From positions 1-39,632 of the forward strand of contig CANQJC010000019.1 of NCBI GenBank assembly GCA_947624165.1: a stretch of DNA of 39,632 nt, in the 5' to 3' direction. The notes below the pieces were generated by a model. It had not been told where the DNA came from. It made no database searches and saw nothing but the letters and a program-made list of their open reading frames with translations. Position numbers and translations under genes: made by a program. The stretch is from an uncultured Clostridia bacterium. GTDB lineage: Bacteria; Bacillota; Clostridia; UBA1381. Shown one piece after another: positions 1 to 39,632 of the stretch (position 1 is its first letter; every line of letters begins with the position of its first letter).

Positions 1-75
<75 letters not shown>

Positions 76-422
76 ATTCTGAATTGATTTCCTGCATCTT
101 GTTTACTTATCCTGCACGTCTAATCTTCCGTATTACTTCGTCGCTAATGCTCGCAATACATCAAGTATTGCTCCGCTTATCTCCTTGTAATACGAAATTT
201 ATACGCACATGACAAGCAAAACGCCTTGTAAATCAATTCTATTCCCGTACTTACTCTGTCGGGAAAACTCTCCTCAGAGAGTTAAAAGTTCGTTTCCGTT
301 AGCTCTTAACTAACTCTGACTAATTCGTTATTTCCGAATTTCTGTCATAAAAAACTCATAAGTTTATTTAACAAAAACCTGCACTATCTATCTTTCAATG
401 TACATACTCTGCCTTGCGACAG
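76..422 (-). other. rrn leader (pre-16S) with processing stems and boxA-like element
   Basis: This is the transcribed spacer between the rrn promoter and 16S, and no gene was found in it. In transcript sense it holds a boxA-like element TGTACATTGAAAGATAGATA (rc of about 384-404), comparable to Firmicutes leader/ITS boxA-type signals. It also has a small hairpin with arms AACTCTC/GAGAGTT (266-283). A larger two-part stem lies near the 16S start: outer arms CGTATTAC/GTAATACG (129-136 and 187-194) enclose inner arms GCAATAC/GTATTGC (153-159 and 165-171). The stems may serve RNase processing or antitermination. That role is inference. Confidence 0.7.
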
Positions 423-429
423 CTTTATT

Positions 430-458
430 ATCTTACCACACCCATTTTGTTTTGTCAA
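430..458 (-). promoter_or_regulatory. rrn promoter
   Basis: The minus strand reads TTGACA, 17 nt, TAAGAT, an almost perfect sigma-A promoter. It starts transcription near 423, about 350 nt ahead of the 16S start. No second promoter (P2) was recognised in the leader. Confidence 0.85.
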
Positions 459-482
459 TACCTTTTTTGATTTTTTTTAGAA

Positions 483-1094
483 TTATTTTTCTTTTTTTCT
501 TTCATGGAACACTTGCCTTAAAATATCCTCTCCGATAATCATGTTTTCGGTAAACGGATTTATCGCCAAAGCCCAAACGGGATTGTTTTTATTGTAAACG
601 ATACTGACGCATTGTTCCATTGTGAATTTGAGCACGATACCCGACGGCGATTTCTGCTTCATCGACTGCTCGTCCGTAAATATAGGTAAGAAAATTTTTT
701 TATCGTTTCCCGTAAGAAGGGCGGGATTAAGCGTCGCGCCCTGCTTAAGCGTCAGTTTTCCGTCTTTGTTTTCAAACGGTTCCTTCATATTTGATACCGA
801 CGGCAGCAGAAAAGTGCGCTTTGGCAGGAGATTTATCACGTCGGCAAGACTTTGCTGTGTTTTTTTCTCTTTAAATTCTCTTATTTTTATCTTTAAAATT
901 TCACTTTCAAAATTACCCTGTCCCGACGCGGCGTTTGACCGATTCGGTGCGCTTTCCTTGCCGCCGTCGTTTCCCTCGGACGCGCCGGACGTGAGTTCGT
1001 CATACGCCTTCGAAATATCCTCCTTGAGAGCGTCGTCGTTCTTAACGGTCGGTTTTTCCGCTTCCTTATTTTTATTTTTTCTGAATAAAGCCAT
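483..1094 (-). CDS. SseB-domain protein
   Basis: The 203-residue protein begins with a charged, low-complexity region rich in Lys, Asn, Glu and Gly (about residues 1-70). A compact domain of about 110 residues follows, with the pattern FLLPSV...LNPALL...IFLPIFTDEQSM...VLKFTMEQCVSIV. This resembles the SseB N-terminal domain found in many Firmicutes proteins of unknown role. No signal peptide or membrane segment is visible, so it is probably cytosolic. The ATG at 1094 was chosen because GGGGA sits seven bases upstream; an in-frame ATG seven codons earlier lacks a ribosome binding site. It has its own promoter and no visible terminator, so transcription may run into the rrn promoter just downstream. 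The family assignment is moderate and the function is unknown. Confidence 0.75.
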   Translation of the reverse strand: MALFRKNKNKEAEKPTVKNDDALKEDISKAYDELTSGASEGNDGGKESAPNRSNAASGQGNFESEILKIKIREFKEKKTQQSLADVINLLPKRTFLLPSVSNMKEPFENKDGKLTLKQGATLNPALLTGNDKKIFLPIFTDEQSMKQKSPSGIVLKFTMEQCVSIVYNKNNPVWALAINPFTENMIIGEDILRQVFHERKKEK

Positions 1095-1162
1095 TTTATT
1101 TCCCCATTTCATCAAATTACGGCGCGACGCCGTTCGTATATATTATGCATATCCTTTTAGAT

Positions 1163-1191
1163 AATATATATGAAAGAACCATATTTGTCAA
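1163..1191 (-). promoter_or_regulatory. promoter of the SseB-domain gene
   Basis: The minus strand reads TTGACA, 17 nt, TATATT, roughly 70 bases upstream of the chosen start codon. It is back-to-back with the plus-strand promoter of the isomerase gene. Confidence 0.7.
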
Positions 1192-1209
1192 GATTTTTAA
1201 ATTTATGTG

Positions 1210-1238
1210 TTGCAAACTTCCTTCGATTTTGTTATAAT
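1210..1238 (+). promoter_or_regulatory. promoter of the isomerase gene
   Basis: TTGCAA, 17 nt, TATAAT, ending 35 bases before the start codon of the RpiB-family gene. Confidence 0.8.
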
Positions 1239-1273
1239 GTAATCATAAATTATATAGAAAGAGGGTTTTTCCG

Positions 1274-1912
1274 ATGAAAATTGCTTTAATTAACGAAAAC
1301 AGCCAGGCTGCAAAAAACGGCGTTATCGTTGAGACTTTAAAAAAAGTGGTTGAGCCGCTCGGTCACGAGGTATTTAACTACGGTATGTATACCGCCGACG
1401 ACGAAGCACAGCTCACATACGTGCAGATAGGCATACTCGCCGCCATTCTGCTTAATTCCGGCGCGGCGGACCTTGTTATAACGGGCTGCGGCACGGGTGA
1501 AGGCGCGTGTCTCGCATGCAACGCGTTCCCCGGGGTTCTGTGCGGTCACGTTGTAGATCCGACAGACGCTTATCAGTTCACGCAGGTCAACAACGGCAAC
1601 TGTATCGCGCTTCCCTTCGCGAAGGGCTGGGGCTGGGGCGCAGAGCTTAACCTTCAGTACGTGTTTGAGAAGCTGTTCGTTGAAGAATGGGGCGGCGGAT
1701 ATCCGAAGGAGAGAGCCGTTCCCGAGCAGAGAAACGCAAAGATTCTCAATGAGGTCAAAAAGGTTACTCACAGAGACTTGCTCGATATTCTGCCCAATCT
1801 TGACCCCGAGCTTGTGAAGGGTGCCGTTTCGGGCGCGCAGTTCAAGGATCTGTTCTTTGCGAATGCAAAGTGCGACAAGATCAAGGCTTACGTTGAAACG
1901 CTTGTCGGCTGA
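1274..1912 (+). CDS. RpiB/LacAB-family sugar isomerase, DhuI-like (4-deoxy-L-threo-5-hexosulose-uronate ketol-isomerase)
   Basis: This 212-residue protein has the RpiB/LacA/LacB fold signature, seen as DLVITGCGTGEGACLACNAFPGV (about residues 65-87). It is longer than ordinary RpiB (about 150 residues) because of a C-terminal extension containing GWGWGAELNLQYVFE and GGGYPKERAVPEQRNAKILNEVK. The start MKIALINENSQAAKN, QLTYVQ and the PEQRNAKILNEVK segment match my recollection of the streptococcal isomerase DhuI, which converts the unsaturated-uronate breakdown product 5-keto-4-deoxyuronate into 2,5-diketo-3-deoxygluconate. That role fits the KDG kinase and KDPG aldolase genes at the right end of this window and the pectin lyase in the middle. 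The partner dehydrogenase (KduD or DhuD) is not here. The RpiB family is secure; the exact substrate is inferred. The gene is monocistronic with its own promoter and terminator, and a GAGGG ribosome binding site precedes the ATG. Confidence 0.82.
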   Translation: MKIALINENSQAAKNGVIVETLKKVVEPLGHEVFNYGMYTADDEAQLTYVQIGILAAILLNSGAADLVITGCGTGEGACLACNAFPGVLCGHVVDPTDAYQFTQVNNGNCIALPFAKGWGWGAELNLQYVFEKLFVEEWGGGYPKERAVPEQRNAKILNEVKKVTHRDLLDILPNLDPELVKGAVSGAQFKDLFFANAKCDKIKAYVETLVG

Positions 1913-1925
1913 TAAAAAAGACATT

Positions 1926-1958
1926 AAAAGGACGTATCGAAGGATACGTCCTTTTTAT
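1926..1958. terminator. bidirectional terminator
   Basis: A 13-bp stem (AAAAGGACGTATC, loop GAAG, GATACGTCCTTTT) with A- and T-runs on both sides lies between the convergent isomerase and methyltransferase genes. The stop codon of the minus-strand gene lies at its edge. Confidence 0.9.
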
Positions 1959-2410
1959 TTATATTTTTGTTCAAGAGACAGGAGCCGCTCCTTAATATCA
2001 AGCCTGCCGCCGTAGCCTACGAGCGAGCCGTCCGCGCCGATGATCCGATGGCACGGAATTATTATCATTATCCTATTACGATTATTTGCCATACCGACCG
2101 CGCGCGCCGCGTTCGGATTTCCCACTTGTATCGCGATATCCTTATACGAACGCGTTTCTCCGTAAGGGACCGTCAGCAAGGCATTCCATACCCTCTTTTG
2201 AAATTCCGTTCCTCGGACGGACAGCTTGACGTCGAAGCTTCTGCGTTTACCGCTGAAATATTCGTCGAGCTGCGCCGCGCATTTATCGGTGAGCTTCGTT
2301 CTCATTTTAACGCCGTCGGGTACGCCGAGCGTCACGTCGGTTATTCCCGCTTCGTCGCACGCGATAGCGAGCCTGCCTATCGGGAAGTCGTATTCAAAAT
2401 AATATTTCAT
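1955..2410 (-). CDS. ogt: methylated-DNA--[protein]-cysteine S-methyltransferase
   Basis: This is a suicide DNA repair protein that moves the alkyl group from O6-alkylguanine to its own cysteine. The 151-residue protein has the PCHRI active-site motif (Cys120), the helix-turn-helix region FQKRVWNALLTVPYGETRSYKDIA (about residues 70-93) and the RAVGMANNRN Arg-finger region just before the active site. The length matches the minimal Ogt/MGMT core with a short N-terminal ribonuclease-like domain. The ATG at 2410 follows AAGGAG by seven bases. The reading frame continues upstream through the tRNA-Arg gene, but that part is not coding. Whether the cell uses it in an adaptive response cannot be seen. 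Confidence 0.93.
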   Translation of the reverse strand: MKYYFEYDFPIGRLAIACDEAGITDVTLGVPDGVKMRTKLTDKCAAQLDEYFSGKRRSFDVKLSVRGTEFQKRVWNALLTVPYGETRSYKDIAIQVGNPNAARAVGMANNRNRIMIIIPCHRIIGADGSLVGYGGRLDIKERLLSLEQKYK

Positions 2411-2470
2411 ATCGTTTCTCCTTTCCGTTATCGGACGCGTGACAATAAAATCAGGCGTTGTGCGGCATAA

Positions 2471-2503
2471 TATAAAAGAATCCTTTGCAAAAAGCAAAGG
2501 ATT
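2471..2503 (-). terminator. terminator after tRNA-Arg
   Basis: In minus-strand sense there is a 10-bp stem (AATCCTTTGC/GCAAAGGATT) with a TTTTT loop, followed by CTTTTATA. It closes the tRNA-Arg transcript and lies about 60 nt upstream of the ogt start. Confidence 0.8.
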
Positions 2504-2507
2504 CGAG

Positions 2508-2529
2508 AAACCGCCGCGCGCGGCGGTTT
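2508..2529 (-). repeat. perfect 22-bp GC-rich palindrome abutting the tRNA-Arg CCA end
   Basis: The arms AAACCGCCGCG and CGCGGCGGTTT form a perfect palindrome. In the transcript it starts with the terminal A of the encoded CCA and is followed by CTCG and then the U-tailed terminator hairpin. It has no U-tract of its own. Confidence 0.8.
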
Positions 2530-2605
2530 GGTACGCCCGAAGGGATTCGAACCCCCGACCTTTCGGTTCGTAGCCGAACGCTCTATCCAACTGAGCTACG
2601 AGCGC
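2529..2605 (-). tRNA. tRNA-Arg (anticodon ACG)
   Basis: The minus strand folds into a full cloverleaf. The acceptor arms GCGCTCG/CGGGCGT include a G-U pair at 1-72, the D-arm reads TAGCTCAGTTGGATAGAGC, the anticodon stem/loop is TTCGG-CTACGAA-CCGAA with anticodon ACG, the T-arm loop is TTCGAAT, the discriminator is A, and CCA is encoded. The A34 is normally edited to inosine so that the tRNA reads CGN codons. The upstream promoter TTGACA-18-TATCAT leaves a 5' leader of about 20 nt. Confidence 0.97.
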
Positions 2606-2632
2606 GTATAGCCTGATTAAGCTACGCATAAT

Positions 2633-2662
2633 ATGATACCACAATCAACCTCAAAATGTCAA
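2633..2662 (-). promoter_or_regulatory. promoter of tRNA-Arg
   Basis: TTGACA, 18 nt, TATCAT on the minus strand, placed just ahead of the tRNA. It also separates the tRNA from the upstream trpEG unit, for which no clear terminator was found. Confidence 0.75.
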
Positions 2663-2720
2663 GTCTTTTTTATTCTTTGGACAATTATTTTTCCGCGCGA
2701 TACGTTTGCGGACGCGCCGA

Positions 2721-3287
2721 TCAGGTTATATTCAGGAAATTCTCTATCATTTTCATACCGCGCGGCGTCAGTACCGATTCGGGGTGAAACTGTATTCCGA
2801 AAATCGGTCTGGTCTTGTGACGCACCGCCATTATACAACCGTCGGAGCTTTTCGATACAATTTCAAGCTCGTTCGGGACGCTCGAAGGATCGATGACAAG
2901 CGAATGATACCTTCCCACTTCGGCTGTTTTACCCATACCGCGAAAAATCGGACACGTATCGTCTATCTCCACGGTATCGCTCTTACCGTGCATTATGCGC
3001 GGCGCGCGGATTATCCTTGCTCCGAACGCTTCGCCTATCGCCTGATGTCCCAGACATACTCCGAGTATGGGTATATCCTTCGCTTCTCTGATAAGCTCCA
3101 CGCATATACCCGCGTCGGCGGGGAAACCCGGTCCGGGCGAAATGATTATATGATCCGGCTTCTTGTCCATGACTTCTCCGACCGTTATTTTATCGTTTCT
3201 GTAAACCTCCGTATTCGGGCTGAGCTCGCCGATATACTGATAGAGGTTGTATGTGAATGAATCATAGTTGTCTATCATCAAAATCAT
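2721..3287 (-). CDS. trpG: anthranilate synthase glutamine amidotransferase subunit
   Basis: This is the class I glutamine amidotransferase subunit that releases ammonia from glutamine for TrpE. The 188-residue protein opens with MILMIDNYDSFTYNL, carries the oxyanion/nucleophile block GVCLGHQ (Cys78) and ends with the catalytic His/Glu pair in FGIQFHPESV (His168, Glu170). The SPGPG motif at about 50-54 is also present. It follows trpE by 21 bases with GGGGAGG upstream, so the two are one transcript and probably cotranslated. A PabA role in folate synthesis is possible for this family, since many Firmicutes use one subunit for both. No other trp genes are nearby. Confidence 0.94.
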   Translation of the reverse strand: MILMIDNYDSFTYNLYQYIGELSPNTEVYRNDKITVGEVMDKKPDHIIISPGPGFPADAGICVELIREAKDIPILGVCLGHQAIGEAFGARIIRAPRIMHGKSDTVEIDDTCPIFRGMGKTAEVGRYHSLVIDPSSVPNELEIVSKSSDGCIMAVRHKTRPIFGIQFHPESVLTPRGMKMIENFLNIT

Positions 3288-3308
3288 TTTTTAAACCTCC
3301 CCGAACGC

Positions 3309-4781
3309 CTACGCTATGTTGCCCGCTTCGTCTATCGCCTTGATCACCGCGGACGCTTTGTTTACCGATTCCTGATATTCCTTCTCCGGCACGGAATCGT
3401 AAACGATACCGCCGCCCGCCTGAACATACGCTTTTCCGTCCTTGAAAACTCCCGTTCTTATCGTAATACAGCTGTCAAAATTACCGTTAAAGCTGATATA
3501 GCCTATCGCGCCGCCGTAAGCGGAACGTTTTGTATTTTCAAGCTCGTCGATTATCTCCATGGCGCGTATTTTCGGCGCGCCGGAAAGCGTTCCCGCGGGA
3601 AGCGTGGACGCGAGCGCGTCAAAGCAGGTCTTGTCGGCGCGCAGCTTTCCCTCCACGTCCGATATAATATGCATTACGTGCGAAAAACGCTCGACGTACT
3701 TGAACCGCGTCACCTTTACCGAGCCGAATTCGCTTACTCTGCCTATGTCGTTTCTTCCCAGATCCACAAGCATTGTATGCTCGGCGATTTCCTTTTCGTC
3801 GGCAAGAAGCTGCTTTTCAAGCTCCACGTCCTCCTCGATCGTCGCTCCGCGCGGACGCGTTCCCGCGATCGGTCCCGTATGCACCGTTCCGTTTTCCACC
3901 CTCACAAGCATTTCGGGCGACGCTCCGACTATCCTGTAATCTCCGAAATCGAGATAATACATATACGGCGACGGATTGATGAGCCTTAACGCTCGGTATA
4001 CGTTAAGCGGACTGACGTTTGTTTCGACCGTGAAACGCTGTGACAGCACGACCTGGAATATGTCGCCGTTCTTTATATATTCCTTCGCTTTTTCCACCTT
4101 CGCACAGAATTCCTCCTTGGTCATGTTTGAGGCGACCTTGGACGGCGAACGGTACTCTCGTTTTTCCTTTTCCGCAAGCCGCGACAGATCGCGCATTTCC
4201 TCGCGTATGTCGAGAAGTCTGCCCGTCGCCTTGCGGTACTGCGCTTCTATGTCGCCCTCCGCGTGGATATTGACGATTATTACTATTTTCTGACGTATAT
4301 GGTCAAACGCGATTATCTCGTCCGTCAGCATAAATTGCATATCGGGTATTTTCAGCTCGTCGGGATTGGAGTTCGGCAGCTCCTCGAACCTGCGTATAAT
4401 GTCATACGCGAAAAACCCGACCGCCCCGCCGTTAAACGACGGTATGCCTTCGAGCTTCGGAGCGTTATAGCGCGACACCGTTTTTTCAAGCTCCTTTACC
4501 GGCTCTCCCTTGTACGTCTCCGTTTTACCCGTATAATCTGTAACGGTGATCTCGTCGTTAAGGCTTTTGAATATTATGAACGGATTTCTGCCGATAAAGG
4601 AATACCTCGCGGTAACGTGATTCTGACCTATGCTTTCGAGCAGAAAGCAATCCTTTTCGGTACGCATACGCTTAAACACGCTTATCGGCGTGTCCATATC
4701 CGCGTAACATTCCATTGTCAGCGGAATGATATTATATTTTTCAGAAAGTTTTTTTACTTCTTCTACGGTCAAATTAAACAT
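3309..4781 (-). CDS. trpE: anthranilate synthase component I
   Basis: This chorismate-using subunit makes anthranilate, the first step of tryptophan synthesis. The 490-residue protein has the N-terminal LLES motif (residues 47-50), part of the tryptophan feedback site. Its C-terminal chorismate-binding domain holds ASPEMLVRVENG, TGPIAGTRPRG, LVDLGRNDIGRVSEFGSV, LPAGTLSGAPKIRAMEIIDE and AYGGAIGYISFNG. These fit TrpE better than PabB. The ATG at 4781 is preceded by AAGGAAGGACGGG; an earlier in-frame ATG 13 codons upstream has no ribosome binding site. It leads a two-gene trpEG unit from a consensus promoter with a roughly 120-nt leader. No Trp-rich leader peptide or T-box was recognised. Confidence 0.95.
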   Translation of the reverse strand: MFNLTVEEVKKLSEKYNIIPLTMECYADMDTPISVFKRMRTEKDCFLLESIGQNHVTARYSFIGRNPFIIFKSLNDEITVTDYTGKTETYKGEPVKELEKTVSRYNAPKLEGIPSFNGGAVGFFAYDIIRRFEELPNSNPDELKIPDMQFMLTDEIIAFDHIRQKIVIIVNIHAEGDIEAQYRKATGRLLDIREEMRDLSRLAEKEKREYRSPSKVASNMTKEEFCAKVEKAKEYIKNGDIFQVVLSQRFTVETNVSPLNVYRALRLINPSPYMYYLDFGDYRIVGASPEMLVRVENGTVHTGPIAGTRPRGATIEEDVELEKQLLADEKEIAEHTMLVDLGRNDIGRVSEFGSVKVTRFKYVERFSHVMHIISDVEGKLRADKTCFDALASTLPAGTLSGAPKIRAMEIIDELENTKRSAYGGAIGYISFNGNFDSCITIRTGVFKDGKAYVQAGGGIVYDSVPEKEYQESVNKASAVIKAIDEAGNIA

Positions 4782-4901
4782 ATATTCCCGTCCTTCCTTG
4801 CAGGGCTTATTTTCTCTCATTGAATGAAAAAAGCCTTTTTCACATCAGAAAAAGACACAGAACCTCATTTTATATATACTAATCTCGTCTCGTCTTATCT
4901 A

Positions 4902-4922
4902 ATATTGGTATTATACCAACAT
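4902..4922. promoter_or_regulatory. palindrome over the -10 of the trpEG promoter (candidate operator)
   Basis: Arms ATATTGGTAT and ATACCAACAT flank a single central base; one of ten positions mismatches. The centre coincides with the TATAAT box of the trpEG promoter. That placement is typical of a repressor site but also partly follows from the symmetry of TATAAT itself. Confidence 0.45.
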
Positions 4923-4938
4923 TCTTCGGGCTTGTCAA
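4910..4938 (-). promoter_or_regulatory. promoter of trpEG
   Basis: Exact consensus TTGACA, 17 nt, TATAAT on the minus strand. Transcription would begin near 4903. Such a perfect promoter suggests control by a repressor or by the leader rather than by promoter weakness. Confidence 0.88.
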
Positions 4939-4949
4939 CATTCGCCGTC

Positions 4950-4982
4950 AAAAAAATCAGACCTCACGAGGTCTGATTTTTT
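4950..4982 (-). terminator. terminator of the phosphate two-component operon
   Basis: The stem AATCAGACCT / AGGTCTGATT with loop CACG is flanked by A6 and T6 runs. The histidine kinase stop codon lies inside the stem. The hairpin is symmetric, but no plus-strand gene enters it. Confidence 0.88.
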
Positions 4983-6316
4983 GCCGAGACGGACGGGAAC
5001 GTCACGTAAATCGTGGTACCCTTTCCGACTTCGCTTTTTACTCTTATTTTCGCATTATGGCAGGCGCAGATGTGCTTTACTATCGAAAGTCCGAGACCCG
5101 TGCCGCCCACCTTCTTCGAATGGCTTTTATCCACGCGGTAGAATCTTTCGAAAATACGCTCCGTGTCCTCCTCGGGTATGCCTATTCCCGTATCCTTCAC
5201 GGACAGCTCCGCGCCGTCGCTCCTCTCGCCCGCGAACACTGTTATTTTTCCGTTTTCCTTGTTGTACTTCACCGCGTTGTCGATAAGATTGTACACAAGC
5301 TCGCCTATGAGCGTTGCGTTTCCCTTTATGTATGTCGGTGCGCCGCTGTAATATATCTGTATGCCGCGCTCCTTCGCGGTCTTTTCGAGCGCGCGTATCG
5401 TTTCGACCGTTATATGCGACAGGTCGACGATCTCCGCGTCCTCTATTCCGTTCTGCTCGTCGAGCCTGGACAGATTTATGATATCGTCGATAAGCTGAAG
5501 AAGCCTTTCCGATTCCTTCTCTATTTTACTTCCGAATTCGCTTATATCGTCCGGCTTCGCCATGCCGTTCGTAATCATCTGCGCGTAGCCGGAAATGGTC
5601 GTGAGCGGCGTTTTCAGCTCGTGCGACACGTTCGCCGTGAACTCGCGCCGTATTTTTTCCGTTCTCGCGCGTTCCTCGTTCTCGTCCGCGATACATTCCA
5701 AAAACGGCTTCAGTTCGTCGTATATTTCCGCGCCGCTGATATTGTTTATGTCTATGCTGTTGATCGGCTCCATAATGTTGCGCGTCAAACATTTTGAAAT
5801 ATAAAACGCCGCCGCGAATACGGCGATAAGTATTACTGCGGCGATAGGCAGCACGCCCATCGTCATGCCCGCCGCGACGCCCGTCGGCTGGGCTATTCTC
5901 AGCACCGTACCGTCCTTTACCTTCACAGCGTAATAATATATCCGCTTACCGAACGTTCGCGATCTTCTGACGCGCTCGCCCTCTCCTTTTTCGATCGCCA
6001 TCGTTATTTCGGGTCTTTCGGAATGATTTTCAAGCGACTGTATATCTGCTTCGTTGTCGTAAAGGACGCTTCCGTCATCGGCGATAAGGGTTACGCGCAC
6101 GTCCGTCGCCTTGTCGTAAGCGTTATGAAGTATATCGAGCGCGCGTTCCGTCGTGTAATTCTCCAGGCACGACGCCATGACAGCCGCGCGGGAGCGTATC
6201 TCGTTATGCTCGCCGAGCGTAAACTGAACGTAATACGCCAGAAAGACAAGCAGCGTAGTAACAAGAACTGCGGATATTGCAAATATCCGCAGAGTATTAT
6301 TGATAACCTTTCTCAT
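4964..6316 (-). CDS. PhoR-like sensor histidine kinase
   Basis: This 450-residue membrane kinase has a first membrane segment at about residues 11-33, an extracytoplasmic region of about 120 residues, and a second membrane segment at about 153-174. The HisKA motif VSHELKTPLTTISGY contains the phospho-accepting His232. The ATPase domain shows LVYNLIDNAVKYNKENG (N box), VKDTGIGIPEED (G1), ERIFERFYRVDKSHSKKVGGTGLGLSIVKHI (F and G2). Its start overlaps the response regulator stop by four bases (ATGA), so the pair is translationally coupled. The PhoR role is inferred from the coupled PhoB-like regulator and the adjacent phosphate transporter. Confidence 0.9.
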   Translation of the reverse strand: MRKVINNTLRIFAISAVLVTTLLVFLAYYVQFTLGEHNEIRSRAAVMASCLENYTTERALDILHNAYDKATDVRVTLIADDGSVLYDNEADIQSLENHSERPEITMAIEKGEGERVRRSRTFGKRIYYYAVKVKDGTVLRIAQPTGVAAGMTMGVLPIAAVILIAVFAAAFYISKCLTRNIMEPINSIDINNISGAEIYDELKPFLECIADENEERARTEKIRREFTANVSHELKTPLTTISGYAQMITNGMAKPDDISEFGSKIEKESERLLQLIDDIINLSRLDEQNGIEDAEIVDLSHITVETIRALEKTAKERGIQIYYSGAPTYIKGNATLIGELVYNLIDNAVKYNKENGKITVFAGERSDGAELSVKDTGIGIPEEDTERIFERFYRVDKSHSKKVGGTGLGLSIVKHICACHNAKIRVKSEVGKGTTIYVTFPSVSAKNQTS

Positions 6317-6978
6317 ATTTTATATCCCACATTCCTTACGGTCTCTATACATTTTCCTTTCGCGCCGAGCTTATGGCGCAGACTTCCTATATGTACGTCG
6401 AGCGTTCTGCTTTCGCCCTCGAAACGGTATCCCCAAATTTTTTCCAGCAGCGTTTCGCGCGGGACGACCGTACCACGGTGCGACATCAGGAATTTAAGAA
6501 GCTCAAATTCCTTATACGTGACCGCAACGTCGTTTCCGTCCACGCTTACGCGGCGGCTTTTTTCGTCAAGAACGATCCCGCCGCGCTCCATAACGCCCGG
6601 CACGGGCGACGCGCTGCGGCGAAGTACCGCCTTTATTCTCGATATAAGCTCCATAACGCCGAACGGCTTCGTTACATAATCGTCCGCGCCGTTTTCGAAT
6701 CCCTTCACCTTGTCGCTTTCCGTCCCTTTGGCGGTCAGCATTATAACGGGCAGATTTTTCGTGCGCTCGTCGGCGCGTATTTCGCGCAGTATTTCTATCC
6801 CGTCTTTATCGGGCAGCATAATGTCGAGCAGTACCATCGACGGGACCTTTTCCCCGAGCCGCTTGTGAAAGGCGGCGGCGTTTTCAAAGCACTCCGTTTC
6901 AAAACCCGCCGACTTTACGGCGTAGCTTATCAGCTCTCTTATATCCTCGTCGTCCTCGACGCAATATATTATGTCCAT
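6313..6978 (-). CDS. PhoB-like response regulator (OmpR/PhoB family)
   Basis: The 221-residue protein has a receiver domain (acidic pair in VEDDED, phosphoacceptor Asp52 in LLDIMLPDKDG, Lys104 in VTKPFG). A winged-helix DNA-binding domain follows from about residue 128, with KEFELLKFLMSHRGTVVPRETLLEKIWGY and the recognition region SRTLDVHIGSLRHKLG. It sits between the Na/Pi cotransporter (24 bases upstream) and the kinase (four-base overlap), so it most likely controls phosphate genes, including its own operon through the repeats at 8838-8876. GGGAGG precedes the ATG. Confidence 0.92.
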   Translation of the reverse strand: MDIIYCVEDDEDIRELISYAVKSAGFETECFENAAAFHKRLGEKVPSMVLLDIMLPDKDGIEILREIRADERTKNLPVIMLTAKGTESDKVKGFENGADDYVTKPFGVMELISRIKAVLRRSASPVPGVMERGGIVLDEKSRRVSVDGNDVAVTYKEFELLKFLMSHRGTVVPRETLLEKIWGYRFEGESRTLDVHIGSLRHKLGAKGKCIETVRNVGYKI

Positions 6979-7002
6979 ACGTTTTCCTCCCGCGTGCGGA
7001 TA

Positions 7003-8778
7003 TTACGCGTTGCTTTCCGCTTCACCCGAGGGTGAAAACGGCAGAGCGTATTTTTTACTGAACGACGCGCAAAGCTCCTTGTACTCGTCGCGGTCGCGGC
7101 GAAGGCTCATCACGTTATGAACGTCGTAATTCTCGTCGTGCAGCTCTATTATCGCCGCCGCCACGTTCGCACAGTGATCCGAAATTTTTTCGAGCGACGT
7201 TATATAATCGGTAAATACAAAGCCTTGATTTACGCTGCATCTTCCCTCCTGCATACGGCGTATATGACGGTTTTTCAAGTCTGTACGGAGACGGTCTATA
7301 ACGTCCTCGAGCGGTTCAACTCTGTTCGCCAGCTTCACGTCGTCGTTTGAGAACGCGTTGATGGTCAGATCTATTATCTCGCCTACCGCGCTTACCATTA
7401 TCGTGATCTCCTGTCTCGCTTTATCTGAAAAATGAACGTCCTTGTCGCGTTTTTCACGCGCCGTAAACACAAGGTCCGACGTGTAGTCGGTCATTTTTTC
7501 AAAGTCGGATATGGAATGAAGCAGTATCGACACCTTCTGCGCGTCCGTCCTGCTGAGATTCTGCGCGGAAAGCTTTACAAGATACGCGCCCAGCGCGTCC
7601 TCATATTCGTCCGCCATATTCTCGTTTTCTATAACAAGTCTGTCGTTTTTCTCCGAATACTTCGCCACGCAGTCCTGCGCCAGCGTAAAGCTGTCCTTTA
7701 CTATATACGCCATGTTCGTCGCGAGAGCCACGCACTGTTCCACCGCGAAGGACGGCGTAAGCAAAAATCTTTCGTCCAGAACGGCAAACGCGCTCTTCTC
7801 CGCGCCCTCCTTTATCGTCATACGGACAAGCTTCTCGATAAATCCCGTAAACGGCATCAGCACGATCGTTGAAACCACATTGAATAACGTGTGTATGACG
7901 GCTATGTCAAACGCGTTTATAGGCGAATCCATGAACGTAAGCTTCAAAACGGCGTTTAGCGAATAAAATACCGCGAGGAACAACAGCGCGCTTATTGCTT
8001 TTATATACAAATTCGCCATAGCCGCGCGTTTCGCGTTTTTGCTCGTGCCGATACACGATATAAGCGCGGTTATGCACGTTCCGATATTTTGTCCCATGAG
8101 TATCGGTATGGCGGTCGAAAACGTGATCTGACCCGTCGCGCTCAACGCCTGAAGTATACCGACCGACGCGGACGACGATTGTATTATTGCCGTCAGAACC
8201 GCGCCGACTATAACTCCCAGCACGGGATTCGAGAACATAACAAGAAGGTGTGCAAACGAAGGCGAATCCTTAAGACCCGAAACGGATACGGACATCGTGT
8301 CCATACCGAACATGAGCACCGCGAAGCCCAGGAGAATGTTGCCTATGTTTTTATTCTTATCGCTCTTTGTCGCCATGAGCAGAACTATTCCCGCAAGAGC
8401 AAGTATGGGAGTAAAGTTTTCCGGTTTTACGATATTCGCGAGAAGGCTGTCGCCCTGTACTCCCGAAAGGCTCAGGATCCACGCCGTCACCGTCGTTCCT
8501 ATATTCGCGCCCATCATTACGCTTATGGACTGCGTGAGCTTCATGATACCCGAATTTACAAATCCGACCACCATGACCGTCGTAGCCGACGATGATTGTA
8601 TCACAGCCGTCACGACCGCGCCCAAAAGCACTCCCATGATTTTGTTCGACGTGAGCTTTTCAAGTATCGTTTCGAGCTTTCCTCCGCCGAGTTTTTTCAG
8701 TCCGTCGCCCATGACGCTCATTCCGTAAAGGAACATAGCGAGACCGCCGCACATTTGGAACAGTTGAAAAATGTTCAT
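7003..8778 (-). CDS. Na/Pi cotransporter family protein with C-terminal PhoU-like domain
   Basis: The 591-residue inner-membrane protein takes up or exports phosphate with sodium. The N-terminal half contains two inverted-repeat-type signature blocks, AVIQSSSATTVMVVGFV (Gln61) and AIIQSSSASVGILQAL (Gln200), typical of the NptA/YjbB family, with about eight hydrophobic segments up to residue 320. The C-terminal 230 residues are soluble and helical, as in PhoU domains. It is the first gene of a three-gene unit with the PhoB/PhoR-like pair. An AGAGGTG ribosome binding site precedes the ATG. Phosphate as substrate is supported by family and neighbours; direction of transport is not visible. Confidence 0.9.
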   Translation of the reverse strand: MNIFQLFQMCGGLAMFLYGMSVMGDGLKKLGGGKLETILEKLTSNKIMGVLLGAVVTAVIQSSSATTVMVVGFVNSGIMKLTQSISVMMGANIGTTVTAWILSLSGVQGDSLLANIVKPENFTPILALAGIVLLMATKSDKNKNIGNILLGFAVLMFGMDTMSVSVSGLKDSPSFAHLLVMFSNPVLGVIVGAVLTAIIQSSSASVGILQALSATGQITFSTAIPILMGQNIGTCITALISCIGTSKNAKRAAMANLYIKAISALLFLAVFYSLNAVLKLTFMDSPINAFDIAVIHTLFNVVSTIVLMPFTGFIEKLVRMTIKEGAEKSAFAVLDERFLLTPSFAVEQCVALATNMAYIVKDSFTLAQDCVAKYSEKNDRLVIENENMADEYEDALGAYLVKLSAQNLSRTDAQKVSILLHSISDFEKMTDYTSDLVFTAREKRDKDVHFSDKARQEITIMVSAVGEIIDLTINAFSNDDVKLANRVEPLEDVIDRLRTDLKNRHIRRMQEGRCSVNQGFVFTDYITSLEKISDHCANVAAAIIELHDENYDVHNVMSLRRDRDEYKELCASFSKKYALPFSPSGEAESNA

Positions 8779-8822
8779 AAATTCACCTCTTTTGTAGCCT
8801 TCATGTAGATCTCCCGCATAAA

Positions 8823-8876
8823 ATTATATAATACCAATGTAAAATTGTATTCAATTTTATCTTAAATTTATGTAAA
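8823..8876 (-). promoter_or_regulatory. candidate PhoP/PhoB-activated promoter (Pho box plus -10)
   Basis: On the minus strand four hexamers lie exactly 11 bp apart: TTTACA (8871-8876), TTAAGA (8860-8865), TTGAAT (8849-8854) and TTTACA (8838-8843). A TATAAT box follows at 8823-8828, nine bases further on, and no good -35 box exists. This matches the Gram-positive PhoP box design of TT(A/C/T)ACA direct repeats with 11-bp period overlapping the -35 region. The distal repeat overlaps the 3' end of the DNA glycosylase gene. Confidence 0.65.
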
Positions 8877-9341
8877 ATCTTTTATTACGCTCCATTTTTC
8901 TATCAGCCCTTCGAGACCGAGCGAAGCGTTCGCCGGACTGGTCGACGGCAGACATACGGCGTCGCGGTTCGGATTGTATTTTGTGAACAGCTTATACGCC
9001 GTCCGGCCGTTCGTGAAAATTTTTTCTATGTCCGCGCTCTCGAAAATCAAGCTTAAATCGTTCGGCGTGACGGAACGTATGGAATTATCCGACGAACCTG
9101 TTATCTCGCAGCTTTTTATCACATCCCAAAGAGCGATTCGGCGGCGGATGAGAAGGTCTTTTTTATCCTCGACGCTTACCGGCGTTTCCTCGCCGGTCAC
9201 CGCCGCTATCACGCGCCAAAACCTGTTCATCGGGTGTCCGTAGAAAAAACGCGTCTCGCGCGATTTTACCGACGGAAAGCTGCCGAGTATCAGTATTCTC
9301 GAATCCTTGTCGTACACGGGTCCTATCGTATGATGTTCCAT
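8868..9341 (-). CDS. DNA-deoxyinosine (hypoxanthine) glycosylase, uracil-DNA glycosylase superfamily
   Basis: This 157-residue base-excision repair enzyme has the superfamily motif 1 as ILILGSFPSVKSRET, followed by FYGHPMNRFWRVIAAVTG, an ALWDVIKSCEITGSSD block and motif 2 as LPSTSPANASLG. GSFPS in motif 1 and STSPAN in motif 2 are typical of the deoxyinosine/MUG-like branch rather than classical Ung. The start follows GGGAGG by about ten bases. No convincing promoter was identified. The 3' end overlaps the Pho box of the downstream phosphate operon, so transcription of this gene might interfere with it. Substrate choice is family-based. Confidence 0.87.
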   Translation of the reverse strand: MEHHTIGPVYDKDSRILILGSFPSVKSRETRFFYGHPMNRFWRVIAAVTGEETPVSVEDKKDLLIRRRIALWDVIKSCEITGSSDNSIRSVTPNDLSLIFESADIEKIFTNGRTAYKLFTKYNPNRDAVCLPSTSPANASLGLEGLIEKWSVIKDFT

Positions 9342-9425
9342 CGCTCGCCGCCTCCCAAAATTATTTTAACACATCCGGCGGCGTTTGGGAATAAAAAGTT
9401 TTATTTTACGTTAATTTTTTTATAA

Positions 9426-9454
9426 TTGACATATCTTTTTTTCTAATGTATAAT
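9426..9454 (+). promoter_or_regulatory. promoter of the GH43-like gene
   Basis: TTGACA, 17 nt, TATAAT: exact consensus. Transcription would start near 9461 and give an 84-nt leader. Confidence 0.85.
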
Positions 9455-9478
9455 ACGTTTGAAAATACAACCGAACGA

Positions 9479-9518
9479 GAACGCGCGCCGCTCTTTATGG
9501 GAAGCGTCGGCGCGCTTC
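9479..9518 (+). other. GC-rich hairpin in the leader of the GH43-like gene
   Basis: Arms GCGCGCCG (9483-9490) and CGGCGCGC (9508-9515) pair fully across a 17-nt loop, and three further pairs extend the stem past a bulged C. It ends about 25 nt before the start codon and has no U-tract, so it is not a terminator. It may affect message stability or translation. Confidence 0.45.
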
Positions 9519-9544
9519 ATAAAAAAAGAAAGGAAAATAAAATC

Positions 9545-10471
9545 ATGAAAACAGCCGCCGCGCCGCTTTTTACCGACCCCGTACATAACGGAGCGTCGGA
9601 TCCCGTCGTAATATACAATGAGGAAAAGGGAACGCATTACATGTTTTATACCGCGCGCCGCGCCGACGCGGACGAGGAAGGAGTTATGTGGGTACACGGC
9701 TCGGATATAGGTATCGCCGAGAGCGGCGACAACGGCAACTCATGGAATTACGTCGGGACGTGCAGGGGATTGAACTACGAAGAAGGAAGAAACACCTACT
9801 GGGCTCCCGAGATCATACGCCACAACGGTCTTTATCATATGTATGTGAGTTACGTCCCCGGTATTCCGTCGGACTGGAACCACCCGCGCTTTATACTGCA
9901 TTACACGTCGGCGGATTTGATAAATTGGAGCTTTAAAGAAAGAGTAAATCTCAATTCCGAAAGAGTTATCGACGCGTGTATCTTCCGCATGAAAAACGGG
10001 GTGTTCCGTATGTGGTACAAGGACGAGCAGCGCGGCTCTCATACGTATTTTGCCGACAGCGAGGATCTTTCGCATTGGGAGGTCAAGGGCTGCGCCGCGG
10101 ACGACGTGCCGCACGAGGGTGCGAACGTGTTTGAATTGGGCGGTAGGTACTGGCTGATAACCGATTGCTGGAACGGTCTTGACGTGTATTACTCCTCGGA
10201 TCTCACGAAATGGACAAAACAGAAAGAACGCATACTCGACGAGGGCGGCACGCGGAAAGACGACGGCGTCATAGCCAACCACGCCGATGTATACGTCAGC
10301 GACGGCAAGGCGTATATATTTTATTTCACTCACCCCGAACGCAAGGGAAGATTTCTCGACGACACGAAATTCGGCGAACGCCGTACCTCGATACAAGCTG
10401 CGGAGCTTGAAATAAAGGACGGGAAGCTTGTCTGCGACAGAAACAAAGAAATAACGATAAAGCTGAGATAA
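9545..10471 (+). CDS. GH43-like five-bladed beta-propeller glycosidase
   Basis: The 308-residue protein has the repeated blade pattern of glycoside hydrolase clan F, and three acidic residues sit where a GH43 triad is expected: Asp19 in GASDPVVIY (base), Asp in RVIDACIFR (pKa modulator) and Glu in VPHEGANVFELGG (acid). Other blade motifs are YWAPEIIRHNGLYHMYVSY and DGKAYIFYFTHPE. There is no signal peptide, so it acts in the cytoplasm on imported oligosaccharides. The ATG at 9545 follows AGGAAA; an upstream reading-frame extension overlaps the promoter and is rejected. Arabinose- or xylose-containing substrates are usual for GH43, but the actual substrate is unknown and a related family (for example GH117-like) is possible. 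Confidence 0.75.
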   Translation: MKTAAAPLFTDPVHNGASDPVVIYNEEKGTHYMFYTARRADADEEGVMWVHGSDIGIAESGDNGNSWNYVGTCRGLNYEEGRNTYWAPEIIRHNGLYHMYVSYVPGIPSDWNHPRFILHYTSADLINWSFKERVNLNSERVIDACIFRMKNGVFRMWYKDEQRGSHTYFADSEDLSHWEVKGCAADDVPHEGANVFELGGRYWLITDCWNGLDVYYSSDLTKWTKQKERILDEGGTRKDDGVIANHADVYVSDGKAYIFYFTHPERKGRFLDDTKFGERRTSIQAAELEIKDGKLVCDRNKEITIKLR

Positions 10472-10484
10472 CGACTATACAAAC

Positions 10485-10510
10485 AAAAAAAGCGGCGAGC
10501 CGCTTTTTTT
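10485..10510. terminator. bidirectional terminator
   Basis: GCGGC-GA-GCCGC stem flanked by seven A and seven T residues between convergent genes. The stop codon of the minus-strand hydrolase lies at its right edge. Confidence 0.88.
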
Positions 10511-11363
10511 ATTTTTCCGCAGAGACGGACACGTTCGTCCCGTCGCTCGTTATGACTATGTCCCCGTTCAGATCCGTCCGATAAACCTCGCTGCCCGCGT
10601 CCTTGAGACGGCTTACGATGTTTTCATGCGGATGATCGTAATAATTGTCCTTTCCGACGCTTATGACGCTTATCTCCGGCATTACCTCGCGCAGAAACGG
10701 ATACGATGTCGATGTGCCCGACCCGTGATGACCCACCTTGAGTACGGTCGATTTCAGATCCGCGCCGCTCTCAAGTATGCTTTCCTCCTCTTCACGCTCC
10801 GCATCGCCGGTAAACAGAAACGAGACAGAGCCGTAGGTTATTTTGAGCACAATTGACGTGTTGTTCAACTCGTCCGTATCCTCGCTGAGCGGTCCGAGGA
10901 TCTCCACAAGCGCGTTGCCGAGAATAAACGAATCGTCGGCGGCGGGAGTTTCGATTTTAAGTCCGTTTTCCTCGGTCTTTCTCACAAAATTTTTATACGC
11001 CTTCGTGTCCGAGGGCGTTTTCGGAGCGATAACTCTGTCGACGTCCGCAACGGACAGCACGCCCGAAAGACCTCCGACGTGATCCTCGTGCGCGTGTGTG
11101 CAGACAACGCAGTCTATATGCGAAATGGCGCGCCGCTTCAAATATGACGCGACAAGACTGCTGTCCTCCGCGTTCCCGCCGTCTATCATCATATTCGCGC
11201 CGTCACATTCTATCAAGGCGGCGTCCGCCTGCCCCACGTCTATAAAATGCGCCGCAAACTGCGGATTTTCGGGAACGTCCGGCGAGTACGTCTCAAACGT
11301 CGCGCAGCTCGGCGTAAACATCAGCAGCGCGGCTGTCAGTATAAAACTTATTATTCTTTTCAT
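10509..11363 (-). CDS. lipoprotein metallo-beta-lactamase-fold hydrolase (ComEC C-terminal-like)
   Basis: The 284-residue protein starts with a lipoprotein signal peptide: charged MKR, hydrophobic stretch and a lipobox ending at Cys20 (MFTPSC). The mature part begins FAAHFIDVGQADAALIECDGANMMIDGG and carries the metal-binding motif THAHEDHVGG (His90, His92, Asp94, His95), then FLFTGDAEREEE and LKVGHHGSGTSTSYPF. This order is that of the ComEC/Rec2 C-terminal nuclease-like domain, which also occurs alone in secreted Firmicutes proteins. It is probably attached to the outer face of the membrane. The substrate is unknown; nucleic acid or a phosphodiester is plausible. AAGGAG precedes the ATG. Confidence 0.85.
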   Translation of the reverse strand: MKRIISFILTAALLMFTPSCATFETYSPDVPENPQFAAHFIDVGQADAALIECDGANMMIDGGNAEDSSLVASYLKRRAISHIDCVVCTHAHEDHVGGLSGVLSVADVDRVIAPKTPSDTKAYKNFVRKTEENGLKIETPAADDSFILGNALVEILGPLSEDTDELNNTSIVLKITYGSVSFLFTGDAEREEEESILESGADLKSTVLKVGHHGSGTSTSYPFLREVMPEISVISVGKDNYYDHPHENIVSRLKDAGSEVYRTDLNGDIVITSDGTNVSVSAEK

Positions 11364-11381
11364 ACGTGAACTCCTTATCCC

Positions 11382-11405
11382 AAAAAGGACGGTCGCGCCG
11401 TCCTT
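11382..11405 (-). terminator. terminator of the GH43 arabinofuranosidase-type gene
   Basis: In minus-strand sense AAGGACGG and CCGTCCTT pair across a CGCGA loop and are followed by TTTT. It lies between the GH43 stop and the ribosome binding site of the downstream lipoprotein gene, separating two same-strand genes. Confidence 0.8.
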
Positions 11406-11408
11406 CGG

Positions 11409-12350
11409 TCAGATATTCTTTTTTACAGGCTCGCCGAATACGGGCAGTCCGTTCTCGTCATAATCAAACACCTTTGCGCGCGCATGGCGGTTGTTGTCGC
11501 GGAGCGGGTCGCCCTGCGTGTCCTTGTAGCCTCGGCTGTGATACACAAGCACGTCCCTGCCGCGGTCGGTCGTGAAGCAATTATGCCCAGGTCCGTACTG
11601 TTCGTTTTCTTCGCTGGACATGAAAACGGGTCTGTCGCTTTTGTGCCATGAGATAGGGTCGAGCAAATCGCTGTCCGCATCCGCCCACAGCATACCCATA
11701 CAGTATCTCCAGCCGGTGTCGGACGCGGAATACGTCACTATGACCTTGCCGTTTCTCAGGAGGACTGCCGGACCTTCATTCACCTCAAACCCCTGCTTCT
11801 CCCAGAAATACTCCGGCGTGGTGAGGAGCATCGGTCTTGTCGCGAGCGTCCACGGATTTTTCATACGCGCAATATAAATGTTCGACGGTCCGTTTTCAAC
11901 CGTTTTCTGCGCCCACAGCACATACTGCTTACCCTTGTGCGTGAAGCTCGTCATATCGAGAGAAAAGCTTTCCACGCCCACGTTGATCCTGCCGACCTCG
12001 AGCCACTTGCCCGTTATCGGATCGTCGTCGCGGCACATCAGAACGTAAGGTCTTATATCCCATACGTCCACCGAATCGCCTGCGGTGAAATATATATACC
12101 ATGTGTTATCTATATAGTGAAGCTCGGGAGCCCATATGTGCGAGCCCATTTCTCCCGTGGAGTGCTTGTACCAAACGATATACGAATCCGCGGTCAGCAG
12201 CTCGTTGAGCGTCCGCGCGCGGCGCAGCTCTATACAGTCGTACTGCGGCATCGTACCCGTAAAATAGTAAAAGCCGTCGGTATGGAGATAAATATACGGG
12301 TCCGCTCTCTGGTACACAAGCGGGCTGTTATATTCAAAATCCTTGTCCAT
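11409..12350 (-). CDS. glycoside hydrolase family 43 protein (arabinofuranosidase/xylosidase type)
   Basis: The 313-residue enzyme shows the GH43 signatures RADPYIYLHTDGFYYFTGT (catalytic base Asp), GSHIWAPELHYIDNTWYIYF, SLDMTSFTHKGKQYVLWAQ (pKa-modulating Asp) and GFEVNEGPAVLLRNGKVIVTYS (acid Glu), ending with GPGHNCFTTDRGRDVLVYHSRGY. These are typical of GH43 alpha-L-arabinofuranosidases, which would fit removal of arabinan side chains from pectin. No signal peptide is present, so it is cytoplasmic. The ATG at 12350 has a GGA seven bases upstream; an ATG 11 codons earlier is the alternative. A promoter TTTACA-17-TATAAT lies at 12507-12535 and leaves a leader of about 150 nt containing a TTGCCCG/CGGGCAA hairpin (12398-12415). 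Confidence 0.88.
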   Translation of the reverse strand: MDKDFEYNSPLVYQRADPYIYLHTDGFYYFTGTMPQYDCIELRRARTLNELLTADSYIVWYKHSTGEMGSHIWAPELHYIDNTWYIYFTAGDSVDVWDIRPYVLMCRDDDPITGKWLEVGRINVGVESFSLDMTSFTHKGKQYVLWAQKTVENGPSNIYIARMKNPWTLATRPMLLTTPEYFWEKQGFEVNEGPAVLLRNGKVIVTYSASDTGWRYCMGMLWADADSDLLDPISWHKSDRPVFMSSEENEQYGPGHNCFTTDRGRDVLVYHSRGYKDTQGDPLRDNNRHARAKVFDYDENGLPVFGEPVKKNI

Positions 12351-12471
12351 AGTAATTTCCGTAACCTTTCTCCCACAAAGCATGAAATTCAAGCGCGTTG
12401 CCCGTGGGCGGGCAAGGCGTCGGACGAAGCGCGCACGCGTTCGCCTGGCGTCGAAGAACGGAGCTTTGCAT

Positions 12472-12530
12472 AAAAAAATCCGTCCTCGCTGTTTATGCCA
12501 AAGTATATTATAATAGCAAAAGACGGATTT
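12472..12530 (-). terminator. long-loop terminator-like hairpin behind the deacetylase gene
   Basis: In minus-strand sense AAATCCGTC and GACGGATTT form a 9-bp stem followed by further T residues, but the loop is 37 nt. The loop contains the -10 box of the next gene and the right arm touches its -35 box. It could end the deacetylase transcript, or the complementarity could be incidental. Confidence 0.4.
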
Positions 12531-12535
12531 GTAAA
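12507..12535 (-). promoter_or_regulatory. promoter of the GH43 gene at 11409
   Basis: TTTACA, 17 nt, TATAAT on the minus strand, directly behind the deacetylase stop codon. It gives a leader of about 150 nt. Confidence 0.7.
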
Positions 12536-12538
12536 TAT

Positions 12539-13291
12539 TTATTTCGGAAATTGTTTGCCGGTATTGTCGATTATATAATTTTCATGGTATATAAGCTCCG
12601 ATACCGTGGCAAATTCGTATTGACATTCAAGGGCTTCCAGTATTTTCGGGAGCGTGCGCGCGGTGTTTTCCGTACCGTTGTGCAGAAGGATTATATCTCC
12701 CGAGGACGTGTTTTTCACGCTCCTGTCATAAATCTGCTGAGAGGACGCGCCGCCGTAATCTATTGCGTCCACCGACCATTGAATGTACGCCTTGCCGCTG
12801 TTTTCGGCGGCGCGTACCACCGTGTCGTTATAACCGCCCGACGGAGCGCGCATCAGATACGGCTTTGTCCCCGTAACGCTTTCAATGACTGCATCGCATT
12901 TATCCAGATCCTCTGTTATTTCCTTTTCGGACATCTTTGTATAATCCGCGTGGTTATACGAATGATTCCCCACTTCATGCCCGCGCTCGGCTATCTTCCT
13001 CAGCGCGTCGGGATACTTCTGCGCCCACGTTCCGACGACGAAAAAAGTCGCGCGGCACGAATACGCGTCCAGCGTATCGAGAATAGAATCTATATCTTCA
13101 TCGTTCCATGCGCAGTCGAACGTGATCGCTATTTTGTCGCCCCTTTCGCCGACGCTGTATATCGGCACTTCCCTGCCGTTCACGCGGAATACGCTTACCG
13201 TTCTCATCGCTCCCGCGGCGACGAACGACAGCGACGCTATTATAAGCGCGGCAAATATAAGATGCTTAAGCTTTACGACAACGAAACTCAC
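12539..13291 (-). CDS. membrane-anchored polysaccharide deacetylase (NodB homology domain)
   Basis: About 250 residues: an N-terminal hydrophobic anchor, then a NodB domain with the five usual motifs. These are AITFDCAWND (motif 1, metal-binding Asp), HEVGNHSYNHADYTKM (motif 2, HxxxH), MRAPSGGYND (motif 3), QWSVDAIDYGG (motif 4) and GDIILLHNG (motif 5). It resembles PdaA/PdaB-type peptidoglycan or sporulation deacetylases, removing N-acetyl groups from cell-wall sugar outside the membrane. The GTG at 13291 is preferred because GGGGAGG lies nine bases upstream; an in-frame ATG three codons earlier touches the Shine-Dalgarno directly. The ribosome binding site is inside an inverted repeat (13299-13344). 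The exact substrate is unknown. Confidence 0.9.
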   Translation of the reverse strand: MSFVVVKLKHLIFAALIIASLSFVAAGAMRTVSVFRVNGREVPIYSVGERGDKIAITFDCAWNDEDIDSILDTLDAYSCRATFFVVGTWAQKYPDALRKIAERGHEVGNHSYNHADYTKMSEKEITEDLDKCDAVIESVTGTKPYLMRAPSGGYNDTVVRAAENSGKAYIQWSVDAIDYGGASSQQIYDRSVKNTSSGDIILLHNGTENTARTLPKILEALECQYEFATVSELIYHENYIIDNTGKQFPK

Positions 13292-13298
13292 TATGCTC

Positions 13299-13344
13299 AT
13301 CCTCCCCGATAAGTATGTCCTAATACTATCTTATTCGGGAGGAT
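13299..13344 (-). promoter_or_regulatory. hairpin sequestering the deacetylase ribosome binding site
   Basis: Arms of 15 nt (ATCCTCCCCGATAAG and CTTATTCGGGAGGAT on the plus strand) pair at 13 of 15 positions around a 16-nt loop that itself has AGTA/TACT complementarity. In the mRNA the GGGGAGG Shine-Dalgarno and the first ATG lie in the 3' arm and would be blocked by the 5' CCTCCC arm. Confidence 0.55.
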
Positions 13345-13433
13345 AAGCATTTATTACCTGCTCTGCCGGCTCATTTTTTATGACGCGAACGTCACGGCTC
13401 AATTTATGCTTTGCGCGGACGCGCCGCGTTTTC

Positions 13434-14027
13434 CTACAAGAGCCACGAGGGGAGATTTTTCTTTGCTTCTCTCGGCGTTTCGTTATCCGCGCCGCTCTTT
13501 ATTTTAGTGTCCCCCGATTTTGTGCTCTCTTGTTTTACTTTCTTCGGTTTAGTGTCCCTCTGTTTAGTGTCCCTCGATTTTTTTGCCTTTTGGTCCGTTT
13601 TGCCCTTTTCTTCATTTTTTACCGCTGCGCGGCGCGCCGTCTTTACCCGCGCCGTCTTATCAGTAACAGTTTCTTTCGAATTTATGTCTTTTATACATTC
13701 CTCTATTTCCTTGTCGCTCTCGAGCGGTTCGCTCAGAAAACGTCCCGAAAACAGTTTTCCCGTTCTGTCGTGAACGCGGTTAAAGTATCTCGCATAAGCG
13801 ATTGTAACGGATTTCATTATTGCCGAAATCCCCTTGTCGCCCTCCTTGACCGCAAGACGGATCTCGTTGTCGGACAGGCCGCACGCGTGTATTATGCCCG
13901 TCGCAAAATTTTTTTCGAGTATTTTTCCGAAATTGCTTCTGTCCTCGTCCGTTATGAAAAGTCCGTTTCCGCGAAGCGTCACGAAATAATTACCGCTCTC
14001 GCTTTTTTTTCTTGCTTCTCTTGCCAT
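13434..14027 (-). CDS. RAYT-like Y1-transposase-family protein without catalytic motif
   Basis: The first 115 residues follow the REP-associated tyrosine transposase pattern: MAREARKKSESGNYFVTLRG, a DEDR-NF-K-IL block, GISAIMKSVTIAYARYFNR, and GKLFSGRFLSEPLESD in place of the usual GHLFQ-RF-KSEPVE-D. The family HUH motif, normally NHVHLL, reads N54-E-I-R-L-A here, so both histidines are gone. The Tyr of the usual Y-I-H-x-N-P segment is also missing (CIKDINSKE). The tail (about 120-197) is Lys-rich and contains R152-D-T-K, R157-D-T-K and G172-D-T-K repeats. It should not be able to nick DNA, but it might bind it. AAGGAGG precedes the ATG. No frameshift or stop interrupts it, so the altered form appears maintained. 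Confidence 0.75.
   Translation of the reverse strand: MAREARKKSESGNYFVTLRGNGLFITDEDRSNFGKILEKNFATGIIHACGLSDNEIRLAVKEGDKGISAIMKSVTIAYARYFNRVHDRTGKLFSGRFLSEPLESDKEIEECIKDINSKETVTDKTARVKTARRAAVKNEEKGKTDQKAKKSRDTKQRDTKPKKVKQESTKSGDTKIKSGADNETPREAKKNLPSWLL
13503..13573 (-). repeat. three in-gene copies of GGGACACTAAA
   Basis: On the minus strand the 11-mer GGGACACTAAA occurs at 13503-13513, 13548-13558 and 13563-13573, all in the same codon phase, encoding (R/G)DTK. The last two are exactly 15 bp apart. The identical 11-mer occurs twice on the plus strand in the upstream tandem repeat. Confidence 0.85.
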
Positions 14028-14088
14028 TTTTACTGTCCCTCCTTTTTTATGGGTTATCCCTGTAAAATAATTTTATCACAAATAACGC

Positions 14089-14160
14089 GGGGACACTAAA
14101 ACATTTTCTTTACATTTTGGGGACACTAAAAACATTTTTATTACATTTTGGAGACAAGTG
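14089..14160 (+). repeat. tandem 30/31-bp repeat with GGGGACACTAAA core
   Basis: Unit 1 (14089-14118) and unit 2 (14119-14149) both read GGGGACACTAAA, then ACATTTT, then TTACATTTT. A degraded third unit begins GGAGACAAGTG at 14150. The array lies between the divergent RAYT-like gene and the P-type ATPase gene and resembles the REP-type sequences that accompany RAYT genes. Confidence 0.8.
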
Positions 14161-14176
14161 GGTAATAAAGCGTTTT

Positions 14177-14204
14177 TTGACGGAATAATTATATTTTATA
14201 AAAA
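14177..14204 (+). promoter_or_regulatory. weak promoter candidate of the Ca2+-ATPase gene
   Basis: TTGACG, 16 nt, TAAAAA immediately right of the tandem repeat array. The -10 is poor, so the exact site is uncertain. Confidence 0.4.
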
Positions 14205-14220
14205 CAAGGAGGGATAAGGT

Positions 14221-16800
14221 ATGGAGGTTTACCATAACAAAACAATAAAGGAAACGGCGGCTCTTTTTTCCACCGACATAAAGAACGGGCTCGGTACGGA
14301 GGAAGCGAAGCGCAGGCTCGGCGTTTACGGGAAAAACGAGCTTAAACGCAAAAAGCGTAAAAACATAGTCGTGAAATTTTTCGAACAGTTTAACGATTTC
14401 ATGATAATGATACTGCTCGGCGCGGCAGCCGTATCCTTTTTTACCTCCCTTATGCGCGGCGACGCGGACGTCACCGAACCCGTCATCATTCTTGCGATAG
14501 TGACGCTCAACGCGCTTTTGGGAGTTATTCAGGAGAAGCGCGCGGAAAAAAGTCTCGACGCGCTCAAAAAGATGTCGTCGCCGCACGCGTGCGTGCTCAG
14601 AAGCTCCAACACTCTCACCGTCGACGCTGCGGACGTTGTCCCCGGCGATATACTCGTGGTCGGCGCGGGCGACCTCGTCGCCGCCGACTGCCGTCTGATA
14701 AGCTCGAATAATCTTACCGTTGACGAATCCTCGCTTACCGGCGAAAGCATGAACGCCGAAAAGGACGCGACGCTGATACTCGATGAATTCGCGCCGCTTG
14801 GGGACAGGAAAAATCTTATACTCTCCTCCACCTCCGTGACGGGCGGAAAAGGTATGGCTATCGTCACGGGAACGGGTATGAACACGGAGGTCGGGCGGAT
14901 CGCCGACATGCTCATGAGCGGCGAAAGCGAACGTACGCCGCTCCAGAAAAAGCTCGCCGATACGGGAAAGACGCTCGGTATCGCCGCGCTTGCGATATGT
15001 CTCGCTGTTTTCATAATGGGATTGGCGTTGCATCTGCCGCCCTTCGATATGTTTATGACGGCTGTTTCGCTCGCCGTCGCCGCGATACCCGAAGGACTTC
15101 CCGCGATAGTAACCATCATGCTCGCGATAGGCGTAATGCGTATGTCGACGCACAACGCGATAGTGCGTAACCTTCCGTCCGTGGAAACGCTCGGCAGCGC
15201 GTCCGTGATATGCTCGGACAAGACGGGAACTCTTACGCAGAATAAAATGACCGTCACCGCCGTGTACGCCGCCGACGAGAAACTGCTGCACAAGCTCTGC
15301 ATGATGTGCAGCGACGCGTCGGACGCGCATAAGGATCCGACGGAGGACGCGCTTGTCGCCGCCGCGAAAAAGCAGGGCTTTGACAAGGCGGCACTCGATA
15401 AGAAATACAGACGCGTGGCTGAAATACCGTTCGATTCGACAAGAAAACGCATGACGACGATGCACCGCGACATAAAGGGCTATAAAACCATCGTCAAGGG
15501 CGCGGTGGAATTTGTTCTGCCGCTGTGTAAATTTAATTATAACGGTCAGAAGCCTATCGTGCTTTCGTCGGGCGCGAAAAGGAAAATTCTTGCCGAAAAC
15601 GCGAAGATGACCTCTCTCGGACTGCGCGTTATAGCCGTATGCTTCCGCGACGATTATCTCAAGTCGGACATAAACGAAGAAAACATGATTTTCGCGGGAT
15701 TGGTCGGGATAGAAGACCCTCCGCGTCCCGAAGCCGCAAGATCCGTCGAGCAATGCAAAAAAGCCGGTATACGCCCCGTAATGATAACCGGCGATCACGC
15801 GGGGACCGCGCTCGTCGTGGCGCGGAAAATCGGCATAGCCGACGCGTCGTCACAGGTAATGACGGGAAGCGAGCTTGACGGCATAAGCGACGAAAGACTT
15901 GCCGAGGTTATAAATAATTACGCCGTATTCGCGCGCGTTACGCCGAGCCATAAAATGAAAATCATTAAGGCGTTAAAGAGCAACGGCGAAGTCGTCGCGA
16001 TGACGGGAGACGGAGTGAACGACGCGCCCGCGCTCGCCGCCGCGGATATCGGCTGCGGCATGGGAACGGCAGGTACTGACGTGGCGAAGTCCGCGTCGGA
16101 TATGGTACTCACGGACGATAATTTTGCGACTATCGTATACGCCGTGAAGGAGGGCAGAAGCATATTCGCCAACATTAAAAAAGCCGTTCAATTTCTCTTG
16201 TCGAGCAACATAGGCGAAATACTGACGGTATTTATGGGGATAGTATTCACAAATTCGTCGCCGCTCACGGCGATACAGCTTCTATGGGTAAATCTTGTTA
16301 CCGATTCCCTGCCCGCTATCGCGCTCGGTCTCGACGCGCCCGAGGACGATATTATGGAGAAAAAGCCGCGCTCGCCGAAAAAAAGCATATTCGCGGACGG
16401 ATTGTGGGCGTCGATAATATCCGAGGGAATGATGATCGGCGCGCTCTCGCTGCTTGCGTTCACCGTCGGCACGCGTTTCTTCGGCGGTCTGACGGCGGGC
16501 AGGACGATGGCGTTCGCGGTGCTGAGTATATCCGAGCTTGTCCACGCCTTCAATATGCGGAGCGAACATTCCGTGATAAAAGCCGGTCTTTTTAAGAATC
16601 CGTATCTGATAATATCGCTTGCCGCCGGACTTATTCTCGAAGTGTCGGTCATATCCGTACCGAAGCTCGCGCGTATTTTCGGCGTCGTTCCTCTCGGTTT
16701 AGCCGCATGGCTTATAACCGCGCTGCTTTCCGTAATGCCGCTCGTTATAGTCGAAGCGCAGAAAGCACTCACCGCCGTTATCGCGCGCAGACGTTCATAG
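14221..16800 (+). CDS. calcium-transporting P-type ATPase (type IIA)
   Basis: The 859-residue membrane pump has the cation-ATPase N-domain (about 1-70), the actuator loop LTVDESSLTGES (about 165-176), PEGLP in M4 (290-294), the phosphorylation site CSDKTGTLTQNKMT with Asp333, and the hinge MTGDGVNDAPAL. All SERCA-type calcium ligands can be recognised: the Glu of PEGLP, Asn and Glu in SSNIGEIL (M5), and Asn, Thr and Asp in LLWVNLVTDSLPA (M6). It should therefore export Ca2+ from the cytoplasm, like Firmicutes LMCA1/YloB pumps. AAGGAGG precedes the ATG. A DtxR-family regulator follows in the same direction but has its own promoter. Ion choice is strongly supported by the ligand pattern, though Mn2+ transport is sometimes seen in relatives. 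Confidence 0.92.
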   Translation: MEVYHNKTIKETAALFSTDIKNGLGTEEAKRRLGVYGKNELKRKKRKNIVVKFFEQFNDFMIMILLGAAAVSFFTSLMRGDADVTEPVIILAIVTLNALLGVIQEKRAEKSLDALKKMSSPHACVLRSSNTLTVDAADVVPGDILVVGAGDLVAADCRLISSNNLTVDESSLTGESMNAEKDATLILDEFAPLGDRKNLILSSTSVTGGKGMAIVTGTGMNTEVGRIADMLMSGESERTPLQKKLADTGKTLGIAALAICLAVFIMGLALHLPPFDMFMTAVSLAVAAIPEGLPAIVTIMLAIGVMRMSTHNAIVRNLPSVETLGSASVICSDKTGTLTQNKMTVTAVYAADEKLLHKLCMMCSDASDAHKDPTEDALVAAAKKQGFDKAALDKKYRRVAEIPFDSTRKRMTTMHRDIKGYKTIVKGAVEFVLPLCKFNYNGQKPIVLSSGAKRKILAENAKMTSLGLRVIAVCFRDDYLKSDINEENMIFAGLVGIEDPPRPEAARSVEQCKKAGIRPVMITGDHAGTALVVARKIGIADASSQVMTGSELDGISDERLAEVINNYAVFARVTPSHKMKIIKALKSNGEVVAMTGDGVNDAPALAAADIGCGMGTAGTDVAKSASDMVLTDDNFATIVYAVKEGRSIFANIKKAVQFLLSSNIGEILTVFMGIVFTNSSPLTAIQLLWVNLVTDSLPAIALGLDAPEDDIMEKKPRSPKKSIFADGLWASIISEGMMIGALSLLAFTVGTRFFGGLTAGRTMAFAVLSISELVHAFNMRSEHSVIKAGLFKNPYLIISLAAGLILEVSVISVPKLARIFGVVPLGLAAWLITALLSVMPLVIVEAQKALTAVIARRRS

Positions 16801-16854
16801 GACGCGGGAAAATACACGAATATCTTAAAAATTTGATTTTTTTGCCGCCGCCTA

Positions 16855-16883
16855 TTGCAAATTCCGATAAAATGCGTTATAAT
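16855..16883 (+). promoter_or_regulatory. promoter of the DtxR-family regulator
   Basis: TTGCAA, 17 nt, TATAAT. The -10 lies in the 12-bp palindrome TTATAATTATAA (16877-16888), a possible autoregulatory operator. Confidence 0.75.
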
Positions 16884-16906
16884 TATAAACGAAATAATTT
16901 CTGACC

Positions 16907-16950
16907 AAAGAGGGTTTAGGAGTTTTACGGCTCCTATACCCTCTTTTATT
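16907..16950 (+). terminator. terminator or attenuator in the regulator leader
   Basis: A 16-bp stem with one mismatch (AAAGAGGGTTTAGGAG and CTCCTATACCCTCTTT, 8-nt loop) is followed by TATTTTATAT. It lies downstream of the regulator promoter and upstream of the regulator start codon. It can terminate the ATPase transcript and also acts on the regulator's own short leader. As DNA, the TTTAGGAG-N8-CTCCTATA inverted repeat could instead be an operator. Confidence 0.6.
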
Positions 16951-16970
16951 TTATATCGGAGGGTGATATA

Positions 16971-17351
16971 ATGACGGGCGACAAAAGATCCATATCGAGC
17001 GCGCTTGAAGAGTACCTCGAAGCCATATATGAAATTTCCGCATCAAAACAGAATGTGAGAATAACGGATATCGCGCTGCGTCTGGGCATTTCGAAGCCGA
17101 GCGTAAACAGAGCCGTGAACACGCTCAAAAATCACGGTCTTGTTTGGCACGAGCCATACGGGGATATCGTGCTTACGGAACGCGGACGCAAGATGGGCGA
17201 AAGCGTGAACCGCAGACATATAATGATAAAAAATTTTTTCATGAAGGTCCTCTCGCTTACGGAAAACGACGCCGAAAAGGAAGCGTGCCGTATAGAACAC
17301 AGCATAAGCGAAAACACGGTGGAGAAGATGAAAAGGTATATGGAAGGATAA
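16971..17351 (+). CDS. DtxR/MntR-family metal-dependent transcriptional regulator
   Basis: This 126-residue repressor has an N-terminal winged helix (about 8-70, with VRITDIALRLGISKPSVNRAVNTLKNHGLV as the helix-turn-helix) and a dimerisation/metal domain (about 75-126). It lacks the SH3-like C-terminal domain, as in MntR. Metal ligands can be placed: His83 in RRHIMIKNFF, and Cys106, Glu109 and His110 in EACRIEHSIS. Cys at 106 matches the C-R-x-E-H pattern of iron-type DtxR/IdeR, whereas MntR has Glu there. A GGAGG ribosome binding site precedes the ATG. The metal (Fe2+ or Mn2+) is therefore open, and the targets are unknown. Confidence 0.9.
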   Translation: MTGDKRSISSALEEYLEAIYEISASKQNVRITDIALRLGISKPSVNRAVNTLKNHGLVWHEPYGDIVLTERGRKMGESVNRRHIMIKNFFMKVLSLTENDAEKEACRIEHSISENTVEKMKRYMEG

Positions 17352-17355
17352 AAAA

Positions 17356-17390
17356 GACGTTAAGGCTTGCGCCTTAACGTCCTTTATTTT
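17356..17390. terminator. bidirectional terminator
   Basis: An 11-bp stem GACGTTAAGGC / GCCTTAACGTC with loop TTGC, flanked by A- and T-rich runs, between the convergent regulator and EAL-protein genes. Confidence 0.88.
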
Positions 17391-19036
17391 ATGTACTTTT
17401 CAAAAAATTCATCCGGCGGCAGCGGCTTGTCGTACAAATAACCTTGAAGGAACGACGTGCCTGCCGATTTGACGATATCCTGTATATCCTTGTTTTCCAC
17501 GCCCTCGGTACAAACCTGTATGCCCGCCTGTATACAATATTTTATAATAAACTCCACCAGGCTCCTGTCCTTCGGACGATCCTTTATGGAACGCGTCATG
17601 GTATGGTCAAGCTTTACTATGTCCGTCGGCGTATCCTTCAGAAGCATAAGAGACGCGTAACCCGTGCCGAAATCGTCAAGCGCGATAGAGATACCTTCGT
17701 CGCGCAGGCTTTGAAGTATAGCGGCGAGATCCTCGGTATATTCGACGCGGCAGCTTTCGGTAAGCTCCGCGATAAGAATATTATGCGGGAGCTTGTATTC
17801 GTTAAGCTTTGATATGATATAATCCTTCAGCGTTTCATCGGAAAACTGAATATAAGAGAAATTTATATTCACGTGCGGAAGCTTATGCGGCATATCGGAA
17901 TTGTTCCATTTCGATACATATCTGAGTGCTTCGTCCACGACCCATCTTCCGACGGGGATAATCTTTTCGCTGTGCTCGAGAACGGGTATAAACTCCACAG
18001 GACTTGCCTTGGGGAAGTCGTCGTCCTCCCAGCGCAAAAGCACCTCCGCGCCGTGCAGGGCCCCCGTCGAAGCGTCTATTACCGGCTGGAACACTATCGA
18101 GAACCCTTTGAATCCGTTCGTGATACTGTTCTGGAGAGCCTCGTTCATACGTACAAGGCGGTTTCTCTGCATTACAAGCTCGCCGCTGTAATATACGATA
18201 TCTTTTCTTTCCGCCTGCTTCGCCGCCGCGACGGTGTATGTAAGATTACTGTTTATCTGATCGAAATGCTGTCCGTCCTGCGGGAAGAACGTAACGCCCG
18301 TGACGAAATGTATATTTATTTTTTTACCGCCGACGGTGATATTTTGTACATATTCCTCGATATCGGACCAAAGAGAAATCGCTTCCTCCCTGCCGCCCGA
18401 CATGAACATCGCGAACTGCGTGCCGGCAACACGGTAAACGGTCGCGCGCTTTTCGCATATGTCAAGCAGTCTGTGGCCTATCGTGTAAAGGACCGTGTCG
18501 CCGAAGTCATAGCCGAATTTGGCGTTGATACGCTTGAAGTTACGTATATCTATCATCATAGCGACGCCGCTTTCGCCCCGTTCGAGCATCGCGCTCAGAT
18601 TATTGCGGAAGGCGTACGCGTTCCACATTCCCGTTCCCGGGTCTATCTTGGTTATCTGACCCATATTGCAGACGTACCCCGCCATGACCTGCGGCGCGCC
18701 GTCCTCGTCATACGTCATGTATCCTCGGCAATTCGCCCATATATAGTCTCCCGCCTTGTTCATAATGCGGTACTCGCAGTTGAGGTACGGAGTTTCCCCC
18801 GACGTCAGAGCTTCGATTTTCTTGTCGTGTCCCTTGATATCGTCGGGATGTATCCTGTCCGCCCAAAGCGACGCGGGTGACAGGCGCGTTGAAGGAAGGC
18901 TGAAATAATCCTTTGCGGATTCGGACCAGTGCGCCACGTTATTTTTCATATCTATACAGTAAAAAAACATATTGCTGTTGCTTTTCGAAAGTATGTCGAA
19001 AAGTCTCGAATCAAAATCCGATAAAAGGTCCTTCAC
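17384..19036 (-). CDS. PAS-GGDEF(degenerate)-EAL cyclic-di-GMP phosphodiesterase
   Basis: The 550-residue soluble protein has a PAS domain (about 15-130, ending in a PAC-like EYRIMNKAGDYIWANCRGYM), a GGDEF domain (about 135-285) and an EAL domain (about 300-545). The GGDEF signature is A204-G-T-Q-F, so diguanylate cyclase activity is unlikely. The EAL side looks active: Glu331 in AEVLLRW, Asn in VNINFSY, Glu424 in IAELTES, Asp454/455 in ALDDFGTGYASL, Lys475 in VKLD, Glu511/514 in CTEGVEN and Gln531. It should hydrolyse c-di-GMP, perhaps gated by the PAS or degenerate GGDEF domain. GTG is the start, seven bases after GGGGAGGA. No membrane segment is seen, and no c-di-GMP synthase is nearby. 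Confidence 0.9.
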   Translation of the reverse strand: MKDLLSDFDSRLFDILSKSNSNMFFYCIDMKNNVAHWSESAKDYFSLPSTRLSPASLWADRIHPDDIKGHDKKIEALTSGETPYLNCEYRIMNKAGDYIWANCRGYMTYDEDGAPQVMAGYVCNMGQITKIDPGTGMWNAYAFRNNLSAMLERGESGVAMMIDIRNFKRINAKFGYDFGDTVLYTIGHRLLDICEKRATVYRVAGTQFAMFMSGGREEAISLWSDIEEYVQNITVGGKKINIHFVTGVTFFPQDGQHFDQINSNLTYTVAAAKQAERKDIVYYSGELVMQRNRLVRMNEALQNSITNGFKGFSIVFQPVIDASTGALHGAEVLLRWEDDDFPKASPVEFIPVLEHSEKIIPVGRWVVDEALRYVSKWNNSDMPHKLPHVNINFSYIQFSDETLKDYIISKLNEYKLPHNILIAELTESCRVEYTEDLAAILQSLRDEGISIALDDFGTGYASLMLLKDTPTDIVKLDHTMTRSIKDRPKDRSLVEFIIKYCIQAGIQVCTEGVENKDIQDIVKSAGTSFLQGYLYDKPLPPDEFFEKYIK

Positions 19037-19079
19037 TCTTATTCCTCCCCGCTACTCAATTTTTTTGTATTCCTTATTA

Positions 19080-19115
19080 AAGATACCACAAATAATTAAA
19101 ATTGTCAACAATTTT
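19080..19115 (-). promoter_or_regulatory. promoter of the EAL gene with palindrome over the -35
   Basis: TTGACA (19103-19108), 17 nt, TATCTT (19080-19085) on the minus strand. A perfect inverted repeat AAAATTGT-N2-ACAATTTT (19098-19115) covers the -35 box and the stop codon of nth. It may be an operator. Confidence 0.65.
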
Positions 19116-19746
19116 AGCATTTCCCGCACGATTTGCAGACCTCGCCCACGGGGCATATTCCGCATTTCGGATTGCGCGCGTGACAAACGGCGCGTCCGTG
19201 CGCGACGAAACGATGGCACATACGAAGCTGATGCTCCGGCGGTATGATCTTTTTCAGATCCTCCTCGACCTTCGTCGGGTCGTCGTTGTTTGTCAGCCCT
19301 ATCCTCTTCGCTATTCTTTTACAGTGCGTATCGACAACCACCGCGCTCTTTCCGAATATGTCGCCCAATACGAGATTTGCCGTTTTACGCCCCGTACCCG
19401 CGAGACTTGTCAGATCCTCCATGGTGTCCGGCACCTCGCCGCCGTACGCGTCCAAAATACGCCGGCAGCAAAGAATGATATTGCGCGCCTTGTTTCTGTA
19501 AAATCCCACCGATTTGATATCCTCGCACAGCTCCTCATAATCCGCGGAAGCGAAATCCTCCGCGCTTTTGTACTTTTTGAAGAGACTCTCCGTCACGATA
19601 TTCACGCGCGCGTCCGTACATTGCGCGGAAAGCTGGGTCGCTATGAGCATTTCGAGCGGCGTCGAATAGTTAAGCGTACATTCCGCGTCGGGATACGCCT
19701 TGTCGAGAAGCTCCCGCACGCGCTCGGCACGTTCTTTTTTTGTCAA
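19114..19746 (-). CDS. nth: endonuclease III (DNA glycosylase/AP lyase)
   Basis: This base-excision repair enzyme removes oxidised pyrimidines and cuts the abasic site. With a TTG start at 19746 (eight bases after GGGGG) the protein is 210 residues, almost identical to the E. coli length. No ATG or GTG is available before the domain. The helix-hairpin-helix LTSLAGTGRKTANLV contains catalytic Lys121 and VVVDTHCKR contains Asp139, matching Lys120/Asp138 of E. coli Nth. The C-terminal iron-sulfur cluster motif Cys-x6-Cys-x2-Cys-x5-Cys is complete in CHARNPKCGICPVGEVC. A TTGCAA-17-TAGAAT promoter lies just upstream, divergent from glyA. Confidence 0.95.
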   Translation of the reverse strand: MTKKERAERVRELLDKAYPDAECTLNYSTPLEMLIATQLSAQCTDARVNIVTESLFKKYKSAEDFASADYEELCEDIKSVGFYRNKARNIILCCRRILDAYGGEVPDTMEDLTSLAGTGRKTANLVLGDIFGKSAVVVDTHCKRIAKRIGLTNNDDPTKVEEDLKKIIPPEHQLRMCHRFVAHGRAVCHARNPKCGICPVGEVCKSCGKC

Positions 19747-19786
19747 TTCCGTTACCCCCTTTGCGTAAAAATACGACGTTACGTAT

Positions 19787-19815
19787 ATTCTACCTTTTTT
19801 TACGAGAAATTGCAA
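19787..19815 (-). promoter_or_regulatory. promoter of nth
   Basis: TTGCAA, 17 nt, TAGAAT on the minus strand, about 40 bases before the TTG start. Its -35 lies nine bases from the divergent glyA promoter. Confidence 0.75.
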
Positions 19816-19823
19816 TAAAATAC

Positions 19824-19852
19824 TTGCACTTTTTACAAATAAATTATATAAT
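19824..19852 (+). promoter_or_regulatory. promoter of glyA
   Basis: TTGCAC, 17 nt, TATAAT, 40 bases before the start codon. The leader is too short for a riboswitch. Confidence 0.8.
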
Positions 19853-19891
19853 ATTTTGCATAAAAGACTTTACGAAAGGAAATATATAAAA

Positions 19892-21133
19892 ATGGAAAAA
19901 TATGAGAAAATAAAATCCTTCGATCCTGAGGTATACAACGCCATACTGGACGAAACGAGCCGACAGCAGAATAAGATAGAGCTTATCGCGTCGGAGAATT
20001 TCGTTTCCGAGCGCGTCATGGAGGCGAACGGTTCGCCGCTGACAAACAAGTACGCCGAGGGTTACCCCGGTAAGCGTTACTACGGCGGCTGCGAATATGT
20101 GGACGTTGTGGAGAATCTCGCTATCGAGCGCGCGAAGGAGCTGTTCGGCGCGGCTTACGCAAACGTGCAGGCGCACAGCGGCGCGCAGGCAAACATGGCG
20201 GTATTTTTCGCCCTGCTTACCCCCGGCGACACGGTACTCTCCATGAGCCTTGCCCACGGCGGACATTTGAGCCACGGCTCGCCCGTGAATATGTCGGGAA
20301 AATACTTCAACATAGTACCCTACGGCGTTACCGAGGATACGAACACGATAGACTATGACGAGGTAAGAAGGATCGCGCTCGAATGTAAGCCGAAGCTCAT
20401 ACTTGCGGGCGCGAGCGCGTATCCGAGGGTCATAGATTTCAAGAAATTCGCGGACATAGCGAGCGAAGTCGGCGCGTATTTGATGGTCGACATGGCGCAT
20501 ATCGCGGGACTTGTCGCGGCAGGCTGCCACCCGTCGCCGATGCCTTACGCGGACGTTGTGACGACGACGACGCATAAAACGCTCCGCGGTCCGAGAGGAG
20601 GACTTATACTTACCAACAACGAGGAGATCGCCGTTAAGATAAACAAGGCGATATTCCCCGGAATACAGGGCGGTCCCTTGATGCACACAATCGCGGCGAA
20701 AGCGGTATGCTTTAAGGAAGCTCTCGATCCGAGCTTCAAGGAATACGCCGAACAGGTCGTAAAAAACGCGGCGAAGCTTGCGCAGACGCTTCTTGACGAG
20801 GGCTTCAAGCTCGTTTCGGGCGGCACGGACAACCACCTCATGCTTGTTGATCTGACCGATATGAACGTCACGGGTAAGGAAGCGGAAAAGATGCTCGACG
20901 AGGTCGGCATAACAGTGAACAAGAACGCTATCCCGTTCGACACAAAAAGCCCGTTCGTGACGAGCGGCATAAGAATAGGCACGCCCGCTTCGACGTCGCG
21001 CGGCTTCAAGGAGGACGACATGGTCGAGGTCGGAAAGCTCATCTCGATGACCGTCAAGGACTTCGAGGGTTCAAAAGACGAGGTGCGCGCACGCGTAAAG
21101 GCACTTTGCGATAAGTATCCGCTTTACAGATAA
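19892..21133 (+). CDS. glyA: serine hydroxymethyltransferase
   Basis: This PLP enzyme interconverts serine and glycine and loads tetrahydrofolate with one carbon. The 413-residue protein is the normal bacterial length. Motifs seen in order are [48 protein letters not shown], the PLP-lysine block [14 protein letters not shown] with Lys229, [19 protein letters not shown], and [15 protein letters not shown] near the C-terminus. The ATG at 19892 follows AAAGGAAA by about nine bases. It is monocistronic; tRNA-Glu with its own promoter follows, and no clear terminator was found between them. Confidence 0.97.
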
Positions 21134-21171
21134 GACGCGGCGCGGACACGCAAAAAAAATATAATTTATTC

Positions 21172-21200
21172 TTGACAAACGAGTTTTTTTATGGTATTAT
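21172..21200 (+). promoter_or_regulatory. promoter of tRNA-Glu
   Basis: TTGACA, 17 nt, TATTAT, ending 13 bases before the mature tRNA. Confidence 0.85.
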
Positions 21201-21213
21201 AAATAAGCTGTAT

Positions 21214-21288
21214 GGCTCGTTGGTCAAGCGGTTAAGACTCCGGCCTCTCACGCCGGCAACGCGGGTTCGATTCCCGCACGAGTCACCA
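21214..21288 (+). tRNA. tRNA-Glu (anticodon CTC)
   Basis: The acceptor arms GGCTCGT/ACGAGTC pair fully with one G-U, the D-arm is TGGTCAAGCGGTTAAGAC, and the anticodon arm is CCGGC-CTCTCAC-GCCGG with anticodon CTC. The T-arm is GCGGG-TTCGATT-CCCGC, the discriminator is A, and CCA is encoded. It reads GAG codons. A decayed copy of its 3' half occurs at 25037-25096. Confidence 0.97.
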
Positions 21289-21322
21289 AACCCGTATGAA
21301 TGATATTCATACGGGTTTTTTT
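21288..21322 (+). terminator. terminator of tRNA-Glu
   Basis: A 14-bp stem AAACCCGTATGAAT / ATTCATACGGGTTT with a 3-nt loop and a T-run. The first stem base is the terminal A of CCA, as with tRNA-Arg. Confidence 0.9.
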
Positions 21323-21366
21323 ATCCATAAAAATATACGCCGCCGCGCAAGTGAATGTCGATATGA

Positions 21367-21395
21367 TTGACAAGGATTCGGAAATATTATATAAT
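21367..21395 (+). promoter_or_regulatory. promoter of the rhamnogalacturonan lyase gene
   Basis: Exact consensus TTGACA, 17 nt, TATAAT, about 46 bases before the start codon. No obvious operator is seen. Confidence 0.85.
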
Positions 21396-21440
21396 TAAAG
21401 AAATAAATCTGTACGAAAAAATTTACAGGAGGGCATGACT

Positions 21441-24400
21441 ATGAAAAAAATAGCGGCTATGATCACGGTACTCTCCCTTGCGGGGACGTTCGTCATTCCG
21501 GCGGCGGCTGAAAGCTCGCCCCTGAGCCTTTACGGCGGCAAGGGCAGTCTTGAGGTCACGGCTGACCCCACGAACACGGACAAGGGAAACGTATTCGCGT
21601 TCGACGGTTTTTCGACAAACAGAGGAGACGACCCGCAAAAGGGCGTGAACCCGTATATCGAGCTTCCGTCGGACTACCTCTACGAAGAGAAAAGCGGCAA
21701 GTACGAAATGAAAAGTGACTGGAGCGTTTCGTTCGACTGGTACGGAATGTCGCAGGGCTTCCGCTACGCGTTCTACACGGGAACGACCGATATGTTCGGC
21801 AAGGGCAGCATGACGGGAATTTACTTCTTCCCCGACAGCGGCTCAACGTCAATAACCGAGGGGCTTATAAACGACGAGAAAAAGTTTACCCAAGGCGGCG
21901 AGTACGTGTCGATAAAGAATGAGTGGCACAACTTTAAGCTCGAATGGAAGAATAAAACGTTCACGATCTACAAGGACGGCGCGGAGTATATAAAGGCTGA
22001 CGGCAAGGATTACGCCTACTCCGACGCGAAAGCACCCGTGACGCGTATCGGCTACACGCCGTATCAGACCGACCCCGGCGTTTACGCGTATGTGGACAAC
22101 ATCGTCGTGACGGCCGGCGGCAAGGAGCTTTTAAACGATACCGCAGACGGCGAGTACACGGAGATAGGCGACGTACCGCCCGATCCCGAACCGCTGACTA
22201 TCCACACGGACGTGTCGAACGGCAGCGAGACGCAGAAGCTTATCGAGGAGCGTCCCGATATGCAGCGCAGGATGGAAACGCTCGACAGAGGTCTTGTAGC
22301 CGTGTCGGCTGAAACGTACGGCTTCATCTCGTGGCGGTGGCTCGGCACGGAGAGCGCGGACACGAGGTATAACCTCTACAAAAACGGCGTAAAGCTCAAT
22401 TCCGAGCCGATGAACAAGACGAATTACGTTGACTGCGACGCGAAGACGGGCGACGCTTATTCTGTCGCTCCCGTAATAAACGGCGCGGAGGGCGAAAAGT
22501 GCGACGAGGTGAAGCTGCTCGACAAGGACTATATCGGCTTTAAGCTCGACGTTCCCGAGGGCGGCAAGGTCAGAATAAACCCCGAGACCGAGGAGGAATA
22601 TTTCTATATCGCGAACGACGCGTCGACCGCCGACCTTGACGGCGACGGAGAGCTTGAAATTATCCTCAAATGGGATCCGTCCAACTCTCGCGACAGCTCG
22701 CACACGGGTGCGACGGGCAACACGCTTTTCGACGCGTACAAGCTCGACGGCACGAAGCTGTGGAGAATTGATTTAGGTATAAATGTCCGCAGCGGCGCGC
22801 ACGACACGCAGTTCTTATGCGCGGACTTCAACAACGACGGCAAAGCCGAAGTCGCTATGCGTACCGCCGACGGCACCGTCGCGGGCGACGGCAAGGTCAT
22901 CGGCGACCCGAAAAAGGACTGGAGAAACGACATAGGCAAAAACCTCGACGGACCGCTCTACCTCACCGTATTCGACGGAGAGACGGGCGCAGTCATAGAC
23001 ACGACCGATTACTACCCGCAGACGACGGGCGAGCGCGACGGCGTTAAGTGGGACGTAAGCTCGTGGGGCGACGACTGGGGCAACCGCTCCGAGCGTTACA
23101 ACGCGTGCGTATTCTATGAAAACGGCGACACTCCGTCGATGATGTTCGCGAGAGGATATTACGACAAGACGGTTCTTGCGGCGTACTCAATGGTTGATAA
23201 TAAAATAGTAAACGACTGGATATTCGACACCGACTTTATGACGAAGGAGGAATCGCTCCCCTACCGCGGCAAGGGCAATCACTCGCTTTGCGTCGGCGAC
23301 GTTGACTACGACGGCAAGGACGAGATAATCTACGGCTCCACGACTTACGACGACGACGGAAAGCCGATGTACTCAAACGTAGATTTGGCGCACGGCGACG
23401 CGCAGCACATGGGCGACCTCGTTCCGTCGCGCCCCGGACTTGAGATATTCTCGGTACACGAGAGCGGCAAGTACGGTCATCAGATGAAGGACGCGCGCAC
23501 GGGCGAGATTTTATGGTCGTCGCCGAAAACAAGTCTCGACGTTGGACGCGGCGGCAGCGACGACATCGACCCGACGCATCCCGGCGCGGAAAGCTGGTCG
23601 TCGATAGGACTTCTGATCGCGTCGGACGGAAGCATTATAACAGATCATTACAGCATACCCGCGAACTTCTTCGCGTGGTGGGACGGCGACCTCGGACGCG
23701 AGGTCCTCGACGGAATAAACATTTCCAAGTACAACCCGTACACGTATAAGGTAGAGGAAATATTCTCGGCGACGGAGTGCCACTCGAACAACTCCGCGAA
23801 GTCGAACCCGACGCTTGCGGCTGACATTCTCGGCGACTGGCGCGAGGAGGTAATATACCCGACTATCGACAATTCGGAGCTTCGCATTTACACGACGACG
23901 ATACCGACGAGCTACAAGCTCCCGACGCTCATGTCGGACAATCAGTACCGCGACGCGGCAGCCGTTCAGAACGTCGGTTACAACCAGCCGACGCACGTTG
24001 ACTACTGCCTCGGCTACGACACGGAAACGATACCCGTTCCGCAGATTTACACCGTTGACGAGAACGGAAACAAGATAACGAACCCCGACCTTGCGAAGAA
24101 GGAGTGGAACATCGCCGACCTTTACGAGGGCGACGTTACACAGCTTGCGGCGGACGAGCCGAAGGCACTCATAAACGGCGCGCCGTATTACATCGACGGC
24201 GGCGACAACGAGCTTGCGCCGTACATCACAAACGAAAGAACGATGGTTCCCATGCGCTTTATATCGGAGGCGTTCGGCGCGTATGTGTCGTGGGACGCGG
24301 ACGCGCGGCAGGTAACGGTGCAAAGTCCCGAAGCGGACGTTGTAATGACGATAGGCAGCACCGATTACACCGTTGACGGCGCGGCAAAGACAATGGACGC

Positions 24401-25013
24401 TGCGCCCGAAATCACGAGCGACAGGACGTTCGTTCCGCTCCGAGCCGTATCGGAAGCGTTAAACAAAAAGGTCGAATGGTACGGCGAGACGGGCGTTATC
24501 ACCGTAAGCGATATTGAAACGGCAGTCGACGACAAGGCGGTTCTCGAAACGCTCAAGACCGCGAGGGCGATGCAGCCGGCAAGCGGCAGGGCGTACACGA
24601 ACGGCGAAAAGATGACCGGCACGCAGTCGACCGCTTTGGAGGTATACGCGAGCGAGGGCGACGGCAAGGCGGCATGCGATTTCGATTACAGCACAGCATG
24701 GAAGTCGAACGGCAAGGGCATAATCATGATGCACACCGACAAATGGCCCATAAGCGCGGTGATCGTGAAATTCGCGGACAACAAAAAGCACCCGTTCAAG
24801 GTTTCGACGCGGCAGGACATTCCCGAAGCGGACGTTAAGGACATCACAAACCGCGACGGCTGGGAGGTCGTGATAGATTCGTCAAGCGACGGCAGCACCG
24901 ACGCGCAGACGTTCATCTTCCCCGTACCGAAGTACACAAACTCGATAAAGCTTCAGCTCCTCGACGACGAGCCGTGTGAGATAACCGAGCTTGCGGCTCT
25001 GGGAGTTCAATAA
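21441..25013 (+). CDS. secreted rhamnogalacturonan lyase (PL11) with copper-amine-oxidase-N-like and discoidin-like domains
   Basis: The 1190-residue exoenzyme starts with a signal peptide (MKKIAAMI...IPAAAES). A beta-sandwich of about 200 residues resembles LamG-type modules, with WHNFKLEWKNKTFTIYKDG. The PL11 core (about 278-890) begins with LDRGLVAVSAETYGFISWRWLG and the PL11-typical YNLYKNG segment. It continues through Asp-rich propeller blades such as ANDASTADLDGDGELEIILKWDPSN, CADFNNDGKAEVAMRTADG and GDVDYDGKDEIIYGS, which bind calcium in this family. A copper-amine-oxidase-N-like module (about 905-1030, RTMVPMRFISEAFGAYVSWD and RTFVPLRAVSEALNKKVEW) and a discoidin/CBM32-like C-terminal domain follow. 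It should cut the rhamnose-galacturonate backbone by beta-elimination. The ATG at 21441 sits seven bases after AGGAGGG. Confidence 0.92.
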   Translation: MKKIAAMITVLSLAGTFVIPAAAESSPLSLYGGKGSLEVTADPTNTDKGNVFAFDGFSTNRGDDPQKGVNPYIELPSDYLYEEKSGKYEMKSDWSVSFDWYGMSQGFRYAFYTGTTDMFGKGSMTGIYFFPDSGSTSITEGLINDEKKFTQGGEYVSIKNEWHNFKLEWKNKTFTIYKDGAEYIKADGKDYAYSDAKAPVTRIGYTPYQTDPGVYAYVDNIVVTAGGKELLNDTADGEYTEIGDVPPDPEPLTIHTDVSNGSETQKLIEERPDMQRRMETLDRGLVAVSAETYGFISWRWLGTESADTRYNLYKNGVKLNSEPMNKTNYVDCDAKTGDAYSVAPVINGAEGEKCDEVKLLDKDYIGFKLDVPEGGKVRINPETEEEYFYIANDASTADLDGDGELEIILKWDPSNSRDSSHTGATGNTLFDAYKLDGTKLWRIDLGINVRSGAHDTQFLCADFNNDGKAEVAMRTADGTVAGDGKVIGDPKKDWRNDIGKNLDGPLYLTVFDGETGAVIDTTDYYPQTTGERDGVKWDVSSWGDDWGNRSERYNACVFYENGDTPSMMFARGYYDKTVLAAYSMVDNKIVNDWIFDTDFMTKEESLPYRGKGNHSLCVGDVDYDGKDEIIYGSTTYDDDGKPMYSNVDLAHGDAQHMGDLVPSRPGLEIFSVHESGKYGHQMKDARTGEILWSSPKTSLDVGRGGSDDIDPTHPGAESWSSIGLLIASDGSIITDHYSIPANFFAWWDGDLGREVLDGINISKYNPYTYKVEEIFSATECHSNNSAKSNPTLAADILGDWREEVIYPTIDNSELRIYTTTIPTSYKLPTLMSDNQYRDAAAVQNVGYNQPTHVDYCLGYDTETIPVPQIYTVDENGNKITNPDLAKKEWNIADLYEGDVTQLAADEPKALINGAPYYIDGGDNELAPYITNERTMVPMRFISEAFGAYVSWDADARQVTVQSPEADVVMTIGSTDYTVDGAAKTMDAAPEITSDRTFVPLRAVSEALNKKVEWYGETGVITVSDIETAVDDKAVLETLKTARAMQPASGRAYTNGEKMTGTQSTALEVYASEGDGKAACDFDYSTAWKSNGKGIIMMHTDKWPISAVIVKFADNKKHPFKVSTRQDIPEADVKDITNRDGWEVVIDSSSDGSTDAQTFIFPVPKYTNSIKLQLLDDEPCEITELAALGVQ

Positions 25014-25036
25014 AATAAGGATAAACTGTCGCACTC

Positions 25037-25096
25037 GCCGTTAACAGCGGCGGGGTAAGACGGCGGCGCGGGTGCAATTCCCGCAACAAATCACCA
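25037..25096 (+). pseudogene. decayed tRNA-Glu copy (3' half)
   Basis: The T-arm GCGGG-TGCAATT-CCCGC and the ending TCACCA match tRNA-Glu at 21214-21288, as do GC-GTTAA and the CGGC blocks upstream. The anticodon arm and 5' acceptor strand are destroyed and the 3' acceptor has one extra base, so it cannot fold as a tRNA. The terminator behind it shares the CCCGTATGAAT stem with the intact gene, which supports common origin rather than chance. Confidence 0.7.
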
Positions 25097-25098
25097 AG

Positions 25099-25130
25099 CC
25101 CGTATGAATGAATTCATTCATACGGGTTTT
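25099..25130 (+). terminator. terminator behind the lyase and tRNA relic
   Basis: A perfect 28-bp palindrome with arms CCCGTATGAATGAA and TTCATTCATACGGG, followed by TTTT. It is a longer version of the tRNA-Glu terminator and probably now ends the lyase transcript. Confidence 0.8.
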
Positions 25131-25259
25131 GATTTGTGATAAAATGATTTTAATACATGGGTTTGATTTGCAAAAAAAGGATTTCATGCGGATTTTGATT
25201 CATGTAAAAATGTTTGATACGTGATTTTGATTTGCGATAAAAAAGGATTTCATGCGGAG
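25128..25259 (+). repeat. four degenerate tandem repeats of 32-34 bp
   Basis: Units start at 25128, 25162, 25194 and 25226, each with TTTGATT. Units 2 and 4 are nearly identical and share TTTGATTTGC, an A-run, and GGATTTCATGCGGA. Units 1 and 3 are diverged (ATACATG and ATACGTG replace TTCATGC). The stretch is non-coding and lies between two convergent genes; there are no spacers, so it is not a CRISPR. Confidence 0.75.
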
Positions 25260-25280
25260 GTTATTTGTGTAAACGGGAGC

Positions 25281-25312
25281 AAAAAAAACACACCCCGAAG
25301 GGTGTGTTTTTT
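25281..25312. terminator. bidirectional terminator
   Basis: ACACACCC / GGGTGTGT stem with loop CGAA, flanked by A8 and T6 runs, between the lyase side and the convergent esterase gene. Confidence 0.9.
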
Positions 25313-25319
25313 GTTTATA

Positions 25320-28300
25320 TTATTCGCCGTCCAACTCCGGCATTTTGCCTATACCTACCGTGATTTCATCACTCTTGCCGTCGGTGAATGTGTAGGTGTG
25401 GTCTTCCTTACCTGCAACCACATCCGCGCCCCAAATCGTCTTGATGTTCTGAGCAACCACAGCCGCCCAGCAGTTAGCCGCGTTATATGTTGAGTGCAGT
25501 CTGTCATCTACGTTGTATATCTTCGACAATTCGTTCAACTGTTCACCCGATGCTTCCGAATCTCCGTCTTTACCGTAATCTGCGCCGTACTTGTCATTGA
25601 GGAACTTATAGCTGATAGCCGCAAGGTCGATGTAGTCTACGTCCTCGGTATACTTCGGATTTGCAACCATCTGCTCGCCTTCACTGATCTGCTCGCTCAT
25701 ATATTCGTCGGCAACAGCCTTCATGTTACCCGACCAAGCTACGCTTGAGCCGTAGTCATGCTGTGAAGCGTTCGGCGAAACAAGGATTATCTTCATGCCG
25801 ATTTCAAGAGCTTCGTCGACCATACCTCTTACAGCCGTCTTCATGTCATCGACCGTTACATAAGTCTTGTCGTTATATCCGCTTTCGAGTACGAGATAAT
25901 CGCCTTCCTTCGCGCTCTCTCTTATCTGCGTGAACGCGCTGCTGTAAAGTCCGGGAGCCGTTACGCCTGAGTTCGCAAGGTCAACGACCTCTATGCTGTC
26001 CGTGATGTAGTCCTGAAGAACCTGACCCCAACCTGTCTGATAGAGGTTGTTTGTCGGGCTGCCGCCGTTGTAATAGATACATACGAGCGAATCGCCCAAT
26101 GTGAACATCTTCGGAACTCTCGTCACGCTTGCGGGAACCTTCGATATCGTAACGTTCGCGGTCACGCCCTTATCGTCGTAGGTCTTCATCGTCGCATAGC
26201 CCTCCTTGACAACGATGTCGTTGGCTGTGTACGAATTGACCGTCGCGCCGTTCTGGAGTATGTTGTTAACAAGTATCTGCTCGTTTGCATAGATATCGCC
26301 GCGGTCACCCGAAGCACCCGTGATTTCGAACTTATACGTTCCTGCGGGTATCGCGATCGTGTCGCCTACCGAATAACCCACCGTGCCGTTACCCTTTACC
26401 TTTGTATTATAAATCACGCCTACTTCAACCTTATCCGCGCCCGTAGCGTCGAACTTGTTATCTGTAAGCTCGGAGAGCTTCTTCTGTGAAACTACCGCGC
26501 CGTCCTTGGAAGCCGTTACGAGATAATCGTCAGCCGCAACAAGATCGGAAACGTCTATAACCGTGTTCGCGTCCGCAGGAGTGATCTCCTTGTCAAACTT
26601 ACCTACGATAACGGGGATCTCGGCGGTCGAAACAGCCGTACCGTTTGTTACGGTAACCGTTATCTTGGCTTCGCCCTCCGCTTTGACTGAGAGCGCGCCC
26701 GTAGCGGAGTCGATTTCCGCAACGGTCGAATCGTCTATCGACCATACGGGAGTTACCAAATCATTGATATCGTCTCCGTTGCTGTCCACAGCGGAAAGTA
26801 CCTTGTATTCTCCCGTCGCGTCCGTCTTGTCGAATGCGCGCGGACCGTCCGTCGTTAGGTCAAGCTCCTGGAAGTCGTCTATCGTGATTTCGATGCTTGC
26901 CGTCTTACCCGTCGTATCACCCGTAGCGGTAATGACATACTTTCCGGGCTTCGCAGCGTCCGTAACGGAAAGCTTTCCGTTATTGTCTATCGACATACCC
27001 TCGGCGGGAGGTTCGGTCTCCGTCGGTTTAACGGGCTTCAAGCCGTCTACCTTATCCCAGATGAATATTCTCTGATTCGTCTTTGTTGTCATATCGATAA
27101 CGTCGTCCTTCGCAAACTCCGTTATCGAGTCGATCTTCTTAAGCACGCCCGCGCTCGTGTATGTCGCAAGAATGCGAACGCAGGGTTCGGGAGCCGTGTA
27201 CTGCTTCGCGCCGATTATCGTCCATGTGAAGCCGGCGTCGTTTGAAACGACCTCGGATTTTGTATACTGCTTTTCAATCGTTTTTCCGCCGACCTTTGCG
27301 AAATCATCATCGCCGGCAAGAACCATGCTCATCGGGTCGGGTTTTATTGCCGAAACCTCATAAACCGTCATGAACACGCTCTCTCTGTAACAACCGCAGT
27401 AAAGCGTCGTCATCTTCTTTACTTCGTCGACCGTTAAGGGAAGAACGCCCATCGTCATATTGTTATATGTAACGGTTACCTGATTTGTGGCTTTGTTGAC
27501 CGTGAAGTCAACCGTCACATCGCTCGTGATGGCACCTGTCGGAGGAACAACTTCGACTTTGTTTACAACGTCCGTTTCGTTATAGCCGTCCGTCATAGCT
27601 GCATTTGAGCCCTGCCAGCCGGTGAACGCTTCGATACCCGCCGTCTTTGACGACCGCAGACCGAACAGGACCGTACCGTCTTCGTCCTTGATCGCCATGT
27701 GAGTAACATCGTTTGCTCTGCTCGCAAACTGGCTCTTTACTCTTAAGCGAACCGTGACCGCGCTCATGTCTTCGGGGAACGTGATACCGTCGCCGAGCGT
27801 GGCGGTCATGCTTCTGTGTTTCGCATCGCCGTTGTCGGGGTTACTCAAGGAGCCTTTTCCGTCTGTCCAGTTGCCCTCGTAATAGAGGTAATCCTCATGG
27901 TCGGCGTCAAGAACGGCCTTATCGGTCAATTCATAATTCTGAATACCGAGAGTGAACGTTCCCGTCTTTGTCGTGTAGCCCTTCTTTTCTATCGTATACT
28001 TATAATCTGTGTTATTGGGGATATCCGCGATCGTCGCATTGCCGTCAGCGTCCGTCCATACCGACGGCAGCGGATCGTCGTCGCCGCTCTGGAGCGTTAT
28101 TTTCGCGTAAGGATTTGACTTTACTTCAACCGTTGAAACAACAGAACCCTCGGAGTATACGGCGGTATATGTTTTGTCCGTATTTCCGGCAACAAATTCC
28201 GTTACAGCCGTACCCGATGTGTCGGTACCTTCCACCCACTTTTCAAAGTGCATGCCGGGTACGCTGGGGGGATTGGGAGCTTCAAGCTTCGTTCCCTCGA

Positions 28301-29153
28301 GAACTGAATCATAATGCTGCAAATCAGCACTCTCATAGCCTACAAATGAAACCTTTCCCGCAGCGGGAAGCACATCGTCTTCATAATATTTCAGGTTTGC
28401 GATACGCGACTGGTAGTATCCGTAGTTTACTACCCCCGTGTAAATGCCCGTTATGGGAGCTTCATCGGTCACTGTACCTGCCGCACCCTGTATACCGTCT
28501 TTGTAGATTATGTATTTCTTGTTGTCAAGGTCATGTACCATTACGAGCTTTGCGGAAACCACTTCATTTGCCGTCTTGGTAGTCGTCATCTGCACGCTGC
28601 CGACTTTTGCGAGCTTATCGCCCGTACCGCTTGTAAATCCAAAGCCCATATCGCCTGTTGCCGTGCCGCCCGTAGTAAGAACCGACGCGTCAAATTCATA
28701 AATATGTACTCCGCTTGCCGAAGGCGTTAAGTCGTCAACGTTTGCGGGAATAAACGACAACGCCGCGTCCGAAGGCGAGTTGCCGACGGCAGTAAGGTAA
28801 AGATATCCGTCCTCCTTGTTAACGCCCGCCGACGTTTGTCTATTACCCTGCGTCTCCGCGGGACTGCCGGATACCACATAGCAGAAATGCTGATATCCCC
28901 AGCCGTCAAGCGCGGGAACAGCAGCTGTTGTCTCCGTGCCGGAGCCGAAATCCACAACGTCGGGTTTGCGCGCGTCTTCGGGTTTTCCGTCAGCCGCTTT
29001 TGTCGTTACGTCACCCGTTTTTGTAACGCTCGTCAGGTCAAGCGCGTACTTTTGCGTCTTTTCCGCGCTCGCCGGTACAGCCAGTGCCGTAAACGCCGAC
29101 GCCGTCATCGCAAGCGAAATCACAAACGACAACAATCTCTTTGTTTTTTTCAT
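25320..29153 (-). CDS. giant secreted multidomain SGNH esterase (rhamnogalacturonan-acetylesterase-like)
   Basis: The 1277-residue exoprotein has a signal peptide (MKKTKRLLSFVISLAMTASAFTALAVPASA). Two LamG-like sandwich regions (about 30-230 and 400-610) surround an InlB-type repeat (about 250-330, FVGYESADLQHYDSV...FEKWVEGT...YTAVYSEG) and a carboxypeptidase-regulatory-like segment. Two bacterial Ig-like segments (about 720-870) and a carbohydrate-binding-like region follow. The C-terminal SGNH domain (about 1010-1277) shows TLGDSLVC (nucleophile Ser), ESGYND (Asn) and VDDRLHSTYNA (Asp/His). The CE12 rhamnogalacturonan acetylesterase family is the nearest I recognise. It lies convergent to the PL11 lyase and could deacetylate its substrate. 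GGGAG precedes the chosen ATG; no cell-wall anchor was seen. Domain limits are approximate. Confidence 0.82.
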   Translation of the reverse strand: MKKTKRLLSFVISLAMTASAFTALAVPASAEKTQKYALDLTSVTKTGDVTTKAADGKPEDARKPDVVDFGSGTETTAAVPALDGWGYQHFCYVVSGSPAETQGNRQTSAGVNKEDGYLYLTAVGNSPSDAALSFIPANVDDLTPSASGVHIYEFDASVLTTGGTATGDMGFGFTSGTGDKLAKVGSVQMTTTKTANEVVSAKLVMVHDLDNKKYIIYKDGIQGAAGTVTDEAPITGIYTGVVNYGYYQSRIANLKYYEDDVLPAAGKVSFVGYESADLQHYDSVLEGTKLEAPNPPSVPGMHFEKWVEGTDTSGTAVTEFVAGNTDKTYTAVYSEGSVVSTVEVKSNPYAKITLQSGDDDPLPSVWTDADGNATIADIPNNTDYKYTIEKKGYTTKTGTFTLGIQNYELTDKAVLDADHEDYLYYEGNWTDGKGSLSNPDNGDAKHRSMTATLGDGITFPEDMSAVTVRLRVKSQFASRANDVTHMAIKDEDGTVLFGLRSSKTAGIEAFTGWQGSNAAMTDGYNETDVVNKVEVVPPTGAITSDVTVDFTVNKATNQVTVTYNNMTMGVLPLTVDEVKKMTTLYCGCYRESVFMTVYEVSAIKPDPMSMVLAGDDDFAKVGGKTIEKQYTKSEVVSNDAGFTWTIIGAKQYTAPEPCVRILATYTSAGVLKKIDSITEFAKDDVIDMTTKTNQRIFIWDKVDGLKPVKPTETEPPAEGMSIDNNGKLSVTDAAKPGKYVITATGDTTGKTASIEITIDDFQELDLTTDGPRAFDKTDATGEYKVLSAVDSNGDDINDLVTPVWSIDDSTVAEIDSATGALSVKAEGEAKITVTVTNGTAVSTAEIPVIVGKFDKEITPADANTVIDVSDLVAADDYLVTASKDGAVVSQKKLSELTDNKFDATGADKVEVGVIYNTKVKGNGTVGYSVGDTIAIPAGTYKFEITGASGDRGDIYANEQILVNNILQNGATVNSYTANDIVVKEGYATMKTYDDKGVTANVTISKVPASVTRVPKMFTLGDSLVCIYYNGGSPTNNLYQTGWGQVLQDYITDSIEVVDLANSGVTAPGLYSSAFTQIRESAKEGDYLVLESGYNDKTYVTVDDMKTAVRGMVDEALEIGMKIILVSPNASQHDYGSSVAWSGNMKAVADEYMSEQISEGEQMVANPKYTEDVDYIDLAAISYKFLNDKYGADYGKDGDSEASGEQLNELSKIYNVDDRLHSTYNAANCWAAVVAQNIKTIWGADVVAGKEDHTYTFTDGKSDEITVGIGKMPELDGE

Positions 29154-29215
29154 AATTCTCCCTCTCTCTCTTTTTTTGATGAACTTTATGAATTTGTTCA
29201 CAATATACTGACTGT

Positions 29216-29244
29216 ATTATACAACAAATTTGTCAATATTGCAA
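29216..29244 (-). promoter_or_regulatory. promoter of the giant esterase gene
   Basis: TTGCAA, 17 nt, TATAAT on the minus strand. A TTGACA lies inside the spacer but is only nine bases from the -10. Confidence 0.75.
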
Positions 29245-29383
29245 TAGTAAAAACAGTTTTTTTGCGTCGGTTTTTTATAATTCGAAAATCATGCGCGTCA
29301 TCGGTATCCTCGGTCTATGGCGGCGGTCCCGCAGCCTCCCGTGAGGGCGGCGTTCATTAACGTGTAAAAAACCGTTTCGCCTA

Positions 29384-29412
29384 TTGCATTTTCTTTTTTT
29401 CGGGTATATAAT
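29384..29412 (+). promoter_or_regulatory. promoter of fbp
   Basis: TTGCAT, 17 nt, TATAAT, 25 bases before the start codon. The stretch between 29245 and 29383 shows nothing else recognisable. Confidence 0.75.
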
Positions 29413-29437
29413 TATACTATCGAAAGGGGGAAATCCG

Positions 29438-31408
29438 ATGGCTGCCGAAAATTACGATATAGATTATCTGAGCCTGCTCGCACAGCAGTATCCGACGATA
29501 AAGGACGCGTCGAAGGAGATAATACGTCTGCGCGCGCGTCAAAAGCTCCCCAAGCTTACGGAGCATTTTATGAGCGATATCCACGGCGAATATGAATCGT
29601 TTCTGCATATCCTCAAGAACGCGTCCGGCGTTATTAAGGATAAGATCACGTCGATCTACGGACGGACGCTCTCCGAGCATGACAGGCTCGTCCTGGCTAC
29701 GCTTATATATTATCCCAAGCAAAAGCTGGAAATCATCAAGCGTGAAACGGAGGATATCGACGACTGGTACAGGATCACGCTGTACCGTCTCATCGAGATA
29801 TGCCGCGTCGTCGCGGCGAAGTATACGCGCGCGTCGATACGGTCTTTTTTGCCGAAGGAGTTCGGCTCGACGATAGACGAGCTTATCCACGCGAATACGG
29901 ATTACGGCTCGGACAAGGCGAATTATTATAATCAAGCCATTTCCACGATAGTCGAGCTTGGTCAGGCGGACGATTTCATCGTCGAGATATCCACGCTTAT
30001 ACAGACGCTCGCGATCGGGCGGTTACATATTATAGGAGATATTTTCGACCGCGGTCCGAGAGCGGATATTATTCTCGACACTCTTTTGAATTATCACAGT
30101 CTTGACATACAATGGGGCAACCACGACGTTCAATGGATGGGCGCGGCGGCGGGCAGTCCGGCGTGTATCGCGAACGTTGTTTCGATTTCGACAAAGTATT
30201 CGAATTTCGACTGTCTGGAGGACGGGTACGGAATAAATATGCGTCCGCTCACGGTGTTCGCGCTCGAAACGTATGCCGACGACCCGTGCGAGTGCTTCAT
30301 TCCGCGCAACCCGAACCGCGTCCGTATATCGCGGCACGACGAGAATTTCTGGGCGAAGGTGCATAAGGCGATATCGGTCATAGAGTTTAAGCTCGAAGGG
30401 CAGATAATCAAACGCCGTCCCGAGTTTATGATGGAAAATCATCTTATGCTGGACAAAATCAATTACGCCGATGGTACTATCACGTTGGACGGCAGGACGT
30501 ATAAGCTCAAGGACAGCAATTTCCCGACTGTCGATCCCGAAAATCCTTTTGAACTTACCGAAGCGGAAAACGAGCTTATGGAGCTGCTGCGCACGTCGTT
30601 TTTACGCAGCGAAAAGCTTCAGAAGCATATACGGTTCTTGTATAAAGAGGGCGGTATGTATCTCGCCTTCAACAATAACCTGCTTTATCACGGCTGTATT
30701 CCCATGAACGCCGACGGCTCCTTCAAGGAGGTGACGCTCGCCGGAGAAAAGGTCAAGGGTAAGGCGTTCATGGATAAGTGCGAACAAATCGCGCGCGACG
30801 GATATTTCGCGCGTCCCGGAAGTCCCGAAAGAGAGTACGGCAAGGATTTCTTGTGGTTCCTCTGGTGCGGCTGCTTCTCGCCGGTGTACGGCAAGAATAA
30901 AATGACGACGTTCGAGCGGTATTTCATAGACGACGAGAGTACCTGGACGGAGATAAAGGACGACTATTATTCGCTCGCCGTCAACGAGGACGTATGCGAT
31001 AAAATCCTTCTCGAATTCGGGATAGACCCGTCGGAGTTTTCTCATATTATAAACGGTCACGTACCCGTTAAGATAAAAAAGGGCGAAAGTCCCATAAAGG
31101 CGGGCGGCAAGCTGCTCGTAATAGACGGCGGTCTGTCGCGCGCGTACCAGTCGGTGACGGGTATGGCGGGGTACACGCTTCTGTTTAATTCGCACGGGCT
31201 GCTTTTGAGCGCGCACGACGCTTTTGATTCGGTCGAAAGCGCGATCAAGGAAGAAAAGGATATCCATTCCACGCTTGACGTCGTGGATCTGGCACCCGCG
31301 CGGCTTTTGATAGAGGATACGGACGAGGGAAAAATACAGGCGAAAAAAATCCTCGACCTCACCGCGCTCGTCGAGGCGTACCGCGACGGCAGGGTAAAAC
31401 AGTATTAA
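29438..31408 (+). CDS. fbp: fructose-1,6-bisphosphatase, class III
   Basis: This Firmicutes-type FBPase converts fructose-1,6-bisphosphate to fructose-6-phosphate for gluconeogenesis. The 656-residue protein is of normal class III size. It has the metallophosphatase motifs MSDIHGEYESF (Asp47, His49), HIIGDIFDRGPRADI, QWGNHDVQWMGAAAG, FSHIINGHVPVKIKKGESP and LLVIDGGLSRAYQ. The ATG at 29438 follows AAAGGGGG; an upstream extension of the frame overlaps the promoter. A cytoplasmic CE12-type esterase gene follows after 17 bases, so the two form an operon. Growth on pectin-derived pyruvate would need this enzyme. Confidence 0.96.
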   Translation: MAAENYDIDYLSLLAQQYPTIKDASKEIIRLRARQKLPKLTEHFMSDIHGEYESFLHILKNASGVIKDKITSIYGRTLSEHDRLVLATLIYYPKQKLEIIKRETEDIDDWYRITLYRLIEICRVVAAKYTRASIRSFLPKEFGSTIDELIHANTDYGSDKANYYNQAISTIVELGQADDFIVEISTLIQTLAIGRLHIIGDIFDRGPRADIILDTLLNYHSLDIQWGNHDVQWMGAAAGSPACIANVVSISTKYSNFDCLEDGYGINMRPLTVFALETYADDPCECFIPRNPNRVRISRHDENFWAKVHKAISVIEFKLEGQIIKRRPEFMMENHLMLDKINYADGTITLDGRTYKLKDSNFPTVDPENPFELTEAENELMELLRTSFLRSEKLQKHIRFLYKEGGMYLAFNNNLLYHGCIPMNADGSFKEVTLAGEKVKGKAFMDKCEQIARDGYFARPGSPEREYGKDFLWFLWCGCFSPVYGKNKMTTFERYFIDDESTWTEIKDDYYSLAVNEDVCDKILLEFGIDPSEFSHIINGHVPVKIKKGESPIKAGGKLLVIDGGLSRAYQSVTGMAGYTLLFNSHGLLLSAHDAFDSVESAIKEEKDIHSTLDVVDLAPARLLIEDTDEGKIQAKKILDLTALVEAYRDGRVKQY

Positions 31409-31425
31409 ACGAAAGGATTGAGTTC

Positions 31426-32520
31426 ATGAAATACGAAAATCAACCGATGCATATCTCGACTCCCGTCCCCAACGGAACGTACGAGACGACGCTGACGATC
31501 ACGGCGCACGAGGATATCACCTTTACCGTCCTATCGCAGTCGCGTCGGTTCATGGTCAAAGACGCCGTTATGAAAGGCGGCGAAAAAAAGGATTTTAAAT
31601 TTATCGTCAGCGTGTGCGATTACCACAAGCGCGACGAGGAGCACACGCACGTCGGCGGCGTGGAGCTTGACATCGTCTGCGACGGCGATCTCACCGCCGT
31701 GTCGGCTGTGTCGCCCGTGGACGTACCCGTTATATACATAGCGGGCGACTCGACGGTCACCGACCAGCCCGCGGAGTACCCATACGACCCGACCTCCACA
31801 TACTGCGGCTGGGGTCAGATGCTTCCCGAGCTTCTCGGCGAAGGTATCGCGGTCGAGAATCAGGCGCAGTCCGGCTCTACGACCGAGGATTTTAAAAATA
31901 TCAATTTCACGGCGTTCAAGGACAAAATCAAGAAGGGCGATTTTCTCATCGTAGAATTCGGTCATAACGACCAGAAGGTTCGTTCTCTCGACGCGTTCGG
32001 CGGTTACGCCGACAATCTCAGGTATTATGTAAACTTCGCGCGTGAACGCGGCGCGGTCCCTATCATATCGTCGCCCATCAACCGCATACTGTTTACGGAA
32101 AACGGTACGCTGTTAAACCTCTTGGGCGACTACCGCAACGCGGCGAAAAGCGTATGTGATGAAATGAACGTACCGTTCCTCGACCTGTGGACGCGGACGA
32201 CCGAATTTTTTGAAGCGGCGGGAGCGTCGCGCGCATGGGATTATTTCCGCTGCTATGGCGACGACCGCGATTACACGCACACGAACGACGTCGGAGGAAG
32301 CGTAATAGCGCGCTTCGCGGCTGACGAAATGATAAAAAACGGTCTTTCGTTCGCGCCGTTGATAAAAAAAGACATGATAAGCGTCGAGACGCCGGAAAGA
32401 GACGAGAACGCGAAACCCATGAACGCGAAGGAGCTTTCGCACGTTATGACGGTGGGACTTGTAAATCTCCCCGACGGCGTCGCCCCCGCGGATTTGGACA
32501 GGGACATAACAAAAATATAA
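31426..32520 (+). CDS. cytoplasmic rhamnogalacturonan acetylesterase-like SGNH hydrolase (CE12 type)
   Basis: The 364-residue protein has an N-terminal beta-domain of about 100 residues and an SGNH hydrolase domain (about 100-310). It shows VIYIAGDSTVTDQ (nucleophile Ser), a Gly in NQAQSGSTTEDF, VEFGHNDQK (Asn) and DDRDYTHTND (Asp/His), the exact pattern of CE12 rhamnogalacturonan acetylesterases. Unlike most of that family it has no signal peptide, so it likely removes acetyl groups from oligosaccharides after import. It is the second gene of an operon with fbp; AAAGGA precedes the ATG. A role on acetylated xylan oligomers cannot be excluded. Confidence 0.87.
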   Translation: MKYENQPMHISTPVPNGTYETTLTITAHEDITFTVLSQSRRFMVKDAVMKGGEKKDFKFIVSVCDYHKRDEEHTHVGGVELDIVCDGDLTAVSAVSPVDVPVIYIAGDSTVTDQPAEYPYDPTSTYCGWGQMLPELLGEGIAVENQAQSGSTTEDFKNINFTAFKDKIKKGDFLIVEFGHNDQKVRSLDAFGGYADNLRYYVNFARERGAVPIISSPINRILFTENGTLLNLLGDYRNAAKSVCDEMNVPFLDLWTRTTEFFEAAGASRAWDYFRCYGDDRDYTHTNDVGGSVIARFAADEMIKNGLSFAPLIKKDMISVETPERDENAKPMNAKELSHVMTVGLVNLPDGVAPADLDRDITKI

Positions 32521-32528
32521 AAATGCGT

Positions 32529-32562
32529 AAAAAAATCCATCGGTAAGCCGATGGATTTTTTA
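32529..32562. terminator. bidirectional terminator
   Basis: A 10-bp stem AATCCATCGG / CCGATGGATT, loop TAAG, flanked by A- and T-runs, between the esterase and the convergent transpeptidase gene. Confidence 0.9.
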
Positions 32563-32564
32563 TT

Positions 32565-34007
32565 TTACTCCGTAATATATATTCTCGTTCCGAACGGTAT
32601 CGTCGCGGCGATCCAGTTTATGTCGTCGGGGTGGAGCCGCACGCAGCCGTGGGATATGTTAACGCCCACGCGTCCGTCATACTCGCCGCCGCCGTAATAC
32701 AGAAGCGTCGAATGGAGCGCGTATCCGTTATAGAATCGAAGCACGGGTCCGACGTAGTAGCCCGGGTAATCCCATTGCGTCCGTTCTATGTACTCAAACT
32801 GACCGGTTATCGTCGGCGTGTCCCACGCGCCGAGCGCGCACGGGAATTCCTTGAGCTGCGTCCACGTATACTGCTGTCCCTCGTAAACTCTTACTTTATA
32901 TTCGTGCTTTGAGACCCACACGAGATAATTCGTTTTGCTTCCTATGCCGTCGCGGTTAACGGGTATCCTGTTCCTGATTTCGCGCACATACGGCGACTCG
33001 CCTATCAGGATATCCATATATTCGCCGTAATCCGCAGATTCGACCGTGGATTCAAAGGCTTCGGCAAGAGCGCGCACGGGTACGAACAGAGAGCCGTCTA
33101 TGTAAACCGTTTCATGCTCGGCGTTAACACCGACGCCGAATATCGTCATATAAATATTGTTCGCCCAGAACACGACGGACTTGTCGTCCGCGACGCATGC
33201 CACGCTGTCGTCCTCCGCGTTGTATTTTACCTCAAGACCCATGGCTTCGCCGATCGCGCGCACCGGCATCATCGTCACGTCGTCGACTATCCTCGCGTGC
33301 GGCGACACGTTGTCGAGCCAGCGGTTTGTGACATGCATGCGTATTTCCTTATCGTAGTGAGGATTACCCTCTATGAGCGCGCCGTTATTCTGTATGTACT
33401 GACCATTTTCGTCAAGATATCCGTATGTCTGCACCTCCACCGATTCGCCCGGTTCGACGCGCGTATCGTAATAGCGTATGGAGCGCAGTCCTTCCACGAG
33501 CTTTACCTTGAATTTTTCGCCCATGCGGTACTTCGGCACCTCGAAAACCATGCTTACCTTCGGCGTGTCCCAGCCGACGTAACGAAGCTGAGAGCCGAGC
33601 AGGTCTCCGTCGTCGCTGTAAAGCTCTATGACCGCGTTTTTGGAGATGATGTACTTATGCTGAAGTATATCTATATCGAGTTTAAACTCTGTCGAAAGCT
33701 CCTGCGGCGGCGCGTTAAGAAGCGGATCCGTTTCGGACGGCGCGTCGTTTTGCGGCGCGGGCGTTCCTTCGGGAGCAGCCGTAACGTCGGGCGCAGGCTC
33801 GTCGGTATCGTCCGTCAAAGACACGGGCGCGTCAGCTTCCGGCTCCGCGTCGTCCGACACTCCGTCGGTCGGAGTTGCTGTCGCAGCGGTCGGAGCGGCT
33901 GTCGCGGAAGGCGTTTCCTGCGGAATAGCGTCGTTCGGCGCGGCAAACGCCGAGGACGTACACGCCATGATCAGCGCGGCTGTCAGTGCGATCATATTTT
34001 TTTTCAT
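32565..34007 (-). CDS. secreted L,D-transpeptidase (YkuD) with copper-amine-oxidase-N-like domain
   Basis: The 480-residue exoprotein has a signal peptide (MKKNMIALTAALIMACTSSAFAAP), a low-complexity Ala/Thr/Pro/Asp linker (about 24-100), and a beta-rich segment. A copper-amine-oxidase-N-like module (about 230-335, VTMMPVRAIGEAMGLEVKY and SLFVPVRALAEAFESTVES) and a C-terminal YkuD domain follow (about 350-480). The YkuD signature HSTLLYYGGGEYDGRVGVNISHGCVRL contains the catalytic His and Cys. It should make 3-3 cross-links or other L,D-peptide bonds in peptidoglycan. The stalk module is the same type as in the PL11 lyase. AAGGGGG precedes the ATG; the promoter is at 34065-34093. Confidence 0.93.
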   Translation of the reverse strand: MKKNMIALTAALIMACTSSAFAAPNDAIPQETPSATAAPTAATATPTDGVSDDAEPEADAPVSLTDDTDEPAPDVTAAPEGTPAPQNDAPSETDPLLNAPPQELSTEFKLDIDILQHKYIISKNAVIELYSDDGDLLGSQLRYVGWDTPKVSMVFEVPKYRMGEKFKVKLVEGLRSIRYYDTRVEPGESVEVQTYGYLDENGQYIQNNGALIEGNPHYDKEIRMHVTNRWLDNVSPHARIVDDVTMMPVRAIGEAMGLEVKYNAEDDSVACVADDKSVVFWANNIYMTIFGVGVNAEHETVYIDGSLFVPVRALAEAFESTVESADYGEYMDILIGESPYVREIRNRIPVNRDGIGSKTNYLVWVSKHEYKVRVYEGQQYTWTQLKEFPCALGAWDTPTITGQFEYIERTQWDYPGYYVGPVLRFYNGYALHSTLLYYGGGEYDGRVGVNISHGCVRLHPDDINWIAATIPFGTRIYITE

Positions 34008-34064
34008 AATTATCCCCCTTGATGCTTATCCTGCCGTCATTTGCCGAGACGGCGGCTTTATTTG

Positions 34065-34093
34065 ATTTTATCATATACGTTCGGAAATTTCAA
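34065..34093 (-). promoter_or_regulatory. promoter of the L,D-transpeptidase gene
   Basis: TTGAAA, 17 nt, TAAAAT on the minus strand. A GCCGTC/GACGGC hairpin lies in the short leader (34033-34053). Confidence 0.65.
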
Positions 34094-34140
34094 GCTCGTC
34101 TTGAATTTTATGCACGCGCCGCGCACGGTCGGCGAACATG

Positions 34141-35307
34141 TTAATTTACTCCGCGTCCGTCGATGAACGTTCTGACGCACTTTGCGTCAAACTCAGTCGG
34201 CAGCTTCGTGAACACGCACAGATCCGCGTCCTTGCCGACCTCGATACTCCCCACCCTGTCGGCTATGCCGCAGTTTTTCGCGGCTGTGATAGTTATTCCC
34301 TCAAGTGCCTTGTACGCGTCCATGCCGTGCTTTACCGCCATAACGGCGCACAGCGGCAGATTGCCTATCGTGATTTCGGGGTGGTCGGTTATAATGGCGA
34401 CCGGCACTCCCCTGTCCGAAAGATTTTTATATGTGGCGAACGTCAGATTCCGAAGCTCCGGCTTGCTCCTGTCCGAAAGCGTCGGACCAAGCATAATGGG
34501 CAGCTTTTCGCGTTCGAGTATGTCCGCTACTCTGTCGCCGTCCGAGCAATGCTCGATAGTGACGTTTATATCAAATTCCTTGCCTATACGGATCGCGCTG
34601 CATATATCGTCCGCGCGGTGCGCGTGGATCTTCACGGGTATTTCCTTATTGAGAACGGGAATAAACGATTCCGATTTTATATCAAATTCCGGCAGCTCGT
34701 TGTTTTCGCAGTCGGCGTTATAGTCGTCGAGCTGTTTTTTATACCGCCGCGCCTTTATGAGCGTCTCGCGTATCAGAGCCATGGTACCCATACGCGTGAC
34801 GGGAGCCTGCTCCTTCTCGTTATAGACCGCCTTCGGATTTTCGCCGAGCGCGAACTTCATCGCGGCGGGAGCTTTTATTATCATATCGTCCACGCATATA
34901 CCGGCCGTCTTTATCGCGGCGAATTGACCGCCTATCGGATTCGCGCTGCCCGGTCCCGTCAAAACGGAAGTAACTCCGGCGTTACGCGCCTCCTCAAAGC
35001 CGCGGTCAAACGGATTTATCCCGTCAATCGCGCGAAGCTGCGGCATGACGGGGTCGCTGTCCTCATTCCCGTCGTCGCCCTCGAATCCGAGCGAGTCCTC
35101 GAACATTCCGAGATGACAGTGCGCGTCGATAAGCCCGGGTATGACGAACATACCCGACGCGTCGATCTCCTCGTCAATATCATACTCGGAAAAATCCTTA
35201 GTTTCTCCGACATACACGATTTTCTCATCAAACACCACCGCGCCGTTTTTATATTCGCGGCGCGTTTCGTCCATTGTTAATATATGCGCGTTTTTTATCA
35301 GTTTCAT
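34141..35307 (-). CDS. amidohydrolase, imidazolonepropionase-like
   Basis: This 388-residue cytoplasmic metal-dependent hydrolase has the amidohydrolase signature GLIDAHCHLGMFEDS (metal HxH), KIHAHRADD and TIEHCSDGD (metal histidines) and AIITDHPE (catalytic Asp). The C-terminal ADRVGSIEVGKDADLCVF belongs to the small beta-sandwich domain. It is the imidazolonepropionase-like branch, whose members hydrolyse cyclic amides, often of unknown identity. The ATG at 35307 follows AAAGGA, which lies inside the last codons of the pstS remnant five bases upstream. It therefore appears to belong to the transcript GT2-trxB-remnant-amidohydrolase. The substrate is unknown. Confidence 0.87.
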   Translation of the reverse strand: MKLIKNAHILTMDETRREYKNGAVVFDEKIVYVGETKDFSEYDIDEEIDASGMFVIPGLIDAHCHLGMFEDSLGFEGDDGNEDSDPVMPQLRAIDGINPFDRGFEEARNAGVTSVLTGPGSANPIGGQFAAIKTAGICVDDMIIKAPAAMKFALGENPKAVYNEKEQAPVTRMGTMALIRETLIKARRYKKQLDDYNADCENNELPEFDIKSESFIPVLNKEIPVKIHAHRADDICSAIRIGKEFDINVTIEHCSDGDRVADILEREKLPIMLGPTLSDRSKPELRNLTFATYKNLSDRGVPVAIITDHPEITIGNLPLCAVMAVKHGMDAYKALEGITITAAKNCGIADRVGSIEVGKDADLCVFTKLPTEFDAKCVRTFIDGRGVN

Positions 35308-35312
35308 GATTT

Positions 35313-35549
35313 TTATTCCTTTATCGGCGTGTAGCCGACCTTTTCTATAATTTCCTGTCCCTGTTCCGACGACGCCCATTCTACCAATCTTTTCGTATTC
35401 TCCGACGCGTCGGCGCGCGTTACCGCGTAAAAATCGCTCGAAATCGGGTACGCGCCGCTGCGGATATTTTCCTCGTTTGGATAAACGCCGTTTACGCTGA
35501 GGAGCTTTATTCTGTTATTCCGAAACATCGACGACGCGTAAAAGCGGTC
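35313..35549 (-). pseudogene. C-terminal remnant of a phosphate-binding PstS-like protein
   Basis: Translation right after the trxB stop codon, in the same frame, gives about 78 residues starting RFYASSMFRNNRIKLLSV. They continue NGVYPNEENIRSGAYPISSDFYAVTR and end LVEWASSEQGQEIIEKVGYTPI. This is the usual C-terminal lobe of PstS substrate-binding proteins. The signal peptide and about three quarters of the protein are missing, and no start with a ribosome binding site exists. It is a truncated relic, though a TGA readthrough would fuse it to TrxB. No pstC, pstA or pstB gene is near. Confidence 0.8.
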
Positions 35550-36473
35550 TCACATCATCACCCCGTTAACGTGATTCACCGCGCTCGTCGCGGCGACCGC
35601 GCCGTCCGCGGCGGCGGTCACTATCTGCCTTAAGGGCGTGGTCCTCACGTCGCCGGCGGCGAATACGCCGGGGAGATTTGTTTTCATATAAATATCGGTC
35701 TTGATAAATCCCAATTCGCACGTTTCAACGCCGCACGATTTCGCGAGAAGCGAATCGGGCGTTACGCCTATCGCGATCACCGCGCCCGCCGCGTTTATAA
35801 ACCCGCGCGCGTTTGTGGCGGTATTCCTGACGTACACGCGTTCGAGCGTCTGTTTTCCGTCAAAGTAATCCACGGCAATATCCGTGTAAATCGTGATTTT
35901 CGTATTCTTTTTAACTTGCTCGACAAGCGACGCTGCCGCGCGGAAACGCTTGCTTCTGTTTAAAATATACACGTTTTCGCAGAACCGCGCGAGATACAGC
36001 GCGTCCTCGAACGCCGTGTTGCCGCCGCCCACTACGACCGCGTCTCTGTCCTTAAAAAACGCTCCGTCACACGTCGCGCAGTACGAAACGCCCGCGCCGG
36101 CGAACGTGTCCTCGCCCTTCGCTCCAAGCTTTTTCGGCGACGCGCCCGTGGCGAAAATTATCGTTTTTGTCTGATACTCGTTTCTGCGCGTCACGACCGT
36201 TTTAATCGGTCCCGCCGCGTTTCTTATCTCTTTTACGTTTTCGGTCTTGAACTCCGCGCCGAATTTGCGCGCGTGTTCTTCTATCCGCTTCGCAAGCTCC
36301 GCGCCCGACGGATTATCGCCGAAGCCCGGGTAATTGTCCACCTCATAGGTTTTTACCGCCTGACCTCCGCAGGCGAGCTTTTCAAGCAGCAGCGTTTTCA
36401 TACCGCCGCGTCCGGCGTAAATCGCCGCGCTCATTCCCGCGACGCCGACGCCGATTATTATCACATCATACAT
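35550..36473 (-). CDS. trxB: thioredoxin-disulfide reductase
   Basis: The 307-residue flavoprotein passes electrons from NADPH to thioredoxin. It shows an FAD-binding IIIGVGVAGMSAAIYAGRGG (Val where Gly is usual), LACGGQAVKTYEVDNYPGF, the redox motif SYCATCDG (Cys132, Cys135), the NADPH-binding VVVGGGNTAFEDALYL and LPGVFAAGDVRTTPLRQIVTAAADGAVAA. The length is normal, so the gene is complete despite the pstS fragment attached behind its stop codon. The ATG at 36473 lies seven bases after the GT2 stop and uses AAGGAG inside the GT2 gene end, which suggests coupling. Confidence 0.94.
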   Translation of the reverse strand: MYDVIIIGVGVAGMSAAIYAGRGGMKTLLLEKLACGGQAVKTYEVDNYPGFGDNPSGAELAKRIEEHARKFGAEFKTENVKEIRNAAGPIKTVVTRRNEYQTKTIIFATGASPKKLGAKGEDTFAGAGVSYCATCDGAFFKDRDAVVVGGGNTAFEDALYLARFCENVYILNRSKRFRAAASLVEQVKKNTKITIYTDIAVDYFDGKQTLERVYVRNTATNARGFINAAGAVIAIGVTPDSLLAKSCGVETCELGFIKTDIYMKTNLPGVFAAGDVRTTPLRQIVTAAADGAVAATSAVNHVNGVMM

Positions 36474-36480
36474 TGTGCCG

Positions 36481-37455
36481 TCACTCCTTCGCCGCGTCGT
36501 CCGTTTCGTTAACATACGCTTCTATAATATAGCGCGGACGGCGTTTGACCTCCTTGTAGAGCTTGCCTATATATTCTCCGATAAGTCCGACCGACAGCAG
36601 CTGCACGCCGCCTATGAACCATATCGACATCATCAGCGAAGCCCAGCCCATGCCGGCGTTTCCGAGAAGCTTCTCGACAAGCGCGTACACCGCCATTATG
36701 ATAGATATTACGCACACCGCCGCGCCGAGCGCGGTGATCAAACGTATGGGGCTTATCGAAAACGAGGTTATCCCGTCGAACGCGAAGGAAAGCATTTTCT
36801 TCAGCGGATACTTCGATTCACCCGCGAAGCGTTCGTTTCTGTCGTAATACACGTTCGTCGAACGGTAGCCCACCAGCGGCACCATACCGCGCAGGAACAC
36901 GTTTCTTTCGGGGAAGTCCGAAAGAGCGTCGAGCGCGCGGCGGCTCATGAGACGGTAATCGGCATGGTTAAACACTATATTCACGCCCATGGCACTCATA
37001 AGCTTATAAAAGCCTATCGCGGTCGTGCGTTTAAAAAACGTATCGGTATCGCGTTTGTTCCTCACGCCGTATACGACGTCATACCCTTCCTTGTAATTCT
37101 TTATCATATCGGGTATGACGTTTATGTCGTCCTGCAAATCTGCGTCGATAGAAATCGCGCAGTCGCACTCGTCCTTTACGGTCATAAGCCCGCCCAGAAG
37201 CGCGTTCTGATGTCCGGCGTTTCGCGCAAGCTTTATTCCCGCGATCTCCGTATGGGCTTTCGCGAGAGCGTCTATTATTTCCCACGTCTTATCCTTGGAG
37301 CCGTCGTCCACGAACACTATACGGCTCATGCCGCCGATAAGTCCCTCCGACTTCATTTTGTTGAACAGCTCTATCATACGACGGGACGTTTCCGGCAAAA
37401 CCTCTTCCTCGTTATAACAAGGAACCACAACATATAATTTTATTCCGTTATCCAT
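36481..37455 (-). CDS. family 2 glycosyltransferase, bactoprenol-phosphate glycosyltransferase type
   Basis: The 324-residue membrane enzyme has a GT-A domain with YVVVPCYNEEEVLPET, RIVFVDDGSKDKTWEII, ARNAGHQNALLGGL and ISIDADLQDD (the DxD metal site). It also shows the DPM1/GtrB-like blocks YGVRNKRDTDTFFKR, FNHADYRLMSRRALDAL and FAGESKYPLKKM. Two membrane helices follow (about 235-257 and 268-290). Enzymes of this type move a sugar from a nucleotide donor to undecaprenyl phosphate for cell-wall decoration. The start at 37455 sits eight bases after GGAG; an ATG two codons earlier is too close. It leads the transcript that includes trxB. Confidence 0.92.
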   Translation of the reverse strand: MDNGIKLYVVVPCYNEEEVLPETSRRMIELFNKMKSEGLIGGMSRIVFVDDGSKDKTWEIIDALAKAHTEIAGIKLARNAGHQNALLGGLMTVKDECDCAISIDADLQDDINVIPDMIKNYKEGYDVVYGVRNKRDTDTFFKRTTAIGFYKLMSAMGVNIVFNHADYRLMSRRALDALSDFPERNVFLRGMVPLVGYRSTNVYYDRNERFAGESKYPLKKMLSFAFDGITSFSISPIRLITALGAAVCVISIIMAVYALVEKLLGNAGMGWASLMMSIWFIGGVQLLSVGLIGEYIGKLYKEVKRRPRYIIEAYVNETDDAAKE

Positions 37456-37491
37456 AACCATATCTCCAGTTATTCTGATTCTGTTTTGTTT

Positions 37492-37521
37492 ATTGTATCA
37501 CGTTTCCTTATGTAATGTCAA
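37492..37521 (-). promoter_or_regulatory. promoter of the GT2-trxB unit
   Basis: TTGACA, 18 nt, TACAAT on the minus strand, about 37 bases before the start codon. Confidence 0.8.
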
Positions 37522-37545
37522 GGGAAGCGTTCCTATCGGCGCGGC

Positions 37546-37574
37546 TTGACAAGCGCGGACGCGTATAATATAAT
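37546..37574 (+). promoter_or_regulatory. promoter of the DUF2752 gene
   Basis: TTGACA, 17 nt, TATAAT. Transcription would start near 37581, which excludes longer reading-frame extensions of the gene. Confidence 0.8.
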
Positions 37575-37620
37575 CATATATGTAAAAACGCGCTTTTTTA
37601 GCAAAAGGAGTCGATTTGAC

Positions 37621-38013
37621 TTGACGGGAAATTCAAAGCGTATAACGCTTACGTTCGCGCCGCCGCTTATCGTGTCGGCGATATTCGCGCTGAAGCGGTA
37701 TATACTCGCCGCAGCCGCAAAAGTAATACCGCCGTGTCCGATACACGCTCTCACGGGGCTTCTCTGTCCTGGCTGCGGCAACACGCGCGCGGTAAGGGAA
37801 ATGCTGTCGTTTCATTTTATAACCGCTCTGCGCTACAACATAACGGTGCCGCTTCTGTCGGCAGCCGCCGTCATGCTTTACGCGCAGTACGTTATATCCG
37901 CGTGGGCAAGACCCGTAAGGCTTCTTCCGAGAAGAACGTCGTTTTACGTCGTCCTGCTCGTTTTGTTCGCGTTCTACTGCATACTGCGCAACATTATAAA
38001 TTTTATGCCGTAA
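37621..38013 (+). CDS. DUF2752 membrane protein
   Basis: This small 130-residue membrane protein has the DUF2752 signature CPIHALTGLLCPGCGNTRAVREML (about 40-63) and three hydrophobic segments (about 10-35, 70-92 and 107-125). The function of the family is unknown. The only reasonable start is TTG at 37621, ten bases after AAAGGAG and downstream of the promoter; no in-frame ATG is available before the domain. It is monocistronic with its own promoter and terminator. Confidence 0.85.
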   Translation: MTGNSKRITLTFAPPLIVSAIFALKRYILAAAAKVIPPCPIHALTGLLCPGCGNTRAVREMLSFHFITALRYNITVPLLSAAAVMLYAQYVISAWARPVRLLPRRTSFYVVLLVLFAFYCILRNIINFMP

Positions 38014-38045
38014 AAAACGCTTCGCGTAAAAGCGAAGCGTTTTTT
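38012..38045. terminator. bidirectional terminator
   Basis: AACGCTTCGC / GCGAAGCGTT stem with a 6-nt loop and flanking A- and T-runs, between convergent small membrane-protein genes. Confidence 0.9.
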
Positions 38046-38050
38046 GATTT

Positions 38051-38437
38051 TCAGTAATAAAGTCTGTGATTATATATTATGTCGCCCAACGCGCCGGAAC
38101 CGAGCGCGCCCGTTATGGAAATTACGATCGCCGCGATCGTCGAAAGTATCGCTATACCTATGCCTACCGCGGAGAAGATCACGCCGAGCTTGACTTGTAT
38201 ATCCTGCGGATCCTTCTTGAAAAGAGGTATTCCCAGAACAAGACCGATTATTCCGCAGACGATAGATATCGCGCCGCCGACGCAGCACATCAGCTGAAGT
38301 CCGAGGGAGACCGAGCCGAGTATAAGCACCGCGAGCGACTGATTGCGTCCGTTATTGTTATAAGACGGCTGAGTAAACGGCTCGCCCTGCGTGTTTTCAT
38401 TGCCGTAATTATTATAGTTATTATAATTTTCGTCCAT
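38051..38437 (-). CDS. DUF4190-like two-helix membrane protein
   Basis: The 128-residue protein has an Asn/Tyr/Gly-rich N-terminal tail (about 1-33) followed by two long hydrophobic helices (about 34-72 and 83-112) with a short KKDPQDI loop between them. This arrangement resembles DUF4190-type proteins of unknown function. GGAGGG precedes the ATG, and a TTGACT-17-TAAAAT promoter is present. No enzymatic motif is seen. Confidence 0.75.
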   Translation of the reverse strand: MDENYNNYNNYGNENTQGEPFTQPSYNNNGRNQSLAVLILGSVSLGLQLMCCVGGAISIVCGIIGLVLGIPLFKKDPQDIQVKLGVIFSAVGIGIAILSTIAAIVISITGALGSGALGDIIYNHRLYY

Positions 38438-38466
38438 TTTATTACCCTCCGTATTTTGATATTTTC

Positions 38467-38495
38467 ATTTTATCACGCGGGATCGGATTAGTCAA
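38467..38495 (-). promoter_or_regulatory. promoter of the DUF4190-like gene
   Basis: TTGACT, 17 nt, TAAAAT on the minus strand. Confidence 0.7.
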
Positions 38496-38550
38496 TACGG
38501 GCTTATGAATTTTTTTGCGCCGATCGGGAAGTATTTTTTTGTATATGATA

Positions 38551-38579
38551 TTGCAAAAACGACATGATTGTGGTAAAAT
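38551..38579 (+). promoter_or_regulatory. promoter of the kdgA-kdgK operon
   Basis: TTGCAA, 17 nt, TAAAAT, 37 bases before the aldolase start. No operator palindrome stands out, so KDG- or uronate-responsive control is not visible. Confidence 0.75.
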
Positions 38580-38616
38580 CATTGTATAAATTATAAATTT
38601 AAGGAGGAATTATACA

Positions 38617-39270
38617 ATGTTAAAGGAAGACGTTCTAAAAAAGCTTACGGACTGCGGTCTTGTCGCGGTCGTTAGAGCGAACAGCGCGGAAGAAGCAATT
38701 AAAATTTCGGACGCGTGTCTCGCGGGCGGCTGCACGGGTATCGAGCTTACGTTCACCGTTCCCGGCGCGGACAAGGTTATCGCGGCTCTTGCCGAAAAGT
38801 ATTCAAACGGCGAGATGATGCTCGGCGCGGGTACCGTTCTCGATCCCGAAACGGCGAGAATGGCTATTATGGCGGGCGCGAATTTCGTTGTAAGTCCGGC
38901 GTTCAACCCCGAAACGGCGAAGCTTTGTAACCGTTACAGAGTACCGTATATGCCCGGCTGCGCCACGATCACCGAGGTCATCACAGCTATGGAAGCGGGC
39001 GCGGATATAGTTAAAATATTCCCCGCCGACCTCTTCGGACCGAAAATCATCAAGGACATCAAGGGTCCCCTTCCGCAGGCTCAGATGATGCCGACGGGCG
39101 GCGTTGACAAGGATAACGTTGCCGAATGGATAAAGGCGGGCGTTGTCGCGGTAGGCGCGGGCTCGTCGCTCACAAAGGGCGCGAAGACCGGCGATTACGC
39201 GGCTATCACCGAGACGGCTAAGGAATTTATCGCAAACATCAAAGCTGCGAGAGCGGAGCTTAAAAAATAA
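38617..39270 (+). CDS. eda: 2-dehydro-3-deoxy-phosphogluconate (KDPG) aldolase
   Basis: This 217-residue class I aldolase splits KDPG into pyruvate and glyceraldehyde-3-phosphate. The catalytic residues are clear: Glu43 in TGIELTFTVPGA and the Schiff-base Lys133 in DIVKIFPADLFGP. VVRAN (Arg20) and TGGVDKDN also match the family. AAGGAGG precedes the ATG. KDG kinase follows after 21 bases, so the pair (kdgA-kdgK) performs the final steps of pectin, alginate or glucuronate breakdown. Activity on 4-hydroxy-2-oxoglutarate is common in the family. Confidence 0.95.
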   Translation: MLKEDVLKKLTDCGLVAVVRANSAEEAIKISDACLAGGCTGIELTFTVPGADKVIAALAEKYSNGEMMLGAGTVLDPETARMAIMAGANFVVSPAFNPETAKLCNRYRVPYMPGCATITEVITAMEAGADIVKIFPADLFGPKIIKDIKGPLPQAQMMPTGGVDKDNVAEWIKAGVVAVGAGSSLTKGAKTGDYAAITETAKEFIANIKAARAELKK

Positions 39271-39291
39271 ATTTTAAAGGAGACAAAAATA

Positions 39292-39632
39292 ATGGCAAAA
39301 GTTGTTACAATGGGTGAGATAATGCTCAGATTGTCCACACCCGGAAATCAGAAATATATTCAGGCTACCCAGTTTGACATAAACTACGGCGGCGGCGAAG
39401 CCAACGTTGCGGTATCGCTCGCGAATTACGGTCACGACGCGGAATTCGTCACAAAGGTCCCGAAGAACCCGATAGGCGAGTGCGCCGTCGCGGCTCTCCG
39501 TAAATACGGCGTTGAGACGAAGCACATCGCAAAGGGCGGCGACAGACTCGGTATCTACTTCCTCGAAACAGGCGCGTCGATGCGTCCGTCGAACGTTACA
39601 TACGACAGAGCGAACTCGTCGATCGCTACGGC
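39292..39632 (+). CDS. kdgK: 2-dehydro-3-deoxygluconokinase (KDG kinase), 5' part
   Basis: The first 113 residues are present; the gene leaves the window on the right. They show the PfkB sugar-kinase start VTMGEIMLRLSTPGNQK, the substrate-binding NYGGGEANVAVSLANYGHDAEFVTKV and the YFLETGASMRPSNVTYDRANSSIA segment typical of KDG kinases. It phosphorylates 2-keto-3-deoxygluconate to KDPG for the aldolase encoded just upstream. The AAAGGAG ribosome binding site lies nine bases before the ATG. The catalytic GAGD motif would be beyond the window. Confidence 0.92.
   Translation, partial: MAKVVTMGEIMLRLSTPGNQKYIQATQFDINYGGGEANVAVSLANYGHDAEFVTKVPKNPIGECAVAALRKYGVETKHIAKGGDRLGIYFLETGASMRPSNVTYDRANSSIAT

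Follow-up and report, generated by a model that had tools for sequence, protein, structure and literature searches.

By comparing related genomes, we show that an 11-mer, GGGACACTAAA, is kept by selection in a gut bacterium and its relatives, mostly in the mRNA sense, at ribosome-binding sites (RBSs), within coding sequences and immediately past stop codons, including the gene for a nuclease-dead relative of the REP-associated transposases (RAYTs), here called dRAYT. The same comparisons show that dRAYT is a RAYT homologue that has lost its catalytic residues, is under purifying selection and has long stayed at one locus. We tentatively propose, at somewhat less than an even chance, that dRAYT recognises the 11-mer in single-stranded form, most probably on mRNA, and that it regulates itself and a set of biosynthesis genes. 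Three components of this proposal are inferred, namely that dRAYT is the reader, that it reads a single strand, and that this strand is mRNA rather than non-template DNA. The broader formulation, in which a dead transposase has become the reader of a genome-wide, transcript-sense 11-mer code that was written by point mutation and sets amino acids, is more doubtful still.

A nuclease-dead RAYT-like protein maintained at one locus

The window is the whole stretch of 39,632 nucleotides that was analysed; it comes from a genome of 1.76 Mb (G000) in genus g1. The dRAYT gene (13434..14027, minus strand) has an ATG start and 197 codons, and its product consists of a RAYT core domain (residues 2-115), a K-rich low-complexity tail and a conserved C-terminal (L)PSWLL. 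A first-pass annotation of the window had described an intact, retained RAYT-like frame without the HUH motif and the tyrosine, and this description held. A profile of short forms, the window's kind, aligned with the canonical RAYT profile at an hhalign probability of 99.7% over 114 columns (residues 2-115), and the window protein is 35-41% identical to long forms and canonical RAYTs. The profile of the canonical relatives, in turn, matches the solved TnpAREP chain 4er8. The HUH position of the window protein reads NEIRLA, with both histidines gone, the tyrosine column holds Asp, and the third metal ligand is absent (Lys or a gap, depending on the alignment). In one published description of RAYT/TnpAREP proteins, this ligand is an Asn or Gln four residues after the Tyr (PMC6006769). 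Of the features by which a RAYT/TnpAREP is recognised, dRAYT has the Y1 core and lacks the HUH motif, the Tyr and the third metal ligand; with these residues lost, cleavage of single-stranded REP DNA is expected to be absent. The dRAYT domain gave dN/dS values of 0.00-0.15 in 11 of 13 pairs, dS being saturated in the other two, and by this measure the dead protein is maintained under purifying selection.

None of the three outcomes that the first-pass annotation had named as contrary to it was found (an 11-mer at chance frequency, a decaying frame, or homology that vanishes in a profile search), with the reservation that a single-protein Pfam search with the window protein missed Y1_Tnp, the homology emerging via intermediates and profile-profile comparison. 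Single-protein searches of Pfam, NCBIfam and PHROGs with dRAYT returned nothing informative, the A3 profile matched no solved structure, and none of 25 stretches that fit a pattern in the viral contigs searched was a dRAYT relative.

Relatives of dRAYT were found in 26 of 41 genomes, and their forms make a graded series. Canonical RAYTs (L074, L076) scored 57 bits with Y1_Tnp and retain NHxH and YIHQN, the Tyr motif of canonical relatives being YIHQN or YILQN. A g1 genome (G002) encodes one of these (L076), its HUH and Tyr both intact, in addition to the dead protein. Three long forms of about 256-259 aa scored 17-32 bits with Y1_Tnp; in six distinct long forms that were aligned, the tyrosine is replaced by Phe and the second His is retained. 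Short forms measure 149-197 aa, and the two HUH histidines and the tyrosine are all missing from those aligned from g1, g4, g6, g10 and g22. Six short forms from g21 (L232-L237) all have the Tyr and lack the Asn; four have the second His and one (L233) has both, and these proteins are probably intermediates of active-site loss. Long and short forms end in WLL (YLL in g6) and canonical relatives do not. The motif itself, (L)PSWLL or SVWLL (window 13437-13454), is kept in short and long forms and absent from canonical RAYTs; following the Lys-rich tail, the WLL end looks like a partner-binding tip.

The usual neighbour of both short and long forms is a divergent gene for a P-type (Ca-type) ATPase (14221..16800, plus strand). 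This arrangement was present at 16 of 18 readable short-form loci (the exceptions, L182 and L184, are both in g10) and at 5 of 7 long-form loci (L186, L188, L189, L191 and L195; exceptions L190 and L192). On the other side, a PdaB-like polysaccharide deacetylase gene (12539..13300, minus strand) follows the short form, and was found downstream in 20 short-form loci (L166-L185). Judged from these neighbours, which were identified by eye from the first 60 residues, the dRAYT locus looks like a single inherited locus and not a mobile gene. The ATPase-side leader also contains an inverted repeat, TTATTAC...GTAATAA (14138-14168), which adjoins an 11-mer and is recognisable in relatives; it may serve the P-type ATPase gene as an operator or as a leader hairpin. 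The contig end (window 1-75, minus strand) is occupied by one end of a 16S rRNA gene.

Placement and conservation of the 11-mer

In and around the dRAYT gene, the window carries five exact copies of GGGACACTAAA, as had been annotated: two upstream and three in the coding tail, the latter all on the minus strand and in the phase (R/G)DTK (13503..13513 as GDTK; 13548..13558 and 13563..13573 as RDTK). The good RBS reported earlier is also present, and what had been missed is that its Shine-Dalgarno sequence overlaps a one-mismatch copy, GGGACAGTAAA (14029..14039, minus strand), that is separated from the ATG by one base. This start codon/RBS position, at -10 to -12, is occupied by an exact or one-mismatch copy in 13 of 18 short-form genes with start sequence (L050-L067). 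In the divergent promoter region, an exact copy (14090..14100, plus strand) overlaps the presumed -35 region of the dRAYT gene; TGTGATAAAAT, an extended -10-like element of the presumed promoter (14070..14080, minus strand) with equivalents in relatives, has a 14 nt spacer to this 11-mer. An exact promoter-region copy on the strand opposite dRAYT, at -53 to -103, was found in all 15 g1 genomes with upstream sequence; the copy has one mismatch in G020 and G018, and G024 lacks it. The second upstream copy (14120..14130, plus strand) reflects a tandem doubling of the conserved block in the window genome, which gives the 30-bp spacing; the block is single in the other 14 g1 genomes with upstream sequence. 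Lying on the other strand relative to dRAYT, the promoter copy would be mRNA-sense only with an ATPase transcript that begins ahead of it.

Counting exact sites and variants (GGGACA[CTG][TA]AAA), 6 of 20 dRAYT genes from four lineages have sense sites in their tails: 12 sense, of which 5 are exact and three are the window's, and 0 antisense. The lineages other than the window's that gained tail sites, exact or variant, are G001/G015, G051 and G018/G045. The variants GGGACATAAAA or GGGACACAAAA lie upstream of five long forms (L070, L071/L186, L188, L189 and L073/L195), in genomes that, where counted, are without 11-mer expansion, and are not upstream of the long forms L069 and L072. Taken together, the own-gene sites give the impression of autoregulation that preceded the regulon. 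In L171, L173 and L174 the leader 11-mer shares the reading frame of the gene, and translation from an upstream ATG would add MKGDTK.

Genome-wide, GGGACACTAAA occurs 79 times in G000 (46 forward and 33 reverse, in contig orientation), compared to 0 copies of the word read backwards; this is far above chance. In 264 of 265 copies from five genomes the 11-mer is preceded by a purine, and thus the unit was taken as the 12-mer RGGGACACTAAA. All 16 genomes of g1 have 27-167 copies, relative to 0-3 for control words. At least 10 copies were present in 29 of 70 genomes of the family (g1 16/16, g4 2/2, g6 2/2, g10 4/5, g22 3/3, g19 2/4); most genomes of four other genera had at least 11, and the two g19 genomes had exactly 10 apiece and, judged by open-frame length, encode the long form. 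Order-level relatives outside the family (n = 16) had 0-1 copies per genome. In g10, G042 is the sole genome without a detected protein and also the sole genome with only 3 copies. Speaking against a strict link between protein and word, the short form is present in 13 of 16 g21 genomes, yet g21 has 0-9 copies, and G070 (g22, genome 88% complete) has 42 copies and no protein that was found. Because the two traits are nested in one clade, their co-occurrence is phylogenetically weak. The retained Tyr of the g21 forms may indicate, as a single contrast, that the regulon expands together with total loss of the active site.

As a genome-wide word, GGGACATAAAA was weak in 13 genomes (at most 16 copies, in G017, control 4). 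Across 70 genomes GGGACACAAAA was clearest in G024 (29, control 0), G085 (21, control 0) and G075 (17, control 1), and it reached 17 copies in g1 and 14 in G069 and was low in g21. A search for an alternative word in g21 (247 kb of G054) yielded larger intergenic repeats only, one of which was absent from the g21 gene loci checked. The intergenic interspersed repeat families of this genome (L266-L285) contain the words AAACTGAAATTT and GGGACAGCAGAG.

Placement was scored for 265 copies, comprising all sites in G000, G003, G014 and G018 and 16 of 28 sites in G020, with gene calls made by our own script and not a published caller; loci for the placement, conservation, terminator and shuffle analyses were chosen because they contain the word. 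A total of 150 copies were in coding sequence (128 sense, 22 antisense), 98 followed a same-strand stop directly or by no more than 120 nt, and 16 were placed otherwise. Eleven copies abutted a start codon, GGAGGGACACTAAATG being an example, and 10 of the 11 are also counted in other classes. In G000, 46 of 49 intergenic copies lie behind a same-strand stop, with centres 5-93 nt past it; this also applies to convergent gene pairs, in which the copy on either strand lies behind the gene of that strand. The three exceptions include the two copies upstream of dRAYT in the window. After stops, the 11-mer often supplies one arm of an intrinsic terminator, or both. Among 59 gene ends with copies, 25 had an intrinsic terminator with the 11-mer in its stem, 5 had another terminator, and at 29 a simple detector found none. 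Close inverted pairs converged in 23 cases and diverged in 1, and the genes followed by 3' arrays look mutually unrelated by eye. The strand bias favours a single-stranded target, either RNA or the non-template strand; the DNA-binding role suggested by the first-pass annotation is possible, with that restriction on the form of the target.

Coding sites were found in cbiD, cbiF, cbiG, cbiH, trpC, trpF and trpA, in an amidohydrolase gene and, below the cut-off, in a U32 peptidase-like (TrhP-like) gene and the gene for a corrinoid-activation protein. Those in relatives were in genes for precorrin-2 dehydrogenase and NAD synthase and in hemB, cobA-hemD, hemC, hemA, thiF, nadD and mutL. We read this list of targets as a probable bias toward cofactor and amino-acid synthesis.

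Synonymous-codon shuffling of 675 genes (40 shuffles) left a mean of 1.5 sense (maximum 5) and 0.1 antisense sites, compared to 129 and 22 observed, and thus the copies in genes are not explained by protein or codon usage. Of 312 site-by-ortholog comparisons across genera, which are reciprocal pairs and so non-independent, 265 were gap-free, indicating that most coding sites arose by substitution. The exact 11-mer was kept in 118 of these 265 comparisons, relative to 225 of 5999 control windows, and third codon positions were 81% identical in the motif (484/599) and 51% elsewhere. The earlier suggestion that a REP-like element had entered the tail of dRAYT, or shared an origin with it, was not supported, as the tail is a small local case of genome-wide sites born by substitution in unrelated genes.

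The clearest example of a coding site is codon 68 of cbiF, where 15 of 16 genomes from g1, g4, g6 and g22 have the exact 11-mer and G009 has one mismatch. In g21 (9 genomes), g2 (1) and g10 (1), 0 of 11 have the 11-mer, and the residues differ (for instance NRDK vs GDTK); this split of 16 and 11 follows the site-carrying genera, and one partial match (L265, 1 of 28) was left out. Within about 1.5 kb of cbiF, the 16 loci have 76 exact copies, all sense and 0 antisense, and the 11 others have none, including that of G044 (g10), which encodes a short form and has 63 copies at other places. This pattern indicates that substitutions created the sites and altered amino acids, and that the sites were retained afterwards. 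Conservation does not extend to every 3' site: at the 3' end of ackA, six relatives with a readable end had 0 sites, and the other nine loci gave another ORF. At one of these other genes, the array and hairpin are retained in three genomes with conserved synteny; a comparison of G008 with G011 at this array showed a synteny break and no clean insertion allele.

Antisense coding sites were exact in 18 of 35 comparisons, and some are as conserved as sense sites. Conserved antisense sites fit neither mRNA nor the non-template strand and are the main difficulty for both readings. They lie at conserved codons in hem operons (L111, L123), trp operons (L037, L117) and cbiP (L112, L124, L148), and in three genomes the antisense copy in cbiP is 66 nt from a sense copy; long-range RNA pairing between antisense and sense 11-mers is possible.

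Candidate readers of the 11-mer

We propose that dRAYT is a domesticated, nuclease-dead RAYT that would have kept its face for binding single-stranded nucleic acid without the chemistry. Bound at RBS sites, it would block translation; bound at coding and 3' sites, it would mark or protect transcripts, and it would compete with terminator hairpins whose stem is the 11-mer. The disordered Lys-rich tail and the conserved C-terminal WLL could contact RNA and a partner, and sites in its own leader and tail would allow dRAYT to regulate itself. The starting point may have been one autoregulatory site, already present in variant form beside several long forms. The regulon would then have grown by point mutation in those genera in which the short form no longer has either histidine or the tyrosine, and would now reach cobalamin, haem, tryptophan, NAD and other genes.

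The strand bias would be the same if dRAYT instead read the 11-mer as non-template single-stranded DNA in the transcription bubble and acted on RNA polymerase, in the manner of RfaH at ops, which we consider unlikely. The exposed length of the transcription bubble, about 11 nt, agrees with such reading, as do the recurrence of sites along long operons and their position inside terminators. The ancestral family is described as binding single-stranded DNA (PMC8266576), and RfaH is reported to be recruited via a non-template strand element (PMC5995543). The copies that abut an RBS (11 of 265) are a better fit to control of translation, however, and Pfam and NCBIfam scans recognised no RNA-polymerase-binding domain in dRAYT; the antisense sites would be left unexplained by this reading too. 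The copies at RBSs speak for RNA; long operons and terminators are compatible with the non-template strand as well.

About as unlikely is that an unrelated factor, either a protein or a small RNA, reads the 11-mer and that the dRAYT gene is merely one of its targets. This would accommodate g21, with its short form and without repeats, and G070, with repeats and without a detected protein, and the link between protein and word consists of ancestry, co-occurrence and autoregulatory-looking sites. Against it, the dRAYT gene has a promoter-region site in 15 of 15 g1 genomes, an RBS site in most of g1 and tail gains in several lineages, and the variant promoter-region sites beside long forms suggest that its site predates the genome-wide expansion.

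Conserved antisense coding sites and the overlap of a site with dRAYT's own presumed -35 region would be expected if dRAYT were a repressor or chromosome-organising protein that binds double-stranded DNA, with strand bias as a secondary effect. We regard this as improbable given the excess of sense over antisense copies in coding sequence (128 vs 22), the 98 of 265 copies past a same-strand stop and the nearly invariable convergence of close inverted pairs (23 vs 1). Very improbable is a REP-like origin of the 11-mers, in which transposition spread them through the action of an active RAYT or while dRAYT was still alive. RAYT ancestry and hairpin pairs at gene ends would agree with it, and in-frame REP insertions in tnpAREP genes have been described for subclass 2.4 in one report (PMC6006769). 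Gap-free alignment in 265 of 312 comparisons largely refutes it for coding sites, though, and the unit is a non-palindromic 12-mer rather than a hairpin with a GTAG foot; Pfam Y1_Tnp had 0 matches in the G000 genome. The copies do not have the properties of REPs: 150 of 265 are in coding sequence, only 23 close pairs converge, RGGGACACTAAA lacks GTAG, and the coding sites (265/312 gap-free) do not show the mobility of a REP.

A DNA-uptake sequence is likewise a short exact word with copies in coding sequences and at gene ends and inverted pairs in terminators, but such sequences have very high copy numbers and no transcription-strand bias, and the operon-clustered, strongly strand-biased 27-167 copies per g1 genome (79 in G000, with 46 of 49 intergenic copies behind a same-strand stop) led us to reject this candidate as scarcely credible.

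Comparison with known systems

If dRAYT is the reader, it would document a route from mobile-element protein to global regulator by loss of catalysis, an autoregulatory site and growth of the regulon through point mutation, each step of which is testable, as one family comprises canonical, long and short forms, some having the tyrosine and others not. It would then constitute its own class of bacterial global regulator, with a logic comparable to that of eukaryotic 3'UTR-binding proteins. A test system is ready: the word is defined, the protein is small, and one relative (Lachnospiraceae bacterium MD329) is listed with no MAG tag. To our knowledge, nucleotide-level selection on a transcription-oriented 11-mer in conserved metabolic enzymes, common to several genera, is rarely seen in bacteria. 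Searches of an open-access literature collection yielded no report of a catalytically dead RAYT; the 11-mer appears in two of its papers, neither of which, judged by title and abstract, deals with bacterial repeats.

Among known systems, dRAYT shares with RAYT/TnpAREP and its REPs (the REPtron) a homologous core, usually one copy at one locus, and many short elements in the genome, some beside the gene and some as hairpin pairs at gene ends. It differs in lacking the HUH motif and the Tyr, and in that its element, a non-palindromic 12-mer, has no GTAG foot and is placed mostly in coding sequences and just after stops, in the sense orientation, with coding sites that arose by substitution. The CsrA/RsmA-type global mRNA-binding regulators have sites at RBSs and in coding sequences, a G-rich word and autoregulation, all of which resemble dRAYT, whose autoregulation is presumed. 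In contrast, dRAYT is an unrelated protein (it had no match to CsrA in Pfam or NCBIfam), its 11-mer is strict, and it has arrays after stops and inside terminators. The ops element read by RfaH is likewise a short sense-strand word tied to the transcription of long operons; it is one leader element, compared to the dozens of intragenic sites here, and the proteins are unrelated. The TldR proteins are described as nuclease-dead relatives of TnpB that regulate genes (PMC13418256). Like them, dRAYT is a transposon-derived protein that has lost catalysis and apparently turned regulator; unlike them, it has a Y1 HUH fold and not that of TnpB (Pfam and NCBIfam gave no TnpB/RuvC-type match, the core being Y1), no known guide RNA, and dozens of sites that include coding sequences. 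That it works like a dead-transposase regulator would be a better description than RAYT for the protein or REP for the copies.
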